From Pseudomonadota bacterium (GTDB lineage: Bacteria; Pseudomonadota; Gammaproteobacteria; Burkholderiales; Rhodocyclaceae): 64,000 nucleotides of DNA. Position 1 is the stretch's first letter. Every line of letters begins with the position of its first letter. This document shows positions 1 through 64,000 of the stretch, piece by piece. The stretch is taken from the NCBI GenBank assembly GCA_018262195.1, contig JAGTRS010000002.1, positions 62,001-126,000 of the forward strand, in the 5' to 3' direction. Position numbers and translations under genes: made by a program. Under the pieces are notes generated by a model that worked only from the letters and a program-made list of their open reading frames with translations, searched no databases and was not told the origin of the DNA.

Positions 1-3000
1 GTCAGCTACAGCGTTCTCGGCACACGGGCCGGCAACACGCAGGCAGATAACGGCCAACTGGTCGTCACCTTCCAGAAAGACAGCCACGGCGACCTGATGC
101 AAAACCGGGAAGCCTGGTTCGACACCTTCGGCGTCAGCAGCAAACCGGCGGCAGCCAGTTCGCCCACCCTGTTCCCCGACCTGCAGCGCTATGTCGCGGG
201 CATTCTCAGCGATGCAATGGCCGGCGGTGCGGGCAACAGCATCGCTATCACCAGCAATGGCGCGCTCGAGACGAAAAAGACCGGATCTCATGGTATCGAC
301 GCCTACAGCCAGGGCGGTACCGGCACCCGGGGGCGCGATGGCAGCATCGGTCACTCGGCCGGCGGCGGCGGAGCGGGCAGTAACGGCGGCGCGGTCAGCA
401 TTGCGGCCAGCGGCAGCATCGTCACGCACCTCGATGCTGCCGCTGGCATCGTCGCCGTCAGCGCTGGCGGCGAGGGTGGCGCTGGCGGCGATGGTGGCCA
501 CTGGCGCCATGGCCAGAAGGGCGGCACCGGCGGCACCGGTGGCACCGTGACGGTGAGCGGCAATGCCGACATCACCACCAGCGGCGCCGACGCGACCGGG
601 ATTTACGCCCTGAGCGTCGGTGGCAACGGCGGCGCCGGCGGCAGCGGCAGTGGCGCCATGCCGGGCGGCGGCGGCGGCTTCGGCGGCAAGGGCGGCGAAG
701 TGAGCGTCGTCGGCGGCTGGAACGTCACGACCGGCGGCGACTACGCCAGCGCCATCTGGGCCAGGAGTGTCGGCGGCAATGCCGGGGCCGGCGGCAGCGG
801 CGGCTGGCTGTTCGGCAAGCCCGGCAGCGGCGGTGACGCCAGCGATGGCGACAAGGTGACGCTGCACAGCAGCGGCACAATCGAAACCTCGGGCAAGTAC
901 GCCTACGGCCTCTACGCCCAGAGCGTCGGCGGCTTCGGCGGCCCCGGCGGAACCAGCTGGGGGCTGTTCTGGGCCTTCGGCGGCGACGCCAACAGTGGCG
1001 GCAGCGGCGGCGACGTGGATGTCCGGAACGAAGCGTCGGGCACCGTCAGCACCAACAACCTCTACAGCCACGGGATTTTCGCGCAGAGCATCGGCGGCGG
1101 CGGCGGCAGTGGCGGCGGCCGCTTCGGCCTGTTGGCCAGTGTCGGCGGCGACGGCGCCGCCGGCGGCAACGGCGGTATGGTGACCGTGGTTAACGAAGGG
1201 ACCATCAGTACCGGCACCGATGGCTCGCAGGCAATACATCGTGGCGACTACGCACACGGCATCTACGCCCAGAGTGTCGGCGGCGGCGGCGGCGACGGGG
1301 GCGGTGCCAACGGTCTGGTCGGCATCGGCGGCAACGGTTCGGGAACCAGCGACGGCGGCAAGGTCGAGGTCACCAATCGCGGCAGCATCGATACCTTCGG
1401 TCTGCAGTCCTACGGCATCTACGCCCAGAGCATCGGCGGCGGGGGCGGCGACGGCGGCCACTCCGGCGGGCTGGTCAGCATCGGCGGCGACGGCGGTGGC
1501 GGCGGCAATGCCGACACCGTCAAGGTCGTCAACGAAGGCAGCATCCATACCCGAAAAGACGAGTCGCACGCCCTCTTCGCCCAGAGCGTCGGCGGTGGCG
1601 GCGGCGCGGGCGGCGACGCGGTCGCTGTCGGCGCCGAAGCTTCGGTGTCTATCGGCGGCAAGGGTGGCGCGGGCGGCGATGGCTCGGACGTCACCGTCAC
1701 CAATACCGCAACCGGCAGCATCGTCACCAATGGCGAACGCGCCCACGCGATCTTTGCGCAAAGCATCGGCGGCGGCGGCGGCAACGGCGGCTTCGCCATA
1801 TCCGGTTCGGCCGGGAGCATCGTCAGTCTCAGCGTTGCCATCGGCGGCAGCGCCGGGACGGGGGGCGATGCCGGCGCGGTCGAGGTGCTCGGCGGCGGCA
1901 GCATCGACACCTTCGCCAAGCAGTCCTACGGCATCTTTGCGCAGAGCGTCGGCGGCGGCGGCGGCTCCGGCGGCTTCGCCATCGCCGGCAGCTACAGCGG
2001 CACCAAGGGCCTGAATCTCAGCCTCGGCGGCGAGGGCGGCGGCGGCGGCGTCGGCAAGACAGTCGATGTCGGCAGCGCAGCGGATCCCTTCTTTGGCAGT
2101 ATCCATACCCGCGGCGATTACGCCCACGGCATCGTCGCCCAGAGCATCGGCGGCAGCGGCGGCGATGGTGGTTTCGCCATCTCCGGCAGCGTGATGGGCG
2201 GCATCACGGCCAATATCTCGATTGGTGGCGACGGCGGCACCGGCAATGATTCAGATGTCGTCACGGTCCACAGCATCGGCAACGTCACCACGGATGGTGC
2301 CGGCGCGCATGCCATTCTCGCCCAGAGCATTGGCGGCAGCGGCGGCAACGGGGGTTTCAGCATTTCGGCCAGCCTGGCCGGCGGCACCGGTCTCGATCTC
2401 GGCTTCGGCGGCACGGGTGGCGGCGCCAGCGACGGCAATACCGTGAATGTCGGCAGCGCGACATCGCCTCTGGGCGGTACGCTCACCACCAATGGCGACC
2501 GCGCCCACGGCATCGTTGCCCAGAGCATCGGCGGCGGCGGTGGCAACGGCGGCGCCAGCATCACCGGCTCGTTGCTAAAACCGGCGTCGATATCTTTCGG
2601 CTTCGGCGGCGACGGTGGTGCTGGCGGCAAGGGCGGCCTGGTCAATGTCTATGTCGACAGCGATGTCACGACCTGGGGCCGGCAAAGCCACGGCGTCCTG
2701 GCGCAGAGCATCGGTGGCGGTGGCGGGACCGGTGGCATGGCGTTCTCCGGCGCTGTCTCCGCCTTCGGCGGCTTAACCCTGACCATGGGCGGCGACGGAG
2801 GTACCGGCAATTCGGCCGACACCGTGACAGTGGTGAACACCGGCCGCATCGAAACCTGGAACGAATACTCCTACGGCATCTTCGCGCAAAGCATCGGCGG
2901 CGGTGGCGGAGCGGGCGGTTCCAGCGGCGCGGTGATGGCCAATTTCAGCAGCCTGGTGCCGGTGCCCGAGCCCTATCCGAAGGTCGGCGTGAACATCGCG

Positions 3001-6000
3001 CTGACGCTGGGTGGCGATGGCGGCGAGGGCGGCAAGGCCGGCGACGTTGTTGTCACCAACGACGGCCGGATCATGACCCACCAGGACTACGCCTACGGCA
3101 TCCTGGCGCAAAGCATCGGCGGCGGTGGTGGTGATGGCGGCAGCAGCGTCGCCGCGACCGCCAACTTCTCCCTACCGGACGATCCCGGCGACGCAGGCGG
3201 CCAGGGAGGCAAAGCGGGTGGGCAGGTCGAAGTGAAGGTCGACTTCGCCATGGCCATCGGCGGCAAGGGCGCCAGTGGCAATACTGGCGGCAATGTGACC
3301 GTGACCAATCGCAACGCAATCGATACCTACGGTGTCGGCGCACACGGCATCTTCGCCCAGAGCGTCGGCGGCGGCGGCGGCGCGGGTGGCGACGCACGTT
3401 CCATGATCCTGAGCATCGATCCCTCCAACTGGCAGCCCGATGTACCTGAGGTGCCCGACCCCACCAGCTTCAGCGTCGGTGCGACGTTGAGCGTCGGCGG
3501 CCGGGGCGGCACTGGCGAGGATGCCGGTGCGAAGGTGGCGGTCATCAATACCGGCAGCATCGTCACGCGCGGCGCCGACGCCTTCGGCATCTTCGCGCAG
3601 AGCATCGGCGGCGGCGGCGGGGTGGGCGGCAGCGGTTACCACGGACTCGACTGGGAGGATTTCGGCGTCTCGGAAGACGTTTCCGAATTGCTCGACTTCG
3701 TGCTGCCGATCCAGGAAGAGGGTGACGTCAACATCACGGTGGGCGGTTCCGGTGGGGCTAGCGGCCACGGCAAGGAGGTGTCCATCAACCATACAGGCGA
3801 CATCACAACCACCGGCCAGGGTTCAGTTGCGGTGCTCGCGCAGAGCATCGGCGGCGGCGGCGGCATCGGTGGCATCGGCGCGATCGGTGATGCTGAGAGC
3901 AAGCAGCTCAGCTTCGGCGGTAACGGTGGTTCATCGGGCAACGGCGGACTGGTACATGTCGTCACCCGGGGCGAAATCGCCACGACGGGCGTCGTCGCCC
4001 ACGGCATTTTCGCGCAGAGCATCGGCGGTGGCGGCGGTTACGCCGGCAATGTCGACCTCGGCGTGACCGACTTCGGCAACGCCTTCGCTTTCGCCGGTGA
4101 TGGCGGCAATGCCGGCAACGGCGGCGAGGTGATCGTCGACAACGTCGGCAACATCATCACCCGCGGCCGCGGCGCCATGGGCATTTTCGCCCAGAGCGTC
4201 GGCGGTGGCGGCGGCTTGGGCGGCACCGTCGGCGCCGGCATCGGGTTGGCCGGCAGCGTCGGCGGCACTGGGGCAGGCAGCAACGTCACCGTCACACAGA
4301 CCGGCGATATCCGAACCTACGGTATCTCCGCCCACGGCATCGTCGCCCAGAGTAATGGCGGCTTCAGCGGCGGCATTTATACCGGTTCATCCGGTGTAGT
4401 CACGGTCAACAGTTCGGGCAATATCCTCGTCACCGGCGCTAACGCACACGGTATCGTTGCCCAGAGTCTGGGCGGTGCCAGCAACGGCAATGTGATCGTC
4501 AATATCAACGACGGTTCGGTCACCGGCGGCAGCGAAGCCGGCGTCGGCATCATGGTTCGGAATGGTGCCAGCAACGTCATTACCAACCGGGGTACGGTGT
4601 CCGCCTTGAGTGGCATGGCCCTGACCGGCGGCGCTGCTTCAGAGACACTCAACAACTACGGTACGCTGAACGGCAACGTTGATCTCGGCGGCGGCAGCAA
4701 CACGATCAACAACCTGGTCGGTGCGACATTCAACTCGCTGGCCAACATCATGATCGGCGCCGGGCGCAGCTTCACCAACGACGGCTCGCTCTCACCCGGC
4801 GGTTCGCGGGTACCACAGACCACCTTGCTGACCGGCAATCTGCAGCAGAATGCCGGCGGCGCCTACAGCGTCGACCTTAGCCTGGCAGGCAGAAGCAGCG
4901 ACCGGCTCGACGTGACCGGCGACGCCCAGCTTGGCGGCAGCATCCATGTAACGCCGATCGACACCGGCTTGGTCCAGATCGGCAGTTTGCAGCGCGTCGT
5001 CCTGTCAGCCACGGGCGGGGTCACCCCCAACGGCCTGACCTTGATTGCCCCGAGTTCGCCCATCGTCAGTTACGCCTTGAGCTATCCGAGCAGCAACGAA
5101 GTGGCCATTTCCAGCCATGTCGATTTCTCACCGGCCTCGCTGAACCAAAACGGCCGGCAGATCGGCGCCCACCTAAATGCGATTCTGGCAGCAGGCGGCT
5201 CCAGCAGCTTGGCACCGTACATCGCTACCTTGGTAAGCTTGCCGGATGAGTCTCGGCTACGCGTTGCCTATGAAAAACTGGGCCCGGGCGCGCTGGGCAC
5301 CTTGACCAATGCATCGACCACCTCCAGCCTGCAATTCAATGATGCGATGCATAGTTGCCGCCAACGCGATGGCGATTATCGCTTCATTCGTGAGGGAGAA
5401 TGCAGTTGGGTCCGCTTCGGTGGCAGCATCCGCGATCAGGAGCGGAATGAGCAGAACCCCGGATACCGGCAGGATGTCGTGACCATGGCCGGCGGCTTCC
5501 AGAAGGCGGTGCGCGAAAACCTGCACCTTGGCTTTGGCGCCTCCTTCCAGCAATCGGCCCTCAACTCGGTCTTTTCCGATGTCAATGGCGAACGCTTCGA
5601 GGGCGGCATGATCGTCAAGCAACGCTTCGACGCCACCCGCCTGTCCCTGTCCTTCAGCGCCGGCTATGGTCACTACAACACCCGGCGTCTGGTCGACATC
5701 GTCACGCCGGGCACCTATGCCCAGGCCAGACCGACCCTGTGGTCCGGCGCACTGCACGGCCGGATCAGCCACGACATCATGTCCAGTGAAAGTGCCTATA
5801 TCCGCCCGATGCTGGGCCTGGGTGTCTCCTACGTGTCACGCGATGCCTATGAAGAAACTGGGGCCGGCGATGCCAACCTGCGGGTCGAAAAGGCCAGCGA
5901 CACCTTCGTGTCGCTGCATCCGGCCATCGAGTTCGGCGGTGAAAATAGCGTCGGCGGCGAGGGCACCCTGCTCCGCCACTTCGTGCGCGTCGGCATGACC

Positions 6001-6231
6001 CAGTTCCTCGGCAACAATGAACGCCACGTCACCGCCAGCCTGGAAGGTGCGCCCTCCGGCGTCCAGCCATTCACGGTCACGACAAAGAGCGAGAAGAGCT
6101 ATGCCGACTTGGCCATTGGCGTCGACATCCTGCGCAAGAGCGGCACGACGGTTCGCCTGGAATACACCGGGCAGTTTTCCAACAACAGCTCGACCAATGC
6201 GATCGGGGTGAAGGTGGCAATGCCGTTCTGA
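1..6231 (+). CDS. Giant glycine-rich autotransporter (5' end outside the window)
   Basis: The reading frame is open from base 1, so the gene starts upstream; the first in-window ATG is at 97 but is unlikely to be the true start. The passenger carries about 22-24 copies of a degenerate unit of 50-90 residues. Each unit has a core like HGIFAQSIGGGGGxGG, preceded by a short I-x-T-x-G strand. This is typical of beta-helical type V passengers. A non-repetitive segment with an SPGGS motif follows. The last 270 residues or so look like a 12-strand outer-membrane barrel, ending in the terminal Phe of ...VAMPF. The likely role is a surface-exposed adhesin or biofilm protein secreted through its own barrel. 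No protease motif was recognised in the passenger. The gene ends at a strong terminator (6261). The family is well supported; the function is inferred. Confidence 0.9.
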   Translation, partial: VSYSVLGTRAGNTQADNGQLVVTFQKDSHGDLMQNREAWFDTFGVSSKPAAASSPTLFPDLQRYVAGILSDAMAGGAGNSIAITSNGALETKKTGSHGIDAYSQGGTGTRGRDGSIGHSAGGGGAGSNGGAVSIAASGSIVTHLDAAAGIVAVSAGGEGGAGGDGGHWRHGQKGGTGGTGGTVTVSGNADITTSGADATGIYALSVGGNGGAGGSGSGAMPGGGGGFGGKGGEVSVVGGWNVTTGGDYASAIWARSVGGNAGAGGSGGWLFGKPGSGGDASDGDKVTLHSSGTIETSGKYAYGLYAQSVGGFGGPGGTSWGLFWAFGGDANSGGSGGDVDVRNEASGTVSTNNLYSHGIFAQSIGGGGGSGGGRFGLLASVGGDGAAGGNGGMVTVVNEGTISTGTDGSQAIHRGDYAHGIYAQSVGGGGGDGGGANGLVGIGGNGSGTSDGGKVEVTNRGSIDTFGLQSYGIYAQSIGGGGGDGGHSGGLVSIGGDGGGGGNADTVKVVNEGSIHTRKDESHALFAQSVGGGGGAGGDAVAVGAEASVSIGGKGGAGGDGSDVTVTNTATGSIVTNGERAHAIFAQSIGGGGGNGGFAISGSAGSIVSLSVAIGGSAGTGGDAGAVEVLGGGSIDTFAKQSYGIFAQSVGGGGGSGGFAIAGSYSGTKGLNLSLGGEGGGGGVGKTVDVGSAADPFFGSIHTRGDYAHGIVAQSIGGSGGDGGFAISGSVMGGITANISIGGDGGTGNDSDVVTVHSIGNVTTDGAGAHAILAQSIGGSGGNGGFSISASLAGGTGLDLGFGGTGGGASDGNTVNVGSATSPLGGTLTTNGDRAHGIVAQSIGGGGGNGGASITGSLLKPASISFGFGGDGGAGGKGGLVNVYVDSDVTTWGRQSHGVLAQSIGGGGGTGGMAFSGAVSAFGGLTLTMGGDGGTGNSADTVTVVNTGRIETWNEYSYGIFAQSIGGGGGAGGSSGAVMANFSSLVPVPEPYPKVGVNIALTLGGDGGEGGKAGDVVVTNDGRIMTHQDYAYGILAQSIGGGGGDGGSSVAATANFSLPDDPGDAGGQGGKAGGQVEVKVDFAMAIGGKGASGNTGGNVTVTNRNAIDTYGVGAHGIFAQSVGGGGGAGGDARSMILSIDPSNWQPDVPEVPDPTSFSVGATLSVGGRGGTGEDAGAKVAVINTGSIVTRGADAFGIFAQSIGGGGGVGGSGYHGLDWEDFGVSEDVSELLDFVLPIQEEGDVNITVGGSGGASGHGKEVSINHTGDITTTGQGSVAVLAQSIGGGGGIGGIGAIGDAESKQLSFGGNGGSSGNGGLVHVVTRGEIATTGVVAHGIFAQSIGGGGGYAGNVDLGVTDFGNAFAFAGDGGNAGNGGEVIVDNVGNIITRGRGAMGIFAQSVGGGGGLGGTVGAGIGLAGSVGGTGAGSNVTVTQTGDIRTYGISAHGIVAQSNGGFSGGIYTGSSGVVTVNSSGNILVTGANAHGIVAQSLGGASNGNVIVNINDGSVTGGSEAGVGIMVRNGASNVITNRGTVSALSGMALTGGAASETLNNYGTLNGNVDLGGGSNTINNLVGATFNSLANIMIGAGRSFTNDGSLSPGGSRVPQTTLLTGNLQQNAGGAYSVDLSLAGRSSDRLDVTGDAQLGGSIHVTPIDTGLVQIGSLQRVVLSATGGVTPNGLTLIAPSSPIVSYALSYPSSNEVAISSHVDFSPASLNQNGRQIGAHLNAILAAGGSSSLAPYIATLVSLPDESRLRVAYEKLGPGALGTLTNASTTSSLQFNDAMHSCRQRDGDYRFIREGECSWVRFGGSIRDQERNEQNPGYRQDVVTMAGGFQKAVRENLHLGFGASFQQSALNSVFSDVNGERFEGGMIVKQRFDATRLSLSFSAGYGHYNTRRLVDIVTPGTYAQARPTLWSGALHGRISHDIMSSESAYIRPMLGLGVSYVSRDAYEETGAGDANLRVEKASDTFVSLHPAIEFGGENSVGGEGTLLRHFVRVGMTQFLGNNERHVTASLEGAPSGVQPFTVTTKSEKSYADLAIGVDILRKSGTTVRLEYTGQFSNNSSTNAIGVKVAMPF

Positions 6232-6260
6232 TCACCTCTCTCACCGGCACGCCAACGATA

Positions 6261-6292
6261 ACGGCGGGGTCAATGGCCTCGCCGTCTTTTTT
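6261..6292 (+). terminator. Intrinsic terminator of the autotransporter gene
   Basis: Arms ACGGCGGGG (6261-6269) and CCTCGCCGT (6277-6285), with one G-T pair and a 7-nt loop, are followed by C and six T. It lies 30 nt after the stop codon. The hairpin closely resembles the one at 14365-14389. Confidence 0.85.
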
Positions 6293-6374
6293 GCCGCCGC
6301 CCGAATGGCTCCGGCTTGCGACTCCACCGCTGAAGATTGCTGCAGATGCTGCGGCGGCACCGATCAACTGTTTT

Positions 6375-8468
6375 TCAGATGCCACCTAAGTCATCGACCG
6401 GGGTCGGGCGCCCGAACAGGTAACCCTGGAATTGCGTACATCCCATTGCCTGCAGGCGTTCGTACTGGGCCTCGGTTTCGACCCCTTCGGCCACCACGTC
6501 GAGACCGAATTGCTGGCCGATGGCGATCATGGTCCGGACCAGAATCGCATTGCTGCTGTCGATCGTCATTTCATGGACGAAAGAGCGGTCGATTTTCAAC
6601 TCGGTGATCGGTAGCTGCTTCAGGTAGGCGAGTGAGGAATAGCCCGTGCCGAAATCGTCGATCGAGAGCTGGAAACCCATTTCGCGCAAGCGCGAGAACT
6701 TGTGGAGTATCTCCTTGGTGTGCTGCAGCAGGACGCTCTCGGTCAGTTCAAGGCAAAGCAGCTCCGGTCGGAAGCGATAGCGTTCGAGCAGTTCGGTGAT
6801 GCGCGCGACACAGTCGCCGTCTTCGAACTGGCGGACGCTGACATTGATCGAAATACGCCAGTTTTTCCGCTCCGGATCGTTTTCCCAGGCTTTCAACTGG
6901 CGGACAGCCTGATGCAGTACCCATTGCCCAAGCGGGAGGATCAGGCCACTTTCCTCTGCTGCAGGGATGAAGATGCCGGGCGGAATCATGCCGTGCTCGG
7001 CATCCGGCCAGCGGGCGAGCAATTCGACACCGTAAATCTTCCGGCCACCGGAGGAGCCAATTTGCGGCTGGGCGTAGAGCTGAAGTTTTTCTTCTTCAAT
7101 GGCCCGCCGCAAACGGCTGATCAGCAGTGCCTTGGCTTCCGCCTGTTGTTGCAGCACGGGGTCAAAGAAGCGCACGCTGTTGCGCCCGGCATCCTTGGCT
7201 GTGTACATCGCCGCATCGGCGTAGCGCAACAAATCCTCGTTGGAGGCCGAGGCTCCATTGAACAGCGCAATGCCAATGCTGCCGGTGAGCCGGTAGTCAT
7301 AGGTATCGATCAGGTAAGGAGCCGCCAGTGCATGGAGAATGTTGCTGGCCGCCTGATAGGCCTTTTGCGTGGCTTCGCTTTCAGCGGATGAGAGATTTTC
7401 CAGCAGGACCACGAATTCGTCGCCGCCGAAGCGGCTGACGTAGTCGGCATCGCGCGTGTGCTGCCTGATCCGCCGCGCGGCTTCGATCAGCACCTTGTCG
7501 CCGACAGCATGGCCACGCGTGTCGTTGATGGTCTTGAAATGATCGAGATCGATAAACAACAGCCCGCCGAAATTTCCGCTTCGCCTGGCAGCGTTCAAGG
7601 CGTGGTCAAGTTGTTCGTTCAGATAGCGCCGGTTGGGCAGTTCGGTCAGCGCGTCGTAGTAGGCGAGGCGGCTGATCTCGGCTTCCTTTTCCTTGATTTC
7701 GGAAATGTCCAGGATGGCTGAAACGCGAATTTTCCGGCCGGCCAGGCTCAGGTCGCGACCGCGCAGGATGGCCCAGAAGACGGAACCGTCCCGGCGCAGC
7801 ATCTGCGCTTCATAGGGGGCCTGATTGGCATTCTTGATGACGCGGTGGACGTGGTCGCGCGATTGGGGGGCGATGAAATCGAAGGCACTCTTGCCGAGCA
7901 TTTCGTCGGCGCTGTAACCGAGGATTTGCGGCGCAACCTGATTGACCCGCACGCAACGACGATCTTCGTCATAGATGATCAGACCTTCGATGGTCGCATT
8001 GGTCAGCATCTCGAAAGTTTCCAGCGACGCCCGGCGTTCCTCGTCGACCGCCGACTCGAGCGCCTTCTGGCGAGTGATGTCGATGCCGACCTGAAGGCGG
8101 ACCCGGCGGCCATCGGGCCAGCGAAGGTGGCGGCCGTTCAGCAGATAGGTACGCTGGTTGATGCTGTTGGTGTTTTCCCACTCCACCAACTCATCGTCCT
8201 CTGGCTGGCTCGGTGAAGGCATACCTGGACAACCGGGGCAGATCTCGTCACGTCCGCGTTGCAGCGCCTGAAAGCATTTCTTGCCGACCACGTCACCGAA
8301 AGTGCGAACGACGCTGCCGTTGGCATAGAGAATTTCGTAAGTCGTCGTATCGATGGCGTAAACAAAGCCGCCCGCTTCGTTCAGGACGAAGTCGAGCAGG
8401 TGGGTGTTATCGACAATCCAGTCGGAAGCGGCGTTGGTAGTCTGCGGGCACATAAGCGATGGCGGCAC
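6375..8468 (-). CDS. PAS-PAS-GGDEF-EAL c-di-GMP signalling protein
   Basis: This 697-aa soluble protein combines diguanylate cyclase and phosphodiesterase modules. Domain order: an N-terminal PAS-like domain (about residues 20-140) containing a CPGCPGMP cysteine cluster, a second PAS (about 150-270), GGDEF (about 275-440) and EAL (about 450-697). The GGDEF active site reads RFGGDEF and has an RDAD inhibitory I-site five residues before it. The EAL domain keeps ELLARW, NVSVRQF, LELTES, DDFGTGYSSL and VVAEGVE, so both halves look catalytically competent. The N-terminal Cys cluster resembles PAS variants suspected of redox or metal sensing, but that is inference. The start is uncertain: a GTG at 8468 and an ATG at 8453 both lack a clear ribosome-binding site. 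It is a single-gene unit converging on the autotransporter. Confidence 0.93.
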   Translation of the reverse strand: MPPSLMCPQTTNAASDWIVDNTHLLDFVLNEAGGFVYAIDTTTYEILYANGSVVRTFGDVVGKKCFQALQRGRDEICPGCPGMPSPSQPEDDELVEWENTNSINQRTYLLNGRHLRWPDGRRVRLQVGIDITRQKALESAVDEERRASLETFEMLTNATIEGLIIYDEDRRCVRVNQVAPQILGYSADEMLGKSAFDFIAPQSRDHVHRVIKNANQAPYEAQMLRRDGSVFWAILRGRDLSLAGRKIRVSAILDISEIKEKEAEISRLAYYDALTELPNRRYLNEQLDHALNAARRSGNFGGLLFIDLDHFKTINDTRGHAVGDKVLIEAARRIRQHTRDADYVSRFGGDEFVVLLENLSSAESEATQKAYQAASNILHALAAPYLIDTYDYRLTGSIGIALFNGASASNEDLLRYADAAMYTAKDAGRNSVRFFDPVLQQQAEAKALLISRLRRAIEEEKLQLYAQPQIGSSGGRKIYGVELLARWPDAEHGMIPPGIFIPAAEESGLILPLGQWVLHQAVRQLKAWENDPERKNWRISINVSVRQFEDGDCVARITELLERYRFRPELLCLELTESVLLQHTKEILHKFSRLREMGFQLSIDDFGTGYSSLAYLKQLPITELKIDRSFVHEMTIDSSNAILVRTMIAIGQQFGLDVVAEGVETEAQYERLQAMGCTQFQGYLFGRPTPVDDLGGI

Positions 8469-8868
8469 GGCACATTAGCATTCGCTGATTATCTTGCAGA
8501 TTCGCGGATACGGGTTACCGAAATACATATTTTCAGACTCCCCAAGGATCGATCGGCATCTGGTTGCGGCTCTCCTTTCGAGTTTTCCCCTAATTGCCGC
8601 GCCAGAGCTGGCCACCTGCAAACTCGCCATCCTGTGATGACAAATTGGCATGCCATATCTTGTTGATTTAACAGCGATTCGACAGATAGCACCTTATCAC
8701 CATGCCATTTTGGCATGGCGCGTACTCGCCGCGCATCCTCCACGGCCAGCGCCAACCCATATAAAACAGGGACATACAAGCTGATTGCGGTATCTGGTTC
8801 ATTTCTTGCAGACAGCCACGGACGCATTCTGAAACTCCATATGTCATGCAAAAAACGAAAGGAAGACC
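8469..8868. promoter_or_regulatory. 400-bp intergenic region with paired TGGCAT palindromes
   Basis: There is no convincing gene here; the open frames on the minus strand run on antisense into the cytochrome gene. The visible structure is a perfect 10-bp palindrome TGGCATGCCA at 8646-8655 and an inverted repeat CATGCCA-TTT-TGGCATG at 8701-8717, with centres about 58 bp apart. A possible -10 element TATAAA lies at 8760-8765 without a good -35, which would suit an activator-dependent promoter for the redox operon. Operator and promoter roles are inference. Confidence 0.4.
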
Positions 8869-9183
8869 ATGAAACATCTTGCATCCGTCCTGATTGCCGC
8901 TGGCCTGCTCGCCGCATCCCCTGCTCAGGCGAATCTTGAACTCGCCAAGAAGAGCAATTGCATGTCCTGCCACACCGTCGACAAAAAACTGGTCGGCCCC
9001 GCGTTTGCCGATGTAGCCAAGAAGTATTCCGGCGACAAGGATGCCGCCAAGTCTCTGGCTGCCAAGGTCAAGGCGGGTACGAAGGGTGGCGTCTGGGGCC
9101 AGATCCCGATGCCGCCGAACCCCAACGTCAAGGATGCCGACATGGAAACCCTGGTCAAGTGGATTCTGGCTGGAGCCAAGTAA
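8869..9183 (+). CDS. Periplasmic class I cytochrome c (c551/c552 type)
   Basis: This 104-aa protein has a cleavable Sec signal (MKHLASVLIAAGLLAASPAQA) and a mature domain of about 83 residues. It contains one haem-binding motif, CMSCH, and a likely distal Met ligand in the GQIPMPPNP segment, the classic small monohaem cytochrome c layout. A ribosome-binding site AAAGGAAG lies just before the ATG. It is the first gene of the redox operon, 84 nt ahead of the ferredoxin start. It probably shuttles electrons between the membrane module encoded downstream and a periplasmic or terminal partner. Confidence 0.93.
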   Translation: MKHLASVLIAAGLLAASPAQANLELAKKSNCMSCHTVDKKLVGPAFADVAKKYSGDKDAAKSLAAKVKAGTKGGVWGQIPMPPNPNVKDADMETLVKWILAGAK

Positions 9184-9267
9184 GCGCAGCGAAGAAAGCC
9201 CCCGGGCAGACACAAGTTGCCCGGTTTGAACCAAGTCGAAACCACCATCCCCGTTCGGAGTAAAGAC

Positions 9268-10365
9268 GTGACCACCGCCAAGCCCCCTTCCATGGATTCC
9301 ACTCAAGAACAGCCATCCTATGCGGCCCAGCCGGCGTCGGCGGATCCCGCCAGCTGCGGTAGTTGCGCCCCTCAAACCTCGCGGCGCGATTTCCTCAAGG
9401 CCGGCGGCGCGCTGAGCCTGTCCTCGCTGATGGGCACGGCGGCACTGATGACTCAGTCCGACGATGCCCACGCCGCCGCCGAATGGGCGGAGCACTTCCA
9501 GAAGAACTACCGTCTGATGACTGACCAGGAAAAAGACGAAGCCCGCATGCGACTGGAAAAGCGCTACTCCGCCGAGTACGGCAAGCAGGTCAGCGTCGAT
9601 ATCAGCGGTCCGCAACCGGGTGTGCTAATGGGCTACGCGCTGAACATCCGCAAGTGCATCGGCTGCCGCCGCTGCGTGCATGCCTGCGTCGAGGAGAACA
9701 ACCAGTCGCGCGGCCCACGGCCGGGCGAGAAGATCGAGTGGATCCAGGTACTGCGCATGGAGCGCGGCAAGTTCGAAACGGAAAAGATGGACCACGGCTA
9801 TCCCGAAGGCCTCGGCATCCAGGTCGGCGGCAACGCCTACACGCCGGCCGGCCAGGTGCTTGAAGGCCAGTTCCACTACAACCCCGAGGCCGTGCCCGAG
9901 AAGGACGCGACCTACATGCCGATCGCCTGCATGCAGTGCGAGAAGCCGCCCTGCGTCAAGGTCTGCCCGGTACGCACCACCTACCGCGAAGGCGACGGCC
10001 CGGTGGTGATCGACTACAACTGGTGCATCGGCTGCCGCATGTGCATGGGCGCCTGCCCCTACTGGGCCCGCCGCATCAACGTCACTACCCCCGTCCTGCC
10101 CAAGGAGGCGATGAACCCGGTGACGCACTATCTCGGCAACCGGCCGCGCATGCGTGGCGTCGTCGAGAAGTGCCACTGGTGTCTGCAGCGCACGCGTCAG
10201 GGTCGCTACCCGGCCTGCGTCGAGGTCTGCCCGGTCGGCGCCCGCAAGTTCGGCAACCTGCTCGACCCGGAAAGCGAAGTGCGCAAGATCCTGGAGCGCA
10301 AGAACGTCTTCCGACTCAAGGCCGAGCTCAATACCTTCCCGAAATTCTTCTACTTCTACGATTGA
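9268..10365 (+). CDS. Tat-exported 4x[4Fe-4S] ferredoxin subunit (DsrO/NrfC/TtrB-like)
   Basis: I choose the GTG at 9268 because GGAG at 9257-9260 is well spaced before it; an in-frame ATG at 9217 would add 17 unlikely residues. The 365-aa protein has a twin-arginine signal (SRRDFLKAGG...) after a short N-region, so it is exported folded. Four cysteine groups follow: CIGCRRCVHAC, CMQCEKPPCVKVC, CIGCRMCMGAC and CHWC...CVEVC. These supply four [4Fe-4S] clusters, as in the electron-transfer subunits of DsrMKJOP, NrfABCD and tetrathionate reductase. The NrfD-like gene starts 10 nt later, so the two products should form a membrane-bound quinone/FeS pair. No molybdopterin catalytic subunit is encoded beside it. 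Confidence 0.92.
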   Translation: MTTAKPPSMDSTQEQPSYAAQPASADPASCGSCAPQTSRRDFLKAGGALSLSSLMGTAALMTQSDDAHAAAEWAEHFQKNYRLMTDQEKDEARMRLEKRYSAEYGKQVSVDISGPQPGVLMGYALNIRKCIGCRRCVHACVEENNQSRGPRPGEKIEWIQVLRMERGKFETEKMDHGYPEGLGIQVGGNAYTPAGQVLEGQFHYNPEAVPEKDATYMPIACMQCEKPPCVKVCPVRTTYREGDGPVVIDYNWCIGCRMCMGACPYWARRINVTTPVLPKEAMNPVTHYLGNRPRMRGVVEKCHWCLQRTRQGRYPACVEVCPVGARKFGNLLDPESEVRKILERKNVFRLKAELNTFPKFFYFYD

Positions 10366-10375
10366 GGAGCGAGCC

Positions 10376-11599
10376 GTGCAACAACTGATCCGTTTCGCTA
10401 CCGACTATGTCGGCTACGTCCTCAAGGGCGGCGCCAAGTTCTATGCCTGGATGGGCTCGCTTGCCGCACTCATCGCCTGCATGCTCTACGTGTTCTACCT
10501 GCAGAACACTGAAGGCCTGATCGTCACCGGCATGACCAGCCAGATCCACGACGGTCTTTACTTCGCCAACCTGGTCTTCCTGGTCGGCGTCGCGGCGGGG
10601 GCAGTGACCATCGTCTTCCCGGCCTATGTCTATCACCACGAAGGCATGCACAAGGTCAGCGTGCTCGGCGAGATGCTGGCGATCACTGCCGTCATCATGG
10701 TCATGGTCTTCGTCTTCGCCCACATGGGCCGCCCGGACCGCCTGTGGCACATGATTCCACCCTGGGGCATCTACAGCTTCTCGGCAATGCTGGGCTGGGA
10801 CGTGCTGGTGCTCAACGGCTACCTGTTCCTCAACTTCATCTGCGGCTTCTACTACCTGTGGTGCAAGTACACCGGCCAGCCCATCAACAAGAAATGGTTC
10901 ATCCCGCTGGTCTATGTCGCGATTGTCTGGGCGCTGTCGATCCATACCGTCACCGCCTTCCTGATCTCGACGATGCCCTCGCGTCCGATGTGGCACCACA
11001 GCATGATGCCGCTTCGCTTCATCTGCACGGCATTCGCAGCCGGGCCGGCGCTGATCATTTTGATCTTCATGATCATCCGCAAGAACACCCGGTTCTGGAT
11101 CGACGACAGCGCGATCAAGCTGTTGTCCACCATCGTCACCTGGTGCCTGGGCATAGCGATCTTCCTGACCCTGTCGGAAGTCGTCGTCGAACTTTATGCC
11201 CGCACCGAACACGCCAATGGCCTCTACTACCTGATGTTCGGCCTGCATGGCCTGACCGGGCTGGTGCCGTGGTTCTGGAGTGCGGTGATCCTGATGGTCA
11301 GCGCCTTCGCCTTGTTCCTGACCCCGTCGGTGCGCAACAACATGAAGCTGCTGCCCATCCCCTGCGCCATGGCCTTCGTCGGTATCTGGATCGAGAAAGG
11401 CATGGGGCTGATCGTCCCCGGCTTCATCCCGACCCCGATCGGCGAAGTCACCGAGTATTACCCCACCTTCGTTGAGTGGCTGATGACGCTGGGTATCTGG
11501 GCGTTTGGCTTCTTCATCCTGACCATCCTCCTCAAGGGTGCCATCGGCATCCTGCTGGGCGACATCAAGTTCGGCGGCCAGACCGCCACGGTGAAGTGA
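10376..11599 (+). CDS. NrfD/DsrP-family polytopic quinone-interacting membrane subunit
   Basis: The start is the GTG at 10376, with GGAG just after the upstream stop; the frame extending further upstream lies inside the ferredoxin gene. The 407-aa product has about ten hydrophobic segments. This size matches DsrP/HmcC-type NrfD proteins better than the 8-TM NrfD or PsrC (about 310-320 aa). Recognisable family segments include the IHDGLYFANLVFLVG region, AHMGRPDRLWHMIPP and the GWDVLVLNGYL helix. The family exchanges electrons between the quinone pool and a periplasmic FeS subunit, here the preceding gene product. It is followed after 10 nt by the multihaem cytochrome gene, so all are probably co-transcribed. 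Confidence 0.92.
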   Translation: MQQLIRFATDYVGYVLKGGAKFYAWMGSLAALIACMLYVFYLQNTEGLIVTGMTSQIHDGLYFANLVFLVGVAAGAVTIVFPAYVYHHEGMHKVSVLGEMLAITAVIMVMVFVFAHMGRPDRLWHMIPPWGIYSFSAMLGWDVLVLNGYLFLNFICGFYYLWCKYTGQPINKKWFIPLVYVAIVWALSIHTVTAFLISTMPSRPMWHHSMMPLRFICTAFAAGPALIILIFMIIRKNTRFWIDDSAIKLLSTIVTWCLGIAIFLTLSEVVVELYARTEHANGLYYLMFGLHGLTGLVPWFWSAVILMVSAFALFLTPSVRNNMKLLPIPCAMAFVGIWIEKGMGLIVPGFIPTPIGEVTEYYPTFVEWLMTLGIWAFGFFILTILLKGAIGILLGDIKFGGQTATVK

Positions 11600-11609
11600 G
11601 GCAAGGATC

Positions 11610-12437
11610 ATGAAAAAAATAGCGATCTACACGCTGGCCCTCGCCCTCTGCGGTGGCGCCCTCTATACCGCCGTCGCCATGGAGAAAGCGAAGGACGAGG
11701 CGGCCCAGGCTGCAGCGGAGCCGAAGGAGCCCGTCGTCTGCTTCGAAAGCCGCAAAGGCGCGACCGAAGTAACGCAACGCGAGCTCAAACCCGGCTTGCC
11801 CAACGTCAAGTGCTCGCCGACCACCGGGGCCGCACTCTGGTACGGCGACCCGTTCGATGGCACCGTGCCGATGGGCAAGATGCCGGGCCTGGAAAATCTT
11901 CCCGAAGGCCACGCGCTGGTCAAGCCCCGCTCGGAGAAGCTGGCCATCCTGCCGATGTGCGGCACCGCCTGCCATAACGGCGTCGGCCCGGCATTCAATC
12001 CGCCGACCCTGCCGAAAAACAAGAAGCCAACGCCGATCCCGGTCATGGAAAGCCTGGTGCCCGACCTCCAGAATCTGCAGCACGGCCGCGGCCGGATCTG
12101 GTGCCTGGATTGCCACCACACGACCAAGCGCGACAAGCTGGTTGATCACTTTGGCGACCCGATCAGTTTCGACCAGCCGCAACTGCTCTGCGGCAAGTGC
12201 CACGGCGACAAGCTGCGCGACTGGCGCGACGGCATCCACGGCAAAAGGATCGGCGAGTTTGCCAGCAACGGCAAGAAGCGCTGGTTCACCTGCACCGAGT
12301 GCCACAACCCGCACAACGTCCAGGATGGCGAGCGCAATCGCGGCTTCGTCCAGCTTCATCCCGAACCCGTGCCGCAGCTGCCGCACGGGATGAAGGACGC
12401 CAGGCATGAGCTGGTGCATCCCATCCCGCAGCACTGA
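11610..12437 (+). CDS. Periplasmic multihaem cytochrome c (three CXXCH plus one CX3CH)
   Basis: This 275-aa protein has an N-terminal hydrophobic signal or anchor (about residues 3-22). It carries three canonical haem c motifs: CLDCH (about 165), CGKCH (about 194) and CTECH (about 228). A fourth site reads CGTACH (about 117), with three residues between the cysteines. An HH pair after CLDC and several spaced His residues could act as distal ligands. It is an NrfD/DsrP-operon cytochrome, comparable in role but not in size to the DsrJ cytochrome, and could take electrons from the FeS subunit. The stop overlaps the next start by one base (TGATG). Whether the CX3CH site carries haem is unknown. 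Confidence 0.88.
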   Translation: MKKIAIYTLALALCGGALYTAVAMEKAKDEAAQAAAEPKEPVVCFESRKGATEVTQRELKPGLPNVKCSPTTGAALWYGDPFDGTVPMGKMPGLENLPEGHALVKPRSEKLAILPMCGTACHNGVGPAFNPPTLPKNKKPTPIPVMESLVPDLQNLQHGRGRIWCLDCHHTTKRDKLVDHFGDPISFDQPQLLCGKCHGDKLRDWRDGIHGKRIGEFASNGKKRWFTCTECHNPHNVQDGERNRGFVQLHPEPVPQLPHGMKDARHELVHPIPQH

Positions 12438-12865
12438 TGACGGACGCCACGCCCAAGCCTTCGCCGTCCCGGGGCGACCCCACCTGGGTCGCCCCGGCCC
12501 TGACGCGCGATGAGAAAACGCGCGTCGTCGGCAAGACACCTGTCTTCTTCGGCCCGCCGCTGGCCATCCTGACCGACGGCAAGCAGAACACCATGGAGAT
12601 CAGCGGCCGGCTCAACCTCGCCGCCGAGCGCTACCTGGAAATACTCAAGCATCACGGACTGGAACTCAGCGAACCGGAACGCCAGTGCCTGAGACACATC
12701 TGTAATACCGGCTTCATGTCGCCGCTGGAAATCCGCGAGCTGCCCATGGAAGTCGGAATGACCGCCTTCAACTGCGACGGACTGGACAAGGACGCACTGG
12801 CGCTGAAACTCGATGCAGCCAGCTTCGCCGACCTGGTCGTCATCGTCGAATCTCTGGGATTTTGA
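12437..12865 (+). CDS. Unknown 142-aa protein of the redox operon
   Basis: I do not recognise this protein. It starts on the TGATG overlap with the cytochrome gene, which implies translational coupling. It has no signal peptide, membrane segment or CXXCH motif. Two cysteines (RQCLRHIC) lie in a helical middle section and another (FNCDG) further on. The N-terminus is Pro-rich and probably disordered. Its fixed place between the multihaem cytochrome and the hemerythrin suggests a cytoplasmic assembly or regulatory role for the complex, but nothing in the sequence proves this. Confidence 0.75.
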   Translation: MTDATPKPSPSRGDPTWVAPALTRDEKTRVVGKTPVFFGPPLAILTDGKQNTMEISGRLNLAAERYLEILKHHGLELSEPERQCLRHICNTGFMSPLEIRELPMEVGMTAFNCDGLDKDALALKLDAASFADLVVIVESLGF

Positions 12866-12867
12866 GC

Positions 12868-13278
12868 ATGCCAAAACGAACACATTGGATTCCGCATTTC
12901 AGCACCGGAAATGCCACGCTGGATGAACAGCACCAGCAACTGCTGGCGCAATGCAACGCCCTGGCCGACTGCCTGGACAATCCCGGCGTGACCGGCGGGA
13001 ACAGCTTTTCCGGCATCCTCGAAGGGCTATTCGCCAGCGTTCGCGAGCATTTCGCGATGGAGATGGAATTGCTCGCCGGCAACGGTTACCCCATGCTCGA
13101 CGAGCACAAGCAAGAGAGCGAGGAATTCGACTACCTGGCCTCCGAGATCATCTCGACCAAAAACTTCGACCAGGAAGAACTCCAGACCTACCTGGCCTTA
13201 TGGTGCACCGGGCACATCGTGGGAACCTCGGGACGGCAGCGACCCTATCTGGAGCGGCAGACAGAATCGGCCAGCTGA
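12868..13278 (+). CDS. Hemerythrin-like protein lacking two iron ligands
   Basis: Starting from the ATG at 12868 (a TTG at 12862 is also in frame), this 136-aa single-domain protein has the bacteriohemerythrin layout. Five of the seven canonical di-iron ligands are present: His22 (DEQH), His61 and Glu65 (HFAME), His80 and His116 (GHIVG). The remaining two are replaced: the second His of HxxxH is Ser84 (HKQES), and the bridging Asp of HxxxxD is Ser121 (HIVGTS). Both losses fall on the same iron in the known structures, so it may bind one metal, another cofactor or none. It is the last gene of the operon, directly after the 142-aa protein, and ends near the hairpin at 13353. Confidence 0.88.
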   Translation: MPKRTHWIPHFSTGNATLDEQHQQLLAQCNALADCLDNPGVTGGNSFSGILEGLFASVREHFAMEMELLAGNGYPMLDEHKQESEEFDYLASEIISTKNFDQEELQTYLALWCTGHIVGTSGRQRPYLERQTESAS

Positions 13279-13348
13279 TTCCGGCCTCGCTTCAGCCGGT
13301 GAAGATTTCGAATTTCGCCGACTTTTCCGGCTGACCGTAGCAAGCATG

Positions 13349-13377
13349 AAAAACGGCGGGGTTGATAACCCCGCCGT
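13349..13377 (-). terminator. Hairpin terminator shared by converging genes
   Basis: Arms 13353-13363 and 13367-13377 form an 11-bp perfect stem with a 3-nt loop. Read on the minus strand it is followed by TTTTT, so it terminates the PEP-CTERM gene best. It can also stop the redox operon on the plus strand. Confidence 0.85.
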
Positions 13378-13435
13378 CATTTGGCTTCGGATCCGTTGAA
13401 TCGAGAGCCTTTTGACTTAATTCAAGCCGATGATG

Positions 13436-14254
13436 CTATGCATGCGTTTTTCTGCGACGTCGGGCCGCCAATCCCAAGACGCCGGCACCCAACAAAGCCA
13501 GCGAGCCGGGCTCGGGCACATACTTGTCAGGATCGACCTTGATGCTGTCATTGGCGCAATTCTCGGTCCAATGGATATCAAAAGCCGAGCCATCCCAGCC
13601 GGCACCGCGAAGCAGGTCGAGATTCACGCTCATTTCGTAAAAGTAATGCCCATCGTTGACATGGGCGCCATAACCCGTTTTCGCGATCGTCGAGAAGGCC
13701 AGCGATGCATCGCCGATCTTCGTACCAGCGCGAATTGATGTGGGATTGGCCAAGTCGGGGTGCGTCGGATCGTTCTGACCGGCGCTGTTCCACAAACCGT
13801 AGTACCACTGGGAAACCTGATAAACGCCCCCCTGAACCCCAAAGGTATCTGCAGCCGAACCCGATGCCTGGCGGTAATTGATACCAAGTTCATAGCTGCC
13901 ATTGCGACCAAAATCGATCGCAAAATCCCCGGCACCATAGTTGTTGCCGGAGGTCGGCGTGATCGGGTTATGCCCGGTCGCCAGCGCAATATAGAGCGTG
14001 TTGCCGAGAATAGTGGCAAACAGGGCTTCCGCGTCGTAAGCCTGACCACCATAACCAGGAGACAGATAGGCTCCCGTTGAACCGGTTTGATCCTCAACGG
14101 CGCGATGGATACCGGCGTTGGCAACCGTCCAGGTCGTCTTGCCACCGGGAGTCAGCCAGTCGTCGATATTGCCGTCAACGACAATCCCCGCACAGGCCGG
14201 AGCGGAGACAGCGGCACCTAGCAGGACAAGCGTGATGATGTTGACGTTTTTCAT
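13436..14254 (-). CDS. PEP-CTERM sorted exported protein
   Basis: The start is the ATG at 14254, with GGGA upstream; the open frame to 14341 adds residues with no family character. The 272-aa protein begins with a Sec signal (MKNVNIITLVLLGAAVSAPACA) followed directly by IVVDGNIDDWL. It ends in a textbook PEP-CTERM signal: VPEPGSLALLGAGVLGLAA followed by RRRR. Such proteins are processed by an exosortase and released to the surface or matrix. The body is rich in Gly, Asn and Asp, with no enzyme motif that I recognise; the N-terminal segment resembles surface carbohydrate-binding-like domains only in a general way. No exosortase gene is in the window. It stands alone between two terminators. 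Confidence 0.9.
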   Translation of the reverse strand: MKNVNIITLVLLGAAVSAPACAGIVVDGNIDDWLTPGGKTTWTVANAGIHRAVEDQTGSTGAYLSPGYGGQAYDAEALFATILGNTLYIALATGHNPITPTSGNNYGAGDFAIDFGRNGSYELGINYRQASGSAADTFGVQGGVYQVSQWYYGLWNSAGQNDPTHPDLANPTSIRAGTKIGDASLAFSTIAKTGYGAHVNDGHYFYEMSVNLDLLRGAGWDGSAFDIHWTENCANDSIKVDPDKYVPEPGSLALLGAGVLGLAARRRRKTHA

Positions 14255-14359
14255 GGTGACATCCCGGAACAATGGGTCAAAGTTGACGCCTGAAGTTTGC
14301 GGCCACCCGCCATTTTTGCCTGTGAAGTACCTCACAAGCATCTGATTATCCCGAATAAA

Positions 14360-14389
14360 TAAAAACGGCGAGGTTCATGGCCTCGCCGT
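14360..14389 (-). terminator. Intrinsic terminator of icmF
   Basis: Arms ACGGCGAGG (14365-14373) and CCTCGCCGT (14381-14389) flank a 7-nt loop. On the minus strand the hairpin is followed by TTTTATTTATT. It lies 56 nt past the icmF stop. Its loop and arms nearly match the hairpin at 6261. Confidence 0.85.
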
Positions 14390-14444
14390 CGTTTTTCTCC
14401 TCCGCCCTTTCGGGTCCGGGTTGCTGTTCGCCTTTTATTGGCCT

Positions 14445-17400
14445 TTACATGCTGCGACGATACTGGCCGCCGACTTCATACAGTGCGCTGCTGATCTGAC
14501 CAAGCGAGCAATACTTGACGGCATCGACCAGCACGGCGAAGACGTTGCCATCTTCAATCACCGTCTGCTTGAGCTTGGCCAGCATGGCCGGCGACTTGTC
14601 GGCATTACGGGCCTGGAAGTCGCGCAGGCGCTTGATCTGCGACTGCTTTTCTTCCTCGCTCGAACGGGCCAGTTCGATTTCCTGCTGGGCCATGCCCTTC
14701 GGATTCAGGAAGGTATTGACGCCGATGATCGGATACGAGCCGTCGTGCTTCTTGTGCTCGTAGTACATCGACTCTTCCTGGATCTTGCCGCGCTGGTAGC
14801 CGGTTTCCATGGCACCCAGCACGCCGCCGCGCGAGGCAATGGCTTCGAATTCCTTCATCACGGCCTCTTCGACCAGGTCGGTCAGTTCATCGATGACGAA
14901 AGCGCCCTGATTCGGGTTCTCGTTCTTGGCAACACCCCATTCGCGGTTGATGATCAGCTGGATAGCCATGGCACGACGCACGGATTCCTCGGTCGGCGTC
15001 GTGATCGCTTCGTCGTAGGCGTTGGTGTGCAGTGAGTTGCAGTTGTCGTAGATGGCGATCAGCGCCTGCAGCGTCGTACGGATGTCGTTGAAGTCCATTT
15101 CCTGGGCGTGCAGCGAACGGCCCGAGGTCTGAATGTGGTACTTCAGCTTCTGGCTGCGCTCATTGGCACCGTACTTGTTCTTCATGGCAATCGCCCAGAT
15201 GCGGCGGGCAACGCGGCCGATCACCGAGTATTCCGGGTCCATGCCGTTGGAGAAGAAGAACGACAGGTTCGGCGCAAAATCGTCGATGTGCATGCCGCGC
15301 GCCAGATACGACTCAACGTAGGTGAAGCCGTTGGACAGCGTGAAGGCAAGCTGGCTGATCGGATTGGCGCCGGCTTCGGCGATGTGATAACCGGAGATCG
15401 ACACCGAGTAGAAATTCTGCACCTGGTTATGGACGAAGAATTCCTGGATGTCGCCCATCATCTTCAGTGCAAATTCGGTCGAGAAGATGCAGGTGTTCTG
15501 GCCCTGGTCTTCCTTCAGGATGTCGGCCTGAACCGTGCCTCGTACGCTCTTGAGCACCCACTCGCGAATCTTCTCGGCTTCGTCTTCGGTCGGCTGACGG
15601 CCGTTGTCCTTCTCGAACTTGGCCATCTGCTGATCAATGGCGGTGTTGAAGAAGCAGGCCAGAATGATCGGGGCCGGGCCGTTGATGGTCATCGACACGG
15701 AGGTGGTCGGCGCCAGCAGGTCGAAGCCCTCGTAGAGTACTTTCAGGTCATCGAGTGTGGCGATCGAAACGCCGGAATTGCCGATCTTGCCGTAGATATC
15801 CGGACGTTCGTCGGGGTCGCAGCCGTACAGGGTCACCGAGTCGAAGGCAGTCGACAAACGGTGCGCCGGCATGCCTTCGGAAACGCGCTTGAAGCGGCGG
15901 TTGGTGCGGAACGCATCGCCTTCGCCGGCAAACATCCGGGTCGGATCTTCACCTTCGCGCTTGAATGCGAACACGCCGGCGGTGTAGGGGAAGGAACCGG
16001 GGACGTTCTCGCGCATCAGGAAGCGCAGCGTTTCGCCATCATCGCCGAACTTCGGCAGGATGACCTTCTTGATCTTGGTGCCGGACAGCGATTCGGAAAC
16101 CAGCTTGGTACGGATTTCCTTGTCGCGGATTTTCACGACGTACTCATCGCCGGAATAAGCGTCGACAGTCGCCGGCCACATGTCGAGCAGTTTCTTGGCT
16201 TTCGGATCCTGCTGGGCATCCTTGAAAGCCTGCATTTCGTCGAAATCGGCGACGTTCTTGTCGCAACCGGCAAAGACAGCCTTGGCGATACGCAGCGACT
16301 GGCGCTCACGGGCGATCTTCACCTGCTCTTCGGTGTGGGCGTGATAGCCGCGCACGGTGTCGGCAATTTCGGCCAGGTAACGGACGCGCTGGGCCGGCAC
16401 GATGGCACGCTGGGTCGAAGACTGCTTGACGGTGACGATCGGCAACTGGCCCGGCTTCAGATTCAAGCCCTTCTCGGTCAGGGCCGGAACCAGCGCCTGA
16501 TACAAGGCGGTGACGCCATCGTCGTTGAAGCGGGCCGCCTGTGTGCCGAACACCGGCATGTCGTCAGTCGGCGTCGTGAAGGCTTCGCGGTTGCGCTGGT
16601 ACTGCTTGCGGACGTCACGCAGCGCATCCTCGGCACCCTTGCGGTCGAACTTGTTGATCGCGACGAAATCGGCGAAATCGAGCATGTCGATCTTTTCCAG
16701 CTGCGAAGCGGCACCGAACTCCGGCGTCATCACGTACAGCGACAGATCAACGAAAGGCACGATGGCCGCATTGCCCTGACCGATGCCGGAGGTCTCGACA
16801 ACGACCAGATCGAAGCCGGCCAGCTTGCAGGCGGCGATGACTTCCGGCAGCGCGACGGAGATTTCAGAACCGGTATCGCGGGTCGCCAGCGAACGCATGA
16901 AGATGTTCGGATGCTCGATGGCGTTCATGCGGATACGGTCGCCGAGCAGGGCGCCGCCGGTGCGCTTGCGCGACGGGTCGATCGAGATCAGGCCGATCTT
17001 GACTGTATCGCCCTGGTCGAGACGGAAGCGACGAACCAGTTCGTCGGTCAGCGAAGACTTGCCGGCGCCACCGGTACCGGTGATGCCGAGCACGGGGATA
17101 TTCGTTTCGGCGGCTGCCTTGAGCAGCGGCTCCTTGAGGGCCGGGGCTTCGCCGTTTTCGAGCAGGGTGATGACCCGGGCCAGCAAGCGCTTGTCACCGG
17201 CCCTCAGGCCAGCCAGCACTTGTTCGACGGTCGGCACGCCTTCATCGGCCACATCGAAATCAGACTTCTGCACGACTTCGTTGATCATGCCCTGCAGGCC
17301 CATATGGACGCCGTCTTCCGGGGCATAGATGCGGGTGACACCGTATTCGTGCAGTTCCTTGATTTCGGACGGCACGATCACGCCGCCACCACCGCCGAAG

Positions 17401-17708
17401 ACCTTGATGTTGGCGCCGCCGTTGGCCTTGAGCAGGTCGATCATGTACTTGAAGAATTCAACGTGACCACCCTGGTAGGAGGTGATGCAGATGCCCTGCA
17501 CATCTTCCTGCAGCGCGGCGTTGACGATTTCCTGCACCGAGCGGTTGTGGCCGAGGTGGATCACTTCAGAGCCGGTCGATTGCAGGATGCGGCGCATGAT
17601 GTTGATCGAGGCATCGTGGCCGTCGAACAGCGAGGCGGCGGTAACGAAACGAACCTTGTTCTTTGGCTTGTACGGAGAAAGCTTCTTGGCAACTGAAAGA
17701 TCGGTCAT
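14445..17708 (-). CDS. icmF: Fused isobutyryl-CoA mutase IcmF
   Basis: The start is the ATG at 17708 (MTDLSVAKK...), giving 1087 aa, the usual IcmF length; the frame open to 18185 is antisense to the AraC gene. Order: an N-terminal B12-binding domain with [12 protein letters not shown] (DxH cobalamin ligand motif, residues 29-31), then a MeaB-like G-protein chaperone with the P-loop [12 protein letters not shown] and NKFD. A linker follows, then the mutase TIM barrel with [11 protein letters not shown] and AFDSVTLYG. The Phe of GVFAF, where methylmalonyl-CoA mutase has Tyr, points to branched C4/C5 acyl-CoA substrates (isobutyryl/n-butyryl-CoA, possibly pivalyl-CoA). It probably feeds branched acyl groups into the beta-oxidation encoded elsewhere in the window. 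It is divergent from an AraC regulator. Confidence 0.95.
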
Positions 17709-17849
17709 GACGCCTGCCTCAACGAATAGGTGGAAAGGCGCCCATGGTATGCCCCTTTCCCCGCGCTGCCATTGTGGCGAATGACGACAATCGTGCAAAT
17801 TCCGCCAAGGTGATAGAGTGCTGCGATCAACCCGAAAAATCGGCCAGAA

Positions 17850-18929
17850 ATGCTGCATCGCACCAACCCGGAATCGCCAAATCGCACCCAAGCCACTGTT
17901 GCCATGGGCTTTGTCAGCGGCATGCTGGCCGGACTGGCGCGCCGCCGGATCGACCCTACCCCCCTGCTGGCCGCCACGGATATTGATATTGCAGACACGG
18001 CCAGCCGCATCCCCATCGAACGCTATGCCGCGCTCTACAACCGCCTGAACCACGAACTGGACGATGAAGGTTTCGGGCTGTTCGCCCAGCCGATGCGCGT
18101 TGGCAGTTTCGAATTCCTGTGCCGTGGCTGCCTGAGCGCGCCGACGCTGGCCGAGGCATTGACCCGCGCCGCCCGCTTCCTGCACGTCGTATTGCCCGAC
18201 CTGTCAGTCAGCGTCCGCCGCTCGCATGGCCATGCTGAACTGGTCATTGCCGAAACGCGCAAGCTGGCCGAGCAGACCGACGACCCCGGCCGCGTCTTTG
18301 CCTTCGAATGGCTGCTCCGCCTGCTGCATGGCCTGTCGTGCTGGCTGGCCGGGCGTGGCATCGGTCTCGACAGCGTGATCTTTCCCTACCGCAAACCGGC
18401 CCATTTTGCCGACTACGCCCTGATCTTCACCGAGGACTCGCGTTTCGCGCCGACCGTGCCCGGTGGCAATGGCACCCTGGTCGCCAGTTTCAATGCCAAC
18501 CTGCTCGACCTGCCGATCCGTCGTGACGAAGCGGCACTGACCACTTTCCTCGACGGCGCTCCGGGCAAGATCACCACCCTCTACCGACGCGACCGCGAGA
18601 TGGTCATTCGTGTCCGCGACCTGCTGCGCGCCGCGCTGCCAGCCACCCTGAGCCTCGACGACATCGCCGACCGCCTCTACCTGTCGCCGCGCACCATCCA
18701 CCGCCGGCTGGAAGAAGAAGGCTCCAGCTTCCGCGGCATCAAGGACGCCCTGCGCCGCGACATGGCGCTGGCCCGCCTGGCAAAAACGAAGGACTCCATC
18801 GCCAAGGTCGCTGCCGACCTCGGCTATGCAGACACCTCGGCCTTTTATCGCGCTTTTGTCGAGTGGACTGGCATGGCACCGGTACACTACCGACGCAAAT
18901 GGGCAGGAAAATCTGCTGGATCAAATTGA
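17850..18929 (+). CDS. AraC-family transcriptional regulator
   Basis: This 359-aa protein has an N-terminal effector domain of the Arabinose_bd/OruR type (about residues 25-210). The C-terminal AraC double helix-turn-helix (about 255-350) contains [21 protein letters not shown] and [20 protein letters not shown]. It is divergent from icmF across a 141-bp gap, which makes icmF a plausible target. That gap contains ATTGT-N11-ACAAT at 17771-17791 as a possible site. The start is uncertain: the ATG at 17850 has a weak ribosome-binding site, and an ATG at 17904 is an alternative. The DUF1439 gene follows after 9 nt and may be co-transcribed. The regulatory target is inference. Confidence 0.9.
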
Positions 18930-18938
18930 AGGACAGCC

Positions 18939-19502
18939 ATGAGAACAACCGTGAAACTGAAATCGGCATTGGCCACATTGGCGCTGCTCGCCAGCAACCT
19001 GACATGGAGCGCCGGCTTCCTCGAACGGGAAATTTTCTTCTCTGAAGCTGACATCCAGACCCAGGTCGAGAAGAGCGGCACGATGCAGAAAAGCTACGGC
19101 AACGGCATGGTCATCGTGTCGTTTCTCGAACCGCCGAAGATCCGCCTCGGCAATCCCGAAGGCCGCGCCGCGCTCAGCGCCCGAATCAACGTCTCGCTAC
19201 TTGGCCAGCCGGCCGTTCCGGTAGCCGTCGAGGGCACCTCCGGCCTGCGCTACGACGACAATGCCAAGGCATTCTTTCTGGAAAACCCGGTCGCCCAGGC
19301 CGTGCAATCGCAAGCCATTCCCAGAGAAGCCGAACCGATGGCCCGCCAGGCCATCACGCAACTGATGAATTCCTACTTCCGCGCCAAGCCGGTCTACGTA
19401 CTACGTGAAGACGGTTCGACACAGGAAAAGGCGGCCCGCTGGCTGCTTCGCTCGATCCGTATCGAGCCGGGCCGCGTTGCCGCCGTGCTGTCGCCGGTCT
19501 GA
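18939..19502 (+). CDS. DUF1439 exported protein (YceB-like)
   Basis: This 187-aa protein has a signal peptide ending near LTWSA (about residue 25). The mature part fits the DUF1439/YceB family, seen in SEADIQTQVEKSG and the LGNPEGRAALSARINVSL strand pattern of a lipid-binding-like fold. Unlike E. coli YceB there is no lipobox Cys at the cleavage site, so it should be a soluble periplasmic protein. It starts 9 nt after the AraC stop with an AAGGA ribosome-binding site and converges on the TerC gene. Its biochemical function is unknown. Confidence 0.82.
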   Translation: MRTTVKLKSALATLALLASNLTWSAGFLEREIFFSEADIQTQVEKSGTMQKSYGNGMVIVSFLEPPKIRLGNPEGRAALSARINVSLLGQPAVPVAVEGTSGLRYDDNAKAFFLENPVAQAVQSQAIPREAEPMARQAITQLMNSYFRAKPVYVLREDGSTQEKAARWLLRSIRIEPGRVAAVLSPV

Positions 19503-19505
19503 AGC

Positions 19506-20264
19506 CTAGTCAGCCTCGAATTCCCGGGCATACGGCTCGCGCAGATCGACCGGCTTGGGGGCCTTCTTGCGCATCCGGATGTTGAGCATCTCGACGCCAA
19601 CCGAAAAGGCCATGGCGAAGTAGATGTAGCCCTTCGGCACGTGGTGACCGAAACCATCGGCAATCAGCACCACGCCAACCACCACCAGGAAGGACAGCGC
19701 CAGCATCTTGATCGTCGGATGATTCGACACGAATTCGCCGATTGATTTGGCGAACAGCATCATCAGGCCGACCGAGGCAACGACAGCGGCAATCATCACG
19801 CCGACCTGGCTGACCATGCCGACCGCCGTGATGATCGAATCGAGCGAGAACACCAGGTCGATGACCATGATCTGGGCGATCACCCCGGCAAAGCTCGACG
19901 CCACCTTGGCCGACTCGCTGCCCTCCTCGCCCTCGAGCAACTGGTGCACCTCGCCGGTACTCTTCCAGATCAGGAACAGGCCACCGGCAATCAGGATCAG
20001 GTCACGCCCGGAAACGCCGTAGCCGAACAGCGTCAGCACCGGCTCGGTCAGCCCGACGATCCACGACAGCACCAGCAACAGCGCAATCCGCATGAACATC
20101 GCCAGAAACAGACCAATCTTGCGGGCCAGCTCCTGCTGTTCCTTGGGCAGCTTGTCGACCAGGATGCTGATAAAAATAATGTTGTCGATGCCAAGCACCA
20201 GCTCCAGCGCAGTCAGCGTGAAGAAAGCGATCCAGATTTCGGGAGAGAGCAGGAATTCGAACAT
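19506..20264 (-). CDS. TerC-family integral membrane protein
   Basis: This 252-aa protein has about seven transmembrane helices. It begins with the family signature in which acidic residues lie in the membrane (TALELVLGIDNIIFISIL, then VIDLVFSLDSIITAVGM). These Asp/Glu-bearing helices are shared with TerC/Alx/YgdQ proteins, which are linked to metal-ion (Mn2+) export or protection. The C-terminus is charged (RMRKKAPKP...). It is a single gene converging on DUF1439, with stop codons 3 nt apart. Substrate specificity cannot be read from the sequence. Confidence 0.9.
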   Translation of the reverse strand: MFEFLLSPEIWIAFFTLTALELVLGIDNIIFISILVDKLPKEQQELARKIGLFLAMFMRIALLLVLSWIVGLTEPVLTLFGYGVSGRDLILIAGGLFLIWKSTGEVHQLLEGEEGSESAKVASSFAGVIAQIMVIDLVFSLDSIITAVGMVSQVGVMIAAVVASVGLMMLFAKSIGEFVSNHPTIKMLALSFLVVVGVVLIADGFGHHVPKGYIYFAMAFSVGVEMLNIRMRKKAPKPVDLREPYAREFEAD

Positions 20265-20508
20265 GGCATCAGTCGTTGAAATTGAACAGGGGTCGATTGT
20301 AGGAAGAGCGCTGCTAGTTAGCCACCCCGTTCAGCATCAGCCACCATTCGAAAAAACCGAAGAGTTCGCCCGGGAATCTGGCATGGAGAGAAAAAGTCAG
20401 GGGAAATCCGTTTGAATATTCCGGATTTCTCGACTGGCTGCGCGCGAAAGCGGGTGCCAACGGCTATCCTTGGCACTCAAGCGTCGCCGGCAACCAAGGA
20501 ATCAGCGA

Positions 20509-20931
20509 ATGAACAGCAAGACCTTACTGGGCCAGGAGTGGCAAACCCTGCAGGCCAATCACGAACAGCACGAACGCAACGCCCTGAGCATCAAGCTGGT
20601 CTGCCTGGCACTTTGCCTGATTGGCCTGGCGCTCCGCCTGCCACCGGTCTGGATAGGCTTCACGGTGCTGCTCTGCTGGGTGCAGGAAGGCATCTACAAA
20701 ACCTACCAGTCACGGCTGACCGAGCGCCTGCAGCGCATCGAAGCGCTGCTCGGGCAGCCCGAGCCGATGCAAGTGGCGATGCAACTGCATACCGATTGGG
20801 CGGCCAGCCGGCCCGGCAGCATCGGTCTGATCGCCAGCTACATCCTCAGCGCCTGCCGCCCCACCGTCGCCTTTCCCTACCTGCCCATCGTGCTGATGCT
20901 GCTGGTCGGCCGCTGGCTGACCTGGCTCTGA
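20509..20931 (+). CDS. Small membrane protein of unknown function
   Basis: The start is the ATG at 20509, with AAGGA at 20496-20500; the frame upstream to 20470 is not supported. The 140-aa product has hydrophobic segments at about residues 28-60 (two short passes) and about 105-138. Between them is an amphipathic charged stretch (TYQSRLTERLQRIEALLGQPE). I do not recognise a family. It precedes a second unknown gene by 25 nt, and the two are probably co-transcribed. The 244-bp gap upstream holds no other gene. Confidence 0.75.
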   Translation: MNSKTLLGQEWQTLQANHEQHERNALSIKLVCLALCLIGLALRLPPVWIGFTVLLCWVQEGIYKTYQSRLTERLQRIEALLGQPEPMQVAMQLHTDWAASRPGSIGLIASYILSACRPTVAFPYLPIVLMLLVGRWLTWL

Positions 20932-20956
20932 GCAGCCACCTCCAAGGAACCATCAA

Positions 20957-21316
20957 ATGAGTCATGCCAAATCGCGCGAAGTGACGCTTCCGCTCAAGAT
21001 CACCGACGAACTGGGCGAAAGTCTCGACAAGCTGCGTCAAGCCTGGAAGGAGAACCCGGCCAGCGTGCCGAAGGGCCTCTCCTGCTCGGAATCCAAGGAG
21101 GGGCAGTTCGTGCTGGTCGCCGCCGAATCGGCTTTTGTCACCCTGCCCGGCGCCTGCGTCATCAAGGGCATCGGCGCGATTGAAATGCTCAGCGAAGAAC
21201 CGCTGTTTGAGGAAGGGGCCAACTCGAAATCCCTGCTCCTCAAGGCCAGCCCGGAAGGCTGGAAGTTCTCGGTCAAGTTCGTGCCACCGATCGTTCGCGA
21301 GCGGAACGCGAAATAG
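20957..21316 (+). CDS. Unknown cytoplasmic protein
   Basis: This 119-aa soluble protein begins MSHAKSREVTLPLKITDELGE. It has no signal peptide, membrane segment or known motif. The composition is a mix of short helices and beta strands, ending in a basic tail. A ribosome-binding site AAGGAACC precedes the ATG. It lies 25 nt behind the small membrane protein and meets the YihY gene end to end with no gap. No function can be assigned. Confidence 0.7.
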   Translation: MSHAKSREVTLPLKITDELGESLDKLRQAWKENPASVPKGLSCSESKEGQFVLVAAESAFVTLPGACVIKGIGAIEMLSEEPLFEEGANSKSLLLKASPEGWKFSVKFVPPIVRERNAK

Positions 21317-22189
21317 TCACTCGAGCGGATCAACGCCCAGCAATTCGTATTCGGCGATCACCTGCGCGCCGAGCAGCAGCAAGGTGGCGGCAAGTTCCAT
21401 GCTGAACAGGACAACGACGGCGGTGGTCAGCGAACCATAGACGACACTGACTTTCGACATCGTCGCGAAGTACCAGACGAGAATGTGGCGAAGGACTTCC
21501 CAGAGCACCGCTGCCGTAAAGCCGCCGATCAGCGCATGGCTCAGGCGGGTACGGCCGACCGGCGTCACCATGTAGAACGATGCCAGCACCACCGTTTCCA
21601 TCAACAGTCCGAGCAGGTAGAGCAACAGGCCGGAGACGCCGCGCAACGACCACTCCCAACCCAGAAAATACACGCTCTCCAGCGCCATCGCCTGCAGGCC
21701 GGCCGACGCGAAAGTCACTGCCAGCAGGGCAATTCCGAGCACGATGACGAAACAATAGGGAAGAACGGCAGAAACCAGGAAATGGCGTTTTTTTTCGCGA
21801 CCGCGGTGCGCAAAAATGATGTGCATGGCCTTTTCCAGCACGGCGAAGGCCAGTGAACTGAAGAAGAACATCGTGATCAGCAGCACCGCACCGATGCCAA
21901 GGCCGTTTTGCAGGAAGGCGGAAATATCGGCCAGCACGGCCTGCGACTGGCTGGGCACCAGCCATTCGAGATAGCGCCCGAGGGTATTGAGCAGTGCGGC
22001 CTGGCTGACCAGATGGGAGAGCAGGAAAACCGACAGGATCAGCAAGGGCACGACCGAGAGCAGCGCGTAATAGGCGATGGCGCCAGCCAGCAGCAGCCCC
22101 TGATTGGCACTGAAGCCTTTGAGCACATGCAGGACAAAGGCCAGGGGATGGGTCATGACCTGCACGGCGGACTTGCTGAGCGGATTCAT
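21317..22189 (-). CDS. YihY/BrkB-family inner membrane protein
   Basis: This 290-aa protein has about six transmembrane helices and hallmark segments of the YihY/virulence-factor BrkB family. These are the N-terminal AGAIAYYALLSVVPLLIL and, in the last third, GRTRLSHALIGGFTAAVLWEVLRH and the YGSLTTAVVVLFSMELAATLLLLGAQ helix. The family is old in name (once linked to RNase BN and Bordetella serum resistance) but its transport function is unproven. It appears monocistronic and ends against the unknown gene at 20957. Confidence 0.9.
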   Translation of the reverse strand: MNPLSKSAVQVMTHPLAFVLHVLKGFSANQGLLLAGAIAYYALLSVVPLLILSVFLLSHLVSQAALLNTLGRYLEWLVPSQSQAVLADISAFLQNGLGIGAVLLITMFFFSSLAFAVLEKAMHIIFAHRGREKKRHFLVSAVLPYCFVIVLGIALLAVTFASAGLQAMALESVYFLGWEWSLRGVSGLLLYLLGLLMETVVLASFYMVTPVGRTRLSHALIGGFTAAVLWEVLRHILVWYFATMSKVSVVYGSLTTAVVVLFSMELAATLLLLGAQVIAEYELLGVDPLE

Positions 22190-22329
22190 GGCAAAAGTCA
22201 GGTTTCTCGAGACGGACGTGAGAGCGCACTGTCCTCAAAATAAGAAACGGCTGCGACAACATTCGCCGGGCCAGCCGTTACGTGCTGTTGCGGCTCAGTG
22301 TACTGCAACTCATACGCCCAAGGCATAAA

Positions 22330-22351
22330 GGCCCGGCAAGATGGCCGGGCC
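22330..22351 (-). terminator. Terminator of the Spy-like gene
   Basis: Arms GGCCCGGC (22330-22337) and GCCGGGCC (22344-22351) flank a 6-nt loop. On the minus strand the hairpin is followed by TTTATG. It lies 24 nt past the stop codon. Confidence 0.75.
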
Positions 22352-22374
22352 AGAACTCGAACGCAGGGCAACGC

Positions 22375-22860
22375 TTACTTGGGAGCAGAGCGCTCCATGG
22401 GCGAATGACGACGGTCATGCTTGCCGCGTGGCGGAGCAACGTGGAATTCGTCGAACGTCTTCTTCTGCTCCGGCGTCAGGACGGCGTAGAACTCCTTCAG
22501 GGCGACGATATGCTCGCCCATCCGCGTCTGCCGTTCCTTCATCATCTCCATTGCCCGGTCGGCCCGCTCCGGGGAACTGAGCTTGGACCAGTCTTCGGAT
22601 TTCGCTGCCGCCCGACTCATCGGTGCGGGACCTTCGGAGGCGACGAACTTCTTCCAGGCTGCCTCCTGATCCGGTGTCAATTTGAGCGCTTCGAGGAGTT
22701 TTTTCTGATGCAGCGCCATGCGTTGGTCACGGTGTTCGAAAAAGTCTCCCCTATCCCCTCGGGGACCGCAGTCATACGGGGCGGCGACAGCGGGTGCGGC
22801 AAATCCGGCCAGGCTGGAGGCGAGGAGCACGGTGGAAAAAATGGTGCGGTAACGGTTCAT
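22375..22860 (-). CDS. Spy/CpxP-like periplasmic LTxxQ protein
   Basis: This 161-aa protein has a signal peptide (MNRYRTIFSTVLLASSLAGFAAPAVA). The mature helical domain contains two LTxxQ motifs, LTPDQEAAWKKF and LTPEQKKTFDEF, the defining feature of Spy/CpxP envelope-stress chaperones. The tail is basic and His-rich (RGKHDRRHSPMER), which may bind metal. It is divergent from the CsbD gene, and the shared 243-bp gap contains the palindromic element at 22978-23008. A role in periplasmic stress is inferred from the family. Confidence 0.88.
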   Translation of the reverse strand: MNRYRTIFSTVLLASSLAGFAAPAVAAPYDCGPRGDRGDFFEHRDQRMALHQKKLLEALKLTPDQEAAWKKFVASEGPAPMSRAAAKSEDWSKLSSPERADRAMEMMKERQTRMGEHIVALKEFYAVLTPEQKKTFDEFHVAPPRGKHDRRHSPMERSAPK

Positions 22861-22977
22861 GGCAATCTTCCTTTATCGAGTTGCAAAACATCAATGGATG
22901 CGCTTCCCCCATTGCTGTCTTGACTATCCCGTAAGGCCCCGCCGCCATCTGTATGGCATCGCACACAGCCACTCCCT

Positions 22978-23008
22978 TTCCGAAAGGCTATGGGCGCCAG
23001 CGTACAGA
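22978..23008. promoter_or_regulatory. Palindromic element in the Spy/CsbD divergent promoter region
   Basis: A 31-nt block is identical at 25 positions to 23371-23401 in front of the Crp-GGDEF gene. Its core, TATGGGCGCCAGCGTACAGA (22989-23008), is an imperfect inverted repeat. CCTTTC-C-GAAAGG lies just before the core. It is a candidate operator for an envelope or stress regulon. Confidence 0.5.
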
Positions 23009-23103
23009 ACGTGCCGCGGCAAAGCCCTATGGTGCTCATCGCGGGTGCCGTACTGCAACGACGGTGGCCGCAACTATCGACTTACCATCATCAGGAGCTA
23101 CCG

Positions 23104-23289
23104 ATGAACAAAGATCAAGCCAAAGGCCACATTGAAGAGGCCAAAGGGAAAGTGAAGGAAGTCGCCGGCAAGGTCGTCGGCAATGAAAGCCTGGAACTCA
23201 AGGGCAAGGTTCAGAATATCGCCGGCAAGGCCCAGGCTGCGTTTGGCGATGCCAAGGCCGAAGCCAAGAAGGCTTGCGAAGACAAATAG
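23104..23289 (+). CDS. CsbD-family small stress protein
   Basis: This 61-aa hydrophilic protein has the start MNKDQAKGHIEEAKGKVKEV and the repeated K-G-K-V/A-Q-x-x-x-G-K pattern of the CsbD family. It is rich in Lys, Ala and Glu and probably disordered or helical. A ribosome-binding site AGGAG lies at 23093-23097. Family members are induced by general stress in many bacteria, but their mechanism is unknown. A 14-bp perfect hairpin follows the stop codon. The upstream element at 22978 suggests shared control with the Spy-like gene or with the Crp-GGDEF protein. Confidence 0.88.
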   Translation: MNKDQAKGHIEEAKGKVKEVAGKVVGNESLELKGKVQNIAGKAQAAFGDAKAEAKKACEDK

Positions 23290-23300
23290 CCAGCCGAAAA

Positions 23301-23335
23301 CGGCCTATCTGCCGGCATCTACGGCAGATAGGCCG
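23301..23335 (+). terminator. Strong 14-bp hairpin after csbD
   Basis: Arms 23301-23314 and 23322-23335 pair perfectly around a 7-nt loop. No T-tract follows, so it may be a terminator with a poor tail or an mRNA-stabilising 3' structure. Confidence 0.55.
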
Positions 23336-23358
23336 CACTTGAATCAGATTACCAAAGT

Positions 23359-23401
23359 CATTTCCGAGCCTTCGGAAATGCTATGTGCGTTAGCGTACAT
23401 A
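23359..23401. promoter_or_regulatory. Double palindrome upstream of the Crp-GGDEF gene
   Basis: Two inverted repeats lie side by side. CATTTCCGA-gcct-TCGGAAATG (23359-23380) has perfect 9-bp arms. TATGTGCGTTAGCGTACATA (23382-23401) has two mismatches and contains TGTGC-N6-GTACA, spaced like a Crp-type site. The 31-nt 3' part recurs at 22978-23008. It is a candidate autoregulatory operator 80 bp before the start codon. Confidence 0.55.
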
Positions 23402-23480
23402 CTCGCCCGCCATTTGCAGATATGCTTGAGTGATCCATGCCCAGGATTTCATGTCGAGCACCTGACCAACGGAGGGCAGC

Positions 23481-26129
23481 ATGACCCCAAGCCTGATCGA
23501 CCACCCGAAACAGAACCGGATTCTGGCGGCCCTGCCGACCGAGTCGTACGCACGCCTGATTGACGATCTGGAAATTGTCCATCTGGAACTCGGCAGGGTG
23601 CTTTACGAACCTGGCGACTGCCTGCGGCACGTCTATTTCCCCACCACTTGCATCGTTTCCCTGGTGTTCACCACCGAAAGCGGCGCCTCGGCTGAACTGG
23701 CCATCGCCGGCAATGACGGTCTGGTTGGCACGCCGCTGATTCTCGGCGGCGACACCACGAACCACCGCGCTGTCGTACAAAGCGCCGGCAAGGCCTATCG
23801 GGTCAGTGCCGATGTCATCCGCTGGGAACTCCATCAGGGCGACTTTTTCCAGCAACTTGCCCTGCGCTACACCCAGGCGGTGATGACGCAGATGGCGCAA
23901 AGCATCGTCTGCAATCGCCATCACACGGTCGATCAGCAGTTGTGCCGCTGGCTCCTGCTCAGCCTCGACCGACTGCCCGGCAACCAGTTGACCATGACGC
24001 AGGAGCTGATTGCCAACATGCTGGGGGTCCGCCGCGAGGCCGTTACCGAAGCTGCCGGCAAGCTGCAGACCGCCGGCCTGATCCAGTACCGGCGTGGCCA
24101 TATCACGGTCATGGATCGCCCCGGCCTTGAGGCACGGGTCTGCGAATGCTACAGGGTCGTCAAACGCGAACTCGACCGCCTCTTTAACGCGCTTCCCCCG
24201 CCCCCTGTTCCTGTCGCACAGCGTCCGCGGCCCAGCCCGACGACACTGCGCCAGCGGGCGGAGATTCGCCTGCAGCAAATCGACGCTGCCGTGCTGCCGA
24301 CCCCGTCCAGAAACCCGGAACAGCTGCTGCACGAACTTCAGGTGCATCAGATCGAACTTGAAATGCACAACGAGGAGCTGCGCCTCGCCTATGACGAGGC
24401 CGATGCCTTGCGTACGCGCTACGCTGACATTTATGACTTTGCGCCGGTGGGCTACGTCACCATCGACCACCAAGGCACCATTCTCGACCTGAACCTGGCG
24501 GGGGCCATTCTGCTCGGCATCAAGCGCTCGCAAAAAAACCGGGAGCGATTCTCCGCCTCGGTCCAGCCGGAGGATCGGCCACGCTTCAACCGTTTTGTTG
24601 AAACGGCGCTCAGCGCCCGCAACAAGGAGGTTTGCGAAATCATCCTGCGCCCGACCGGCCTGCGCCCCGAGACCATGGTCCGGATCGAAGCCGTGCACGA
24701 TGAAGCGGAGCAGGAGTGCCGCATGGTGATCATCGATATCTCGGCCGAAAAGCTGGCCCAAAAAGCCCAGCAGGACCGCGCCCAATACCAGCGTGCCTTG
24801 CTCGACAATTTTCCCTTTGTCGTCTGGCTCAAGGACCAGGACAGCGCCTTTCTTGCAGTCAACACGCCTTTCGCGAGAAATTACGGCTGGTCTTCGGCCG
24901 ATGAACTGGTGGGCAAGACGGATTTCGACATTACCACGGCAGAAAGAGCGGCCTCCCGACAAGACGAAGACCGTTCCGTCAGGCTAGGTGGTGAAGCAAT
25001 TAATGCCAAAAAGGTCGTTGAGTTCGGTGGCGAGGAACGCTGCTTTGAAATCTACAGTTCGCCCATCGTCATCGAAGGTCAGCCGCCCGGCAGCATGGGC
25101 TTTGCCCGCGACATCACCGAACGCCATGTCGAAGAAGAAGCGCTGAAGGAAAGCGAACGGCGCTACCGCAGCTTCATTGAAAATCTGCCCCTGGGCATTG
25201 CCATCGCCCAGAACGGCATTCTCCAGTACCTCAATCCAAAGGGTTTTGAATTGATGGGATACGCCCCGGATGAGTGTATCGGCCGCGACTTTCTGCCTTT
25301 GATTTTCGAAGCCGACCGCCCCATCGCCAGTGATGCCCATCACAAACGCATGGCCGGAGAACTGGCGCCGCTGCAATACGACTTGCGTATCGTCAACAAG
25401 CAGGGGCGAATCATCGAGTGCCGCTTGCATGTCAGCACGGTGGAGTGGAAAGGCCGGATGGCGGCGATGGGAATCGTTGAAGATCTCAGCCAGACCCAGG
25501 CCGAGGAAACCGAATTGCGCCGCCTCGCCACTACCGATTCGCTGACCGAACTGGCCAATCGCCGGCAAATCATGGGCCGAATGGCCGAGGCGCTGTCACG
25601 GCTACGTCGCGATGTCACACAAAAAGCCAGCGTACTGGCAATTGATGTGGACCACTTCAAACGCATCAACGACAGCTTCGGACATGCCGCAGGCGATGCC
25701 ACGCTGCGCTTCCTGGCCGGGCTATTACGCGACAAGCTGCGCCGGGAAGATATCGCCGGACGGATCGGCGGCGACGAGTTCGCCATTCTTTTGCCCGGCT
25801 CCGACCAGGGTTCCGCCGCCGTCTTCGCCGAGCGTTTGCGGATGACGATCGCCGGTGCAAAGTTCAGCCTTGAGGGGCAACAGATTGCCCTCACCGTCAG
25901 CATTGGCGTCGCCAGCATCGAGCCGGGCGACCTGGCATCCGAGCAAGCGCTCACTCGCGCCGACAAGGCTCTCTATCATGCCAAGGAAGCGGGAAAAAAC
26001 CGGGTAGAACTGGCAGGCAATCACGTTGCCCCCCTGGACGCCAAGGGCCAACACCTTCGGTTTCACCCATCGAGATACGGGCGACCGACCGAGCAGCATG
26101 CAGCATCCGACCAAGGGAAAAGCAACTGA
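23481..26129 (+). CDS. Crp/Fnr-type DNA-binding domain fused to three PAS domains and GGDEF
   Basis: This is a single uninterrupted 882-aa frame. Residues about 15-150 form a cyclic-nucleotide-like beta-roll without the RxS motif that binds cAMP. Residues about 150-225 are a Crp-type winged helix (TMTQELIANMLGVRREAVTEA and then YRRGHITVMDR). After a Pro-rich linker (PPPPVPVAQRPRPSP) comes a helical HELQVHQIELEMHNEEL segment and three PAS domains (about 315-425, 435-555 and 565-685). The GGDEF domain follows (about 690-855), with RIGGDEF near residue 763 and the I-site RRED five residues before. The protein should both bind DNA and make c-di-GMP. Proteins matching only the first 240 residues are common Crp/Fnr regulators; the fusion to a full sensor-cyclase is unusual. 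It may bind the palindromes upstream and at 22978. Confidence 0.92.
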   Translation: MTPSLIDHPKQNRILAALPTESYARLIDDLEIVHLELGRVLYEPGDCLRHVYFPTTCIVSLVFTTESGASAELAIAGNDGLVGTPLILGGDTTNHRAVVQSAGKAYRVSADVIRWELHQGDFFQQLALRYTQAVMTQMAQSIVCNRHHTVDQQLCRWLLLSLDRLPGNQLTMTQELIANMLGVRREAVTEAAGKLQTAGLIQYRRGHITVMDRPGLEARVCECYRVVKRELDRLFNALPPPPVPVAQRPRPSPTTLRQRAEIRLQQIDAAVLPTPSRNPEQLLHELQVHQIELEMHNEELRLAYDEADALRTRYADIYDFAPVGYVTIDHQGTILDLNLAGAILLGIKRSQKNRERFSASVQPEDRPRFNRFVETALSARNKEVCEIILRPTGLRPETMVRIEAVHDEAEQECRMVIIDISAEKLAQKAQQDRAQYQRALLDNFPFVVWLKDQDSAFLAVNTPFARNYGWSSADELVGKTDFDITTAERAASRQDEDRSVRLGGEAINAKKVVEFGGEERCFEIYSSPIVIEGQPPGSMGFARDITERHVEEEALKESERRYRSFIENLPLGIAIAQNGILQYLNPKGFELMGYAPDECIGRDFLPLIFEADRPIASDAHHKRMAGELAPLQYDLRIVNKQGRIIECRLHVSTVEWKGRMAAMGIVEDLSQTQAEETELRRLATTDSLTELANRRQIMGRMAEALSRLRRDVTQKASVLAIDVDHFKRINDSFGHAAGDATLRFLAGLLRDKLRREDIAGRIGGDEFAILLPGSDQGSAAVFAERLRMTIAGAKFSLEGQQIALTVSIGVASIEPGDLASEQALTRADKALYHAKEAGKNRVELAGNHVAPLDAKGQHLRFHPSRYGRPTEQHAASDQGKSN

Positions 26130-26173
26130 CAATAGTTGGATGACCTTGAGTGTCGCCCGATGCGGCCCACCGG

Positions 26174-26209
26174 CAAAAAAAGGGCGCGTGCCTTGCGGCA
26201 ACGCGCCCT
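26174..26209 (-). terminator. Terminator of gpmI
   Basis: Arms AGGGCGCGT (26181-26189) and ACGCGCCCT (26201-26209) flank an 11-nt loop. Seven T follow on the minus strand. It can also act on the Crp-GGDEF transcript (TTTCA on the plus strand). Confidence 0.85.
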
Positions 26210-26229
26210 TTCACTGAGTGCTTCGTACC

Positions 26230-27870
26230 TTACTTGATTTCGAGCAGGCTTTCGTCCCAGGCCGCATGCTTCTCCAGCCCGAGCAGGTTGGCGACAGTAG
26301 CGGCGATATTCGACAGGCCGGCCGTCTCGGTCTGCTTCAAGCCCAGCTTGCCACCACTGACGTTGTCGTAAAGGATCAGCGGCACCGGGTTCAGCGTGTG
26401 CGCCGTCTTGGCCTTGAACGAACCGTCCTTGTTCATGGCCGGCTGCTTGGTCTTCTTGTCCAGTTCAAACATTTCATCGGCGTTGCCGTGGTCGGCCGTG
26501 ATCAGTGCGACACCGCCGGCTGCATCAATGGCTTGCAGCACGCGGGCGAGCGAAAGGTCGACGGCTTCGACGGCCAGCGTCGCGGCATAGAAGTTGCCGG
26601 TGTGGCCGACCATGTCGCCATTGGCGAAATTGCAGCGCAGCGTCCGGTACTGTCCGGACTGGAGGGCATCAATCATCGCGTCGGCGATTTCGGCGGCCTT
26701 CATCCAGGGCCGCTGCTCGAAGGGAACGACGTCGCTCGGCACTTCCTGCCAGGTTTCACCGTCGAACTTGCCGGAGCGGTTACCGTTCCAGAAATAGGTG
26801 ACGTGGCCGAATTTCTGCGTTTCCGAACAGGCGAACTGGGCGATGCCTGACTTGGCGAACCATTCGCCGGTGGTGTCCTTGATCGCCGGCGGGGCCACCA
26901 GGAAACGGGCCGGCAGCTTGAGGTCGCCGTCGTATTGCAGCATGCCGGCGTAGGTCACCTTCGGGAAACGGACGCGGTCGAATTTGTCGAAGGCTGCTTC
27001 CTCGAAGGCACGGGTAATTTCGATGGCGCGGTCACCACGGAAGTTGAAGAAAACGACCGAGTCGCCGTCCTCGATGGTACCGATGGCCTTGCCGTTGTCG
27101 GCAATGACGAACTCCGGCAGATCCTGGTCGATGGTGCCCGGATTCTGCTCGCGCAGGCCGTTGACCGCAGCAGTCGCGTTCGGGAACTGCGTACCCAGGC
27201 CGAGCACGTGGGTCTTCCAGCCTTTTTCGACCATCGGCCAGTTGGCGTCGTAGCGATCCATGGTGATGAACTGGCGACCGCCACCGGAAGCGATGCGGGC
27301 ATCGAAACCATCAACGCTGATCTCGGCAAGGAAAGCTTCGAAGGGCACGACGTAGTCCAGCGCACTGGTTTCCGGCACGTCACGCCCGTCAAGCAAGGCA
27401 TGGATGCGCACGGTCTTGATGCCCTCTGCCTTGGCCTGAACGACCATGGCTTTCAGGTGGTCGATGTGGCTGTGCACATTGCCGTCGGAGAACAGGCCCA
27501 TGAAATGCACGACGCCACGGCCGGCTTTGGCGCCGGCGATGATCTGCTGCCATGCCTCGCCCTGCCAGATGGCGCCGGAAGCGATGGCGTTGGAGACCAG
27601 CGACGCCCCCTGGCTGTAAACCTGCCCGGCCCCGATGGCGTTGTGGCCGACTTCGGAATTGCCCATGTCGTCGTCGGAGGGCATGCCGACCGCCGTGCCG
27701 TGGGCACGCAGGCGGATATTCGGGTAATTGGCGAACAGGCGGTCGAGGGTCGGTTTTCTGGCCGCGGCGATGGCGCTGCCGACGTCAGTCTTGGGCAGGC
27801 CGTAGCCGTCCATCACGATGATAACAACCGGGCCTTGGACGCCGGAAAAAGAGGAGAGCTTCGGTAGCAT
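26230..27870 (-). CDS. gpmI: 2,3-bisphosphoglycerate-independent phosphoglycerate mutase
   Basis: The start is the ATG at 27870 (MLPKLSSFSG...), giving 546 aa, close to other iPGMs. The enzyme interconverts 3- and 2-phosphoglycerate using two metal ions (usually Mn2+). The sequence shows the first metal motif VMDGYGL, the phospho-acceptor Ser in GNSEVGH, the HIDHLKAMV and HALLDGRD segments, and the C-terminal TADHGNADEM metal site. It stands alone with its own terminator; the next gene upstream on the strand is the hybrid kinase that ends at 28008. Confidence 0.96.
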   Translation of the reverse strand: MLPKLSSFSGVQGPVVIIVMDGYGLPKTDVGSAIAAARKPTLDRLFANYPNIRLRAHGTAVGMPSDDDMGNSEVGHNAIGAGQVYSQGASLVSNAIASGAIWQGEAWQQIIAGAKAGRGVVHFMGLFSDGNVHSHIDHLKAMVVQAKAEGIKTVRIHALLDGRDVPETSALDYVVPFEAFLAEISVDGFDARIASGGGRQFITMDRYDANWPMVEKGWKTHVLGLGTQFPNATAAVNGLREQNPGTIDQDLPEFVIADNGKAIGTIEDGDSVVFFNFRGDRAIEITRAFEEAAFDKFDRVRFPKVTYAGMLQYDGDLKLPARFLVAPPAIKDTTGEWFAKSGIAQFACSETQKFGHVTYFWNGNRSGKFDGETWQEVPSDVVPFEQRPWMKAAEIADAMIDALQSGQYRTLRCNFANGDMVGHTGNFYAATLAVEAVDLSLARVLQAIDAAGGVALITADHGNADEMFELDKKTKQPAMNKDGSFKAKTAHTLNPVPLILYDNVSGGKLGLKQTETAGLSNIAATVANLLGLEKHAAWDESLLEIK

Positions 27871-28007
27871 GAAGGGATTCCTGCAGGAAGATGAAGTCGG
27901 GCCTGGCGGATTGCGCCGGACAGCCAGCGCAATCACGCAGTCAATTCGCTATTTTACCTTTGACGGCCATGCAAGCGGAGAGCCAAGCCGGGCAAAGGGG
28001 ACGTTTA

Positions 28008-30197
28008 TCACCTCTGGCCGACCCATTTATTCAGCATTTTTTCGAGTTCACCCAGATTGAGCGGCTTGGTCATGAAATCGTCCATTCCGACCGCCAGACA
28101 TTGTTGGCGATCTTCCTCGAAAGCACCCGCCGTCAAGGCAATGATCGGCAGGGGTGGCTGTCCGTTTTCCGCTTCCCACTGACGAATCTGCGTTGTGGCC
28201 TCGATGCCGTCCATGACCGGCATCTGGATATCCATCAGCACAAGCGCCGGCCGCATTCCGCTCATGATCGCCTCGACAGCCAGCTGGCCATTGCCGACGC
28301 TGGCGCTCGGGACGTTCAATTTCCGCAGCATGGCCTCGACGACCTTGCGATTTGTCGGATTGTCCTCGACCACCAGCACCTGGTCCGCCGCTGCCGGCTC
28401 GACAGGAGCCGCCACTGCGATCTGGCGCTCAACCAGACGACCATCCTCGTTTTCACCCAGACATTCGGCCTTGATTCGCACCCAGAAACGCGCGCCCTGG
28501 CCGGGCAGGCTATCGACACCCACCTCGCCCCCCATCAACTCGGCCAGACTGCGAACGATGGACAATCCGAGCCCCGTCCCGCCGAACTGGCGTGTTGCCG
28601 AGCTATCCAGTTGGGAGAATGGCTTGAACAGCAATGGCTGCATGTCCGGCGCAATGCCGGGCCCACTGTCGATGACGACCAGTTCGAGCAAGGCGTTGCC
28701 CTCTTCACGCCCGATTTCGCGCCCCTCAACACGGACCGAGCCCTGCCCGGTGAATTTGATGGCGTTGCTGATCAGATTGGTCAAAATCTGGCGCAGGCGT
28801 ATCGGATCGGCCCGGTAACGCTGGCCAACCGGGCCGATCCACTGGGCCACCAGACTCAGCCCCTTGGCTTCTGCCGGCGCGGCAAACAGGCTGGCCACTT
28901 CCTCGATAACACTCTTTGGATCAAAGACTGTCGGATTCAATTCAAGCTTGCCGGCTTCGACCTTGGAAAGATCCAGAATATCGTTGAGCAGGGTCAACAG
29001 CGTCTGGCCGGAATTCAGAATGGTGCGTGCGTATTCTCGCTGTTCGTTTTCCGATACACCGGACATCAACAGAAGTTGTGCCATGCCGAGGATGCCGTTC
29101 ATCGGGGTACGAATTTCGTGGCTCATGGTGGCCAGAAAACTGGACTTGGCCAGATTTGCTGCCTCGGCCGCCAGCTTCAAGCGTTCCATTTCCACCATGT
29201 TGGCTTCGCGCTGGCGCAGATTGCGAACCAGAATAAGCAGACCGATCAGCAAGGCGAGCGCGCCCACGATGCTGACCGCGGCAATCAGCCAGGCCGAGCG
29301 CCGCCAACCAGCCAGAAACAGGTCATCGGTCGCGATGACGGCCATCACCAGCGGATAGTGTTCGACCTTGCGAATGGCGGATACCCGAAGCTCCCGAACT
29401 CCAGTGGAAAAACGAGGAGTATCACGCAGCACCACCCCCTCGTCCTGCTTGAGAACCTCGATCACATCATAGGCAGAACCGGTTCGATTGACGGTTCCGA
29501 TTGCCTCATCCTTGTGCGGCCAGCGTGTCAGCAGCGTCAGGTCGTCCCGAAACAGGCTGATGCTGGCCCCCTCACCCAGATTGCGGGCTACTCGCTCGTA
29601 GAAGTTGGTAAATACCTCAACCGAAATGCCGACGAGAACCAGTCCGAGGAACTGCCCTTTGTCATCGTTAAGGCGGCGACTGATGTAGAAGGTCCATTTG
29701 CCGTTGCCTTTGTTGCGCACCGGCTGACTGATGAAATCGCCGAGTCCGGGATTGTTCAGGTGCGCCTTGAAGTAGTCGCGTTCGGCCAGATTGATCGGTG
29801 GGATGGGATAGGCGCGGCTGAAATTGATGTTGTCCCCATTGGCGGCAATGATCGATGCGACATCGATCTGCGGCAAGCCACGAATTTGCTCGCGCAGCAT
29901 CTGGAACATTTGGGGCGTCGCCAGTTTGGCTCGAAAACTGGCCTGATCCGTCACCTCTGCCCGCCGGACATGTTCAGCCACCGAATCGAGTACGACATAA
30001 GCGGAAAAAATGGTCTGCGACGTATGCTCGGCAAGGATCAGCGACAGGCTGCCCATCTGCTGACGCCAGTCTTCGATTTCCTGGTCGCGCGTGACCATGA
30101 TGGCGATCGCGGCAGCGGCCAGCATGGCAATAATGATCACGCTGCCAAACCAGCCGACCAGCCGGCTCATGTTCGGTTTGCCCTGAAATGCACCCAT
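28008..30197 (-). CDS. Membrane hybrid histidine kinase with periplasmic Cache-like sensor
   Basis: The start is the ATG at 30197 (MGAFQGKPN...), with GGAG nine bases upstream; the open frame to 30257 is less likely. The 729-aa protein has TM1 (about residues 14-36), a roughly 250-residue periplasmic region resembling a double Cache/PAS-like ligand domain, and TM2 (about 285-310). Then come HisKA ([12 protein letters not shown]), HATPase_c ([18 protein letters not shown]) and a C-terminal receiver ([12 protein letters not shown], phospho-accepting Asp in [15 protein letters not shown]). No HPt or output domain is present, so a separate phosphotransfer partner is expected. The ligand is unknown. 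It is divergent from the ClpX-like gene. Confidence 0.93.
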
Positions 30198-30322
30198 CGT
30201 TTTCAGCTCCCTCCCATGGCAGAGTTTAGCAGCCCGTCCCGAACTACTCGAACTCAATATCGTGCTTCCCGAAAAAGCCTGCTGCGACTAGCATCGGGAC
30301 ATACCGTCCGAGGAGTACTCCG

Positions 30323-31333
30323 ATGCCTGCCCTGCTCAAACCCAGCGAGATCGTCCGCCGCCTTTCCGACCATGTGATCGGGCAGGACGATGCCAAGAAG
30401 ACACTGGCCGTTGCCATCTATGCCCACTTTCGCCGCATGGCGAATATTGCCGAAGACAGCGTCGAACTGACCAAAAGCAACATCCTGCTGATCGGACCGA
30501 CCGGCACTGGCAAGACACTGCTTTGCGAAACGCTGGCCCGCATCCTTGACGTGCCCTTCGTCACCGCCGATGCCACCTCGCTGGCCCAGACGCAGTTTGT
30601 CGGTGATGAAATCGAGGCCATCCTGCATCGCCTGCTCGACCGGGCCAACGACGACCTCGCCCTCGCCCAGCGCGGCATCGTTTTCGTTGACGAGGTCGAC
30701 AAGCTCAAGGCGGTTGGTGGCGAAGCCCGCGCCACTTCCGGCGAGAGCGTCCAGCACGCCCTGCTCAAGATCATGGAAGGCGCACCGGTCCGCCTGAAGG
30801 ATGGTCGCCACATCGACACCACCAACATCCTGTTCATTTGCGGTGGCGCCTTTGTCGGGCTCGACCATATCCTGACCAAGACACACACCTTCGGCTTCAT
30901 CTCGACCACCCAAGGCGACGACCAGAAAATCCTCGAACGCCTTAATGCCCGCGTCAAACCGACTGACCTGCTCGAGTTCGGCCTGATTCCTGAATTTGCC
31001 GGCCGCCTGCCCATCGTCACCCGCCTGCACGATTTGTCGCAAGACATGCTGATCCGTATCCTGACCGAGCCGAAGAACGCCATCTACAGGCAGTTTCAGG
31101 CCATGCTGGCCGCCGATGGCGTCGAGTTGCAGGTGGAACCGAACGTCTTCCGCCAGATGGCCGAACTCGCCATCGAATACAAGGCCGGCGCCCGCAGCCT
31201 GCGCGGCATCTTCGAGGAAATGATGGTCGATGTGATGTACGCCGTGCCGGACAACCCGGCCATCGGACGGGTCACCATCAGTTCACTGTTTGAACGGCCG
31301 AAACTGGCCGCCGCCGAATCGAGGAACACGTGA
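30323..31333 (+). CDS. ClpX-like AAA+ unfoldase lacking the zinc-binding domain
   Basis: This 336-aa protein aligns along its length with the AAA+ body of ClpX but starts where the ClpX N-terminal zinc domain (about 60 residues) should have ended. Present are Walker A GPTGTGKT (58-65), Walker B IVFVDEVDK (119-127), ILFICGGAFVGLD, the EFAGRLPIV arginine-finger region and the sensor-2 segment GARSLRG. Differences from ClpX: the substrate-gripping pore loop GYVG is QFVG (91-94), the pore-2 and RKH loops are shortened, and the ClpP-docking IGF is FGF (190-192). It is probably a specialised unfoldase with narrower substrates, perhaps still docking ClpP. There is no clpP or lon neighbour, and it is the only clpX-like gene in the window. 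Confidence 0.9.
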   Translation: MPALLKPSEIVRRLSDHVIGQDDAKKTLAVAIYAHFRRMANIAEDSVELTKSNILLIGPTGTGKTLLCETLARILDVPFVTADATSLAQTQFVGDEIEAILHRLLDRANDDLALAQRGIVFVDEVDKLKAVGGEARATSGESVQHALLKIMEGAPVRLKDGRHIDTTNILFICGGAFVGLDHILTKTHTFGFISTTQGDDQKILERLNARVKPTDLLEFGLIPEFAGRLPIVTRLHDLSQDMLIRILTEPKNAIYRQFQAMLAADGVELQVEPNVFRQMAELAIEYKAGARSLRGIFEEMMVDVMYAVPDNPAIGRVTISSLFERPKLAAAESRNT

Positions 31334-31482
31334 AACGACGGCTCTGGCTCAGAAGCAGAGTATGCGACGCAGGGATTGCTCAAGCCTTGGAATAGATGGC
31401 AGGGCGACGCTGAAAACAGGACTAGTAGAGATTGATAATATTCGTGTAGCCTTATATTTCCACACAATATCAAGGAGACACC

Positions 31483-32028
31483 ATGAAACAGTTCATTGCA
31501 GCGGCCTGCCTTGTGCTCAGCGCAGCAACGGCCAACGCCGTCGATATCGCCATCTCGGCCCAGGATGCCTACAACAAGGTCAAGCAACCCGAGGCGAAGG
31601 TTCTCTTTATCGACGTACGCGATCCGGTTGAGATCATGTTCACCGGCTTCACCGACATGGTGACCGTGAACATTCCTTACCTGATCGTCGACCGCAATGT
31701 CTGGGATGACAAGCGCGGCAACTACAAACCGAACTACAACCAGAATTTCGTGGCCGAAGTGAAGGCCGAACTGGCCAAGCGCGGCTGGGGTCCGGAAACC
31801 GAAATCATCACTATGTGCCGCTCCGGTAGCGAGCGGGGCGAGCCGAGCGCCGATTACCTGCGCGACAACGGCTTCGTCAATGCCCGCTATGTCGTCAATG
31901 GCTTCCAGGGTGCCGCGATCAAGGAAGGGCCACAGGCTGGTTTTCGTCTGCAGAACGGCTGGCAAAACAGCGGCCTGCCGTGGAGCATGAAAATGAACAA
32001 GGCCAAGATGTACCGCGTCGACAAATAA
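31483..32028 (+). CDS. Periplasmic rhodanese-domain protein
   Basis: This 181-aa protein has a signal peptide (MKQFIAAACLVLSAATANA). The single rhodanese domain contains LFIDVRDPVE and the active-site loop CRSGSERG, in which the catalytic Cys can carry a persulfide. It could transfer sulfur or detoxify reactive sulfur species in the periplasm, which would fit a sulfur or redox-active lifestyle. The substrate is unknown. An AAGGAGA ribosome-binding site precedes the ATG, and the gene appears to be alone. The 149 bp upstream hold AT-rich sequence (TTGATA then TATATT with a short 15-bp spacer), a weak promoter candidate. Confidence 0.9.
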   Translation: MKQFIAAACLVLSAATANAVDIAISAQDAYNKVKQPEAKVLFIDVRDPVEIMFTGFTDMVTVNIPYLIVDRNVWDDKRGNYKPNYNQNFVAEVKAELAKRGWGPETEIITMCRSGSERGEPSADYLRDNGFVNARYVVNGFQGAAIKEGPQAGFRLQNGWQNSGLPWSMKMNKAKMYRVDK

Positions 32029-32042
32029 TCGCTGATACCTAC

Positions 32043-32071
32043 CCGGCGGCAGCGCTCAGACTGCCGCCCGG
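32043..32071. terminator. Hairpin between the rhodanese and GGEEF genes
   Basis: Arms GGCGGCAG (32045-32052) and CTGCCGCC (32061-32068) flank an 8-nt loop, with further C-G pairs outside. No T-tract is seen. It lies between converging stop codons and may end both transcripts. Confidence 0.5.
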
Positions 32072-32078
32072 TGCCCCT

Positions 32079-33146
32079 CTAGAAAAACTCCACTTCGTCG
32101 TAACTCTGCTGTTCGAATACGCCTGACTCGACCAGTTCCTGATAGGCGTAAACCCGATTTCGCCCGTCCTGCTTGGCCTGATAGAGGCTACGGTCGGCCC
32201 GGCTGAGCACTTCGACCGGCAGGATATCTGGCGAAGCCTGACTGTAGCCAATGCTGACGGTCAACTTTTCGATACGCGGGAAGATATGGGCCTCAATGGC
32301 CAGACGGACGCGTTCGAACACATTTCTGGCAATGGCACCGTTCTCGGCCGAGATGATGGCGACGAACTCTTCGCCGCCGTAGCGGTAAAGCAGATCCGAG
32401 GAGCGGAAGGTATTGCTCATCAGGCGCGAAGTCAGGAGCAGGATTTCATCGCCGACCATGTGGCCGAAGTTGTCGTTGATATGTTTGAAGTGATCGATGT
32501 CGATCACCGCAAGCCAGTACTTGTCGGCTGGTGCCTGGCGGCGTCCGGCGGCCTTCTCGGCGAAGAAATCGGGACGGCTGAGCGCCCGCCAGATCCGGTC
32601 GAAACTGTTTTCCAGTGCCTGGCGGTTGAACAGGCCGGTCAGGCGGTCGCGCTGACTGATATCGAGCAGGGCGTAGTAATTCGAAAATACTTCCAGTACG
32701 CCGCGGATCATGCTGTCTTCAACGGCAGAAACCTCGCGGTCTCGCTGGAAAACGAAATATCCACAGACATCGTTGCCCCCCATCAGCGGATAGGCAACCA
32801 GTAGTTCCTGATCGAGTTTGCGCGTGCAGGGCTTGGCCAGCAGCCTGACGTTATCGGTCAGAGCGATCACCTCCGGCGGCAATTCGCCAAGGTGCATGAC
32901 TTCCTCGACCCGTTCGACCATGCGGGCGACGCCATCCGCGTCTACCACTTTGGAGCGGTGATAGTTGATGACCCGAACCAGATTTTCGCTGTCGTCCGTC
33001 CGGTAAAGTGAGGTATCGAGGACCCCAAGCAAGGGCCCCAGGGTCCGCAGAAGGCTTTGTTCCAGCAGTTCGGTATCCCGAATCGACGTCATTTTCCCCA
33101 GTTTACCCAGCAGCCCGGGAAGCCGGCTTTGGCCCATCTCACTCAT
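32079..33146 (-). CDS. Soluble GGEEF diguanylate cyclase with GAF-like N-terminus
   Basis: This 355-aa cytoplasmic protein has an N-terminal region of about 170 residues resembling a GAF sensor (YFVFQRDREVSAVEDSMIRGVLEVFSNYYALLDI). The GGDEF-type domain follows, with the active site RYGGEEF, an RSSD I-site five residues before it, and DHFKHINDNFGHMVGD. GGEEF is a catalytically competent variant, and the I-site implies product inhibition. No membrane segment or output domain is seen. The effector of the GAF-like domain is unknown. The 200-bp region upstream is AT-rich compared with its surroundings and probably contains its promoter. Confidence 0.92.
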   Translation of the reverse strand: MSEMGQSRLPGLLGKLGKMTSIRDTELLEQSLLRTLGPLLGVLDTSLYRTDDSENLVRVINYHRSKVVDADGVARMVERVEEVMHLGELPPEVIALTDNVRLLAKPCTRKLDQELLVAYPLMGGNDVCGYFVFQRDREVSAVEDSMIRGVLEVFSNYYALLDISQRDRLTGLFNRQALENSFDRIWRALSRPDFFAEKAAGRRQAPADKYWLAVIDIDHFKHINDNFGHMVGDEILLLTSRLMSNTFRSSDLLYRYGGEEFVAIISAENGAIARNVFERVRLAIEAHIFPRIEKLTVSIGYSQASPDILPVEVLSRADRSLYQAKQDGRNRVYAYQELVESGVFEQQSYDEVEFF

Positions 33147-33266
33147 TTACTTTATAAACCCTCACAAAACCATTACTTTAGTCATAGCTGATATTGCTAG
33201 GATAACGCCAAACCAATATCCAAAAGGCATTTTTTGTAAAGTTATTACATTTGACAGCTACATAAC

Positions 33267-33289
33267 AAAAAAAGGGGCCCGAAGGCCCC
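33267..33289 (-). terminator. UUCG-loop terminator of the beta-oxidation operon
   Basis: On the minus strand, GGGGCC-TTCG-GGCCCC (33274-33289) is followed by seven T. The C(UUCG)G tetraloop makes it very stable. It lies 58 nt past the acyl-CoA dehydrogenase stop. Nearly the same hairpin occurs at 42207-42224. Confidence 0.9.
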
Positions 33290-33346
33290 GAAAGTGGAGA
33301 CGACGGAGAGATTCCCCGAAGTCCCGGACGCAAGGATCTTTCGCGC

Positions 33347-35113
33347 TCAGCCCACCAGGCAATTCAGGGCAGTCGCCGCATACGCACCGGCCTGCGGCAT
33401 CACGTGATCGGCGTAGAAACGGGCCGACACGCATTTACCCTGCAGGAATTCCGCGGCCGCATCGCCGTCGTCAAGGCGCTGGCGGGCGATCAGCGCGGCA
33501 CGCCCCATCATCCAGCCGTTGCTGACGGTCACTGCCAAACTCAGAATGGGCACGGCGGCGGTCAAGGCGCCTTCCGGCTGCGTCTTTGCACTCGCCAGTA
33601 CGCAGCGCGTCACTTCGCGCCATTGACAAAGACCTTCCTGCAACGATTTGCCGATTGCATTCAGCGTAGCGTCGTCATGGCTGCGCAAGGCGGATACCGT
33701 CCGCTCGATTTCGGCAAACAGGCGTTGTGCCGTCGCGCCGCGGTCTCGCAGCAGCTTGCGGAAGATCAGGTCGTTCGCCTGGATGCCGGTCGTGCCTTCG
33801 TAGATCGTCGTGATCCGCGCATCGCGCCAGAATTGTGCGGCGCCGGTTTCTTCGATGAAGCCCATGCCGCCATGAATCTGGATGCCGAGTGACGTGACAT
33901 CGATACCCATCTCGGTCCCGCCGCCCTTGACCAGCGGTATCAGGAATTCGGCCAGGAACAGTTGCTGCTGGCGCACATTCTCGTCACTCTCCGCATGCGA
34001 CCGATCAAGCAGCCCGGCCGTGTAGTAGGCCAGTGCCCGCGCCGCTTCGACCCGACTCTTCATCAGCATCAGCATGCGCTTGACGTCAGGGTGGTGATCG
34101 ATGGTGACGAGTGCCTCACCGGTCACTGCATCGCGCCCCTGTTTGCGCTCCGCGGCATAGGCCAGCGCATGCTGGTAGGCGCGCTCGCCGAGGGCCACGC
34201 CCTGCAGACCCACTCCGTGGCGCGCCTCGTTCATCATCACGAACATGTATTCGAGGCCGCGATTCGCCTGGCCGAGCAGGTAGCCGACCGCCCCGCCCTG
34301 CTCGCCGAAGGCCATGACGCAGGTCGGGCTGCCGTGGATGCCCAGCTTGTGCTCGATCGAGGCACAGGCCACGTCGTTGCGTGCCCCCAGCGAACCGTCG
34401 GCATTGACCAGCACCTTGGGCACCAGGAACAGCGAAATTCCCTTCACGCCGGGCGGCGCATCGGGCAGGCGGGCCAGCACGAGGTGCACGATGTTGTCGA
34501 CCATGTCGTGCTCGCCGTAGCTGATGAAGATCTTCTGGCCGAAGATGCGGTAGGTGCCGTCGGCCTGAGGTTCGGCCCGGCTGCGCAACAGCGCCAGATC
34601 GGAACCAGCCTGCGGCTCGGTCAGGTTCATCGTTCCTGTCCATTCACCGCTGATCATTTTGGCCAGATAGGTCTCGATCAGCTCGCCGCTGGCGCAGGTC
34701 ATCAAGGCTTCGATGGCACCGGTGGTCAGCAGCGGGCAAACCGAAAAGGCCAGATTGGCCGAACAGACCATTTCCTTGACGGCGACGGCGAGCGCGCCGG
34801 GCAAGCCCTGCCCGCCAAAGGCCGGCGAACAGGCGATGCCGTTCCAGCCGCCCTCGCAATACTGGCGATAGGCTTCCTTCCAGCCCGGCGGGGTGCTCAC
34901 CGCACCATCCTGCCAGCGGCAACCTTCACGGTCACCGACGGCATTCAGCGGGGCCAGCACTTCGCCGGTGAATTTGGCCGCTTCTTCGAGAATGGCGTCG
35001 GCCATATCGGACGTCGCCTCCTCGAAACCGGGCAGGCGGGCAATGCCGGGCAGGTCGGCCAGCTCGTCCATGACGAAGCGCATGTCTTGAATCGGGGCGC
35101 GATAGTCGCTCAT
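33347..35113 (-). CDS. Acyl-CoA dehydrogenase (long form)
   Basis: The start is the ATG at 35113 (MSDYRAPIQDMRF...); the longer frame to 35317 runs through the thiolase gene. The 588-aa FAD enzyme belongs to the long form with an N-terminal extension and a C-terminal acyl-CoA dehydrogenase-like domain. It oxidises acyl-CoA to trans-2-enoyl-CoA and passes electrons to ETF. Visible signatures are MNLTEPQAGSDLALL (FAD contacts), GIHGSPTCVM and the catalytic Glu in IYEGTTGIQANDL. It is the last gene of the operon and starts just after the thiolase stop. A paralogue with the same architecture lies at 46028-47806. Confidence 0.95.
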   Translation of the reverse strand: MSDYRAPIQDMRFVMDELADLPGIARLPGFEEATSDMADAILEEAAKFTGEVLAPLNAVGDREGCRWQDGAVSTPPGWKEAYRQYCEGGWNGIACSPAFGGQGLPGALAVAVKEMVCSANLAFSVCPLLTTGAIEALMTCASGELIETYLAKMISGEWTGTMNLTEPQAGSDLALLRSRAEPQADGTYRIFGQKIFISYGEHDMVDNIVHLVLARLPDAPPGVKGISLFLVPKVLVNADGSLGARNDVACASIEHKLGIHGSPTCVMAFGEQGGAVGYLLGQANRGLEYMFVMMNEARHGVGLQGVALGERAYQHALAYAAERKQGRDAVTGEALVTIDHHPDVKRMLMLMKSRVEAARALAYYTAGLLDRSHAESDENVRQQQLFLAEFLIPLVKGGGTEMGIDVTSLGIQIHGGMGFIEETGAAQFWRDARITTIYEGTTGIQANDLIFRKLLRDRGATAQRLFAEIERTVSALRSHDDATLNAIGKSLQEGLCQWREVTRCVLASAKTQPEGALTAAVPILSLAVTVSNGWMMGRAALIARQRLDDGDAAAEFLQGKCVSARFYADHVMPQAGAYAATALNCLVG

Positions 35114-35123
35114 GCTCGCCCCC

Positions 35124-36323
35124 TCACAGCCGTTCGAAGATGCCGGCGGCACCCATGCCGGTACCGATGCACATGCTGACCATGCCGTACTTGCCGCCGG
35201 TACGCTGCAGGCCATGCACCAGCGTGGCGGTGCGGATGGCGCCGGTCGCGCCGAGCGGATGGCCCAGCGCGATGGCGCCGCCGAGCGGGTTGATCTTGCT
35301 CGGGTCGAGCGGCACATCCTTCAGCACCGCCAGCGCCTGTGCGGCGAAGGCTTCGTTAAGCTCGATCCAGTCGAGCTGATGCTCGGCGATGCCGGCCAGC
35401 TTGAGCGCCTTGGGAATGGCCGCCACCGGGCCGATGCCCATGATTTCGGGCGGCACACCGGCCACGGCAAAGCTGCAGAAGCGCGCCAGCGGCACCAGGT
35501 TGAACTGCTTGAGTATCTTTTCCGAGACCAGCAGCACCGCTGCCGCGCCATCCGACATCTGCGAGGCGTTGCCGGGCGTCACCGAACCCGTGGCGTGGAA
35601 AACCGGCTTCAGCTTGGCCAGGCTCTGCACCGTCACGTCGGCGCGCGCCCCTTCATCGTTCTCGGCCAGACGCTGGCGATGCTTGACCTCACCGGTCTTC
35701 AGGTCAGGCAGATATTCATCGACCAGATACGGCGTGATCTCGGCCTTGAAATGGCCAGCATCGATGGCCGCGCAGGCCTTCTGGTGCGAGGCGTAGGCGA
35801 AGGCATCCTGTTCCTCGCGACTGATGTGCCATTGCTGCGCCACCTTCTCGGCGGTCAGGCCCATGCCGAAAGCGATGGCGCGCTGCTCGTCGTGGGCGAA
35901 CACGGCCGGATTGACCACCACCTTGTTGCCCATCATGTTGGTCATCACCGTCATCGACTCGGTACCGGCGGCTATCATCACGTCGGCCTGGCCGAGGCGG
36001 ATCTGGTTGGCGGCATCAGCCACCGCCTGCGAACCGGAAGAGCAGAAGCGGTTGATGGTGATGCCCGGCACATTGTTCGGCAGCCCGGCCAGCAAGACGC
36101 CAATACGGGCGACGTTCATGCCCTGTTCGGCTTCCGGCATGGCGCAACCGACGATCACGTCGCCGATCAGCGCCGGGTCCAGCCCCGGTGCCTGTGCCAT
36201 CACGCTCTTGAGGACGTGGGCCAGCAGGTCGTCCGGCCGCACGTTGCGATACATGCCCTTGCGCTTGGCGACCGGGGTACGGGTCACGGCGACGATGTAG
36301 GCGTCCTGAATCTGTTTGTTCAT
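35124..36323 (-). CDS. Acetyl-CoA acyltransferase (thiolase)
   Basis: This 399-aa thiolase-superfamily enzyme cleaves 3-ketoacyl-CoA to acetyl-CoA and a shortened acyl-CoA. The nucleophile is Cys94 in NRFCSSGSQA. The second-half motifs are GHPLGATGAIR (catalytic His) and CIGTGMGAAGIFE (proton-donating Cys near the C-terminus). It lies between the acyl-CoA dehydrogenase and the hydroxyacyl-CoA dehydrogenase/hydratase genes, which marks it as the beta-oxidation (FadA-type) thiolase rather than the PHB-type condensing enzyme. Confidence 0.95.
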   Translation of the reverse strand: MNKQIQDAYIVAVTRTPVAKRKGMYRNVRPDDLLAHVLKSVMAQAPGLDPALIGDVIVGCAMPEAEQGMNVARIGVLLAGLPNNVPGITINRFCSSGSQAVADAANQIRLGQADVMIAAGTESMTVMTNMMGNKVVVNPAVFAHDEQRAIAFGMGLTAEKVAQQWHISREEQDAFAYASHQKACAAIDAGHFKAEITPYLVDEYLPDLKTGEVKHRQRLAENDEGARADVTVQSLAKLKPVFHATGSVTPGNASQMSDGAAAVLLVSEKILKQFNLVPLARFCSFAVAGVPPEIMGIGPVAAIPKALKLAGIAEHQLDWIELNEAFAAQALAVLKDVPLDPSKINPLGGAIALGHPLGATGAIRTATLVHGLQRTGGKYGMVSMCIGTGMGAAGIFERL

Positions 36324-36340
36324 TGTCTGTCTCCGCCGTC

Positions 36341-38737
36341 TCAGTTACGCAGGGGTTTGCCGGTGTCCAGCATGTGCTTGATGCGTGCCTGGGTTTCCGG
36401 GGTTTTGAGGAGTTCGAGGAATTGCTGGCGTTCGACGGCCAGCAGCCAGGCTTCATCGACCAGGCTGCCGTATGCCACTTCACCGCCGCACAGGGCAACG
36501 GCCACGGCACGGGAAACGCGGTAATCGTGGGCTGAAATCATGCCGCCTTCGCGCATGTTGACCAGCGTCATTTCCATGCTGGCAATGCCAGTCCGACCAG
36601 CGACCGGCACGCCACGCGCCGGAACGGGTGGCGCGTAGCCTGCATCAGCCAGTAGCCGCGCCTCCTTAAGTGCAACAAAGAGCAGTTCGCGGGCATTGAA
36701 CAGGATCGTGTCGCCCGCCTTGCCGAAACCGAGATCGATCGCTTCATGGGCGCTCTTGCTGGTCTTGCCCATGGCCAAGGTCATGAAGGTCGGCGCCAGG
36801 TTGCCGAGCACTTCGCCCGACGTACCAGACTGCGCCGCCCAACGCGCCGCGCGCAATGCCAGCTCCTTGCAGCCGCCGCCGGCCGGGATCAGCCCGACGC
36901 CGACTTCGACCAGACCAAGATAGCTTTCCAGTGCCAGCACGCGCTTGGCGGCGTGCATGGCGAACTCGCAACCACCACCCAGCGCCATGCCCTGCACGGC
37001 AGCGACCACCGGCAGTTGCGCATACTTGACTGCCATCGTCGCTTGCTGGAATTTGGTCACCGTCTGTTCGAGTCGCTCGAAGTCACCGGCCACGCAGGCA
37101 TCGCTGATCTGCTTGAGATTGGCCCCGACGGCAAACGGCGCATCGTGCCAAATGACCAGACCATCGAGACTGCCGGCTGCCTGCTTGAGCGCAGCCAGCA
37201 CGCCGTCGAGTACTTCGTCGCCGATGGCGTGCATCTTGGACTTGAAGGAAATGATGCCGATCCCGGCGTCGACCGCCGGCAGCGTCCACAAACGGACACC
37301 GTCGTTTTCGAACAGGGTTTGGCCGCTGCTCTCCGGCTGGGCCAGGGTTTCACCCAGCAACAATTCCGGGAAGAGCTGGCGGCCATAGACCGGCAGCGTC
37401 GAACGCGGCACATTGCCCTGGCGGCTGGCCGACCAGGAGCCGGCCGGGCCATGTACGCCGCTGCGGCCCTTGGTCATTACCCAGGCCGGCAGCGGCACGC
37501 TGCTCATGGCCTTGCCGGCGGCGATGTCGGCGGCAATGGCCTGCGCCGTTTCGGCCCAGCCAGCGGCCTGCCACATCTCGAACGGCCCCTGCGCCCAGCC
37601 GAAGCCCCAGCGCAGTGCAAAATCGACATCCCGGGCGTTGTCAGCGACGTTTTCGAGTTGAACGGCGCAGTAGTGGAACAGGTCGCGGAAGACCGCCCAC
37701 AGGAACTGGGCCTGCGGATGGTGCGAGGTGCGCAAGGCGCTCAGGCGGGCCGCCGGGTCGCTCATCTTGAGCATGGCGACGACTTCCGGCGCCAGGCTGT
37801 CGTCGCTGTCGCGGTAATCACCGCTGGCCGGATCGAACACCTGAATGGCCTTGCCCTGCTTGCGGAAAATGCCACCCTTGGTTTTCTGGCCGAGCGCGCC
37901 CTTGGCGATCAGGCCGTCGAGCCAGGCCGGTACGTTGAAGTAGCCGTGCCAGGGATCGCCCGGCAGGGTGTCGCGCATGGTCTTGACGACATGGGCCAGG
38001 GTGTCGAGGCCGACGACATCGCCGGTGCGATAGGTGGCGCTCTTCGGGCGCCCGATGCGCGGGCCGGTCAGGCCGTCGACAGTGTCCAGGCCGAGGCCGA
38101 AGGCAGCCGTGTGATGCATGACCGCCAGAATCGAGAAGACGCCGATGCGGTTGGCCACGAAGTTCGGCGTATCGAGGGCGCGGACGACGCCCTTGCCGAG
38201 GCGCGAGGTCAGCCAGGTTTCGAGTCCATCAAGCGTGGCCGGATCGGTGCTGCGGGTGGCGATGATTTCGACCAGCGGCATGTAGCGCGGCGGGTTGAAG
38301 AAGTGGATGCCGCAGAAATTCGGGCGCAGCGCCTCCGGCAAGCCTTCAGCCAGCGCATTGATCGACAGGCCGGAGGTGTTGGAGGCGATGACTGCGGTCG
38401 ACGGCAAAAACGGGGCAATTCTGGAATAGAGATCGTTCTTCCAGTCCATCCGTTCGGCGATGGCTTCGATGATCAGATCGCAGCCGGAGAGCAGTTCCAG
38501 ATGTTCTTCGTAATTGGCGGCGTCGATGTACTGCAGCTTGTCGCGCGTCACCAGCGGCGACGGTTGCAGGCGCTTGAGGCCATCAAGGGCCTTCTTGACG
38601 ATGCCGTTCTTGTCACCTTCCTTCGCCGGCAGGTCGAACAGCACCACCGGCACGTTGGCGTTGGCGAGGTGGGCGGCAATCTGCGCCCCCATGACGCCAG
38701 CACCGAGAACGGCCGCTTTATTGACCACTAGTTTCAT
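36341..38737 (-). CDS. 3-hydroxyacyl-CoA dehydrogenase / enoyl-CoA hydratase fusion
   Basis: This 798-aa fused enzyme has the dehydrogenase part first: an N-terminal NAD-binding Rossmann fold (AAVLGAGVMGAQIAAHLANA), then the 3HCDH C-terminal part. The enoyl-CoA hydratase/crotonase domain comes in the second half (VVAAVQGMALGGGCEFAM and then VEVGVGLIPAGGGCKEL). This domain order matches FadN-type proteins rather than E. coli FadB, which has hydratase first. It carries out hydration and NAD-dependent oxidation in beta-oxidation. It is separated from the thiolase by 17 nt and shares the operon. Confidence 0.94.
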   Translation of the reverse strand: MKLVVNKAAVLGAGVMGAQIAAHLANANVPVVLFDLPAKEGDKNGIVKKALDGLKRLQPSPLVTRDKLQYIDAANYEEHLELLSGCDLIIEAIAERMDWKNDLYSRIAPFLPSTAVIASNTSGLSINALAEGLPEALRPNFCGIHFFNPPRYMPLVEIIATRSTDPATLDGLETWLTSRLGKGVVRALDTPNFVANRIGVFSILAVMHHTAAFGLGLDTVDGLTGPRIGRPKSATYRTGDVVGLDTLAHVVKTMRDTLPGDPWHGYFNVPAWLDGLIAKGALGQKTKGGIFRKQGKAIQVFDPASGDYRDSDDSLAPEVVAMLKMSDPAARLSALRTSHHPQAQFLWAVFRDLFHYCAVQLENVADNARDVDFALRWGFGWAQGPFEMWQAAGWAETAQAIAADIAAGKAMSSVPLPAWVMTKGRSGVHGPAGSWSASRQGNVPRSTLPVYGRQLFPELLLGETLAQPESSGQTLFENDGVRLWTLPAVDAGIGIISFKSKMHAIGDEVLDGVLAALKQAAGSLDGLVIWHDAPFAVGANLKQISDACVAGDFERLEQTVTKFQQATMAVKYAQLPVVAAVQGMALGGGCEFAMHAAKRVLALESYLGLVEVGVGLIPAGGGCKELALRAARWAAQSGTSGEVLGNLAPTFMTLAMGKTSKSAHEAIDLGFGKAGDTILFNARELLFVALKEARLLADAGYAPPVPARGVPVAGRTGIASMEMTLVNMREGGMISAHDYRVSRAVAVALCGGEVAYGSLVDEAWLLAVERQQFLELLKTPETQARIKHMLDTGKPLRN

Positions 38738-38761
38738 TGCTGATTCTCCTGAATCGCGTTA

Positions 38762-40399
38762 TCAGGCCAGTTGCTCACGCATGGCCTTCTTGTTGAGCTT
38801 GCCGACGCTGGTCCGGGCCAGGCTGTCGACAAAACGAACCTGCTCGGGCACGGCAAATTTGGAAATATGGCCTTCCTCGGCAAAGCGCAGGACATGCTGC
38901 TTGATGTCGTCGACCGTCGCCGTGTGCTCGGCGCGCAGAACGATCATGGCCAGCGGCCGCTCGCCCCACTTGTCGTCCTTGATGCCGATGACGGCGACTT
39001 CATTGACCGCCGGATGCTGCGAAATGACGCTCTCCAGTTCGAGCGAGGACACCCATTCGCCGCCGGTCTTGATGACGTCCTTCAGGCGGTCGGTCACCGT
39101 CAGCATGCCGCGCGGATCGAGGGTACCGATATCGCCGGTGTGCAGGTAGCTGCCGGCCCACAGGTCTTCGGAGGCTTCCGGATTGTGCAGGTAACCCTGA
39201 GTCAGCCATGGGGCGCGAACGACGATCTCGCCGGTCGCCTTGCCGTCACGCTCGACGTCAAGCATCTCGGCATCGACCGTATGCAGATCGACGAGCGGAA
39301 TGGTGTAGCCGGTCTTGATGCGTTCGGCCGCCTCGGCATCAGCATCCGGCAGCTCCTCGCGGACATGGGCGATGGTCAGGATCGGGCAGGTTTCCGACAT
39401 GCCGTAGCCGGTGAAGACGTCCATCCCGCGGGAGAGCGCAGCAGCGGCCAGCCCCTTGGGGAAGGCGGCGCCGCCGATGATCATCTTGCAGCGCGACAGA
39501 TCGACGTTCTCGCCGGCCTTGCTGCTCAGGAGCATGTGCAGGATGGTCGGCACACAATGCGAGAAGGTCACGCTTTCCTTGGCTATCAGCTGCAGCAGCA
39601 TGTCCGGCGTATAGCGACCGGGATAGACCTGCTTCAGGCCGAGCATGGTGGCGACGTACGGCATGCCCCAGGCGTGCACGTGGAACATCGGCGTGATCGG
39701 CATATAGACATCGTCACGATGCAGCCTGCCCTGCCCGGCCGCCGTGCCGAGCGCCGTCGCCACGCCCAGCGTGTGCAGCACGAGTTGCCGGTGGCTGAAA
39801 TAGACGCCCTTTGGCAGGCCGGTGGTGCCGGTGGTGTAGAAGGTCGTGGCGCGGGTGTTTTCGTCGAAATCGGGGAAGTCGTAGCTGGCTGGTGCTGCGG
39901 CCAGCAGGGCTTCGTACTCGCCGGCGTAGGGCACCTTGAAGCTGCTCATCGTCGCGCCATCGTCGGTGATCAGGATGAACTGCTTCACCGTCTCGAGCTG
40001 GTCCTTGATGATCGCCAGAATCGGGATGAATTCGACGTTGACCGCAACAATCTCGGCCTTGGCGTGATTCAGCGTGTACAGGATCTGTTCCGGTGACAGG
40101 CGCACATTCACCGTTTGCAGCACCGCGCCCATCATCGGCACGGCAAAGAAGGCTTCCAGATAGCGATGGCTGTCCCAGTCCATCACCGCCACCGTGCTGC
40201 CCGACCCGACGCCGAGCCCGGATAGCGCATTGGCCAGGCGGGAAATACGCTCGAAGAACTGGCGATAGCTGTAGCGGGACTGGTCGCGATAGACGATTTC
40301 CTGCTCGCCCGCCGTGGCGCGGGCTGAATGCAGCAGTTGCTTGATCAGCAGCGGATAGGCGTAGGCCGACGGGGTCGTGACGATAGGCTCGAACGGCAT
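38762..40399 (-). CDS. Fatty acyl-CoA ligase (AMP-forming)
   Basis: The start is the ATG at 40399, with AAGGAGAC directly upstream. The 545-aa ANL-superfamily enzyme activates a fatty acid to its CoA thioester via acyl-AMP. The P-loop is TTFYTTGTTGLPKGVYFSHR. Other motifs are GYGMSETCP, TGDIGTLDPRG and DRLKDVIKTGGEWVSS, plus the adenylation-domain Lys region near the C-terminus (ARTSVGKLNKKAMR). It is the first gene of the beta-oxidation operon. The palindrome TCAGAA-AA-TTCTGA upstream may be a control site. Chain-length preference cannot be read from the sequence. Confidence 0.94.
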   Translation of the reverse strand: MPFEPIVTTPSAYAYPLLIKQLLHSARATAGEQEIVYRDQSRYSYRQFFERISRLANALSGLGVGSGSTVAVMDWDSHRYLEAFFAVPMMGAVLQTVNVRLSPEQILYTLNHAKAEIVAVNVEFIPILAIIKDQLETVKQFILITDDGATMSSFKVPYAGEYEALLAAAPASYDFPDFDENTRATTFYTTGTTGLPKGVYFSHRQLVLHTLGVATALGTAAGQGRLHRDDVYMPITPMFHVHAWGMPYVATMLGLKQVYPGRYTPDMLLQLIAKESVTFSHCVPTILHMLLSSKAGENVDLSRCKMIIGGAAFPKGLAAAALSRGMDVFTGYGMSETCPILTIAHVREELPDADAEAAERIKTGYTIPLVDLHTVDAEMLDVERDGKATGEIVVRAPWLTQGYLHNPEASEDLWAGSYLHTGDIGTLDPRGMLTVTDRLKDVIKTGGEWVSSLELESVISQHPAVNEVAVIGIKDDKWGERPLAMIVLRAEHTATVDDIKQHVLRFAEEGHISKFAVPEQVRFVDSLARTSVGKLNKKAMREQLA

Positions 40400-40484
40400 T
40401 CTTTTGTCTCCTTGTTGTTGGCTTAGAACAAGGAGCGTAGGCCGCCTGGCGGTCAATTCCTGCCGGATATTTCCATCTTCGCTG

Positions 40485-40498
40485 TCAGAAAATTCTGA
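40485..40498. promoter_or_regulatory. Palindrome upstream of the beta-oxidation operon
   Basis: TCAGAA-AA-TTCTGA lies 86 nt before the acyl-CoA ligase start, in the gap after the response-regulator gene. It is a possible operator for the operon; no regulator can be named. Confidence 0.3.
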
Positions 40499-40523
40499 TA
40501 TTGCAGTCGGGCGGGCTATTCAT

Positions 40524-41156
40524 TCATTCGCTGATGCCATGTTCGAGGCAATAGCGCACCAGATCGGCATTGCTGTGCAAGCCGAGCTTTTCCAGCACCC
40601 GACCGCGATAGGTACTGACGGTCTTGACGCTCAGGCACAGTTCTTCGCCGATGTCCGTCAGCGACACGCCTTTGACGATCAGGCGCAGGATATGCCACTC
40701 CCTTTCGGTCAGGCGCTTCCAGGCAGGCGACGCGTCGGCGGTGGAGCCGTGCAGCAGGTTTCCGGGTGCCACACCCGGCGGCAGGTAGTAGCCGCCACCG
40801 GCGGCGATGCGGATGGCGGCAACCAGTTCGGCAGCGTCGCGATCCTTGGAAAGATACCCGTGCGCTCCGGCCTGTAGGGCAATCGGGGCGTACTGCGCCT
40901 CCGGGTACATCGAGAGCAGGATGACCGGCTGGGCCGGCCACTCGAGATGGATGCGGCGCAGGGTATCGAGGCCACTACGGCCGCCCATGTTGACGTCGAG
41001 CAGGACCAGCCCGAATGTTCGCTGGCGCAGGCACTCCAATGCTTCCTGCCCGTTCGCGGCCTCGGCGACGATGCGCATGTCCGGCTCGTCCGACAACAGG
41101 CGACGAACGCCACTGCGAAAAATCGCGTGGTCATCGGCCATCAGGATTTCGATCAT
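40524..41156 (-). CDS. NarL/LuxR-type response regulator
   Basis: The start is the ATG at 41156, overlapping the kinase stop by 4 nt (ATGA). The 210-aa protein has an N-terminal receiver (ADDHAIFRSG, phospho-accepting Asp in LLDVNMGGRSG, and the Lys in GYLSKD). The C-terminal LuxR/GerE helix-turn-helix reads LTEREWHILRLIVKGVSLTDIGEELCLSVKTVSTYRGRVLEKLGL. The overlap with the kinase shows a cognate pair. Given actP upstream, acetate or short-chain acyl metabolism is a plausible target, as in the CrbSR/ErdR systems; this is inference. Confidence 0.94.
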   Translation of the reverse strand: MIEILMADDHAIFRSGVRRLLSDEPDMRIVAEAANGQEALECLRQRTFGLVLLDVNMGGRSGLDTLRRIHLEWPAQPVILLSMYPEAQYAPIALQAGAHGYLSKDRDAAELVAAIRIAAGGGYYLPPGVAPGNLLHGSTADASPAWKRLTEREWHILRLIVKGVSLTDIGEELCLSVKTVSTYRGRVLEKLGLHSNADLVRYCLEHGISE

Positions 41157-42190
41157 GCTGCATCCTCCAGCGGAATCACGACCTGCAGACATGTGCCTCC
41201 CGCGGCATTCGGCAGTAGCGACAGTTGCCCGCCAAACTCCCTTGCCCTTTCGGCCATGCTGACCAGGCCGATGCTCTTGCCAGTCAGCGTCGGGCTTGGC
41301 ATGCCGCGACCGTTGTCTTCGATTTCCATATGTAGGCAAGCATCGGCCGCTCTGACACGAACGACCACCCGTGTGGCCTGGGCGTGACGAGCGATATTGG
41401 TCAGCGCTTCCTGGCAAATCCGGTAGGCAGCCGTTTCGCGCGGCTGCGACAGGCGCACGGCGAATTTGTCCGCATCGAGTTCACATGCGATCTCGGTCCG
41501 TTCGGCAAACTCGCGAAGAGCGCTTTGCAAGGCGGCAACCAGGTCGAGATGATCCAGCACGCCCGGGCGCAGGTCTTCCGAAATGGTACGCACGGTATCG
41601 ATGCTTTCCTGAACCAGTTGCGACAGATCGGCTGTGATTTCCAGGAGCTCGGGATCATCGATACGCCGATTGATCCGGTGAATATCCAGCTTCATTGAAG
41701 TCAGCATGCCCCCCACCACATCGTGCAGTTCGCGGGCAATGCGTGCCCGTTGTTCCTCGCGGGCCGTGTTGATGTAAGCCGCCAGTTCGCGCAGGCGTTC
41801 GCGCGACAAACGCAGTGCTTCCTGTTGCTGCAACTGCTCGGTGATGTTGATGCCGACGCCGACCACCGCCGGTCGTCCGCGAAACAGCACGCTCGAACCA
41901 TGTACCTCAAGGTGCACCGACTCGCCAGTCCGGTGCCGACCGATGGTTGTGTAGCGGATGCTGGGTACTTCGCCACTGATCCGGCGATGGAAATTGGCGA
42001 TGGTCGCCTCCTGCATTTCCGGAACGACCGCCTGGCGAAGATGCATGCCGGTCATTTCTTCCGGCGTATAGCCCAGCATGCCGGCGAAGGTTGCGTTCAC
42101 ATACTGGAAAACTTCATCCTGAATGACATACATGCCGGCCAGCGACTGTTCGACGATGCCGCGAAAGGGAATATCGATATCCGGATTCAT
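41153..42190 (-). CDS. PAS-HisKA_3 sensor kinase (NarX type, soluble)
   Basis: This 345-aa cytoplasmic kinase has an N-terminal PAS domain (about residues 8-125) and a coiled coil. The HisKA_3 dimerisation domain carries the phospho-accepting His in ELHDVVGGMLTSMKLDI. The HATPase domain reads QEALTNIARHAQATRV and DNGRGMP. There is no transmembrane segment, so it must sense an internal signal. Its ribosome-binding site (GGAG) sits immediately after the U-tract of the terminator at 42200-42224, an unusual arrangement. Confidence 0.93.
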   Translation of the reverse strand: MNPDIDIPFRGIVEQSLAGMYVIQDEVFQYVNATFAGMLGYTPEEMTGMHLRQAVVPEMQEATIANFHRRISGEVPSIRYTTIGRHRTGESVHLEVHGSSVLFRGRPAVVGVGINITEQLQQQEALRLSRERLRELAAYINTAREEQRARIARELHDVVGGMLTSMKLDIHRINRRIDDPELLEITADLSQLVQESIDTVRTISEDLRPGVLDHLDLVAALQSALREFAERTEIACELDADKFAVRLSQPRETAAYRICQEALTNIARHAQATRVVVRVRAADACLHMEIEDNGRGMPSPTLTGKSIGLVSMAERAREFGGQLSLLPNAAGGTCLQVVIPLEDAA

Positions 42191-42199
42191 GCCAACTCC

Positions 42200-42224
42200 A
42201 AAAAAAAGGGGCCCGAAGGCCCCT
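42200..42224 (-). terminator. UUCG-loop terminator directly before the kinase ribosome-binding site
   Basis: On the minus strand, AGGGGCC-TTCG-GGCCCCT (42207-42224) is followed by a T-run that ends at the TGGAG ribosome-binding site of the kinase, 10 nt before its ATG. It terminates actP, but any transcript of the kinase must also cross it. Confidence 0.9.
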
Positions 42225-42286
42225 GTAAAGAATGAGACGACGGGCGCTGTTCTCCCGATATCTCACCCGCAGAGGAGATTAAATCC

Positions 42287-43960
42287 CTAGTGGTCGTGGG
42301 CTCCGGAAGCGCCCAGACCGGTTTGAGCCCGGATGTACTGCTCTTCGTAAGCTTCCTTTTCCTTGCTGGCACGAACACTCTTGTCGGTAACCGACAGCAG
42401 CCAGGTGACAAAGAAGGCGAGCGTCATCGAGACAATGGCCGGATGGTCGTACGGGAAGATGGCGGCCTTGTTGCCGAGAATCTTGACCCACACGGTCGGC
42501 GACAGGATCACCAGACCAACCGACGAGACCAGACCGGAAATACCGCCCCACAGCGCGCCACGGGTGGTCAGTCCCTTCCAGTACATGGACAGGATCAGCA
42601 CCGGAAAGTTGACCGAGGAAGCGACGCCGAAGGCGAGCGCGACGAGGAACAGTACGTTCTGATCCTTGAAGGCGATGCCAAGCAGGATGGCGGTGATACC
42701 CAGACCGACGGAAGCGAAACGGGTAACCTTCATTTCCTGCGCGCTGGTCGCCGTGCCCTTCTTGATCACGCGGGCATACAGGTCATGCGAGATGGCCGAT
42801 GCGCCAGCCAGCGCCAGACCGGAAACCACGGCCAGGATGGTCGCGAAGGCAACTGCCGACAGGAAGCCGAGGAAGATGTCGCCGCCAACAGCCTTGGCCA
42901 GATGCATGACCGGCATGTTGCCGCCACCGATCAGCTTGCCGCCAACCTGACCACCTTCGAAGAAGGCCGGGTTGGTGCCGACGATGGTGATCGCTGCGGC
43001 GCCAAGAACCATGGTGACGAGGAAGAACAGACCGATGAAGCCAGTCGCGTAGAACACCGACTTGCGGGCTTCCTTGGCATTCGGCACGGTGAAGAAGCGC
43101 ATCATGATGTGCGGCAGACCAGCCGTACCGAAGAGCAGACCGAGCGACAGCGAGAAGGCGGAAATCGGATCAGCCATCAGCGAACCCGGAGACATCATCT
43201 TTTCGCCCAACTTGTGCGACTCGATGGCCTTGGTGAACAGATTGTCGAGCGACCAGCCGAATTGCGCCAGGGTCAGCAGCATCAGCGTGATACCACCGCC
43301 GAGCAGCAGGCAGGCCTTGATGATCTGCACCCAGGTCGTTGCGGTCATGCCGCCGAAGGTGACGTACACCATCATCAGGATTCCAACGACAGCCACCGCC
43401 GTGTTGTACTCCAGACCGAACAGCAGCTGGATCAACTGGCCGGCACCAACCATCTGGACGATCAGGTAGAAGCAGACCACAGTCAGCGAACCGATGGCCG
43501 CAAAGGTACGGATGCGGTTCTGGTCAAGGCGGTAGGAAGCGATATCGGCAAAGGTGAATTTACCGAGGTTGCGCAGGCGTTCCGCCATCAGGAACAGGAT
43601 GATCGGCCAGCCGATGAAGAAGCAGACGGCGTAGATGAAACCGTCGTAGCCCTTGAAGTAAACCATCGAGGTCAGACCGAGCAGGGTCGCCGCCGACATG
43701 TAGTCACCGGCAATGGCCAAACCGTTCTGGAAGCCGGTGATGCCGCCACCAGCCGTATAGAAGTCGGCCGTCGTCTTGGTCTTGCCGGCCGCCCACTTGG
43801 TGATGCCCAGCGTGGCCAGCACGAAAATCATGAACATGGCGATGGCGCTGAAATTGACCGGCTGTTTCTCGACGCCTTCGATGGCGCCACCGGCTGCAAA
43901 GACGGCAAACGAGACAGCCAGCAGGCTGCCGGCGATCAGTGCGGTAAGGGAACGCTTCAT
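42287..43960 (-). CDS. actP: Cation/acetate symporter ActP
   Basis: This 557-aa sodium:solute symporter has about 13 transmembrane helices preceded by a signal-like N-terminus ([22 protein letters not shown]). It imports acetate and related short-chain carboxylates with a cation. Family segments include [34 protein letters not shown] and [25 protein letters not shown]. The start overlaps the DUF485 stop by 4 nt, so both are translated together. The imported acids could be activated by the acyl-CoA ligases in this window. Confidence 0.95.
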
Positions 43961-44271
43961 TTGCTGGCCTCCTTCAGCACTTCTTCGGTAATGCTGTCGA
44001 ATTCGCCGTTGGCACGGCTGACGTAAACACCCGTCAGCAACCAGCCACCGATGATGAACAGCGCGGCGATCGGCCAGCCGATGGTGATGACGCTGCCTTC
44101 ACTGATTTTTGCTGCGAAGAGTTGCGGCTGCGTGGAGACGAAGAACATGAAGGTGTAGTAAGGCACCAGCACGACCAGCGACAGAATGATGGCGAAGCGG
44201 GTGCGCTTGCCGACCAGTTCGGCGAATCGCGGATTGCTCCGAATCTTCACCTGGATATTGGGTTGTGACAT
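43957..44271 (-). CDS. DUF485 membrane protein (YjcH-like)
   Basis: This 104-aa protein has two transmembrane helices (about residues 28-50 and 65-85). The family signature is [27 protein letters not shown]. It almost always precedes actP, as here with a 4-nt overlap, and is thought to assist the symporter, perhaps in assembly. The ribosome-binding site AGGAGG is ideal. The 110 bp upstream hold an 8-bp inverted repeat (44338-44345 and 44368-44375) near the ETF-QO end, plus probable promoter sequence. Confidence 0.93.
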
Positions 44272-44337
44272 AAAACCTCCTAAAAACCCCGTGGTTTTCT
44301 ACAAAAATGTTTTGCTGTTCTCTTTGTTCTGTATTGG

Positions 44338-44375
44338 CTGCCGGGTCGTCTCAAAACATCGAAATCGCCCGGCAG
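44338..44375 (-). repeat. Inverted repeat after the ETF-QO gene
   Basis: CTGCCGGG (44338-44345) and CCCGGCAG (44368-44375) are perfect 8-bp arms separated by 22 nt, between the ETF-QO stop and the DUF485 start. It may be a weak terminator or an operator; no T-tract follows. Confidence 0.35.
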
Positions 44376-44381
44376 TCCGGC

Positions 44382-46025
44382 TTACATGTTTGGATAGTTC
44401 GGCCCGCCCCCGCCTTCCGGCACCGTCCAGTTGATGTTCTGGGTCGGGTCCTTGATGTCGCAGGTTTTGCAATGCAGGCAGTTCTGGCCGTTGATCTGCA
44501 GCCGCGGCTTGCCTTCTTCCTCACCGAGGATTTCGTACACACCGGCCGGGCAGTAACGCGTTTCCGGCGCGCCGTATTTGGCGTAGTTCACGCTGATGGC
44601 AACGCTTTCATCCTTCAGGCGCAGGTGCGTCTGCTGGTTTTCCTCGTGGTTGGTGGCCGAAAGGAAGACCGATGACAGGCGGTCAAACGTGAGTTGGCCA
44701 TCCGGCTTCGGGTAGGCAATCTTCGGGTAGGCGTTCTTGTCACCCAACTGGCTGTGGTCGTCGTGGTGATGCATGGTCCACGGTGCCTTGCCCTTGAAGA
44801 CATAGGTATCGATCGCACCGTAAGCGAGCGCCCCGAACAGGCCCCACTTGAAGGCCGGGCGGATGTTGCGAACCTTGTACAGCTCGTCCCACAGCCACGA
44901 CTTCTTGATCTGCTCGGCGTACTCGGTAGCTTCGGACCCGGCATTTTCCTTGGCCAGATGCTCGAAGACTGCTTCGGCCGCAACCATGCCCGACTTCATC
45001 GCCATGTGCGTGCCCTTGATCTTCGGCACGTTGAGGAAACCGGCGGTATCACCAATCAGCAGGCCGCCCGGGAAGGTCAGCTTGGGCACCGATTGGTAGC
45101 CGCCTTCGGACAGTGCACGAGCGCCGTAAGAGATACGGCGTGCACCTTCGAAGAAACCACGAATGGCCGGATGCGTCTTGTAACGCTGGAATTCCTCGTA
45201 GGGCGACAGCCATGGATTCTTGTAATCGAGGCCGACGACCATACCAATGGACACCAGGTTGTTTTCCAGGTGATAGAGGAAAGAGCCGCCGTAGGTGTCG
45301 GAGGCCAGTGGCCAGCCCACGGAGTGCACGATTAGACCCGGCTGATGTTTGGCCGGATCGATTTCCCACAGCTCCTTGATGCCGATGCCGTAGGTTTGCG
45401 GATCGACGCCATCGCGCAGATTGAACTGACTGAACAAACCCTTGGTCAGCGAACCGCGGCAACCTTCAGCAAAAATCGTCTGTCTGGCATGCAGTTCCAT
45501 GCCCGGCTGGAAGTTATGGCCGGGCTGGCCATCCTTGCCGATGCCGAGGTCGCCGGTGGCGACGCCCTTGACCGAACCATCCTCGTGGTAAAGCACCTCC
45601 GCGGCGGCAAAGCCGGGGTAGATCTCGACCCCCAGTGCCTCGGCCTGCTCACCCAGCCAGCGGGCCAGGTTGCCCAGGCTGATGATGTAGTTGCCGTGGT
45701 TGCCCATCTGCGGCGGCGTTGGCAGCTTGTAGGAGCCGGTTTCGGTCAGGAACAGCAGGCGGTCTTCGCCGGCAGGCGTGTTCAGCGGCGCGCCGCGTTC
45801 CTGCCAGTCGGGAAAGAGCTCGGCCAGGGCATGCGGCTCGAGTACGGCGCCGGACAGGATGTGGGCACCGATTTCGGAACCCTTTTCCAGCAGGCAAACC
45901 GAGACTTCCTTGCCGCTCTGCTCGGCCAGCTGCTTGATGCGGATCGCCGAAGACAGCCCCGAAGGGCCGCCGCCGACAATCACGACATCGTATTCCATCG
46001 CATCACGATCGGTGCGCATGGTCAT
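44382..46025 (-). CDS. Electron-transfer flavoprotein-ubiquinone oxidoreductase
   Basis: This 547-aa enzyme takes electrons from reduced ETF and passes them to ubiquinone in the inner membrane. The N-terminal FAD dinucleotide fold reads [19 protein letters not shown]. The middle carries the family segment [22 protein letters not shown]. The C-terminal ferredoxin-like part has [18 protein letters not shown] for the [4Fe-4S] cluster. The length and C-terminus ([10 protein letters not shown]) match the family. It is 2 nt after the acyl-CoA dehydrogenase stop and accepts electrons from both dehydrogenases in this window through ETF; etfAB are not here. Confidence 0.96.
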
Positions 46026-46027
46026 GA

Positions 46028-47806
46028 TCAGAACAGGGCTTCAGGCAAAGCGAACACCGACTCGGCGCCACCGGTGATTTCGGCGGCGTAAGCAGCGGCG
46101 AACGGCAGCTGGTGGGCGGCGAAGTAGGTTGCCGTGGCCAGCTTGGCCTTGTAGAAGTCGTCGGTGCTGCCTTCGGCAATGTGCTTGACGGCAATCGCCG
46201 CCGACTTGGCCATCAGCCAGCCACCAACCACGATGCCGGTCTGCTTGAGGAAAGGCACCGAACCGGCATGAACCGCCTGCGGATTGCTCTCGTAGTTGGC
46301 GAGAATCCAGTCCGTCACGGTCTGCTGCGCGGCAATAGCCGTCTTCAGATTGGCAGCAATGCCAGCCAGTTGGGAATCACCAGCAATTTCCTCGGCCGTG
46401 GCCGTCATTTCGGCGATCAGCGCCTTCATGGCAGCGCCCGGCACCTTTTCGCGAGCCAGCTTGCGGCCGACCAGGTCGTTGGCCTGAATCGCCGTCGTAC
46501 CTTCATAGATGGTCGTGATGCGCGAATCGCGGTAGTACTGGGCGGCACCGGTTTCTTCGACGAAGCCGACACCACCGAAAACCTGCAGCGCAGTCGAGGA
46601 AAGCTCAACGCCTTGCTCCGTGCTCCAGCCCTTGACGACCGGTGTCAGCAGATCAACGCGGGACTGGGCGGCGGCATCGCCGGCATGGGCGCGGTCGATG
46701 TTGGCAGCCGCGTAATAAGCCAGCGTGCGCATCGCTTCGGTACGCGATTTGACGTCCATCAGCATGCGGCGGACATCCGGGTGATGCAGGATGGTCTTCT
46801 TCTCGTTCGACGTGTCGCCAATGATCTTGCCCTGAACGCGCTCGCGGGCGTACCACAGGGCGTGCTGGTAGGCACGCTCGGCGATGCCGACGCCTTCCAG
46901 ACCCACGTTGACTCGGGCATGGTTCATCATCGTGAACATGTAGCCGATGCCCTTGTTCTCGTCGCCGATCAGGTAGCCGACAGCGCCTTCATTCTCGCCG
47001 TAGGACATGACGGCGGTCGGGCTGCCGTGGATGCCCAGCTTGTGTTCGATCGAGGCGCAGATCAGATCGTTGCGCTTGCCCAGCGAGCCGTCGGCATTGA
47101 CCAGGAACTTCGGCACGAGGAACAGGGAAATGCCCTTCAGTCCCGGCGGTGCATCCGGCAGGCGTGCCAGCACGAGGTGAATGATGTTCTCGGCGACGTC
47201 ATGCTCGCCCCAGGTGATGAAAATCTTGGTGCCGCTGACCAGATAGCTGCCGTCGCCGACGGCCTTGGCCTTGGAGGAGATGGCGGCCAGATCGGAACCG
47301 GCATTCGGCTCGGTCAGGTTCATCGTGCCGGTCCACGTGCCTTCGATCATCTTCGGCAGGTAGATCTGCTTGAGTTCGTCGGACGCGTGGTGAGCGATGG
47401 CTTCGATGGCGCCGCCGGTCAGCATCGGGCACAGGCCGAAGGCCATGTTGGCGCCCTTCCACATTTCGTTGACAGCCATCGAGACGACAGCCGGCAAACC
47501 CTGGCCACCGTATTCCGGATCAAACGGCATGGAATTCCAGCCGGTTTCGGCAAACAGCTTGTAGGCTTCCTTGAAACCGGGCGCTGTGGTGACGACGCCG
47601 TCCTTGCAGACATGACCAACCCGGTCACCGACCTGGTTGATCGGGTCGAGCACGCCGGTAGCAAACTTGGAGGCTTCGTCGAGGATGGACTCGACGAGTT
47701 CAACAGAACACTCCTCGTTGCCGGGCAAGGCGCAGATATCTTCCAGGCCGGCCACTTCGTTGAGGACGAACTGCATGTCGCGAATCGGGGCGATATAGGT
47801 ACTCAT
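46028..47806 (-). CDS. Acyl-CoA dehydrogenase (second copy)
   Basis: The start is the ATG at 47806 ([13 protein letters not shown]...), giving 592 aa. It is a clear paralogue of the enzyme at 33347. The two share the opening ([11 protein letters not shown] against PIQDMRFVMDE), the [11 protein letters not shown] and [10 protein letters not shown] segments and the catalytic Glu in [13 protein letters not shown]. It oxidises an acyl-CoA with electron transfer to ETF and thus to the ETF-QO encoded just downstream. The two copies probably differ in chain length or inducer. Between it and the acyl-CoA synthetase gene lies a 9-bp hairpin. Confidence 0.95.
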
Positions 47807-47834
47807 GGGGTTTCCTTTGTGTGGATGCTCATTA

Positions 47835-47859
47835 GTCGCCAGCAAAAACGGCTGGCGAC
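47835..47859 (-). repeat. Perfect hairpin between the synthetase and dehydrogenase genes
   Basis: GTCGCCAGC (47835-47843) and GCTGGCGAC (47851-47859) flank a 7-nt loop. There is no T-run on the minus strand after the stem. It may adjust expression between the two genes by partial termination or mRNA processing. Confidence 0.45.
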
Positions 47860-47872
47860 CAGGCGCTAATGG

Positions 47873-49510
47873 TTACTCGATGGCCAGCGCGGAGTTCGCA
47901 TGCTGGCGCAGCACGTATTTCTGGATCTTGCCGGTTGAAGTTTTGGGCAGTTCGCCAAAGACGACCTGCTTGGGCACCTTGAAGCGGGCCAGGTGAGCAC
48001 GGCAGTGCTCAATGATTTCGGCTTCAGTGCACTTGGCATCGACCTTCAGTTCGATGAAGGCAGCGGGCACCTCGCCCCACTTTTCGTCGGGTTTGGCAAC
48101 AACTGCAGCAGCAATGACAGCGGGATGACGGTATAGCACGTCCTCGACTTCCAGCGAGGAAATGTTCTCGCCGCCGGAAATGATCACGTCCTTGGATCTA
48201 TCCTTGATCTTGACGTAGCCATCGCTATGGACGACTGCCAGGTCACCAGTGTGGAACCAGCCGCCAGCGAAGGATTCCTCGGTCGCCTTCGGGTTCTTCA
48301 GGTAGCCCTTCATGACCAGATTGCCACGGAACATGATTTCGCCCATCGTTTCACCATCCCAGGGCACCGGCTCCATGGAGACCGGATCGAGGACGGCAAT
48401 GGCTTCTTGCATGTGGTAGCGCACACCTTGACGACCGTTGCGGGCCGCCTGCAGGTCGATCGGCAGCTTGTCCCATTCCGGCTGCTTGGCACAGACAGAG
48501 GCCGGGCCGTAAGTTTCAGTCAGGCCATAGACATGGGTGATGTTGAAGCCCATGCGCTGGGCGCCTTCGATGATGGCGGCCGGAGGTGCGGCGCCGGCAA
48601 TCAGGCCATTGACCGAGTGCTCGATGCCTTCGCGCAGGGTTTCCGGGGCGTTGATCATCATCCCGTACACAATCGGCGCACCGCACATGTGGCTGACCTT
48701 GTGCTCCTTGATCAGACCGAAGATCAGGGCCGGATCGACACGACGCAGGCAAACGCTGGTCCCGGCGTTGGCGGCCAGCGTCCAGGGGAAGCACCAGCCG
48801 TTGCAGTGGAACATGGGCAGCGTCCACAGGTAGACGGAATGCGGCGGCATACCCCAGGAAATGATGTTGGAAGCCGAATTCAGGTAGGCACCGCGATGGT
48901 GATAAACGACACCCTTCGGATTGCCGGTCGTACCCGAGGTGTAATTCAGCGCGATGGCTTCCCACTCGTCTTCCGGCAATTGCCAGGCAAAGTCAGGCTC
49001 GCCTTCGTTGAGGAAGGCTTCATAGGTCTTTTCGCCCAGGGATTCGCCTTCGGTGTAGTCCGGATCCAGACTGTCGATGACGATGGGCTTCGGCCCTTCG
49101 AGCAATTCCAGTGCGCCCTTCACCACCTTGGAAAACTCCGGATCGGTGATCAGCACCTTGGCTTCGCCGTGGGTCAGCATGAAGGCGATGGCCTCGGCGT
49201 CGAGACGGGTATTCAGCGTATTGAGCACAGCGCCGATCATCGGGATGCCGAAGTGGCACTCGAACATCGAGGCCGTGTTGGGCAACATCACGGCGACGGT
49301 ATCGCCCTTGCCGATGCCGCGGTTCCTCAGCGCCGATGCGAGTTGGCGGGCGCGGTCGTAGCTTTCCTTCCAGGTGTACTGGCGAGCACCCTGAATGACC
49401 GAAATGCGTTTTGGATAGATGAAGGCCGAGCGTTCGATGAACGTCAGCGGGGACAGCGGTACATAGTTGGCCGGATTGCGATCCAGGCCGACGGAATATG
49501 GGCTAACCAT
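47873..49510 (-). CDS. Acyl-CoA synthetase (AMP-forming)
   Basis: The start is the ATG at 49510 (MVSPYSVGLDRNP...), giving 545 aa. ANL motifs: LNYTSGTTGNPKGVVYHHRG (P-loop), VYGLTETYGPASV, WFHTGDLAVVHSDGYVKIKDRSKD and the C-terminal lysine region TSTGKIQKYVLR. It activates a carboxylic acid to acyl-CoA; the substrate is not obvious, and similar proteins act on medium-chain, short-chain or methylthio acids. It heads the second acyl-CoA cassette and is divergent from a kinase gene across a 163-bp region with a large palindrome. Confidence 0.93.
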   Translation of the reverse strand: MVSPYSVGLDRNPANYVPLSPLTFIERSAFIYPKRISVIQGARQYTWKESYDRARQLASALRNRGIGKGDTVAVMLPNTASMFECHFGIPMIGAVLNTLNTRLDAEAIAFMLTHGEAKVLITDPEFSKVVKGALELLEGPKPIVIDSLDPDYTEGESLGEKTYEAFLNEGEPDFAWQLPEDEWEAIALNYTSGTTGNPKGVVYHHRGAYLNSASNIISWGMPPHSVYLWTLPMFHCNGWCFPWTLAANAGTSVCLRRVDPALIFGLIKEHKVSHMCGAPIVYGMMINAPETLREGIEHSVNGLIAGAAPPAAIIEGAQRMGFNITHVYGLTETYGPASVCAKQPEWDKLPIDLQAARNGRQGVRYHMQEAIAVLDPVSMEPVPWDGETMGEIMFRGNLVMKGYLKNPKATEESFAGGWFHTGDLAVVHSDGYVKIKDRSKDVIISGGENISSLEVEDVLYRHPAVIAAAVVAKPDEKWGEVPAAFIELKVDAKCTEAEIIEHCRAHLARFKVPKQVVFGELPKTSTGKIQKYVLRQHANSALAIE

Positions 49511-49610
49511 TGTGAATCTCCTCACGTTTCTTGCCGAATGTGCTGTTCTCGCTGGGGGCAAGTCTTTTATATTTTTCGTGAGAATCGCAAAACACTCTTG
49601 CGCAACTATT

Positions 49611-49648
49611 GGCAGAATGTAACGAATCGTTACATCGCGAAGTCTGCC
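49611..49648. promoter_or_regulatory. Nested palindrome in the divergent acyl-CoA synthetase/kinase promoter region
   Basis: The inner palindrome ATGTAACGAATCGTTACAT (49617-49635) has perfect 8-bp arms around AAT. It is framed by an outer pair GGCAGA (49611-49616) and TCTGCC (49643-49648). It lies 26-63 nt before the kinase start and about 100 nt before the synthetase start, as expected for a repressor or response-regulator site controlling both directions. Confidence 0.55.
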
Positions 49649-49673
49649 GATCAGCCTGAACTAGAATCGCCCG

Positions 49674-51695
49674 ATGCTTCTGGAAAACGCCTCTTCAACC
49701 ACCACCCCGCGGCACGAAATGTTGCAGGCCGGGCTGGACCTGCTCGACCAGGGCATTACCGTGTTCGATGCCGATCTGCGCCTGGTCGCCTGGAACCGCA
49801 ACTTCCTGAAGCTGCTGGAATTTCCGGACAACCTGGCCTTCATCGGCGCCCCTTTCGAGGGCTTCATCCGCTACAACGCCGAGCGCGGCGAGTATGGCCC
49901 CGGCGATATCGAGTCCCAGATCGCCGAGCGCGTGACGGCAGCCCGGAATTTCACGCCGCACCTCACCGAACGCCAGCGTCCGAATGGCCGGGTTCTGCTG
50001 CTGCGTGGCGAACCACTGATGCACAAGGGTTTCGTCACCCTGTACAGCGATGTCACCGAACAGCGATACATCGAGCACCTGACCGAACACCAGAACATTC
50101 AGCTCGAAGAGCGCGTTCGCCGGCGGACTGCCCAGCTCGAAAACGCCAATGCCAACCTGCGCCTGGCCAACGAAGACAAGGAACGGATTGCCGCTGCGCT
50201 GGGCCGCAGCGAGGCCCGCCTGCGCCTGATCAACGACACCATTCCCATCCTGATCGGCTACGTCGACCAGCACGAGGTCTACCAGTACGCCAACAAGGGT
50301 TACTCGGACTGGTACGGCCACCCGGAAGGTACAGTCACCGGCCGCGCCGTGCTCGATGTGATCGGGCCTCAGGTCTATGGCCAGGTTCGCGACTCCGTTC
50401 GACGGGCGCTGGCCGGACAGCAGGTGACTTACGAGTACCAGATGGAACGGCTGGGGAAAACGGTCTTCGCCCGCAGCACCCTGGTTCCCGAAATCAGCGC
50501 CGACGGCAAACCCTTGGGCTTTTTCGTCTTCTCGCACGAAATCACCGAGCAGAAGCAGATGCAGGCGGCACTGGTCCAGGCCCAGAAAATGGAAGCCATC
50601 GGCCAGTTGACCGGCGGCCTGGCCCACGATTTCAACAACCTGCTGACCGTCATCATCGGCAATCTGGCCGCCTTGCAGGATCATCGCCCGGACGACGCTG
50701 CGATCAACGAATTTGTTGATCCTGCCCTGCAATCGGCCCGGCGTGGCGTGCAACTGATCAAGCGCCTGCTCACCTTCTCGCGGCAGCAACCGCTGGAACC
50801 ACAGGCCGTCGACATCGGCCACCTGATCGGCAGCCTGGCCAAGCTGGTCCGCCGCTCGCTGCCGGAATCAATTGCTGTTTCGACCGACCTGGCGGGTGCT
50901 TCGACCCACGCGCTGGTCGATCCGGGGCAACTGGAAAGCGCCCTGCTCAACTTCGCGCTGAATGCGCGTGATGCCATGCCCGACGGTGGCCGCTTGCACA
51001 TCGCGGCGCGCGCCGTCGAACTATCGACCGATGCGGCAGCCTTCGATGTGCCACCCGGCCATTACGTGCTGATCGAAGTCGCTGACAACGGCTGCGGGAT
51101 GGATGCGGCAACGCTCTCAAGGGCCTGTGAACCCTTCTTCACGACCAAGCGCTTCGGTCTGGGCAGCGGCCTCGGGCTGGCCATGGCCTACGGTTTCGCC
51201 AAACAGTCCGGCGGCGGCATTTCGATCCAGAGCCAGCCCGACCAGGGAACCTCGGTGCTGATGGTGCTGCCGCTGGCGGCGCCCGAACCGGAGGTCGACC
51301 TGCCGGGCGAAGAAGCGGCCCTGCCCCATGGCGGCGAACTGGTCCTGCTCGTCGAAGATGAGCCTAACGTCCGCCGCGTCGTCCGGCAGCAACTGATCGA
51401 CCTGGGTTATCCGGTCATCGAGGCGGAGGATGGGGCCCAGGCCATCGCCATGATTGATCAGATCCACGACATCGCCGTCGTTGTCAGCGATGTCATCATG
51501 CCTGGCGGCATCAATGGCCGCCAGCTTGCGGAAATCACCCTGAGCCGTCGCCCGGAAATGCGCATCGTGCTGATGAGCGGCTACACCGATGAAGCCGAAG
51601 GCGATGGCGCCAACGATCTGCCGATACTGGCCAAACCCTTCGACCGCCAGGATCTGGCTCGCGCCCTGAAAAGCGCACACCGAGGCAAACCATGA
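49674..51695 (+). CDS. PAS-PAS hybrid histidine kinase
   Basis: This 673-aa soluble kinase has an N-terminal PAS_7-like domain (about residues 18-130), a coiled coil (RRTAQLENANANLRLANEDKE) and a second PAS (about 175-295). The HisKA domain carries GGLAHDFNNLLTV, followed by an HATPase (NARDAMPDGG, GLGLAMAYGF) and a C-terminal receiver (VLLVEDEPNVRR; Asp in VVSDVIMPGG; Lys in AKPFD). It overlaps the next gene by 4 nt, so the OmpR regulator is its partner. No membrane segment is seen. It lies divergent from an acyl-CoA synthetase, so it may control that cassette; this is inference. Confidence 0.93.
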   Translation: MLLENASSTTTPRHEMLQAGLDLLDQGITVFDADLRLVAWNRNFLKLLEFPDNLAFIGAPFEGFIRYNAERGEYGPGDIESQIAERVTAARNFTPHLTERQRPNGRVLLLRGEPLMHKGFVTLYSDVTEQRYIEHLTEHQNIQLEERVRRRTAQLENANANLRLANEDKERIAAALGRSEARLRLINDTIPILIGYVDQHEVYQYANKGYSDWYGHPEGTVTGRAVLDVIGPQVYGQVRDSVRRALAGQQVTYEYQMERLGKTVFARSTLVPEISADGKPLGFFVFSHEITEQKQMQAALVQAQKMEAIGQLTGGLAHDFNNLLTVIIGNLAALQDHRPDDAAINEFVDPALQSARRGVQLIKRLLTFSRQQPLEPQAVDIGHLIGSLAKLVRRSLPESIAVSTDLAGASTHALVDPGQLESALLNFALNARDAMPDGGRLHIAARAVELSTDAAAFDVPPGHYVLIEVADNGCGMDAATLSRACEPFFTTKRFGLGSGLGLAMAYGFAKQSGGGISIQSQPDQGTSVLMVLPLAAPEPEVDLPGEEAALPHGGELVLLVEDEPNVRRVVRQQLIDLGYPVIEAEDGAQAIAMIDQIHDIAVVVSDVIMPGGINGRQLAEITLSRRPEMRIVLMSGYTDEAEGDGANDLPILAKPFDRQDLARALKSAHRGKP

Positions 51696-52423
51696 AAGAT
51701 AACGAATCCGCCAAGCTGATTGCCATCGTTGAGGATGACCCTGATGTCGCCAAGATCATCGAGCAGGTGCTCGCCGATTTCGGTTTCCGCACCGTATGGT
51801 GCCGCAGCGCCGGCGACCTGCTGCGCCGTCTGCGCAGCCTGGCCCCGGACCTGTGCATCATCGACCTCGGCCTGCCTGACATGGATGGCATCGAAGCCAT
51901 GCAGCGCGTCCGCGCCCAGTCGGGCTGCGGCATCCTGATTCTGACCGGACGCGCCCACGTCAGCGATCGCGTCATGGGCCTCGAGCTTGGTGCCGACGAC
52001 TACGTCCTGAAACCTTTCGAACCGCGCGAACTGGTCGCCCGGGTGCGCAGCATCGTGCGCCGGCGAGAGAGTACCGAAACACCTGCCCGGCAGATTGCCG
52101 AGTTTGCTGGCTGGCGCTTCAACCTGAGCAACAACCGACTGACCTCTCCAAGCGGCGACGAACATACGCTCAGCACTGCCGAATCGGAATTACTGAAAAT
52201 TTTCGTCAGCCATCCGAACCGCATCCTGCAACGCGAAAAACTGATGGGGTCACGTGATCTGGTGCCGACCGACCGCGCCATCGACGTCCGCATTTCGCGT
52301 CTGCGCCGCAAGCTCGAACCCGATCCGCAAAGCCCGGCCTTCTTGAAGACAGTCTACGGTGCCGGCTATCTCTTCCTGGCCACGGTCACGTGGTCTGGCG
52401 AGCCTGACTCTGGCCAGCACTGA
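51692..52423 (+). CDS. OmpR/PhoB-type response regulator
   Basis: This 243-aa protein has a receiver (AIVEDDPDVAKI, Asp in IIDLGLPDMDG, Lys in YVLKPF) and a C-terminal winged helix. The latter contains TAESELLKIFVSHPNRILQREKL and DRAIDVRISRLRRKLEPDPQSPAFLKTVYGAGYLF. Its start overlaps the kinase stop by 4 nt, forming a two-component pair. The palindrome at 49617-49635 could be its target, although PhoB-class sites are usually direct repeats, so a different regulator may bind there. Confidence 0.94.
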   Translation: MKDNESAKLIAIVEDDPDVAKIIEQVLADFGFRTVWCRSAGDLLRRLRSLAPDLCIIDLGLPDMDGIEAMQRVRAQSGCGILILTGRAHVSDRVMGLELGADDYVLKPFEPRELVARVRSIVRRRESTETPARQIAEFAGWRFNLSNNRLTSPSGDEHTLSTAESELLKIFVSHPNRILQREKLMGSRDLVPTDRAIDVRISRLRRKLEPDPQSPAFLKTVYGAGYLFLATVTWSGEPDSGQH

Positions 52424-52479
52424 CCAAGCACGACGATCACTCCCACCATTTTTTCGCTCACCCTGCGCTCGACAATGTA

Positions 52480-52507
52480 TTGACGATTTTGTGTTTTCTG
52501 ATACATT
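52480..52507 (+). promoter_or_regulatory. Sigma-70-type promoter for the Aer-PAS kinase
   Basis: TTGACG (52480-52485), a 16-bp spacer and TACATT (52502-52507) resemble the -35 and -10 consensus. They lie in the 295-bp gap after the OmpR regulator, about 210 bp before the kinase start. No gene is seen in this gap; CGAAG-cattaa-CTTCG just downstream is a minor inverted repeat. Confidence 0.5.
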
Positions 52508-52718
52508 TACCCAAATCGTTCAAACATTAGCTTAACGAAGCATTAACTTCGCAGACAGACCTGTGTAGTCTTGCTCGTGCCACTAAACTGGATAGCAAAG
52601 ACACAGTCAGCCACAGCGGCGATGGGACGAGATTCATCCCAAGAAAAGCTCGCTTTAGTGTTCATTGATTGATCGGCCACGCTGGAAATCAGGGCGGTCG
52701 CTCTCGGATTTGAGTTGG

Positions 52719-55700
52719 ATGCGCAATAACGGTGCGATAAGCGGCAAGGAGATTGAAATCCGGGATGATCAACTGATCATTTCCCGGACGGACAATCAAG
52801 GCCATATCGTTTACGTCAACGCGGATTTCGTCGAGATCAGCGGCTTCTCCGAAGAAGAACTGATCGGCCAACCACACAATATGGTTCGGCACCCGGATAT
52901 GCCATCGGAAGTTTTCGCCGACCTGTGGCGAGACCTCAAGGCGGGACGTCCCTGGATTGGCCTGATCAAGAATCGCAACAAGAATGGCGACGCCTACTGG
53001 GTCGAAGCCCATGTCTCACCGATCTGGGACAAGGACAAGATCTCAGGCTACATGTCCATGCGCCGGAAGGCCTCCAGAACCGACATTCTGTTGGCCGAAC
53101 AGAACTATGCGGCAATGCAGAAGCGTACTGACAGCTCACTCGTTTTTGAGCACGGCAGCGCAAGTCAGCACAAGCGTTGGGGATCATTGCGCAATGCCTT
53201 CAGCAACGCCCCGCTGGCGATCAAATTCATCGTGGCGTCGCTGGCTGCGGCGGCACTGGTTCTTGGCCTGACTGCTTATTTCCTCGCCAGCCATGTTTCC
53301 CGCACCCTGGACGAAAATGCCCGCCATCAATTGACGCACGATGTGAGCCTGCTCCGCGCTGCAGTTTCGGCACGTGTCGAGGGTGCCAATATCGAAGCCG
53401 TTGAATACTCGAAAGTACTCTCCAAGCGTGTCTACGACGCCATCGGGGGGCAGAGGAAAGCCAGCCGCGAAGCTCTCGAAGCGATGATCGTGAAAATGAG
53501 TGATTCGCCCGGCAATCCGATTGATGTTTTCCTGCACGACTTGCGCGGCGTCGGCACCATCTTCATCCTGACCCCCGAAGGTTTCCAGCGCCGGATGACA
53601 ACGGCGGTTGACGATAATGGCGCCTCTCCCGTCGGCTCCTATCTCGCCACCGACCACCCCGCCTTCCTGCTGCTGACTGCCGGCCAGACTTTTGTCGGCC
53701 CGGCCCGGGTATTTGGTCGCCAGTATGTCACCCGCTACACCCCGATACTCGATGCGCAAGGAGGCGTGGTTGGCGCTACTGTGATCGGCATCGACGTTGG
53801 TGAACAACTGGATACCCTGAAACGGCAAATGCGTTCCATGCAGGTTGGCGAAACCGGCTACTACTACATCGTTGATAGCACGCCAGGCCCAAATTTCGGT
53901 TCGCTGATTCTCCACCCGTACAAGGAAGGACAAAACCTTGCCAATTTCCGGATGGAGAACGGCCAGGGCCTGATCGACGAAATGGCCAAAATCGGCACTG
54001 GCGCAATTTCCTACAGCTGGAAGAATGAAGAAGCAGGCGAAACCGCTGCCCGCAAGAAACTGGTCATTTTCGAAACGCTGGATGACCCCAAATGGATAGT
54101 CGCCGGCGGAACTTCTGTGGACGAGTTCACCGCCTTGTCCGACCGCATCGTCTGGCTGGTCATTGCCGGTGGACTGGCAATGGCGACTGCCATTTTCGTC
54201 ATCATCCAGATCCTGGTCCGCAAGTTGATTCTCAACCCGCTCAACAGCCAGGTACTGCCGACATTTCATGCCATTTCGGCCGGCAAGTTCGATACCCAGC
54301 TAGATGTCCGTGGCAATGATGAGATGGCACAGGTCATCCAGGGGCTGGAATCCCTGCGCAACCGCCTCGCCTTCAATAACGAACGTGAGCGCACACTCTC
54401 AGCCATGCGCGAGCTTGCCCGTCAGGAAGCAGAAGCCCTTGCCCGGGCCCGCGCCGAATTCCTGGCCAACATGAGCCACGAGATTCGCACGCCGCTGAAT
54501 GCTGTGATCGGGCTGGCCTATCTGCTACTGCAGAACAAACTGGGCGAACGCGAGATGGAGTACGCGAAACGGATCGAAGGCGCCGGAAAACTGCTCCTCG
54601 CCATCGTCAATGACGTGCTCGATTTTTCGAAAATAGATGCCGGGCGCATGCAGCTCGAAGAAGCCTCCTTCCGCCTTGACGACCTGCTCGACAATCTGTC
54701 GAGCCTGGTTCGCAACCGGGTTCATGAGAAGAATCTGGTCCTCGAATACGTCGTTGCCCCCGACACACCGCAGAACCTGCGGGGCGATGCCTTGCGTCTG
54801 TCGCAAATCCTGATCAACCTGGTCAGCAATGCGATCAAGTTCACCGCCGAGGGATCGATCACGGTATTCGTCAATGCCGCCCCCCCGGAGGATGGCCGCG
54901 CCGAACTTGAGTTTCGCATCAGTGATACCGGGATCGGCATGTCGGCTGAACAACTGGAAAACCTGTTCCGCGCTTTTTCCCAGGCGGACAGTTCAGTTAC
55001 CCGGAAATTTGGTGGCACCGGGCTCGGCCTGGTCATCAGCAAACGTCTGATCGAGATGATGGGTGGCTCCATTCAGGTCGAGAGCACCCCCAAAGCCGGC
55101 TCCACCTTCTCCTTCCGGGTTTGCCTGGGCATCGACGATGCGCCTGCCGAAACAGTCAGAAAAACAAGCCCCCACGTACTGGTTGTTGACGACAACGACC
55201 TGGCAAGAGCCGTTCTCGGCAGCCTCCTGAAAAAACATGGCTGTACCGTCGTCACCGCCGACTCGGGCGAGGCCGCCCTGGCTGCGCTCCATGACCCGAG
55301 AGCACTCCCGTTCGAATACATCATGGTCGATCTGAACATGCCGGACATGGACGGTCTGGCCTTGGCGCACCACATTCGCTCGGAAAGAGGGCAATCCACC
55401 AAACTGGTCATGGTTACCGGTGAGAATGTGCATGCCTCGCGCTATCGCCATGCGCTGGGCGACTTTGACGCCATTGTCGAAAAACCGGTGACTGCCGCCC
55501 GAATCGGCGAAGTGCTGACCCAGCTTGAGGGCAATTCGCTGCCCCGCCCACCGGCCGCTCCAACCCAGGCACCGGCAGCACCGCTCTCCGGCTTACGCAT
55601 CCTGGTGGCAGAAGATGTACCGACCAATCAGTTGATCATGCGCGACCTGCTCGAGTCACTGGGCGCCACTGTCGAGATGGCCGACAATGGCGAACTGGCC

Positions 55701-56363
55701 ATCCAGCAGCTTGCCGCAGCAGGCGATAACGTCGACCTGATCCTGATGGATATCCAGATGCCGGAAATGGACGGCCTCGAAGCAACGCGCCGCATCCGGG
55801 CCGGACAGCAACGGGCCGATATTCCGATTATTGCGCTGACCGCCCATGCCCTAGAAGAAGAACGGCAACGTGCCACCGCCTCGGGAATGAATGATTTCCT
55901 GACCAAACCGATCGAACCAGCCAACCTGATCGCCGTGATCCAGCGCTGGCGGCCGGCACCGCCGAGCATCGAGGTGCCTGCTCCCACAGCGCCCCAGGCG
56001 ACGATTCGCACCAGTATCCCGGAGATTCCGGGCATAGACACTGAACGCGGTCTGCAGCGCATGCTCAACAAGGCCGCGCTGTATGAGAAAGTCTTGCGCG
56101 ACTTTCACTCCCGCTTTACCGGTGAGAGTGATCGCATTCGCGCCGCCCTGACCGCTGCAGACACCAATACGGCAGCCCGGAGCGCGCACAGCCTGAAGGG
56201 TACCGGCGGCATGATAGGCGCCAACACGCTGGCCGCCATTGCAGCGGATCTGGAACAGGCCATCATCGCCACCAGCCCGGAAACGCCCGCGCATCTGGAG
56301 CGCTTCGAGAAGGAACTGAACCAGGTGCTGGCCGGTATCAAATCGGCATTCGATATCGCCTGA
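52719..56363 (+). CDS. Multidomain hybrid kinase: Aer-type PAS, Cache, HisKA, two receivers, HPt
   Basis: I choose the ATG at 52719 because Aer-type PAS proteins characteristically begin MRNNG; the frame to 52665 adds 18 residues. The 1214-aa protein has residues about 10-130 matching the E. coli Aer PAS (GQPHNMVRHPDMP, W at the FAD site, KNRxKNGDxYWV, KISGYMSMR), so it probably binds FAD. TM1 (about 165-190), a periplasmic Cache-type domain (about 190-480) and TM2 follow. Then come HAMP, HisKA ([12 protein letters not shown]), HATPase (GTGLGLVIS), receiver 1 (VDLNMPDMDG), receiver 2 (LMDIQMPEMDG) and HPt (AHSLKGTGGMIG). A full phosphorelay lies in one chain, joining internal redox and external ligand sensing. 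No output gene is adjacent. Confidence 0.93.
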   Translation: MRNNGAISGKEIEIRDDQLIISRTDNQGHIVYVNADFVEISGFSEEELIGQPHNMVRHPDMPSEVFADLWRDLKAGRPWIGLIKNRNKNGDAYWVEAHVSPIWDKDKISGYMSMRRKASRTDILLAEQNYAAMQKRTDSSLVFEHGSASQHKRWGSLRNAFSNAPLAIKFIVASLAAAALVLGLTAYFLASHVSRTLDENARHQLTHDVSLLRAAVSARVEGANIEAVEYSKVLSKRVYDAIGGQRKASREALEAMIVKMSDSPGNPIDVFLHDLRGVGTIFILTPEGFQRRMTTAVDDNGASPVGSYLATDHPAFLLLTAGQTFVGPARVFGRQYVTRYTPILDAQGGVVGATVIGIDVGEQLDTLKRQMRSMQVGETGYYYIVDSTPGPNFGSLILHPYKEGQNLANFRMENGQGLIDEMAKIGTGAISYSWKNEEAGETAARKKLVIFETLDDPKWIVAGGTSVDEFTALSDRIVWLVIAGGLAMATAIFVIIQILVRKLILNPLNSQVLPTFHAISAGKFDTQLDVRGNDEMAQVIQGLESLRNRLAFNNERERTLSAMRELARQEAEALARARAEFLANMSHEIRTPLNAVIGLAYLLLQNKLGEREMEYAKRIEGAGKLLLAIVNDVLDFSKIDAGRMQLEEASFRLDDLLDNLSSLVRNRVHEKNLVLEYVVAPDTPQNLRGDALRLSQILINLVSNAIKFTAEGSITVFVNAAPPEDGRAELEFRISDTGIGMSAEQLENLFRAFSQADSSVTRKFGGTGLGLVISKRLIEMMGGSIQVESTPKAGSTFSFRVCLGIDDAPAETVRKTSPHVLVVDDNDLARAVLGSLLKKHGCTVVTADSGEAALAALHDPRALPFEYIMVDLNMPDMDGLALAHHIRSERGQSTKLVMVTGENVHASRYRHALGDFDAIVEKPVTAARIGEVLTQLEGNSLPRPPAAPTQAPAAPLSGLRILVAEDVPTNQLIMRDLLESLGATVEMADNGELAIQQLAAAGDNVDLILMDIQMPEMDGLEATRRIRAGQQRADIPIIALTAHALEEERQRATASGMNDFLTKPIEPANLIAVIQRWRPAPPSIEVPAPTAPQATIRTSIPEIPGIDTERGLQRMLNKAALYEKVLRDFHSRFTGESDRIRAALTAADTNTAARSAHSLKGTGGMIGANTLAAIAADLEQAIIATSPETPAHLERFEKELNQVLAGIKSAFDIA

Positions 56364-56398
56364 TTCGAGTCCCTCTCGCCAAGTCATTCACAGCAAAG

Positions 56399-56427
56399 AA
56401 AAAGGGGCTGATTTTCAGCCCCTTTTT
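56399..56427. terminator. Bidirectional terminator
   Basis: A perfect 13-bp stem (56399-56411 and 56415-56427) has a 3-nt loop and A/T tracts on both sides. It ends the kinase gene (+) and the EF-G paralogue (-). Confidence 0.92.
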
Positions 56428-56471
56428 GCGCACCGCTGCCATCCCGAGGGGTATCCCCCGGAGCGACAGGA

Positions 56472-58523
56472 TTACTCGTCTTCGTCTTGCAGCTGGAACT
56501 TGCTCGCCAATTGCTGCTGGATGTTCGGCGGGACGGCGGCGTAACGCGAAAACTCGATGGTGTAGCTGCCCTGGCCGCCGGTCAGCGACTTCAGGCGTGA
56601 CTGGTAGTCGTTCAGTTCGGCCAGCGGCACTTCGCCACTGATCGCTGCCAAGCCGTGACCACGGCCATCGGTGCCGGTGATGTGGCCACGACGCCCCGAG
56701 AGGTCGCCGGTCAGATCGCCAATCGCGCTCTCCGGAACAAGTATCTCGATATTGACGATCGGCTCAAGCACGATCGGCTTGGCTGAACGAATGGCTTCGA
56801 TAACCGCCTTGCGTCCGGCCACCACGAAGGCGACTTCCTTGCCATCGACGGCATGGGTCTTGCCATCGAAAACCGTCACTTTCAGGTCATCGACAGCATA
56901 ACCGGCGACCACACCGCCCTCGAGGCCCTGACGAACGCCCTTTTCGACAGCCGCCATGAACACACCGGGAATAACGCCGCCCTTGACCGCATCGACGAAT
57001 TCAAAGCCTTCGCCACGAGCTTTCGGCTCGATGCGCAGATGCACTTCGCCAAACTGCCCGGCACCACCCGACTGCTTCTTGTGACGGTACATCGCCTCGG
57101 CGGAACCGGTAATGGTCTCGCAGTAGGGAATGCGCGGCGGCTTGGTATCGACTTCCAGCTTGTACTGGCCAGACATGCGCGCCAGCTTGGCTTTCAGGTG
57201 GATTTCGCCCAGACCGCGGATGACTGTTTCGTTGCTGGTCGGATGACGCTCGACGACGAAGGTCGGATCTTCCATGGCCAGTTTGCCCAGCGTTTCGAAC
57301 AGACGCTGCTCGTCCCCCTTCTTCTTGGTCTCGACCGCCAGGCCAGCCATCGGTTTCGGGAATTCGAGCGGCACCAGATGGATATGATCCTCATCGTGCG
57401 AGTCATGCAGCACACAGTCGAAATCGATTTCATCGACCTTGGCGATGGCACCGATGTCACCCGGCAGCAACTCGTCGACCTCGACGCTGTCCTTGCCCTG
57501 CAACTGGTAAAGATGCGCCACCTTGAACGGACGCTTGCTGTCGCCGACGAACAGTTGCATGTCCTTCTTCATCGTGCCCTGATGGACACGGAAGACGCCA
57601 ATCTTGCCCATGTACGGGTCGGCCACGATCTTGAAGACGTGGGCCAGCACGTGCTTGCCGGCATCCGGTTCGGCGTGGAACGGCTCGGTCACATCGCCTG
57701 GCTCGCCCTTGTAGAACGGCGGCGGGTTGCCTTCAGCCGGGTTCGGCGCCAGCGAGGCCAGCACATGCAGCAGTTCCTTGATACCGGCGCCAGTCTTGGC
57801 CGATGTGAACAGGATGGGGATAAGGTGTCCTTCGCGCAATGCCTTCTCGAACGGTGCATGCAAGGCAGCCACGCTAGGATCGGCACCATCTTCGAGGTAT
57901 TGGGCAAGGAGGTCCTCGTCTTCCTCGACGATCTGGTCGATCAGCGCGCGGTGAGCCGCAGCAACGGATTCGAAGTCGGCATCGCCAGCCTCATGCTCCA
58001 GCACTTCGACCACATCTGCCGCACCATGGGCCGGCAGATCGAGCAGCATGCACTGCTTGCCGAAACGCTCGCGGATATCAGCAACCAGGCCGGGCAGATC
58101 GAGATTGTCGGCATCGATCTTGTTGATGACGATCATCCGACACAGCTTGCGGTCGGCGGCGTAACGCATCATGCGTTCGGTCATCAGCTCGATGCCGGTC
58201 TGGGCATTGATCACGACCAGGGCCGTATCGACACCGGCCAGGGCTGCGATGGCCTGACCGGAAAAATCCGGGTAGCCCGGAGTGTCGATCAGATGGACGT
58301 GCGTGTCTTCATAGCCAAAATTGACGACGGAAGAAGTCAGGGAATGGCCTGCTTCCTTTTCCTGTGCATCGAAGTCGGTGACGGTGCTGCCCTTGTCGAC
58401 GCTGCCCTTGGCGGCAATCGCGCCGGTGGCAAAAAGCAAGGCCTCGGCCAGGCTGGTCTTGCCGACGGCACCATGACCGACCAGCGCTACAGAACGAAGG
58501 GACTCGGTGTTGTACTTGGACAT
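56472..58523 (-). CDS. Elongation factor G paralogue (EF-G2-like GTPase)
   Basis: The start is the ATG at 58523 (MSKYNTESLR...), giving 683 aa. EF-G domain order is kept (G domain, domains II-V). The G1 loop GHGAVGKT (16-23) replaces the AHxDAGKT of canonical EF-G. Switch II reads DTPGYPDF (80-87), with Tyr at the position of the GTPase-activating His. NKIDADN is the G4 motif. These features mark the EF-G2/FusA2 branch, whose members often lack full translocase activity; its real task is unknown. It is isolated from ribosomal-protein genes, in front of a small membrane gene and glmU on the same strand. Confidence 0.92.
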   Translation of the reverse strand: MSKYNTESLRSVALVGHGAVGKTSLAEALLFATGAIAAKGSVDKGSTVTDFDAQEKEAGHSLTSSVVNFGYEDTHVHLIDTPGYPDFSGQAIAALAGVDTALVVINAQTGIELMTERMMRYAADRKLCRMIVINKIDADNLDLPGLVADIRERFGKQCMLLDLPAHGAADVVEVLEHEAGDADFESVAAAHRALIDQIVEEDEDLLAQYLEDGADPSVAALHAPFEKALREGHLIPILFTSAKTGAGIKELLHVLASLAPNPAEGNPPPFYKGEPGDVTEPFHAEPDAGKHVLAHVFKIVADPYMGKIGVFRVHQGTMKKDMQLFVGDSKRPFKVAHLYQLQGKDSVEVDELLPGDIGAIAKVDEIDFDCVLHDSHDEDHIHLVPLEFPKPMAGLAVETKKKGDEQRLFETLGKLAMEDPTFVVERHPTSNETVIRGLGEIHLKAKLARMSGQYKLEVDTKPPRIPYCETITGSAEAMYRHKKQSGGAGQFGEVHLRIEPKARGEGFEFVDAVKGGVIPGVFMAAVEKGVRQGLEGGVVAGYAVDDLKVTVFDGKTHAVDGKEVAFVVAGRKAVIEAIRSAKPIVLEPIVNIEILVPESAIGDLTGDLSGRRGHITGTDGRGHGLAAISGEVPLAELNDYQSRLKSLTGGQGSYTIEFSRYAAVPPNIQQQLASKFQLQDEDE

Positions 58524-58558
58524 CTTCTTCTCCCTGAACAAATAAAATCTGCGGTTAA

Positions 58559-58882
58559 TCAGCGGTTCTTGGCCGCTTCAACCATTTCGGCAACCATCTT
58601 GTCGGCAAAGTACGGCCCCAGCCCCATGATCAGGCCAGTTGCCAACGCCACCAGGGCGAGACCAACAATCAATTGAATCGCCGGGCGACGAAATTCGGGA
58701 CCGCGGCTCAACGCAAACCAGACCGGCCCGATTACCGGCACCAGCAGGACAGGCAAGCCGGTCTTCAGGCCAAAGCTGAAGGCCGCCGGCACCGTACCGA
58801 TGTAGCCAACCAGCAAGAGCAGGCCGCCACCCGCCAGCGACAAGGTCGATGCGATGGCAAAGGCGATAAATCCCCAATCCAT
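58559..58882 (-). CDS. Small three-helix membrane protein
   Basis: This 107-aa protein has about three hydrophobic helices (residues 5-30, 35-60 and 70-95) and no motif that I recognise. It starts on the TAATG overlap with the glmU stop codon, so it is translated together with GlmU. It is followed after 35 nt by the EF-G paralogue. Its function is unknown. Confidence 0.75.
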   Translation of the reverse strand: MDWGFIAFAIASTLSLAGGGLLLLVGYIGTVPAAFSFGLKTGLPVLLVPVIGPVWFALSRGPEFRRPAIQLIVGLALVALATGLIMGLGPYFADKMVAEMVEAAKNR

Positions 58883-60240
58883 TATTTCTTCACTTTCTTC
58901 GGACGCTCCCAGCCCGGTAGCGTCATCTGCTTGGCACGCGATACCGTCAAGGCGTCAGGCGGCGCATCCTTGGTCAGCGTGGTCCCTGCCCCCAGCGTCG
59001 CACCGCGACCAACGGTGACCGGTGCGACCAGTTGAGTATCGGAACCGATGAATACATCGTCCTCGATGATGGTCTTGAATTTGTTGGCGCCATCGTAGTT
59101 GCAGGTGATGGTACCGGCCCCGACATTGACCCGCTGGCCGATCTCGGCATCGCCAATGTAGGCCAGATGATTGGCTTTGGACTGGGCGCCGATGGTGCTC
59201 TTCTTGACCTCGACGAAGTTGCCGATATGCACTTCCGGGCCAAGCTCGGTGCCCGGCCGCAGGCGAGCGTAGGGGCCGAGTACGCCATCGGGACCAATCA
59301 CAGCGTCCTCGAAGTGGCAGAAAGCGGCGATGCGCGTACCAGCCCCCACCTTGACGTTCTTCAGCACACAGTAAGGGCCGACCTCGACTGCATCGTCCAG
59401 TTCGACCTTGCCTTCAAAAACGCAACCGACGTCGATCGCCACATCACGACCATGCATCAGCGTACCGCGGATATCGATACGGGCCGGATCGGCAAGACGC
59501 ACCCCCGCAACCAGCAGTTCCCCCGCCAGATTGAGCTGGTGCTGGCGCTCCAGTTCCGCCAACTGGACCTTGCTGTTTACGCCCAGCACTTCCCATTCGC
59601 CTTCCGGTTGCGCCGTCCGCACCGGCATGCCTTCGGCCACCGCCAGTGCGATGATATCGGTCAGGTAATACTCGCCTTGGGCATTGTCATTCTTCAGCTT
59701 GCCCAGCCAGTCGGCCAGACGCGCGGTGGGCACGGCCATGATGCCGGTATTGACCTCGCGGATCAGCTTTTCCTCAGCCGTCGCATCCTTTTCCTCGACG
59801 ATGCGCACAACGTTGCCTGCCGCATCGCGGACGATACGGCCATACCCGGTCGGATTGCCCAGATCGACGGTCAGCACCGACAAGGCATCCTTGCCCGCCT
59901 GCAGCAGACGCTTCAATGTTGCTACGGTGGTCAGGGGCACATCACCGTAAAGCACCAGTGTCTGGGCAGCATTACCGAGCTCCGACAGCGCTTGCGCCAC
60001 TGCATGGCCGGTACCCAGTTGCTGCGCCTGCTCTGCCCAGGCGATATCCGCTGCAGCCAGCGTCGAGCGAACCACTTCGCCCCCATGTCCGTAAACCACA
60101 ATCAGCTTTTCCGGTGACAGGAGGCGCGCAGTATCGATCACATGTTGGGCCAGTGGCTTGCCGGCAATCGGGTGCAACACTTTGGGGAGGTTGGAATGCA
60201 TGCGCTTGCCTTGGCCGGCAGCGAGAATGACGATGTTCAT
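58882..60240 (-). CDS. glmU: Bifunctional UDP-GlcNAc pyrophosphorylase / GlcN-1-P acetyltransferase
   Basis: This 452-aa enzyme makes UDP-N-acetylglucosamine for peptidoglycan and LPS. The N-terminal uridyltransferase begins [24 protein letters not shown], with GDVPL and the Asn/Asp substrate sites (NTGIM). The C-terminal left-handed beta-helix carries [17 protein letters not shown] and [12 protein letters not shown] for acetyl transfer. The length is normal. Its stop overlaps the start of the small membrane gene by one base. It has a 40-nt gap to the next gene upstream on the strand (the winged-helix protein). Confidence 0.96.
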
Positions 60241-60280
60241 GTTTTTTCTTCGGGTAAAGGCCGGTTAAATCCGGCGAGTT

Positions 60281-61015
60281 TCATGCGATCTTCTTCTGTT
60301 CCTGTCCGCCGAGGATATCGCCCAGCACCGCCTTGCCGCGGGCCGAAACAAACCAGTGCAGAACGTTCTTGTCGTTGATCCGGGTTTCGATGACGCCCAA
60401 CGCCTTCATGACTGTCAGTCGCTGACTGACAAAGTCCCTGGCCAGCCCGGTGCTGTCGCAGATGGCAGCGAGATTGCCGTAAACGAAGCTCTCTTCGGAC
60501 AAAGCCCGGAGAATTTCTACGTCATTGTAGGAAAGCACTTCCTTGGGATCAGGCTCCACTGCCTTGACTGGCTCCGCCTCAAGCTTGGGCTGAACCATGA
60601 TCGGCTCGTCGCGCCGCTGTTGCTTGATCTGGCCAACATCGCGGCGAACCTGATCGATCTGCCCCATCAGCAGTTGCACCATGTTTTCAAACAGTCGGCG
60701 CGATGCCACCACGTAGATCAGGCAAAACCCTGCAAAAACGTAGAAATCGATCGGTTTGGTCCGCGCTCCCTCAAGCAGGGTGCTGGAAATCATGTTCAGA
60801 AAGAGCGGCACAGTCAGGGCGGCCACGACACCAAAAACGGGATACTTCAGCCAATCGCGGCGGGCCGATTCACCATGGCGGTCAGCCAGAAAATAGTTGG
60901 CGGCACCACCCAGAATGCCAGCCACGACCATGATGGCCAGGATGAGCAGCATATGCCCGTCAAGCGCTCCGCTTGGTGTTGTCACCTGCAAGGCAGGTTG
61001 CAGCTCAGCCGACAT
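60281..61015 (-). CDS. Membrane protein with C-terminal winged helix (YEATS-associated-like)
   Basis: The start is the ATG at 61015, with AGGGGGA upstream. The 244-aa protein has three or four helices in the first 115 residues (GHMLLILAIMVVAGILGGAANYFLADRHG, then two more). A charged linker follows (QIDQVRRDVGQIKQQRRDE), and then a 70-residue winged-helix-like segment that reads like a MarR/PadR-type fold (LSYNDVEILRALSEESFVYGNLAAICDSTGLARDFVSQRLTVMKALGVIE). The N-terminal half resembles proteins annotated as YEATS-associated helix-containing, from memory and not verified. A membrane-tethered DNA-binding or sensing role is possible. The gene is monocistronic. Confidence 0.7.
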   Translation of the reverse strand: MSAELQPALQVTTPSGALDGHMLLILAIMVVAGILGGAANYFLADRHGESARRDWLKYPVFGVVAALTVPLFLNMISSTLLEGARTKPIDFYVFAGFCLIYVVASRRLFENMVQLLMGQIDQVRRDVGQIKQQRRDEPIMVQPKLEAEPVKAVEPDPKEVLSYNDVEILRALSEESFVYGNLAAICDSTGLARDFVSQRLTVMKALGVIETRINDKNVLHWFVSARGKAVLGDILGGQEQKKIA

Positions 61016-61152
61016 GTTTCCCCCTTGTGATCGTTCGTCATTTTCACACGATTGAGGCGGGCTGTCGAAGCCTGACAGCACTGACGGAGGAAGTTTTCAC
61101 CAGCCCCGCAACCTGAGCTGAGCACTTTTTCCGGATTGCCGACGCCAAAAGC

Positions 61153-61187
61153 AAAAACCCCGCAGTCTTTTCAGATGCGGGGTTTTT
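61153..61187. terminator. Bidirectional terminator after gltD
   Basis: AAAAACCCCGCA (61153-61164) and TGCGGGGTTTTT (61176-61187) form a perfect 12-bp stem with an 11-nt loop. It mainly ends the gltBD operon on the minus strand. Confidence 0.92.
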
Positions 61188-61203
61188 CAGGACCAGTCTC
61201 GAT

Positions 61204-62670
61204 TTAACGCGGCAGCGTCGTCGAGCCCATCAGGAAGGCATCCACTTCACGAGCCGCCTGACGGCCCTCACGGATCGCCCAGACCACCAGCGACTGGCCA
61301 CGACGCACGTCACCGGCGGCGTAAACCTTGTCAACGTTGGTCTTGTAGCAGCCTTCGCCGTCGGTCGTTGCCTTGGCATTCTGGCGAGCATCCTTCTCGA
61401 CACCAAATGCATCGAGCAGGCCGCCAACCGGATTGGTAAAGCCCATGGCCAGGAAGGCGTTGTCACACGGCAGTTCGAATTCCGAACCGGCGACTTCGCT
61501 CATCTTGCCATCCTTCCAGTCCAGACGAACAGCCTTCAGCGCCTTGACGTTACCCTTGCCATCATCGACAAAGCCCTTGGTCGCGACAGCGAAGTCGCGG
61601 CTGCAGCCTTCGTCGTGCGAAGAAGAGGTACGCAGCTTGTACGGCCAGTACGGCCAGGTCAGCGCCTTGTTTTCCTCTTCCGGCGGCATCGGCATCAGTT
61701 CGAACTGGGTCACCGAGGCAGCACCATGGCGGTTCGACGTACCGACACAGTCAGAGCCAGTGTCGCCGCCACCGATAACGATGACGTGCTTGCCCTTGAC
61801 GTTGATCGGGTTGGCCTTGCCCAGCTGGACTTCCTTGTTCTGCGGAATCAGGAATTCCAGCGCAGCGTAGATGCCCTTCAGCTCGCGCCCCGGCACTGGC
61901 AGATCGCGCGGTACTTCGGAGCCGGCAGCAAGGATCACTGCATCGAAATCCTTCTTCAGCTGGTCAGCCGAAACGAACTCGGTCGCATCGTTGTTGATGC
62001 CGGCTGGGACAGCCTTGTCGCCAACCACAACCTTGGTCTTGAAGGTGACACCTTCAGCTTCCATCTGGGCAACACGACGATCAATGACAGTCTTTTCCAG
62101 CTTGAAGTCAGGAATGCCGTAGCCGAGCAGGCCACCGATGCGGTCGCTCTTCTCGAATACCGTCACATCATGGCCAACACGCGCCAGTTGCTGGGCAGCA
62201 GCCATACCGGCGGGGCCGGAACCAACGACTGCAACCTTCTTGCCGGTCTTGGATTTCGGTGGCTGCGGCACAACCCAACCCGACTCCCAGCCCTTGTCGA
62301 TGATGAAATGCTCGATCGACTTGATACCGACCGGCGCAGCGTTGATGCCCAGCGTACAGGCAGCTTCGCAAGGCGCCGGACAGATGCGGCCGGTGAAATC
62401 CGGGAAGTTGTTGGTGGAGTGCAGCACATCCAGCGCCTGCTTCCAGTTGCCACGGTAAACCAGGTCATTCCAGTCCGGAATGATGTTGTTCACCGGGCAG
62501 CCGTTATTGCAGAACGGAATGCCACAGTCCATGCAGCGTGCGCCCTGAACCTTGGCATCGTCGTCGTTCAGCGTATGCACGAACTCCTTGTAATGCTTCA
62601 GGCGTTGTTCAACCGGGTCGTAGCTCTCGTTGAGACGCTCGAACTCCATGAATCCAGTCGGCTTGCCCAT
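61204..62670 (-). CDS. gltD: Glutamate synthase small subunit
   Basis: This 488-aa flavoprotein passes electrons from NADPH to the large GOGAT subunit for glutamate synthesis. The N-terminal cysteine cluster ([26 protein letters not shown] and [12 protein letters not shown]) binds two [4Fe-4S] centres. It is followed by the FAD site [25 protein letters not shown] and the NADPH site [17 protein letters not shown]. The start overlaps the gltB stop by one base (TAATG). It ends at the terminator 61153. Confidence 0.96.
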
Positions 62671-64000
62671 TATGCGGCCTCCTTCTGTGCAGCAGCCATC
62701 TCGGAGAGGGCGCGCTTGTACTCGTGCGGATAGACTTTGACAAACTTCTCGCGGCAGGCATCCCAGTTGGCCAGGATAGCCTTGGCGGTCGCGCTGCCGG
62801 TAAATTCGGCGTGACGAGTCACCAGTTCCTTGAGTTGCGTTTCGTCGGCGATGCCACGGTGCAGGGGCTCACCAGCAGCCTGACGGCTGGCCGGCAACAC
62901 CTTTTCAAGAGCCACCTGAGCCAGGTTGCAACGATTCTTGAAGCTGCCATCTTCGTCCAGTACGTAGGCAATACCGCCCGACATACCGGCCGCGAAGTTA
63001 CGTCCGGTCATGCCCAGCACCGCGACCGTTCCACCGGTCATGTATTCGCAGCCATGGTCACCCACGCCTTCGACGACCGCCGATGCCCCGGAATTGCGGA
63101 CACAGAAGCGCTCGCCACCGACACCTGCCAAATAGGCTTCACCATCGGTCGCACCGTACATGACGGTATTGCCGCAAATGATGTTCTGCTGCGTATCGCC
63201 ACGGAAATCAGGGCTCGGCTTGATGATCAGACGACCACCCGACAAACCCTTGCCAACGTAGTCGTTACCTTCGCCAGTCAGTTCCAGCGTCACGCCCCGG
63301 GCCAGGAAAGCACCGAAGGCCTGGCCGGCAGTACCGGTCAGCTTGACGTGGATCGTGTCATCCGGCAGCCCGTCATTGCCATAGCGGCGGGCGACTTCGC
63401 CCGACAGCATGGTGCCGCAGGTACGATTGACGTTGATGATCTTGGTTTCGATCTGGACCTTCTGGCCTTTTTCGAGCGCTGGTTTGGCCTGCTCAATCAA
63501 CTTGTGATCGAGCGCCTTTTCCAGACCGTGATCCTGAATTTCGGTATGACGACGCGAAACCTCGACCGGCACGTTCGGCTGGTAGAACACCTTTGAGAAG
63601 TCCAGACCCTTGGCCTTCCAGTGTTCGATACCGGCACGGGTGTCGAGCAGGTCGGCACGACCGACCAGATCGTCAAACTTGCGAATGCCAAGCTGCGCCA
63701 TGATTTCGCGAACTTCCTCAGCAACGAAGAAGAAGTAGTTGACCACATGCTCCGGCTGACCGGAGAAGCGCTGACGGAGCACCGGATCCTGGGTGGCAAC
63801 ACCAACCGGGCAGGTATTCAGATGGCACTTGCGCATCATGATGCAGCCTTCGACCACCAGCGGTGCGGTGGCAAAGCCGAATTCGTCGGCACCCAGTAGC
63901 GCGCCAATGACGACGTCGCGACCGGTTTTCATCTGACCATCGACCTGAACGCGGATACGCGAACGGAGACGATTCAGGACCAGGGTCTGCTGTGTTTCGG
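62670..64000 (-). CDS. gltB: Glutamate synthase large subunit, C-terminal part (gene continues past 64000)
   Basis: The reading frame is open to the end of the window, so the 5' part of the gene is missing; the apparent ATG at 63932 is an internal Met. The visible 443 residues hold the end of the FMN-binding synthase domain ([38 protein letters not shown] with its FeS cysteines) and the GXGXG beta-helix ([52 protein letters not shown]). The enzyme makes two glutamates from glutamine and 2-oxoglutarate. It is co-transcribed with gltD. Confidence 0.96.

Follow-up and report, generated by a model that had tools for sequence, protein, structure and literature searches.

Respiratory modules that pair an FeS protein with an NrfD-like membrane protein have been described in several bacteria. 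Cbc4 (CbcSTU) of Geobacter sulfurreducens consists of a cytochrome c, an FeS protein and an NrfD-like/cytochrome-b-type membrane protein, has no catalytic subunit, and is termed a menaquinol:ferricytochrome c oxidoreductase in the portion of PMC11434368 that treats it; the same portion gives SirCD of Shewanella oneidensis, likewise an FeS and NrfD pair, as a quinol dehydrogenase able to replace CymA for several acceptors. In NrfBCD of Escherichia coli the pair is accompanied by a multihaem cytochrome, the system serves NrfA, and NrfCD is annotated as a putative menaquinol-cytochrome c reductase. SirCD is part of a sulfite-reductase locus, and a DsrO/DsrP-like pair is also found in the DsrMKJOP system of sulfur oxidisers.

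We analysed a locus with such a pair in a 64,000-nucleotide stretch of DNA from a bacterium of the Rhodocyclaceae (the whole stretch is referred to as the window). The six-gene operon that had been predicted here is real, with six codirectional genes on the + strand between positions 8869 and 13278 (Table 1). It had also been put forward as the best candidate for an undescribed respiratory system in the window, which is not supported as stated, since the kind is already described in Cbc4/CbcSTU, SirCD and NrfBCD. The gene content of the operon is that of the Cbc4 type, a likeness drawn from the description and not from Geobacter sequence, whereas DUFx, the hemerythrin-like protein and a CX3CH haem site are features of the module family. 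Compared to the other systems, SirCD has no tetrahaem/DUFx unit, the operon has no NrfA-like gene, and the module lacks DsrM, DsrK and DsrJ and has four haem sites where DsrJ has three. Within this known design, the CX3CH site and the relation of DUFx to AcrIE10 are unexpected, and some relatives have a molybdoenzyme as a direct partner.

Table 1. Features of the operon and its flanks (positions in the window)
Feature	Position	Strand	Basis or detail
GGDEF/EAL-type gene, 5' flank of operon	6375-8468	-	
Small monohaem cytochrome c, 104 aa, signal peptide	8869-9183	+	one CXXCH (CMSCH); PF00034 45.8 bits
Tat-exported DsrO-like ferredoxin, four [4Fe-4S] sites, 365 aa from GTG	9268-10365	+	16 invariant Cys
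NrfD/DsrP-like integral membrane quinone protein, 407 aa, GTG start	10376-11599	+	PF03916, hydropathy
Tetrahaem cytochrome c, N-terminal hydrophobic stretch, 275 aa	11610-12437	+	CGTACH (CX3CH), CLDCH, CGKCH, CTECH
DUFx, helical, no signal peptide, 142 aa	12437-12865	+	AcrIE10 homologue
Hemerythrin-like protein, ATG start	12868-13278	+	PF01814 37.4 bits
Stem-loop 3' of operon, candidate terminator between convergent genes	13353-13377	+	11 pairs
Convergent gene, 3' flank of operon	13436-14341	-	

The cytochrome c gene is separated by 84 nt from the GTG start of the FeS gene, and the following junctions are gaps of 10 and 10 nt, an overlap of 1 nt and a gap of 2 nt. The open frame of the FeS gene opens at a TTG (9217), and the GTG at 9268, which is preceded by GGAG, is the better start. 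The stem-loop downstream of the operon has a folding z of -4.17, with none of 200 shuffles equally good. Five terminator-like sites were counted across the operon region, which is not above chance (3.9 expected), and the count of sigma-70-type promoters there was zero (1.3 expected).

The FeS protein carries a Tat-type SRRDFL motif, and all 81 aligned rows keep its 16 cysteines, which indicates four [4Fe-4S] sites. The membrane subunit scores 109.8 bits with PF03916 (cut-off 25.8) and has about ten hydrophobic segments by hydropathy; the score, the helices and the four-cluster FeS partner together identify an NrfD-family quinone module. The genome encodes three NrfD proteins: that of the operon, one adjoining a tetrathionate-reductase-like gene and one adjoining a hydrogenase. 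In viral contigs, seven NrfD matches were obtained and none was confirmed. With three CXXCH motifs and one CX3CH, the multihaem cytochrome has four likely haem sites, and the count is one of motifs because the predicted structure (pLDDT 38) was of no use. In 65 of 67 cytochrome rows (loci L041-L108) a CX3CH forms the first haem site; the aligned site of the sister family L184-L186 is a canonical CXXCH. A CX3CH site also occurs in the quinol-oxidising cytochrome ImcH, as stated in the part of PMC6295460 that concerns it. The hemerythrin-like protein is degenerate and does not carry the ligand set of a bacteriohemerythrin, which has seven di-iron ligands (5 His, Glu, Asp): two of them are absent. 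Across 56 rows, the His column 83 (reference numbering) holds His in two and the Asp column 122 holds Asp in one, and the protein in the window has Ser at both.

To follow conservation, 68 homologous loci were collected by one pattern scan with one query (NrfD), a sample in which remote relatives are under-represented and one organism can appear more than once (L067 and L100, by title). The loci span at most 8 kb per side, and contig ends truncate many of them. Neighbouring genes came from a greedy ORF picker and got their names from BLAST against a few references or from inspection by eye, which leaves the maps rough. Of these 68 loci, tblastn detected the query NrfD in all 68, the FeS protein in 66 and the cytochrome in 67. 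DUFx, a nearly fixed member of the module, turned up in 63, and 52 loci have a homologue of the hemerythrin-like protein, not always adjacent. The original prediction proposed a search for the same six-gene order in other genomes; what recurs is the core of four, with FeS, NrfD/DsrP-like, tetrahaem cytochrome and DUFx genes contiguous in 57 of the 68 loci, nearly all betaproteobacterial by title. A homologue of the small cytochrome c adjoins the module in four (L044, L045, L050 and L085), and this gene is thus a local addition to the operon. Hosts include Azonexaceae, Rhodocyclaceae, Sterolibacteriaceae, Sphaerotilaceae and others. The distribution is sporadic: a close module, defined by E 1e-180 or less, was present in 10 of 149 relatives (G118, with 45% identity and cut by a contig end, was scored as without), and 7 of 300 genomes of the order have an NrfD-like protein above the DsrP cut-off.

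The best reading of the core is a membrane quinol:cytochrome c oxidoreductase, as in Cbc4, SirCD and NrfBCD, to which we assign a probability of about 0.7. The sequences show the gene content and its conservation, the cofactor motifs, the operons shared with a molybdoenzyme and the homology to AcrIE10; which way electrons flow, which acceptors they reach and the roles of DUFx and the hemerythrin-like protein are what we infer from them. Quinol would give up its electrons at the NrfD-like subunit; from there they would cross the periplasmic FeS subunit by way of its four Fe-S clusters and reach the four haems carried by the tetrahaem cytochrome. They would leave to soluble periplasmic cytochromes, which in the Azonexus/Dechloromonas group would include the small cytochrome c whose gene opens the operon. 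The acceptor would vary by host, and here one likely acceptor would be the pentahaem/DMSO-reductase-family system encoded on another contig of the same assembly (C86). DUFx may be a cytoplasmic helper, in the first place by assisting FeS-subunit assembly or Tat-quality control and in the second as an operon regulator. This reading of the core is favoured by its conserved order and close spacing in 57 of 68 loci, the four invariant clusters, the PF03916/DsrP match, the four likely haem sites, the lack of a catalytic gene in the operon, the small number of NrfD proteins in the genome, the operons shared with a DMSO-reductase-family enzyme, the precedents and the CX3CH of ImcH; the sporadic occurrence of the module and its loose link to the molybdoenzyme count against it. 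We found no biochemistry of this family in the literature.

That the module acts as a stand-alone quinone:cytochrome c oxidoreductase, as originally predicted, remains the best reading, and a molybdoenzyme of the shared-operon type was seen in the same locus in only 4 of the 68 loci, but the module is not strictly stand-alone. The absence of a catalytic molybdoenzyme is true of the operon, where no catalytic gene was found among the six, and does not hold for its relatives or its own assembly. Module and DMSO-reductase-family enzyme share one operon in L085, L098, L099, L100, G013, G034 and G083 (L100 and G083 are one organism), and in L085, L098-L100, L198, L199 and L201 the module stands downstream within a DMSO-reductase-family operon. 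A counterpart enzyme, 84% identical, is encoded on C86 beside DmsB-, TorD- and pentahaem-type genes. No membrane anchor gene was seen by eye beside the enzyme in the shared operons or on C86. C86 is likely from the same organism as the window, although this is not proven in an assembly that is 99.8% complete with 9.95% contamination; the assignment is supported by G047, of the same genus, whose enzyme is 98% identical. The shared operons and the C86 copy led us to reject a strictly stand-alone module.

Conversely, the module could be the input half of a split enzyme, with electrons running from quinol through FeS, NrfD and the tetrahaem cytochrome to the pentahaem cytochrome and the DMSO-reductase-family molybdoenzyme, which would probably be a periplasmic methionine sulfoxide (S-oxide) reductase repairing a Met-rich repeat protein encoded next to it. 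We consider this possible but tentative. Besides the shared operons and C86, it draws on co-occurrence: the enzyme was found in 7 of 10 relatives with a close module and in 20 of 139 without (Fisher p 2.6e-4, uncorrected for kinship), a difference that within the genus becomes 5 of 7 against 19 of about 68 (p 0.03, genus size approximate). A Met-rich repeat frame was seen in 27 of the 41 molybdoenzyme loci searched (a raw count with no shuffled control), and a serine of the enzyme aligns with Ser147 of DMSO reductase, which we take to be a Mo ligand. A DMSO reductase acting on protein-bound MetO has been published (PMC7402097). Of the models scored on the enzyme, DMSO/selenate reductase A fits best but stays at 611 bits, under its cut-off of 777.7, so the model does not fix the substrate. 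Against the split enzyme, among 49 module genomes surveyed at E 1e-100 (from 50 of the 68 loci, L045 left out; many of the genomes are incomplete), 18 had the enzyme and 31 had no match, and G047, on one contig and 99% complete, has the enzyme and lacks the module. Together with the enzyme's presence in relatives without a close module, the 31 genomes make the link a loose one. With the enzyme in 18 of 49 and 7 of 10 genomes, an obligate half was rejected, and the molybdoenzyme is an optional partner of the module.

Electron flow in the reverse direction, by which a cytochrome c:quinone reductase would supply the quinone pool with electrons derived from oxidations in the periplasm, seems unlikely to us. 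The NrfD complexes Qrc and Nhc share the FeS/NrfD pair and run as quinone reductases, according to the part of PMC8076601 that deals with them, and in the sister family L184-L186 one genome (L186) has bc1-like genes nearby, as judged by eye. The operons that the module shares are instead with reductase-type genes of the DMSO-reductase family, and inspection of the gene maps by eye revealed no outer-membrane oxidase next to the module.

The remaining comparison is with the sulfur systems. The NrfD-like protein scores 382 bits with the NCBIfam DsrP model (cut-off 350), and among NCBIfam models the FeS protein matches DsrO best, at 173 bits and below the cut-off of 200. The DsrP model of NCBI is not specific: it passes L204 (Flammeovirga, 405 bits), whose annotated neighbours are NapD and a molybdopterin enzyme and where no dsrMKJ was seen, and L107 (Cloacimonadota, 434 bits), likewise with no dsrMKJ seen, in 13.9 kb, and it gives no match at E 1e-20 on the DsrP of the dsrJOP-type locus L018. 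In the tree, 12 sulfur-oxidiser DsrP rows form a clade apart from the module, on long branches; this tree is midpoint-rooted with very long outgroup branches, that of E. coli NrfD among them, and its use here is confined to groupings inside the module and to the separate rDsr clade. Identity of the NrfD-like protein to the relatives' more distant NrfD/DsrP proteins, among which dsrJOP contexts were seen, is 21-25%. By identity and clade, the sequences place the module outside sulfur-oxidiser DsrMKJOP. Since the model is unspecific and the genome has no DsrA (best score 49 bits, cut-off 392.85), we rejected the assignment from the NCBIfam score, and, with no sulfur-oxidiser-type DsrP among the three NrfD proteins of the genome and no dsrM, dsrK or dsrJ in the operon or, by eye, beside the module loci mapped, a remnant or relative of DsrMKJOP serving sulfur metabolism is very improbable. 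The QrcC and QrcD models reach 153.5 of 400 and 36.6 of 570 bits, with no QrcA or QrcB partners in the operon, and the NrfC model reaches 108 of 377.6 bits, with no NrfD model match listed. The original prediction was to fall if the module were nested in a known DsrMKJOP, Qrc or Nrf clade with its catalytic subunit elsewhere in the genome. Half of this was found, a catalytic subunit elsewhere in the assembly (C86). The other half was not: in the tree the module lies apart from the Dsr clade of sulfur oxidisers, and the Qrc and NrfC models score far below their cut-offs.

No Pfam or NCBIfam family matched DUFx above cut-off. Its AlphaFold model (pLDDT 83) matched AcrIE10 in Foldseek (prob 1.00, E 1.7e-3, TM 0.60/0.74), and the two are linked by sequence as well (hmmsearch E 1.4e-5; phmmer E 0.005). 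By fold and profile match, DUFx is a homologue of this type I-E anti-CRISPR, and it differs in being encoded within a respiratory operon and in having a conserved FFGPPLA stretch. Cas7e, the target of AcrIE10, was found in none of the 10 close module genomes (two of which, G004 and G022, are less than 80% complete) and in 11 of 139 other relatives. No plasmid or phage homologue was found by tblastn at E 0.01. We judge a working anti-CRISPR unlikely on the lack of Cas7e and of mobile homologues. None of 33 pattern matches in viral contigs was confirmed, a BFVD query gave nothing below E 1, and PADLOC had no matches on three proteins. A search with phrog_14350 in 274 genomes of the class returned one match, the DUFx of G544. 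A broader picture is speculative, and we hold it to be doubtful: AcrIE10 might derive from a cellular family that ordinarily helps to assemble or regulate a respiratory complex, an FeS/NrfD quinol oxidase, and was co-opted by mobile elements, and the chain in the shared operons might be a quinol-driven methionine sulfoxide reductase that recycles the Met-rich repeat protein as an oxidant sponge.

For annotation, a DsrP model that passes the membrane subunit of this module would wrongly imply sulfur metabolism. If our reading of the core holds, these respiratory chains would have an extra quinol-oxidising branch, whose catalytic partner can sit in the same operon or on another contig. AcrIE10 would then gain a chromosomal relative in a conserved operon, and the origin of the anti-CRISPR would become testable.

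The six genes that the original prediction had placed in one operon are all codirectional in the window (positions 62001-126000 of contig C14, from a source assembly of 4.23 Mb in 89 contigs), and the core genes are spaced by 10, 10, –1 and 2 nt. The start of the FeS gene is most likely a GTG lying 84 nt 3' of the cytochrome c gene. The FeS protein carries a Tat-type signal and 16 Cys that are unchanged in 81/81 aligned rows, i.e., four [4Fe-4S] sites, and in the NrfD-like protein the hydrophobic segments number about ten. Terminator-like sites in the operon region were not commoner than in shuffled sequence (5 versus 3.9). The listed contamination of the window's genome is 9.95%, so that single-contig statements on it need care.

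Coordinates of features in the window and, where a locus is named, in other genomes
Feature	Location	Strand	Remarks
Glycine-rich repeat ORF	97-6231		2044 aa; C-terminal part autotransporter-like (by eye)
Six-gene operon	8869-13278		
FeS gene start (most likely)	9268		GTG
DUFx gene	12437-12865		142 aa
Stem-loop	13353-13377		3' of operon; folding z –4.17
Exported protein gene	13436-14341	minus	convergent with operon; PEP-CTERM-like tail VPEPGSLALLGAGVLGLAARRRR (by eye)
Flammeovirga plasmid protein	L204:9784-11001		DsrP model, 405 bits
Cloacimonadota protein	L107:8004-9230		DsrP model, 434 bits
Molybdoenzyme	L115:8446-11016		N-terminal cluster motif C-x3-C-x3-H (CDHNCGSRH)

The NrfD-like protein, used as query in a single scan of GTDB genomes, gave 68 module loci (L041-L108). 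By tblastn, NrfD was present in every one of these, the multihaem cytochrome in 67, FeS in 66, DUFx in 63 and the hemerythrin-like protein in 52; the small cytochrome c matched in 5/68 and was adjacent in 4. Among the five loci without DUFx, two (L074 and L078) end before its place, and in L094, L100 and L107, which are long enough to show it, it was not found by tblastn. The suggested search for the gene order in other genomes recovered FeS, NrfD, cytochrome and DUFx as contiguous genes in 57/68 loci, with the hemerythrin-like gene next, at <400 nt, in 37 of these; the remaining 11 gene chains are shorter, some by contig ends and some (L070) by a start codon misplaced by the script. Occurrence is sporadic: a close copy is found in 10/149 relatives, the window's genome counted. 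The DsrP cut-off is passed in 7/300 genomes of the order, and the six besides the window's have all of FeS, NrfD, cytochrome and DUFx. DUFx gave 5 matches in 369 genomes of the class. One is a weak fragment containing a stop and one is the window's own; the remaining three, which are real, all lie beside module genes, and none apart from the module was seen among these 369.

Other genomes of the order hold a sister family (L184-L186), 57-59% identical in FeS and 43-44% in NrfD, whose tetrahaem cytochrome has four canonical CXXCH sites; it lacks a DUFx match, and upstream of it are genes for small proteins, one of them beginning with a Tat-like sequence. A betaproteobacterial module also stands on L070, a contig titled Desulfobulbus; the title looks wrong, because the molybdoenzyme coordinates in its genome (G177) are identical to those in G004, of the window's genus. 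Of the seven di-iron ligand columns, aligned over 56 rows of the hemerythrin-like protein, four retain their ligand in 50-55 rows. The rest are two His columns, with His in 2 and in 27 rows, and the Asp column, with Asp in a single row; canonical oxygen binding by this protein is doubtful.

The NCBIfam DsrP model scores 382 bits on the NrfD-like protein (cut-off 350), and the DsrO model 173 bits on the FeS protein (cut-off 200). The DsrP model scores higher still on the Flammeovirga protein, with annotated neighbours NapD, a molybdopterin oxidoreductase and cytochrome c3, and on the Cloacimonadota protein, near which a molybdoenzyme-like frame lies on the opposite strand (by eye); no dsrMKJ is visible in either locus, and at E 1e-20 the model had no match to the DsrP of the dsrJOP-type locus L018. 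Genes of this sort that are called DsrP in public records are likely mislabelled. No dsrA was above cut-off in the window's genome, and the suggested tree (100 rows, with long branches) put 12 sulfur-oxidiser DsrP in a clade of their own, far from the module. Filing the module as DsrMKJOP on its NCBIfam score was rejected for the unspecific model and the lack of dsrA; the separation in the tree is from sulfur-oxidiser DsrP. The window's genome encodes two other NrfD proteins, one in a tetrathionate-reductase-like operon and one in a hydrogenase operon.

The candidacy of the operon as an undescribed respiratory system was not borne out, as the kind is already known. In excerpts of PMC11434368, the FeS/NrfD quinol dehydrogenases Cbc4 (CbcSTU) and SirCD are presented with no catalytic subunit dedicated to them; for E. 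coli NrfCD, the annotation reads putative menaquinol-cytochrome c reductase. Searches of open-access papers found none on the betaproteobacterial module family. Judged by its sequences, the module is best read as a conserved, presumptive quinol:cytochrome c module of this known kind. Of the 67 cytochromes of the module loci, 65 have CX3CH as their first haem site, the exceptions being L077, where the stretch is missing, and L107, where the match is only partial; the same region of the alignment is canonical CXXCH in the sister family. A CX3CH adjoining a membrane segment is described for ImcH and likewise for two Rhodoferax ferrireducens homologues of CymA, ImcH and CymA-type cytochromes both being quinol-oxidising families (excerpts of PMC6295460). 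This parallel supports, but does not prove, quinol oxidation by the module.

The original prediction of an operon without a catalytic molybdoenzyme stands for the six genes in the window but not more widely, since the enzyme shares an operon with the module in some relatives and sits on another contig (C86) of the window's assembly. In L085, L098-L100, G013, G034 and G083 (the last being the same organism as L100), the module stands downstream in a molybdoenzyme operon: a pentahaem cytochrome, a DMSO-reductase-family enzyme, a DmsB-like protein and a TorD-like chaperone are followed by FeS, NrfD, the tetrahaem cytochrome and DUFx (undetected in L100/G083), after which come genes for a histidine kinase and a sigma-54-type regulator. 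C86 carries the first four of these genes, the enzyme at 84% identity, and no membrane anchor was seen beside the enzyme there. The best model, DMSO/selenate reductase A, gives 601 and 611 bits, under its cut-off of 777.7, and the enzyme is therefore not filed as DmsA. In the tree, one clade (100/100) unites the L098-type rows, and a second (100/99), within a large group, unites L085 with L083, which is cut upstream; either two joining events of module and enzyme, or one with later separations, would be consistent with the sequences. The enzyme co-occurs in 7/10 close-module genomes versus 20/139 of the other relatives (Fisher p 2.6e-4, uncorrected for kinship); despite this, only 18/49 module genomes reached through loci have it, so that the link is real where the operon is shared and optional elsewhere.

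Of 41 enzyme loci searched, 27 have a Met-rich repeat frame, and these are fewer independent cases since L100, L118 and L144 are one place and L126 and L153 another; some have a visible signal peptide. The frames, noted among L098-L100, L115 and L118-L153, encode a protein of MSGMEGQKG-type repeats close to the DmsA-like enzyme, and this protein is similar in idea to the Met-rich hypochlorite scavenger of Azospira. A Ser of the enzyme aligns with Ser147 of DMSO reductase. Because a periplasmic Met-rich peptide was reportedly paired with a methionine sulfoxide reductase by Melnyk in 2015, a study cited by PMC9751292, our leading guess is that the enzyme would be a methionine sulfoxide reductase. 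The L115 molybdoenzyme has His in its cluster motif where DmsA-type enzymes have Cys.

The AlphaFold model of DUFx is helical and mostly confident (mean pLDDT 83), with the first 40 residues poor. Foldseek gave 49 matches, the top four being AcrIE10 (prob 1.00; E 1.7e-3 to 1.1e-2, none <0.001; TM 0.60/0.72-0.74) and the fifth at E 1.7. The DUFx profile found AcrIE10 at E 1.4e-5 (next protein 0.45), and for the single sequence AcrIE10 was the sole match up to E 10, at E 0.005. The phage family phrog_14350, of unknown function, matches 25/40 members at E 0.1 (best E 7.6e-6; window DUFx 0.0074). According to excerpts of PMC13131331 and PMC12740422, AcrIE10 forms dimers and stops Cascade assembly at Cas7e. 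Cas7e matched in 0/10 close-module genomes and 11/139 other relatives, and against that background its absence from the ten is by itself no surprise. DUFx is a relative of AcrIE10 but not evidently an anti-CRISPR. Its acidic pI (mean 5.3, 73 rows) and its Tat-substrate neighbour suggest, as a first guess, a role as a chaperone or in assembly; it may instead be a regulator in view of its place in two divergent genomes (L210 and L211), where it is oriented away from the FeS gene and not 3' of it. What is worth following in this module is this AcrIE10 relative, and the optional S-oxide-reductase-type partner that sometimes shares its operon.
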